A stretch of 7,269 nucleotides of DNA from Chloroflexota bacterium. Lineage in GTDB: Bacteria; Chloroflexota; Dehalococcoidia; SM23-28-2; RBG-16-64-32. Location: contig JACPQO010000103.1 of NCBI GenBank assembly GCA_016190405.1, forward strand, positions 1 to 7,269. Direction: 5' to 3'. The notes beneath the pieces were generated by a model, which had not been told where the DNA came from, did not search any database, and worked only from the letters and a program-made list of their open reading frames with translations. The translations under genes were made by a program, and so were the position numbers. This document shows positions 1-7,269 of the stretch, in pieces (position 1 is the stretch's first letter; each line of letters begins with the position of its first letter).

Positions 1-4
1 CCGT

Positions 5-100
5 GGTTCAGGGGTCTTGGGTCTGGGGGCAGGTGTCAGAGGGTCAAAGGGTCAGGGGTCAAGGGTCAGGGGGTCAAAGGGTGAAGGGGTCAAGGGGTGG
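5..100 (+). repeat. Degenerate GGGTCA heptad/octad tandem array
   Basis: About 13 degenerate copies of a GGGTCA-type word start at roughly 5, 12, 19, 26, 33, 41, 49, 56, 63, 71, 79, 87 and 95, so the period is 7 nt, drifting to 8 nt. Six copies are exact GGGTCA (41, 49, 56, 63, 71, 87); the left-hand copies are more decayed (GGTTCA, GGGTCT, GGGGCA, GTGTCA). The array lies just beyond the 3' end of the HicB-like gene and contains no convincing gene. The plus strand is strongly G-rich with runs of three to five G, so G-quadruplex formation is possible. Its function is unknown. The same word recurs at 380-478. Confidence 0.85.
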
Positions 101-116
101 CGCACTGCAACCGCCT

Positions 117-356
117 CTAGCGCACACCGGGATTCGGTGGGAGATATCTCCGATCCGCCAGGACGCGAAGAGCCAGCGCCTGCACCCTGGCACGCGCCTC
201 TTCTGGAGTCCGTCCGTATGCTAGGGCCCCAGGAAGGTCGGCAACTTCCGCGATCCAGCGGCCGTCCTCTTCGCGCTCCAGCTCGACCTTGAGAGTTATC
301 ATCTTCTCCATCTTACGTCGCCAAGGAGGCGTTGGGTAGAGTTGGGTAGAGGACAT
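117..356 (-). CDS. HicB-like antitoxin-family protein, orphan
   Basis: Small protein of the HicB / DUF1902-like fold. Starting from the ATG at 302, the product reads MITLKVELEREEDGRWIAEV and then has ADLPGALAYGRTPEEA. This is the typical HicB pattern of a beta-hairpin (ExxEDGxWxAEVxDLPG) followed by a helix (TPEEAxxxVQALALRVL). HicB proteins neutralise HicA mRNA-interferase toxins and many also bind DNA, but here the C-terminal DNA-binding domain is absent: only about 61 residues follow M302. No HicA-like gene is seen on either side, so it is an orphan within this window. The start is uncertain. The ATG at 356 is preceded by GAGGG at a 4-nt spacing and gives 79 aa. The ATGs at 311 and 302 lack a well-placed ribosome site but match the usual family N-terminus. 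The N-terminal extension is encoded by a 10-bp tandem duplication. Confidence 0.7.
   Translation of the reverse strand: MSSTQLYPTPPWRRKMEKMITLKVELEREEDGRWIAEVADLPGALAYGRTPEEARARVQALALRVLADRRYLPPNPGVR
331..350. repeat. Perfect 10-bp tandem duplication
   Basis: The decamer GTTGGGTAGA occurs twice head to tail at 331-340 and 341-350. It lies in the 5' end or leader of the minus-strand HicB-like gene, between its possible starts at 356 and 311. Ten bases is not a multiple of three, so gain or loss of a copy would shift the frame of any protein started at 356 but not of one started at 311 or 302. Confidence 0.9.
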
Positions 357-379
357 ACCACCCTCAACCCAGCCCCGCC

Positions 380-473
380 AAGGGTCAGAGATCGGGGGTC
401 AGGGACTTCTCTCCGCCGCCGGCAAGGGGATGGTCTGGGAGGTGGCGCCCGTGACCCCCGACCCGTGACCCTT
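380..473. repeat. Imperfect 22-bp inverted repeat made of GGGTCA words
   Basis: The arm at 380-401 and the reverse complement of 452-473 agree at 19 of 22 positions: AAGGGTCA at the outer end, TCGGGGGTCA at the inner end, and three mismatches in a central 4-nt block. The spacer between the arms is 50 nt. The right side continues with another GGGTCA on the minus strand at 473-478. The element occupies the gap between the divergent HicB-like gene and yjbQ, so it could fold as a hairpin or cruciform or act as a binding site. No transposase-like gene or target duplication is seen. Confidence 0.8.
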
Positions 474-502
474 GACCCGAAGGAAAATGCGGGGCGGTGG
501 GT

Positions 503-508
503 TATAAT
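503..508 (+). promoter_or_regulatory. TATAAT -10-like element upstream of yjbQ
   Basis: A perfect TATAAT overlaps the first possible ATG of yjbQ (507). I see no -35 match at the usual distance; the nearest TTGACC (472-477) is 25 nt away, which is too far. If the element is used, transcription would begin near 514-515, downstream of the 507 ATG, and translation would have to begin at the GTG at 531. Confidence is low because only one half of the promoter is recognisable. Confidence 0.35.
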
Positions 509-516
509 GGCTCGGC

Positions 517-522
517 GGAGGG
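517..522 (+). promoter_or_regulatory. Ribosome binding site GGAGGG deciding the yjbQ start
   Basis: GGAGGG lies 8 nt before the GTG at 531, in frame with yjbQ. The upstream ATG at 507 has only a weak GGTGG in front of it. This site favours the shorter protein. Confidence 0.6.
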
Positions 523-530
523 AAGCCAAG

Positions 531-980
531 GTGATCGAGCGCATCCATATCATCAGCCGGGCCCAGGAGCGGCTGGAGGACATTACGTCGCAGGTGAACC
601 ATGCCGTGGGACGGCTGAAGGTGGACGAGGGACTGTGTCACCTGTACGTGCCCCACACCACCGCCGGCATCATCGTCAACGAGAACGCGGACCCGGACGT
701 GGGCCGCGACATCCTGGAGCGGCTGGAGGCGCTGGTGCCCCGCGGCGGCCGTTATCATCACACCGAGGGGAACGCCCACGCCCACATCAAGGCCAGCCTG
801 GTGGGGCAGTCGGTGACGATCCCGATAGAGGGAGGGAAACTGGCGCTGGGCCGCTGGCAGGGCATCTTCCTGGCGGAGTTCGACGGGCCGCGCGAGCGCA
901 CGGTCATTGTCACCGCAACGGTAACGACGGCAAAGCCCCTGGAAGAAACGCTCCCGGAGGAGTTCCGGAGGCAGTTGTGA
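531..980 (+). CDS. yjbQ: YjbQ / UPF0047 family protein
   Basis: Member of the YjbQ (UPF0047) family. E. coli YjbQ has a weak thiamine-phosphate synthase activity in vitro, and the true physiological role of the family is not firmly known. The whole family fold is present: N-terminal strand and IISRAQERLEDITSQV, then GLCHLYVPHTTAGIIVNENADP carrying the conserved HTTA/xxNE(N)xD signature. HTEGNAHAHIKASLVG follows with the conserved histidines, then LALGRWQGIFLAEFDGPRERTVIV near the C-terminus. Length (149 aa from GTG 531, 157 aa from ATG 507) fits the usual 130-150 aa. I chose GTG 531 because of the GGAGGG 8 nt upstream and because family members begin near this residue; ATG 507 remains possible. 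Its TGA overlaps the GTG of the sirtuin gene, so the two are probably translationally coupled. Confidence 0.92.
   Translation: MIERIHIISRAQERLEDITSQVNHAVGRLKVDEGLCHLYVPHTTAGIIVNENADPDVGRDILERLEALVPRGGRYHHTEGNAHAHIKASLVGQSVTIPIEGGKLALGRWQGIFLAEFDGPRERTVIVTATVTTAKPLEETLPEEFRRQL
967..971 (+). promoter_or_regulatory. Ribosome binding site of the sirtuin gene
   Basis: GGAGG inside the last codons of yjbQ lies 5 nt before the GTG at 977, which overlaps the yjbQ stop as GTGA (977-980). It supports GTG as the start and coupling of the two genes. Confidence 0.7.
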
Positions 981-1762
981 GGGACGGCGAGGCCCTGGGC
1001 GAAGCCGTAGAGCAGGCGGCGCGACTCATCGTGGGGTCGCGGCACGTGGTGGCCCTGGTAGGGGCCGGCCTCTCGGTGGAGAGCGGCATCCCGCCCTTCC
1101 GCGGCCCCGGCGGGCTGTGGACCAAGTACGGCGAGCCGGATATGCAGGGGTACCAGCGCTTCATGGAGGACCCCAAGCGCTGGTGGGAGGAGCGGATGAG
1201 CCGCAGCGGGGCCTACCAGGAGCTTATCGAGGCTCTGTCCCAAGCGAAGCCGAACGCGGGGCACGTGGCGCTGCAGGAGCTGGAGGAGATGGGCTACCTG
1301 AAGCACATCATCACCCAGAACATCGACAACCTGCACCAGGAGGCGGGCAGCCAGGCGGTGACGGAGATCCACGGCAACCGGACGAAGCTGCGCTGCCTGG
1401 AGTGCGGCGCGCGCTGGCCCCTGGAGGAGTTCCCCATCGACGAGCTGCCGCCCCACTGCCTGGGCTGCGGCGGCATCGTCAAGAGCGACACGGTGATGTT
1501 CGGGGAGCCGATCCCGCGGGACGCGCTGGACGAGTGCATCGCCCAGGCGCGCATGTGCGACTGCATGCTGCTGGTGGGGACCAGCGCCGTGGTCTACCCG
1601 GCGGCGGGCTTCCCGGTGGACGTGCAGATGAGCGGGGGCAAGCTCATTGAGGTTAACCCCAACGAGACGCCCCTGACGGAGCTGTGCGTGGTGGTCCTGC
1701 GGGCGCCGGCCGGAGAGTCGCTGTCGCGGGTGGCGGCGCGGGTGCGGGAGCTGGCCCCGTGA
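977..1762 (+). CDS. NAD-dependent protein deacylase, Sir2 family
   Basis: Sirtuin of 261 aa that would remove acyl groups from protein lysines, consuming NAD+ and forming nicotinamide and O-acyl-ADP-ribose. All core motifs are visible: GAGLSVESGIPPFRG (residues 29-43) for NAD binding, TQNIDNLH (113-120), catalytic His132 in EIHGN, and GTSAVVYPAAGFP and EVNPNETP toward the C-terminus. A four-cysteine zinc module sits at C140, C143, C161 and C164. Overall pattern resembles the Thermotoga Sir2 deacetylase. The Tyr-x-x-Arg pair that marks SIRT5/CobB desuccinylases is not seen after the cofactor loop (WWEERMSRSGAYQ), so deacetylase or another acyl preference is more likely. Start: the upstream reading frame extends left to 497 but only as a shadow of yjbQ; GTG 977 has a GGAGG at 5 nt. 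The stop overlaps the next start as TGATG. Confidence 0.96.
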   Translation: MRDGEALGEAVEQAARLIVGSRHVVALVGAGLSVESGIPPFRGPGGLWTKYGEPDMQGYQRFMEDPKRWWEERMSRSGAYQELIEALSQAKPNAGHVALQELEEMGYLKHIITQNIDNLHQEAGSQAVTEIHGNRTKLRCLECGARWPLEEFPIDELPPHCLGCGGIVKSDTVMFGEPIPRDALDECIAQARMCDCMLLVGTSAVVYPAAGFPVDVQMSGGKLIEVNPNETPLTELCVVVLRAPAGESLSRVAARVRELAP

Positions 1763-2280
1763 TGCGAGCCAGTCAGGGCGACCGCGGCAAGTCCATTCCG
1801 AACGAGGAGCGTATAGCCCGGCTAACACGTCAGGTCAAGTGGCGGATGGAAAATGGAGATTGGCGAGAAGTGGTCGGCCTCTTCGAGCAGCTGACGAAGG
1901 TTCGGGGGTTGGATCGCGATTGGGCGGGGCTCGGGGTAGCTCGAGAGCAGCTTGGGGAGCAATGGTCTGCGAGGCAAGCCTATCAACAGGCCCTACGGGT
2001 CAACGCTGAAAATCGTACGGCCCGCTTAGGCCTGGAACGGCTCTTGATCCCCGACGAGAGCGTGGCTCCCAGAGCGCCGCGGGATTACGTGAGAACGACC
2101 GGCTATCCGGGCTATGTGACGCGATGTTGGAACTGCGGCGAGAAGATCGACTCAGCCGAGGCTATCCGCTGTGACCAGTGCCGTCTCTTCATCTGCGATT
2201 CCTGCGGGCAATGCCGCTGTCGCGCTCCGTTGGGCCAAGGCATGACGGGGCCACGTGACTTCGCCCTTGAAGACGATTAA
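1762..2280 (+). CDS. TPR-like protein with C-terminal eight-cysteine zinc-binding region
   Basis: I do not recognise a named family. The 172-aa product has a basic N-terminus, a helical part (about 33-95) with TPR character (DWAGLGVAREQLGEQWSA followed by YQQALRVNAENRTARLGLERL), a short linker, and a compact cysteine cluster. The cysteines are C122, C125, C137, C140, C145, C148, C151 and C153, i.e. CxxC-x11-CxxC-x4-CxxC-x2-CxC, which suggests one or two structural zinc sites. The end is acidic (ALEDD). No signal peptide or membrane segment is seen, so it is probably cytoplasmic and might mediate protein contacts. ATG 1762 overlaps the sirtuin TGA as TGATG, so it may be co-translated. Codon choice differs from its neighbours: many A/T third positions, against the G/C-ending codons of the sirtuin, hinting at later acquisition or weak expression. 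Confidence 0.8.
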   Translation: MRASQGDRGKSIPNEERIARLTRQVKWRMENGDWREVVGLFEQLTKVRGLDRDWAGLGVAREQLGEQWSARQAYQQALRVNAENRTARLGLERLLIPDESVAPRAPRDYVRTTGYPGYVTRCWNCGEKIDSAEAIRCDQCRLFICDSCGQCRCRAPLGQGMTGPRDFALEDD

Positions 2281-2299
2281 TCGGAGTGAGGCAGCCTGA

Positions 2300-2746
2300 A
2301 TGACCGCCGACGCCGCCTTCATGCGGCTGGCGCTGGAAGAGGCGCAGGCGGCGGTCGCCGAGGGGAACAAGCCCTTCGGCGCGGTCGTGGTCCGGGGCGA
2401 GCGCGTAGTCGCCCGAGGGCACAACCTGGTCCACAGCGGGCACGACCCGACGGCCCACGGCGAGGTGGTGGCGATCCGCAACGCGTGCCAAGCCTTGAAG
2501 ACAGAAGCCCTGGAAGGCGCGACCTTGTACACCACCTGCGAGCCGTGCCTGATGTGCACCTCGGCGATCGCGTGGGCCGGGATCGGCCGGGTGGTTATCG
2601 GGGCTACGTGGGCGGACGTGCCGGGGCAGTTCCACCCGGAGAAGGGATCGCTGCTGGGGATGGAATCGCACCTGTCGTACCCCTTCGAATACACGGCGGG
2701 GGTGCTGCGGGAAGAGTGTGTGAGGCTGTACGGGGAGAGTGGATAG
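2300..2746 (+). CDS. Nucleoside deaminase, cytidine/deoxycytidylate deaminase superfamily (GuaD/TadA-like)
   Basis: Zinc-dependent deaminase of 148 aa acting on a purine or pyrimidine base, nucleoside or nucleotide. Motifs: NKPFGAVVV (23-31), DPTAHGEVVAIRNAC (49-63) with zinc ligand His53 and proton-shuttle Glu55, and TTCEPCLMC (78-86) with zinc ligands Cys83 and Cys86. The context around DPTAH and the C-terminal part resemble Bacillus guanine deaminase GuaD more than TadA, but the substrate cannot be decided from sequence. The residue between His and Glu is Gly rather than the usual Ala (HGE for HAE). The start is supported by GAGG (2288-2291) 8 nt before the ATG. It lies 19 nt after the TPR/cysteine gene and 24 nt before the CoA-transferase, so all may belong to one transcript. 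No terminator is seen between them. Confidence 0.93.
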   Translation: MTADAAFMRLALEEAQAAVAEGNKPFGAVVVRGERVVARGHNLVHSGHDPTAHGEVVAIRNACQALKTEALEGATLYTTCEPCLMCTSAIAWAGIGRVVIGATWADVPGQFHPEKGSLLGMESHLSYPFEYTAGVLREECVRLYGESG

Positions 2747-2747
2747 T

Positions 2748-2767
2748 GGACAGGGGACAGGGGAGGG
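2748..2767 (+). repeat. Short GGGGACA-type direct repeat in the leader of the CoA-transferase
   Basis: The gap between the deaminase and the CoA-transferase reads GGACAGGGGACAGGGGAGGG, two and a half copies of a GGGGACA heptad. It resembles, but is not identical to, the GGGTCA heptads at the left end, and it supplies the purine-rich stretch used as a ribosome site. Confidence 0.55.
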
Positions 2768-2770
2768 AAC

Positions 2771-4003
2771 ATGGAACAAGCTCTTGAAGGAATACGGGTC
2801 CTGGACCTGACGATCTGGCAGCAGGGGCCGATGACGACGGCGATGCTGGCCGACTGGGGCGCCGACGTGATCAAGATCGAGGGGCCGGACGCGCCGGACC
2901 CGGGACGGTCGCTGGTCCGCTATGAGGCGACGCCGGGCGGCCCCAACGCCTACTTCGAGACGCACAACCGCAACAAGCGGGGCATCGTCCTGGACCTGAA
3001 GAACGAGCGCGGGCGCGAGCTGTTCTACCGGCTGGCCGAGAGGGCCGACGTGGTAGTGCAGAACTTCCGGCCGGGGGTCAACGACCGGCTGGGCATCGAC
3101 TACGCGACGTTGTCGGCGCTGAACCCGCGGCTGGTATACTGCTCGGCGTCGGGGTACGGGGTTAAAGGGCCGGACGCGGCGCTGCCGGCGCTGGACCCGC
3201 TGGCCCAGGCCAGGGGCGGGCTGATGAGCGTGACGGGCGAACCGGAGACGCCGCCCACCCGCACTTTCTCGGGCTTCGCCGACCAGGTGAGCGCTTTTCT
3301 CCTCGCTTACGGCATCGTGCTGGCGCTGTTCCACCGGGAGCGCAGCGGCCAGGGGCAGATGGTGGACGGCTCGCTGCTCCAGGCGACGCTAGCGTCGCAG
3401 GCGTTCAACATCGGCAGCTACCTGATGTCGGGCACCTACGGCGGCTCCCCCATACCGCGGGTGTCGCGCCGGCTGACCAGCCCCCTGTGGAACCACTACA
3501 AGGCGAAAGACGGCAAGTGGCTGATGCTGGCCATGGCCCAGCTTGGCCGCTACTGGCCGGTGTTCCGCCGAGCGATGCGGGAAGCCACGGGCGAGACGTT
3601 GGAGCCTGAGGAGGTGAGCATCGACTGGATCCGCTTCCACGCCGCCGAGCTGATGCAGCTCGTAGCCAAACTGGACGAGCTGTTCGCCAGGCGGACGGCG
3701 CAGGAATGGGTAGAGCTGTTCCGGCAGCACGACATGCTGATCGAGATAGTGCGGGAGTACGGCGATCTGGCCTCCGACCCGCAGGTGATGGAGAACGGCA
3801 TGCTGGCGACGCTGGACCACCCGACGCACGGGCGGTTGGAGATGGTGGCGCCGGCGGTGAACCTCAGCGCCACGCCGGGAGGGATCGAGCGGCCGGCGCC
3901 GGAGTTCGGGCAGCACACGGAGGAGGTGCTGCTGGAGGCGGGGTTCAACTGGGAGGAGATCGAGGGTCTGCGGGTGGAGGGCGCAATAGGGCCGCGGGCC
4001 TAG
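2771..4003 (+). CDS. CaiB/BaiF family (class III) CoA-transferase
   Basis: A 410-aa class III CoA-transferase, which moves CoA between carboxylic acids through aspartyl-CoA anhydride/thioester intermediates. N-terminal signature LEGIRVLDLT and LADWGADVIKIEGP (26-39), then NRNKRGIVLDLKNERGRELFYRLAERADVVVQNFRPG (66-102), which is strongly typical. The catalytic aspartate is probably Asp142 in ALDPLAQARGGLMSVTGEP, by analogy with the D-x3-QA motif of formyl-CoA transferase (Asp169 there). C-terminal GQHTEEVLLEAGF is also typical. The family includes formyl-CoA, carnitine, succinyl-CoA:benzylsuccinate and mesaconyl transferases; the substrate here cannot be told. GGAGGG stands only 3 nt before the ATG, an unusually short distance, but the family N-terminus requires this start. 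Its TAG overlaps the stop of the convergent sigma factor. Confidence 0.96.
   Translation: MEQALEGIRVLDLTIWQQGPMTTAMLADWGADVIKIEGPDAPDPGRSLVRYEATPGGPNAYFETHNRNKRGIVLDLKNERGRELFYRLAERADVVVQNFRPGVNDRLGIDYATLSALNPRLVYCSASGYGVKGPDAALPALDPLAQARGGLMSVTGEPETPPTRTFSGFADQVSAFLLAYGIVLALFHRERSGQGQMVDGSLLQATLASQAFNIGSYLMSGTYGGSPIPRVSRRLTSPLWNHYKAKDGKWLMLAMAQLGRYWPVFRRAMREATGETLEPEEVSIDWIRFHAAELMQLVAKLDELFARRTAQEWVELFRQHDMLIEIVREYGDLASDPQVMENGMLATLDHPTHGRLEMVAPAVNLSATPGGIERPAPEFGQHTEEVLLEAGFNWEEIEGLRVEGAIGPRA
4000..4003. other. CTAG palindrome shared by two convergent stop codons
   Basis: The CoA-transferase stop TAG (4001-4003, plus) and the sigma factor stop TAG (4002-4000, minus) share one CTAG. There is therefore no intergenic space for a terminator, and the two transcripts must run into each other's coding region or end there by another mechanism. 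Confidence 0.95.
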
Positions 4004-4572
4004 CCGACGGCGCCGGGGCGGGCGCCCAGCATCTGGCGCAGCTTGCGCAGGGTGCGGAACAGGATAACCCTGACGTTGGCCTCGTTGAGGCCCATGATGT
4101 CGGCGATCTGACGGTTGCCGAGCCCGGCGTCAAACTTGAGGGCCACGATGTCCTGCTCGCGCTGGGGGAACCGCCGAAGGCATTCGACGACGGCTGCCAC
4201 TTCCTCGCGGACCAGGATCTCGCCCTCCACGGAGGCGCTGCTGGGCGATATGGCGTAGAGCACATCGGGGTCGACGACGGTCTCGCGGCTGTTCTTGCGT
4301 CCGTGGCTGGTCACGATGTTGCGGGCGATGGTGAACAGCCAGGTGGCGAAGGCGTCGTCGTTGCGGAGGGACGCAGCTTTGACGAAGACGCGCTCGAAGA
4401 CGTCGGCCACCAGGTCTTCGGCCAACTGGACGTTGCGGACGCGGCCGTAGACGTAGGCGAAGACGCGCGGGAAAAACTGCTGGTACTTCTGGGCGAAGTC
4501 GTCCAGGCGACGGGCGGCGGTAGCGGCGCCGTCGGGCTTGGGGAGGCTGAAGAGTCTGGCGAGAGAGGGCAT
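4000..4572 (-). CDS. RNA polymerase sigma-70 factor, ECF subfamily
   Basis: A 190-aa ECF sigma factor directing RNA polymerase to a specific promoter set. Region 2 spans about 30-93: RVRNVQLAEDLVADVFERVF is the region 2.1/2.2 core-binding part and WLFTIARNIVTSHGRK is region 2.3/2.4. Region 4 spans about 130-182: LRRFPQREQDIVALKFDAGLGNRQIADIMGLNEANVRVILFRTLRKLRQML, with a clear helix-turn-helix that would contact the -35 element. There is no C-terminal extension. ECF factors are usually followed by an anti-sigma gene; here the next gene in that direction is convergent, so no cognate anti-sigma factor is encoded adjacent to it. The start ATG 4572 has only a weak GAGAAG in front. Upstream is an AT-rich region with a good minus-strand promoter match, shared with the divergent winged-helix regulator. 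Confidence 0.96.
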   Translation of the reverse strand: MPSLARLFSLPKPDGAATAARRLDDFAQKYQQFFPRVFAYVYGRVRNVQLAEDLVADVFERVFVKAASLRNDDAFATWLFTIARNIVTSHGRKNSRETVVDPDVLYAISPSSASVEGEILVREEVAAVVECLRRFPQREQDIVALKFDAGLGNRQIADIMGLNEANVRVILFRTLRKLRQMLGARPGAVG

Positions 4573-4628
4573 CTTCTCGGGGTGCGATTTTCTTGGGAAG
4601 AATCCTGCGGGGACTGGTCAGTGGCTAC

Positions 4629-4657
4629 TAGACAACGACCTGGATTACGTGCATAAT
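4629..4657 (+). promoter_or_regulatory. Predicted sigma70-type promoter for the winged-helix regulator
   Basis: TAGACA at 4629-4634 and CATAAT at 4652-4657 are separated by exactly 17 nt; each hexamer matches the consensus at 5 of 6 positions. Transcription would begin near 4664 and run toward the regulator gene at 4878, giving a leader of about 214 nt. Not confirmed experimentally. Confidence 0.5.
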
Positions 4658-4683
4658 GTCACATGAATTCCATATCGGTATAA

Positions 4684-4736
4684 GCTAAAGTAGTTTTCGG
4701 ATTCGAAAATCGTCATCTCGATGCCGATACTTTAGC
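4684..4736. repeat. 9-bp perfect inverted repeat, candidate operator
   Basis: GCTAAAGTA (4684-4692) and TACTTTAGC (4728-4736) are exact inverted copies, 44 bp centre to centre, close to four helical turns. Such spacing would suit two bound regulator molecules on one DNA face. A second nested pair, TATCGG (4673-4678) and CCGATA (4724-4729), also exists, so alternative RNA foldings are possible. The repeat lies within the AT-rich region between the two facing promoters. Confidence 0.6.
4694..4709. repeat. Small hairpin TTTTCG / CGAAAA
   Basis: TTTTCG (4694-4699) and CGAAAA (4704-4709) form a perfect 6-bp stem with a 4-nt loop GATT, nested inside the larger inverted repeat. It may be an operator half-site pair or an RNA hairpin in either leader. 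Confidence 0.6.
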
Positions 4737-4746
4737 CTTCTAATGT

Positions 4747-4768
4747 AGAATCGAAATTCTGCAATTGC
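4747..4768. repeat. AGAAT/ATTCT hairpin followed by palindrome GCAATTGC
   Basis: AGAAT (4747-4751) and ATTCT (4756-4760) flank a 4-nt loop, and the perfect 8-bp palindrome GCAATTGC follows at 4761-4768. The palindrome would lie just downstream of the predicted minus-strand transcription start (about 4770), a position where a repressor could act. Confidence 0.5.
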
Positions 4769-4776
4769 TAAGGTTC

Positions 4777-4806
4777 AATATACGGGGGGGTCTGCGAAGC
4801 TGTCAA
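4777..4806 (-). promoter_or_regulatory. Predicted sigma70-type promoter for the ECF sigma gene
   Basis: On the minus strand a perfect TTGACA (plus 4801-4806) and TATATT (plus 4777-4782, 5 of 6) are spaced 18 nt. Transcription would begin near 4770 and run left to the sigma factor gene, with a leader of about 198 nt. It faces the plus-strand promoter at 4629-4657, so the two leaders would be antisense over about 4664-4770. Confidence 0.55.
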
Positions 4807-4877
4807 CCCTTTGCAAGACAATAAACAGGGGAAATACCCACCCCGGTAAGCGGGCCGGAAAGGATGGGTGATCGGCG

Positions 4878-5180
4878 ATGCCCAAAAAGTGGAACTTCCT
4901 GAGCAACTACGGACTGGTGCTCACCCACGTGTTCCAGAACCCCCGCGCCACTCTGCGCGAGATCGCCCGCGGCACTGACCTGACGGAGCGGGCCGTGTAC
5001 CAAATAGTGCGCGACCTGGAGGAGAACGGCTTCATCGAGAAGAAGCGCGTGGGCCGCCGCAACATCTACACCATCAACGAGCCGGCCCTGTTCAGCTACC
5101 CCTTGTACGGATCGCTGAACGTGGCCCAGATGATAACGGCGCTGCGCCGTATTCTGGAGGAGCGCCGGGCGCCGGCCTGA
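4878..5180 (+). CDS. Small winged helix-turn-helix transcriptional regulator
   Basis: A 100-aa DNA-binding protein. The start MPKKWNFLSNYGLVLTHVFQNP matches a group of short winged-helix regulators (MarR/ArsR-like fold) that I recall from Chloroflexota and Actinobacteria, with the pattern MPKxWxFLSNHxxVL. The helix-turn-helix is about residues 25-50: TLREIARGTDLTERAVYQIV followed by RDLEENGF. The wing follows (FIEKKRVGRRNIYTIN, 52-67). The remaining C-terminal helix NVAQMITALRRILEER may serve dimerisation. No ligand-binding domain or cysteine switch is visible. The only purine-rich ribosome-site candidate, AAGGA (about 4860-4864), is 13 nt upstream of the ATG, rather far. It is divergent from the ECF sigma gene, and the inverted repeats between them are natural candidate targets, which is inference only. 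Confidence 0.88.
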   Translation: MPKKWNFLSNYGLVLTHVFQNPRATLREIARGTDLTERAVYQIVRDLEENGFIEKKRVGRRNIYTINEPALFSYPLYGSLNVAQMITALRRILEERRAPA

Positions 5181-5226
5181 CAGGGTGCTCAGAACCCCCA
5201 TCGCGGCCGTATGCCCCACCCCAGAT

Positions 5227-5301
5227 CCCCCCTCGACAGGCTCAGGACAGGGCTTCGCGAACAACGCAACCCCGTTGAGCAGCGGAGGTCGGCGCTCAGG
5301 A
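5227..5301. repeat. CTCAGGA-type interspersed intergenic repeat
   Basis: The stretch CGACAGGCTCAGGACAGGG (5234-5252) lies inside a CCCT...AGGG inverted end (5230-5233, 5249-5252). A second GCTCAGGA, followed by TGACA, occurs at 5294-5301. This wording is typical of a short interspersed palindromic repeat found between genes in many bacterial genomes; its reverse strand reads spuriously as a PEPVEG-containing peptide. A small CAACG/CGTTG hairpin (5262-5277) sits between the two copies. The 161-nt gap 5181-5341 has no gene. Confidence 0.6.
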
Positions 5302-5341
5302 TGACACGAAGGAATGGTTTTTTCGGCGCCCTGATAAACCT

Positions 5342-6334
5342 TTAGCCGCCGATCCGAGACGGGGGGATGCCGTAGCGATGGCTGCCCCCCGTCATCATAT
5401 ACTCCACTATCCCGAATCCGGTCTGGTCCCCCAGCTTGAACCGGCAGTGCTGGTCGAAGCCGAAGGCGGCGGCGTCGGCGGCGGCCACGGCCGCAGCGTC
5501 GCTGTCTGACCAGCGGCCGGCCATGGGACCGAGGAAGATGGTGCCGATCTCGTTGGCCGTGAGGGACAGCGTCTCACCAGCGGCCGTCGTAAGGCGGAAG
5601 CGGCCCTCCCGGGGGCGTTTGGTTCCCGGCCAGATATCGAGGTCGTGCTCGATGGCCGTGATGGGCCGCGCTTCGCCCTGCTCGGGTACCAGGGCCCCGT
5701 CGGCGTGGATGACATCGCCGTCGGGGGTCTCCCAGAGCCAGGCGGAGATGCAGAAGTCGTCGAACTGGGCGGAGATCCACATCCAGATGGGGACGTCGGC
5801 CATGGCGCGCACGCCCCAGGAGCGGTCGCGGATGCCCAGGAGGTCGGTGAAGAGCTGGTCGCCGATGGTGAAGGAGCCGCTGTAGAGGCCGGCCTGGGTG
5901 TAGTGCATCTGGTGGGCGACAAGCTTGTCGCCGTTCTGCCAGTGGATGGGGCTGAAGCGGTAGAGGGGGCAGCGGGCGCGGAACTCCAGGGAACCGCTGA
6001 CTCCGTTGGCCTCGTCGGCGATGTCCAGCCGCCAGGCCTTGAGGGGCTCGACGATGGAGTAGGAGAGGGAGCCGGTCTGCATGACCTCACGGTCGTTGTT
6101 CAGGGGGCGGACGTTGAGATAGGAGTAGTGCTGCCCGTTGTGGACGACGAACAGGTAGGCCTGCATCATGTTGCGGTTGGGGAAGGCGCCCAGGCCGGTG
6201 ATGGCGGCGAACTGGCCCTGACGGTCGTGGATGTTGAAGTAGAAGCGGTCCTGCCAGTCGGGGTGGTCGGAGGCGACCTGGGCCAGGGGCTTCTCCGTCT
6301 GGTGGACCAGGTATTCGTCCATTCTGCTGACCAA
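5342..6334 (-). CDS. Lipocalin-like (DUF7064/AttH-like) protein with RDRSWGVR motif
   Basis: A 330-aa protein without signal peptide or membrane helix. The hallmark is RDRSWGVRAMADVPIWMWISAQF (motif at 169-176). It follows a long beta-rich part with repeated aromatic strands: RFYFNIHD, QAYLFVVHNGQHYSYLNVRPL and SLEFRARCPLYRFSPIHW. This looks like the tandem lipocalin-type fold of AttH / CrtC-like proteins, which bind hydrophobic molecules, and like DUF7064/7065 proteins. The real substrate is unknown. An alanine-rich stretch (about 276-290) is odd but short. Start: TTG at 6334 is preceded by GAGGT (6342-6346) at 7 nt and lies 5 nt after the upstream ATPase stop. The ATG at 6322 (MDEYLVHQ) has no good ribosome site but is a possible alternative. 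It probably forms an operon with the ArsA-like gene. Confidence 0.82.
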   Translation of the reverse strand: MVSRMDEYLVHQTEKPLAQVASDHPDWQDRFYFNIHDRQGQFAAITGLGAFPNRNMMQAYLFVVHNGQHYSYLNVRPLNNDREVMQTGSLSYSIVEPLKAWRLDIADEANGVSGSLEFRARCPLYRFSPIHWQNGDKLVAHQMHYTQAGLYSGSFTIGDQLFTDLLGIRDRSWGVRAMADVPIWMWISAQFDDFCISAWLWETPDGDVIHADGALVPEQGEARPITAIEHDLDIWPGTKRPREGRFRLTTAAGETLSLTANEIGTIFLGPMAGRWSDSDAAAVAAADAAAFGFDQHCRFKLGDQTGFGIVEYMMTGGSHRYGIPPSRIGG

Positions 6335-6339
6335 GGGAG

Positions 6340-7269
6340 CTACCTCGCGTTCTCGCCCGCGCTGCTGCGTCCGAAGCTCACGTGGAGGCTCTGCCCATCG
6401 AAGGAGGAGGAGAGGGCGTCCAGGTAGCGGACCTCCTGGGGCAGAGGGATCGTGCGGCGGCGGCCGGCCAGCTGCACGATCAGGTTGTCGCCGACCTGCT
6501 CCAGGCTGAGCTCCTCCCGGCGGGCGAAGGGAAGGGCGAGGCTGAGCAGGTGGCGACCGTCGCGCTGCGAAAAGGCGTGTACAGGCCCCCGATACAGGAC
6601 TGCCGCCGGGGCTTGCTGCCCGTAGAGAGCGGCGGCCAGGCCGGCCAAGGCGTCAGGCGGCGTGGACAGCAGGGGCGAAGCAAGGACGGGCATGGGGGCC
6701 ACAGATGCCTGAATATAGGAAAGGACCTCCTGCTGCTCGGCGCGAGCGGCCTCGAAGAAGGGGTCGCTGACCTCCGGCGGCAGCAGGCGGTTGACGATGG
6801 CGGCGTCTGCGGGGTAGGCGAAGAGGCTGAGGACGGCCAGGGCGCCCTGTACCTCAGCCAGGGCGGACCGATCGGCGGCCAGGACGATTCGTATTGAGGC
6901 GACTTCTGGGTCGGTCAAGAGATCGCGCAGGCGGGCCAGGCGCAGGAGAAGGTCGCGGCCGTGCTCGTAGACGTCGTCGGCGCTGGGGGCGACGCCGGTG
7001 AGGGCGCGCAAGAAGGGCTCGAAGACGGTGGGCTGGCGGACGGGGAAGAGGCGGTCCAGCCAGCGGGCAGCAGCGTCCAGGGCGGACAGCAGGTCCAGGC
7101 AGTGGCCCAGAGGGGGGCCGTCCACGACGATGGCGTCGAAGTCGCCTGCTGCGGCCCAGGCCTCGACCTCCAGCAGGCGGCCGATATCGTTCAAGCCGGG
7201 CAGGGCGGCCATATCGTCGGCCAGGGCGACATCCATGCTGCGCCAGTCCAGGAGCTCGCGCAGCCAGTC
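6340..7269 (-). CDS. ArsA-family ATPase with C-terminal HSP20-like domain, 5' end outside the window
   Basis: The open frame runs through the right window edge (309 codons plus stop visible), so the N-terminus with the P-loop is not seen. Visible parts fit the ArsA/Get3 family: MAALPGL-x-DI-x-LLEVEAW, then DFDAIVVDGPPLGHCLDLLSAL, the equivalent of the DTAPTGHTLRLL motif. A long helical part follows, then a VLAADRSALAEVQGALAVLSLFAYPADAAIVNRLLP segment typical of the family. The C-terminus (GRHLLSLALPFARREELSLEQVGDNLIVQLAGRRRTIPLP) matches the HSP20-like domain often attached to bacterial ArsA-like ATPases. Family roles include anion efflux ATPase and membrane-protein targeting; which applies is unknown. 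The motif is degenerate (DGPPLGHC instead of DTAPTGHT). The lipocalin-like gene starts 5 nt after its stop. Confidence 0.88.
   Translation of the reverse strand, partial: DWLRELLDWRSMDVALADDMAALPGLNDIGRLLEVEAWAAAGDFDAIVVDGPPLGHCLDLLSALDAAARWLDRLFPVRQPTVFEPFLRALTGVAPSADDVYEHGRDLLLRLARLRDLLTDPEVASIRIVLAADRSALAEVQGALAVLSLFAYPADAAIVNRLLPPEVSDPFFEAARAEQQEVLSYIQASVAPMPVLASPLLSTPPDALAGLAAALYGQQAPAAVLYRGPVHAFSQRDGRHLLSLALPFARREELSLEQVGDNLIVQLAGRRRTIPLPQEVRYLDALSSSFDGQSLHVSFGRSSAGENAR

Follow-up and report, generated by a model that had tools for sequence, protein, structure and literature searches.

Do two promoters that point at each other between divergent genes allow a sigma factor and a regulator to oppose one another? 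The question is raised by the window, the whole stretch of 7269 bases analysed here, in which such a pair lies between a gene for an ECF-type sigma factor and a gene for a winged-helix regulator. The answer to which we give an even chance is a local control region between the divergent genes, with operators and with promoters set face to face, in which regulator binding and the collision or occlusion of polymerases would oppose expression of the sigma gene.

The divergent genes and their promoters

The gene to the left of the promoters (4000..4572, minus strand) encodes an ECF-type sigma factor of 190 amino acids. The protein contains the Pfam domains Sigma70_r2 and Sigma70_r4_2 (PF04542 and PF08281) above cut-off and no other Sigma70 region, which is the composition of an ECF sigma factor. 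It scores 90.8 bits against NCBIfam sigma70-ECF (cut-off 42.9), and at 120.7 bits falls short of the curated cut-off of 206.45 for the BldN-family ECF sigma factor, TIGR02952.

The gene to the right (4878..5180, plus strand) encodes a regulator of 100 amino acids. Its matches to HTH_24 (33.5 bits, cut-off 21.9) and TrmB (28.9 bits, cut-off 25.6), together with fold matches, identify it as a winged-helix protein; its score against Pfam MarR, 21.3 bits, is under the cut-off of 24.6. The structure model, of moderate confidence (mean pLDDT 73, pTM 0.59), is nearest to MarR-type regulators and to the centromere-binding protein AspA, and the likeness to AspA is also found by sequence (E 5.6e-4).

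Both promoters sit between the two genes, each aimed at the other. The plus promoter, TAGACA-17-CATAAT at 4629-4657, matches the consensus at 10 of 12 positions and points to the regulator gene. The minus promoter, TTGACA-18-TATATT at 4806-4777, matches at 11 of 12 and points to the sigma gene. The sigma70 scan that found them returned exactly these two matches in the whole window, and shuffled sequences gave a mean of 0.6 (sd 0.7). With starts placed 7 nt past each -10, at 4664 (plus) and 4770 (minus), the predicted leaders are 214 nt for the regulator and 198 nt for the sigma factor, and they overlap over 107 nt on both strands (4664-4770). The two promoter-like sites of the original prediction are confirmed at exactly the coordinates given there, and from the predicted starts both leaders would be about 200 nt long and complementary. 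The predicted overlap stops 92 nt short of the sigma start codon on one side and 108 nt short of the regulator start codon on the other, which would leave both ribosome-binding regions unmasked.

Related loci

The regulator has 322 related proteins, and its identity to 22 aligned relatives, chosen among the matches listed, is 79-93%. A scan of contigs with the regulator gave 18 loci (L001-L018), titled Chloroflexi, Chloroflexota or Dehalococcoidia; the viral contigs scanned contained no relatives of the regulator. Judged by these matches, the window itself probably comes from a Chloroflexi bacterium. A whole-genome search (E <= 1e-25) found the regulator in 18 of 393 genomes of the class and 18 of 25 genomes of the order, and the class search and two order searches returned the identical 18 genomes. 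The window and its 18 relatives make up the 19 loci compared here, divided into group A (15 loci) and group B (L015-L018).

By tblastn, 17 of the 18 relatives have a sigma gene next to the regulator in divergent orientation, and in 16 of them the alignment covers most of its length. With the window included it is visible in 18 of 19 loci, counting a remnant in L011, and lies beyond the contig end in L015, where the contig starts before the sigma gene and a sigma ortholog is present on another contig of the same genome. In L011 the sigma gene is judged from its sequence to be a remnant, because residues 107-182 alone align by tblastn and the contig has no sigma match at E <= 1e-20. A sigma ortholog of more than 50% identity occurs in 17 of the 18 regulator-bearing genomes and in none of the seven order members without a detected regulator, these being genomes of uncertain completeness.

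A second winged-helix paralog, 51-52% identical to the window regulator, lies between the promoters and the ortholog at L011:4674-4931 and L015:283-555. L011 carries a sigma remnant (4037-4394) while retaining the facing promoters, the conserved block O1 described below and two winged-helix genes.

The limits of some intergenic regions were set in other ways. In L010 and L012 the sigma start codon was not found and the tblastn edge was used as the boundary, the left edge of L015 was set by hand, and the second winged-helix gene served as the right edge in L011 and L015. The right edge of L016-L018 was set by hand at 4800-4820, and the regulator begins at 5001. The leader lengths of these loci are not all lengths of gene leaders; the overlap lengths are unaffected.

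Conservation of the promoters and their spacing

An anchor-free scan of the 19 intergenic regions finds a facing pair in every one, in each case next to the ortholog of the regulator gene; the loci share ancestry and do not count as 19 separate events. When these regions are shuffled with dinucleotides preserved (200 times per locus), 0.14 of 19 loci would be expected to show such a pair. In the minus promoter, TTGACA is exact in all 19 loci, every -10 begins with TA and has T as its sixth base, and the spacer is 17-18. In the plus promoter, CATAAT is exact in all 19, the -35 is TAGACA (7 loci), TGGACA (7), TAGACT (4) or TGGACT (1), and the spacer is 16-18. The intergenic 5.5 kb of the 19 loci comprises 45 promoter-like sites, against 25 in the remaining 153 kb of the same sequences, where no two facing sites separated by 60-160 bp turn up under the same rule. 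Most of that remaining sequence is coding, with a higher G+C content, which makes the shuffles the fairer comparison.

The mean top-base frequency over the 24 hexamer columns is 0.92, and the same layout slid along the alignment reaches at most 0.875, so that none of 99 slides attains the observed value. This test used nine loci of less than 85% identity out of the 15 of group A, with L015-L018 omitted for poor alignment. In the same set the sequence outside the elements is not conserved, with column means of 0.52 for 4573-4628 and 0.51 for 4825-4877.

The gap from CATAAT to TGTCAA is 140-146 bp in 12 loci, 131-132 bp in three and 120-121 bp in four. These classes differ by about one helical turn, with mean steps of about 10.9 bp; the steps are two in number and may be a chance result. 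Resultants for helical phase are 0.64-0.75 at periods of 10-11 bp, values that come from related loci with no null alongside. The predicted leader overlap ranges from 85 to 110 nt across loci and falls by clade into 105-110, 95-96 and 85-86 nt.

The original prediction tied the arrangement to conservation of both promoters and their spacing among related genomes. All 18 relatives retain the two promoters and the order in which they face, in strong support of the observation, and the loss of hexamers in close relatives that would have spoken against the arrangement did not occur in any of them. The spacing is preserved within clades and differs from one clade to another. The face-to-face pair can be traced through a Chloroflexi order known from metagenome bins, and the fact that no copy compared has lost either promoter suggests that selection acts on the arrangement as such.

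Conserved DNA blocks

Two operator-like blocks adjoin the predicted starts. O1 is a 48-bp conserved block at 4658..4705, whose left edge lies just past the plus -10 and whose right edge falls near +42 of the plus transcript. It has 25 of 48 columns invariant in nine non-redundant group-A loci and no clear dyad, and its group-A form is absent from group B. O2 is a 24-bp dyad, AATGTAGAATCGAAATTCTGCAAT, at 4742..4765. Counted from the predicted minus start it occupies roughly +6 to +29, which is a usual place for a repressor or roadblock. Its dyad agreement in 16 loci is 0.70 on its own axis and at most 0.44 on axes slid by 1-8, a test biased to the own axis because the anchor is itself dyad-like and L010, L012 and L013 had been excluded in advance. 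In these three loci, which have both promoters, no O2 was seen.

Patterns derived from O1 matched in 13 and 14 of 25 genomes, once in each and at this locus only. The group-B form of O2, with up to three mismatches in the 25 genomes, matched at this locus in six and at one other place (G146); this pattern misfits most group-A copies, and its control pattern gave one match per strand in G228. Near confinement of the patterns to this locus is as expected for local control. The conservation is mainly at the level of DNA, comprising the four hexamers, O1, O2 (in 16 loci) and an element upstream of the minus -35. Conserved blocks adjoining both starts, which the original prediction does not bring up, suggest that protein binding would be at least part of the mechanism.

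O1 and O2 were also compared as copies of one site, which is unconvincing. A match overlapping O2 is among the top five of the O1 matrix in seven of eight loci, the strands differ, and the matches at O2 score 3-8 bits, against 15-20 for O1 itself (8 of 15 loci). A generic palindrome scan of the 19 loci was mostly no better than shuffles; scores reached by 7% of shuffles or fewer were found only in L001, L010, L014 and L015-L018, and in L010 at another site. Autoregulation by the ECF sigma factor was set aside as well. The minus strand of O1 contains AAACTAC-N13-GATA, which we take to resemble an ECF promoter; the pattern matched nine places in 14 genomes, all at this locus, and its control pattern four, so that no regulon in these genomes shares the strict form of the motif.

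In group B, an inverted repeat whose arms differ together between L016 and L017 was noticed by eye after the plus -10 (L016:4632-4653 and the matching stretch of L017).

The conserved blocks also fit a reading in which the overlap has no function. Both promoters would be real, each with its own operator, the long leaders would result from fitting these parts together, and interference would be negligible at natural promoter strengths. DNA conservation beside the plus start and at the minus promoter would then explain the layout without collision, and the difference in overlap length between clades agrees with this. Against it stands the facing order of all 19 loci, given that the same 300 bp appear to leave room for promoters placed back to back, free of interference. 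A functionless overlap is unlikely, though its chance is appreciable, and the control region with collision is retained as the preferred reading.

The element upstream of the minus -35, [GT]AC[AG]ATAA at 4817..4824, is conserved as much as the promoters, with six of eight columns invariant in the nine non-redundant group-A loci. It may serve as a UP-like site or bind an activator, or else act as a weak plus -10. As a -10 it would support a different reading, in which the main promoter of one of the two genes lies elsewhere and the corresponding facing promoter makes an antisense or minor RNA. The regulator would then start from the element at about 4817, or the sigma gene from the back of the plus -10, used bidirectionally. 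The hexamer [GT]AC[AG]AT, found in 16 of 19 loci, shares A2 and T6 with a -10; in the window it stands 55 nt ahead of the regulator start. It has no conserved -35 upstream, as 4783-4800 has a mean top-base frequency of 0.53 and zero invariant columns, and it is missing in L015-L017, where the facing promoters are present.

For the sigma gene, the comparison is with Salmonella, in which bidirectional -10 elements are frequent according to the account in PMC10268837. The likeness to the promoters described there is that two opposite-strand starts lie in one short region. The divergent starts of those promoters are 7-25 bp apart, and the starts predicted here face each other across 107 nt, which places the pair outside the definition of a bidirectional promoter. 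No -35 partner that could serve a back-side -10 turned up in the window. A further start from the reverse side of the plus -10 may exist; that one facing promoter is not the main one for its gene is distinctly improbable.

Possible RNA structure of the leaders

Control could also act on RNA, if the leaders pair over about 107 nt or form a conserved hairpin, with cleavage of the duplex or altered folding of the leader. Complementarity is automatic if both predicted starts are right, and the window leaders fold better than most shuffles (plus strand, z -1.75, 9 of 200 as good; minus strand, z -2.47, 2 of 200). RNAalifold on 15 loci predicts zero pairs for the plus strand, both for 4664-4800 and for the whole leader to the start codon. 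For the minus strand of the same number of loci it predicts three pairs only, none with changes on both sides.

One hairpin was followed individually. It joins GCTAAAGTA and TACTTTAGC, at 4684-4692 and 4728-4736, and is formed by a 9-nt inverted repeat that reaches from O1 to just before O2. On alignment A2 the helix has 66% of cells paired and five of nine pairs double-changed, its covariation is reached by 4 of 500 shuffles, and its covariation score is above all slid versions. On alignment A4 it has 63% of cells paired and four double-changed pairs, and it is unremarkable against shuffles (57 of 500 for covariation, 147 of 500 for paired cells), still above the slid versions. The covariation is weak and alignment-dependent, and relatedness alone can give such values. 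A conserved RNA structure was rejected on the near absence of RNAalifold pairs and the loss of most of the hairpin signal on alignment A4. The inverted repeat may equally well be a DNA site, and the predicted overlap lies outside both ribosome-binding regions. RNA-level control has a slim chance of being the mechanism.

The excludon is a described system with features of this kind. According to PMC7154746, opposing transcripts repress each other through interference and processing of RNA duplexes. The transcript of the example given there covers a neighbouring operon, whereas only non-coding leaders would overlap here. The plus RNA, from its predicted start at 4664, begins 92 nt outside the sigma coding region and heads away from it, and the minus RNA, from its predicted start at 4770, begins outside the regulator gene; neither has the layout of an excludon.

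The original prediction offered promoter collision or RNA pairing as the basis of mutual exclusion. Collision or occlusion fits the layout. Pairing is less supported, on account of the few RNAalifold pairs, the fading covariation and the position of the ribosome-binding regions.

A proposed model of the control region

In the preferred control region, two promoters of the housekeeping-sigma type would stand face to face, and each polymerase would run through the opposite promoter. The winged-helix protein would bind O2, a short distance past the sigma start, and possibly O1 next to the start of its own transcript, which would block transcription of the sigma gene and tune that of its own. Polymerases from the stronger promoter may displace or occlude those at the weaker, giving a sharper choice between sigma factor and regulator. 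Pairing of the leader RNAs would be at most secondary. Control at the DNA level is favoured because the overlap misses the ribosome-binding regions, O2 is at a place typical of repressors, and the regulator is MarR-like. Mutual exclusion and bistability may follow from this arrangement, and a built-in genetic switch is plausible from the sequence.

Several observations temper the model. Polymerase footprints of -50 to +20, the extent used in PMC3134472, would stay clear of each other in the window and leave room for polymerase at both promoters at once, which counts against the model. Also against it are the lack of a visible O2 in L010, L012 and L013 and the absence of the group-A form of O1 from group B. 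O1 and O2 resemble each other weakly, and binding of both by one protein is hypothetical. L011 keeps both promoters with a sigma remnant, and the region there would serve at most the regulator side. A narrower form, in which the ECF sigma factor is held by a cis toggle, with a head-on repressor promoter, local operators and gaps in helical-turn steps that keep the same DNA face, is rather doubtful.

By architecture the locus appears to be a member of the face-to-face promoter kind, with regulatory features that are predicted. The nearest match in design is scbA-scbR of Streptomyces coelicolor, which, as outlined in PMC3134472, has facing promoters with transcripts that overlap by 53 bp, a gene for a DNA-binding repressor, and operators next to each promoter. 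The 19 loci likewise have facing promoters, and the window would match the system further in transcripts predicted to overlap at their starts, a gene for a probable DNA-binding regulator and candidate operators beside both promoters. The overlap predicted here is 107 bp, and the partner is an ECF sigma factor, whereas ScbA serves the synthesis of a signal. Bistability of scbA-scbR comes from modelling in that account; here operators and switching are inferred from sequence. The convergent promoters of temperate phages (phage 186, lambda PR-PRE), mentioned in PMC3134472, show the interference by polymerase traffic proposed here; they are phage promoters, and the present gene pair is in Chloroflexi contigs. 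Among the matches listed for literature on facing promoters, interference, excludons, divergent promoters and Dehalococcoidia ECF or winged-helix proteins, no title names this locus.

If the interference is real, the region would be a compact means of governing an ECF sigma factor; its three naturally occurring spacings provide a ready series on promoter distance versus collision.

Other features of the window

A Pfam scan of nine window proteins found no anti-sigma domain, and an Rfam scan of the window gave zero matches at gathering scores. The stretch to the right of the divergent pair (5342-7269) comprises genes for an Rv3169-family protein and an ArsA-like ATPase, which have matches in 9 and 14 of the 18 loci, respectively, some loci being cut short. 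Positions 35-100 contain short G-rich direct repeats of the type GGGTCA/GGGTCAAGG, seen by eye. The sequence GGGGTGCG at 4579-4586, a little ahead of the sigma start codon, is seen again in 10 of the 15 group-A loci on inspection of the alignments by eye.
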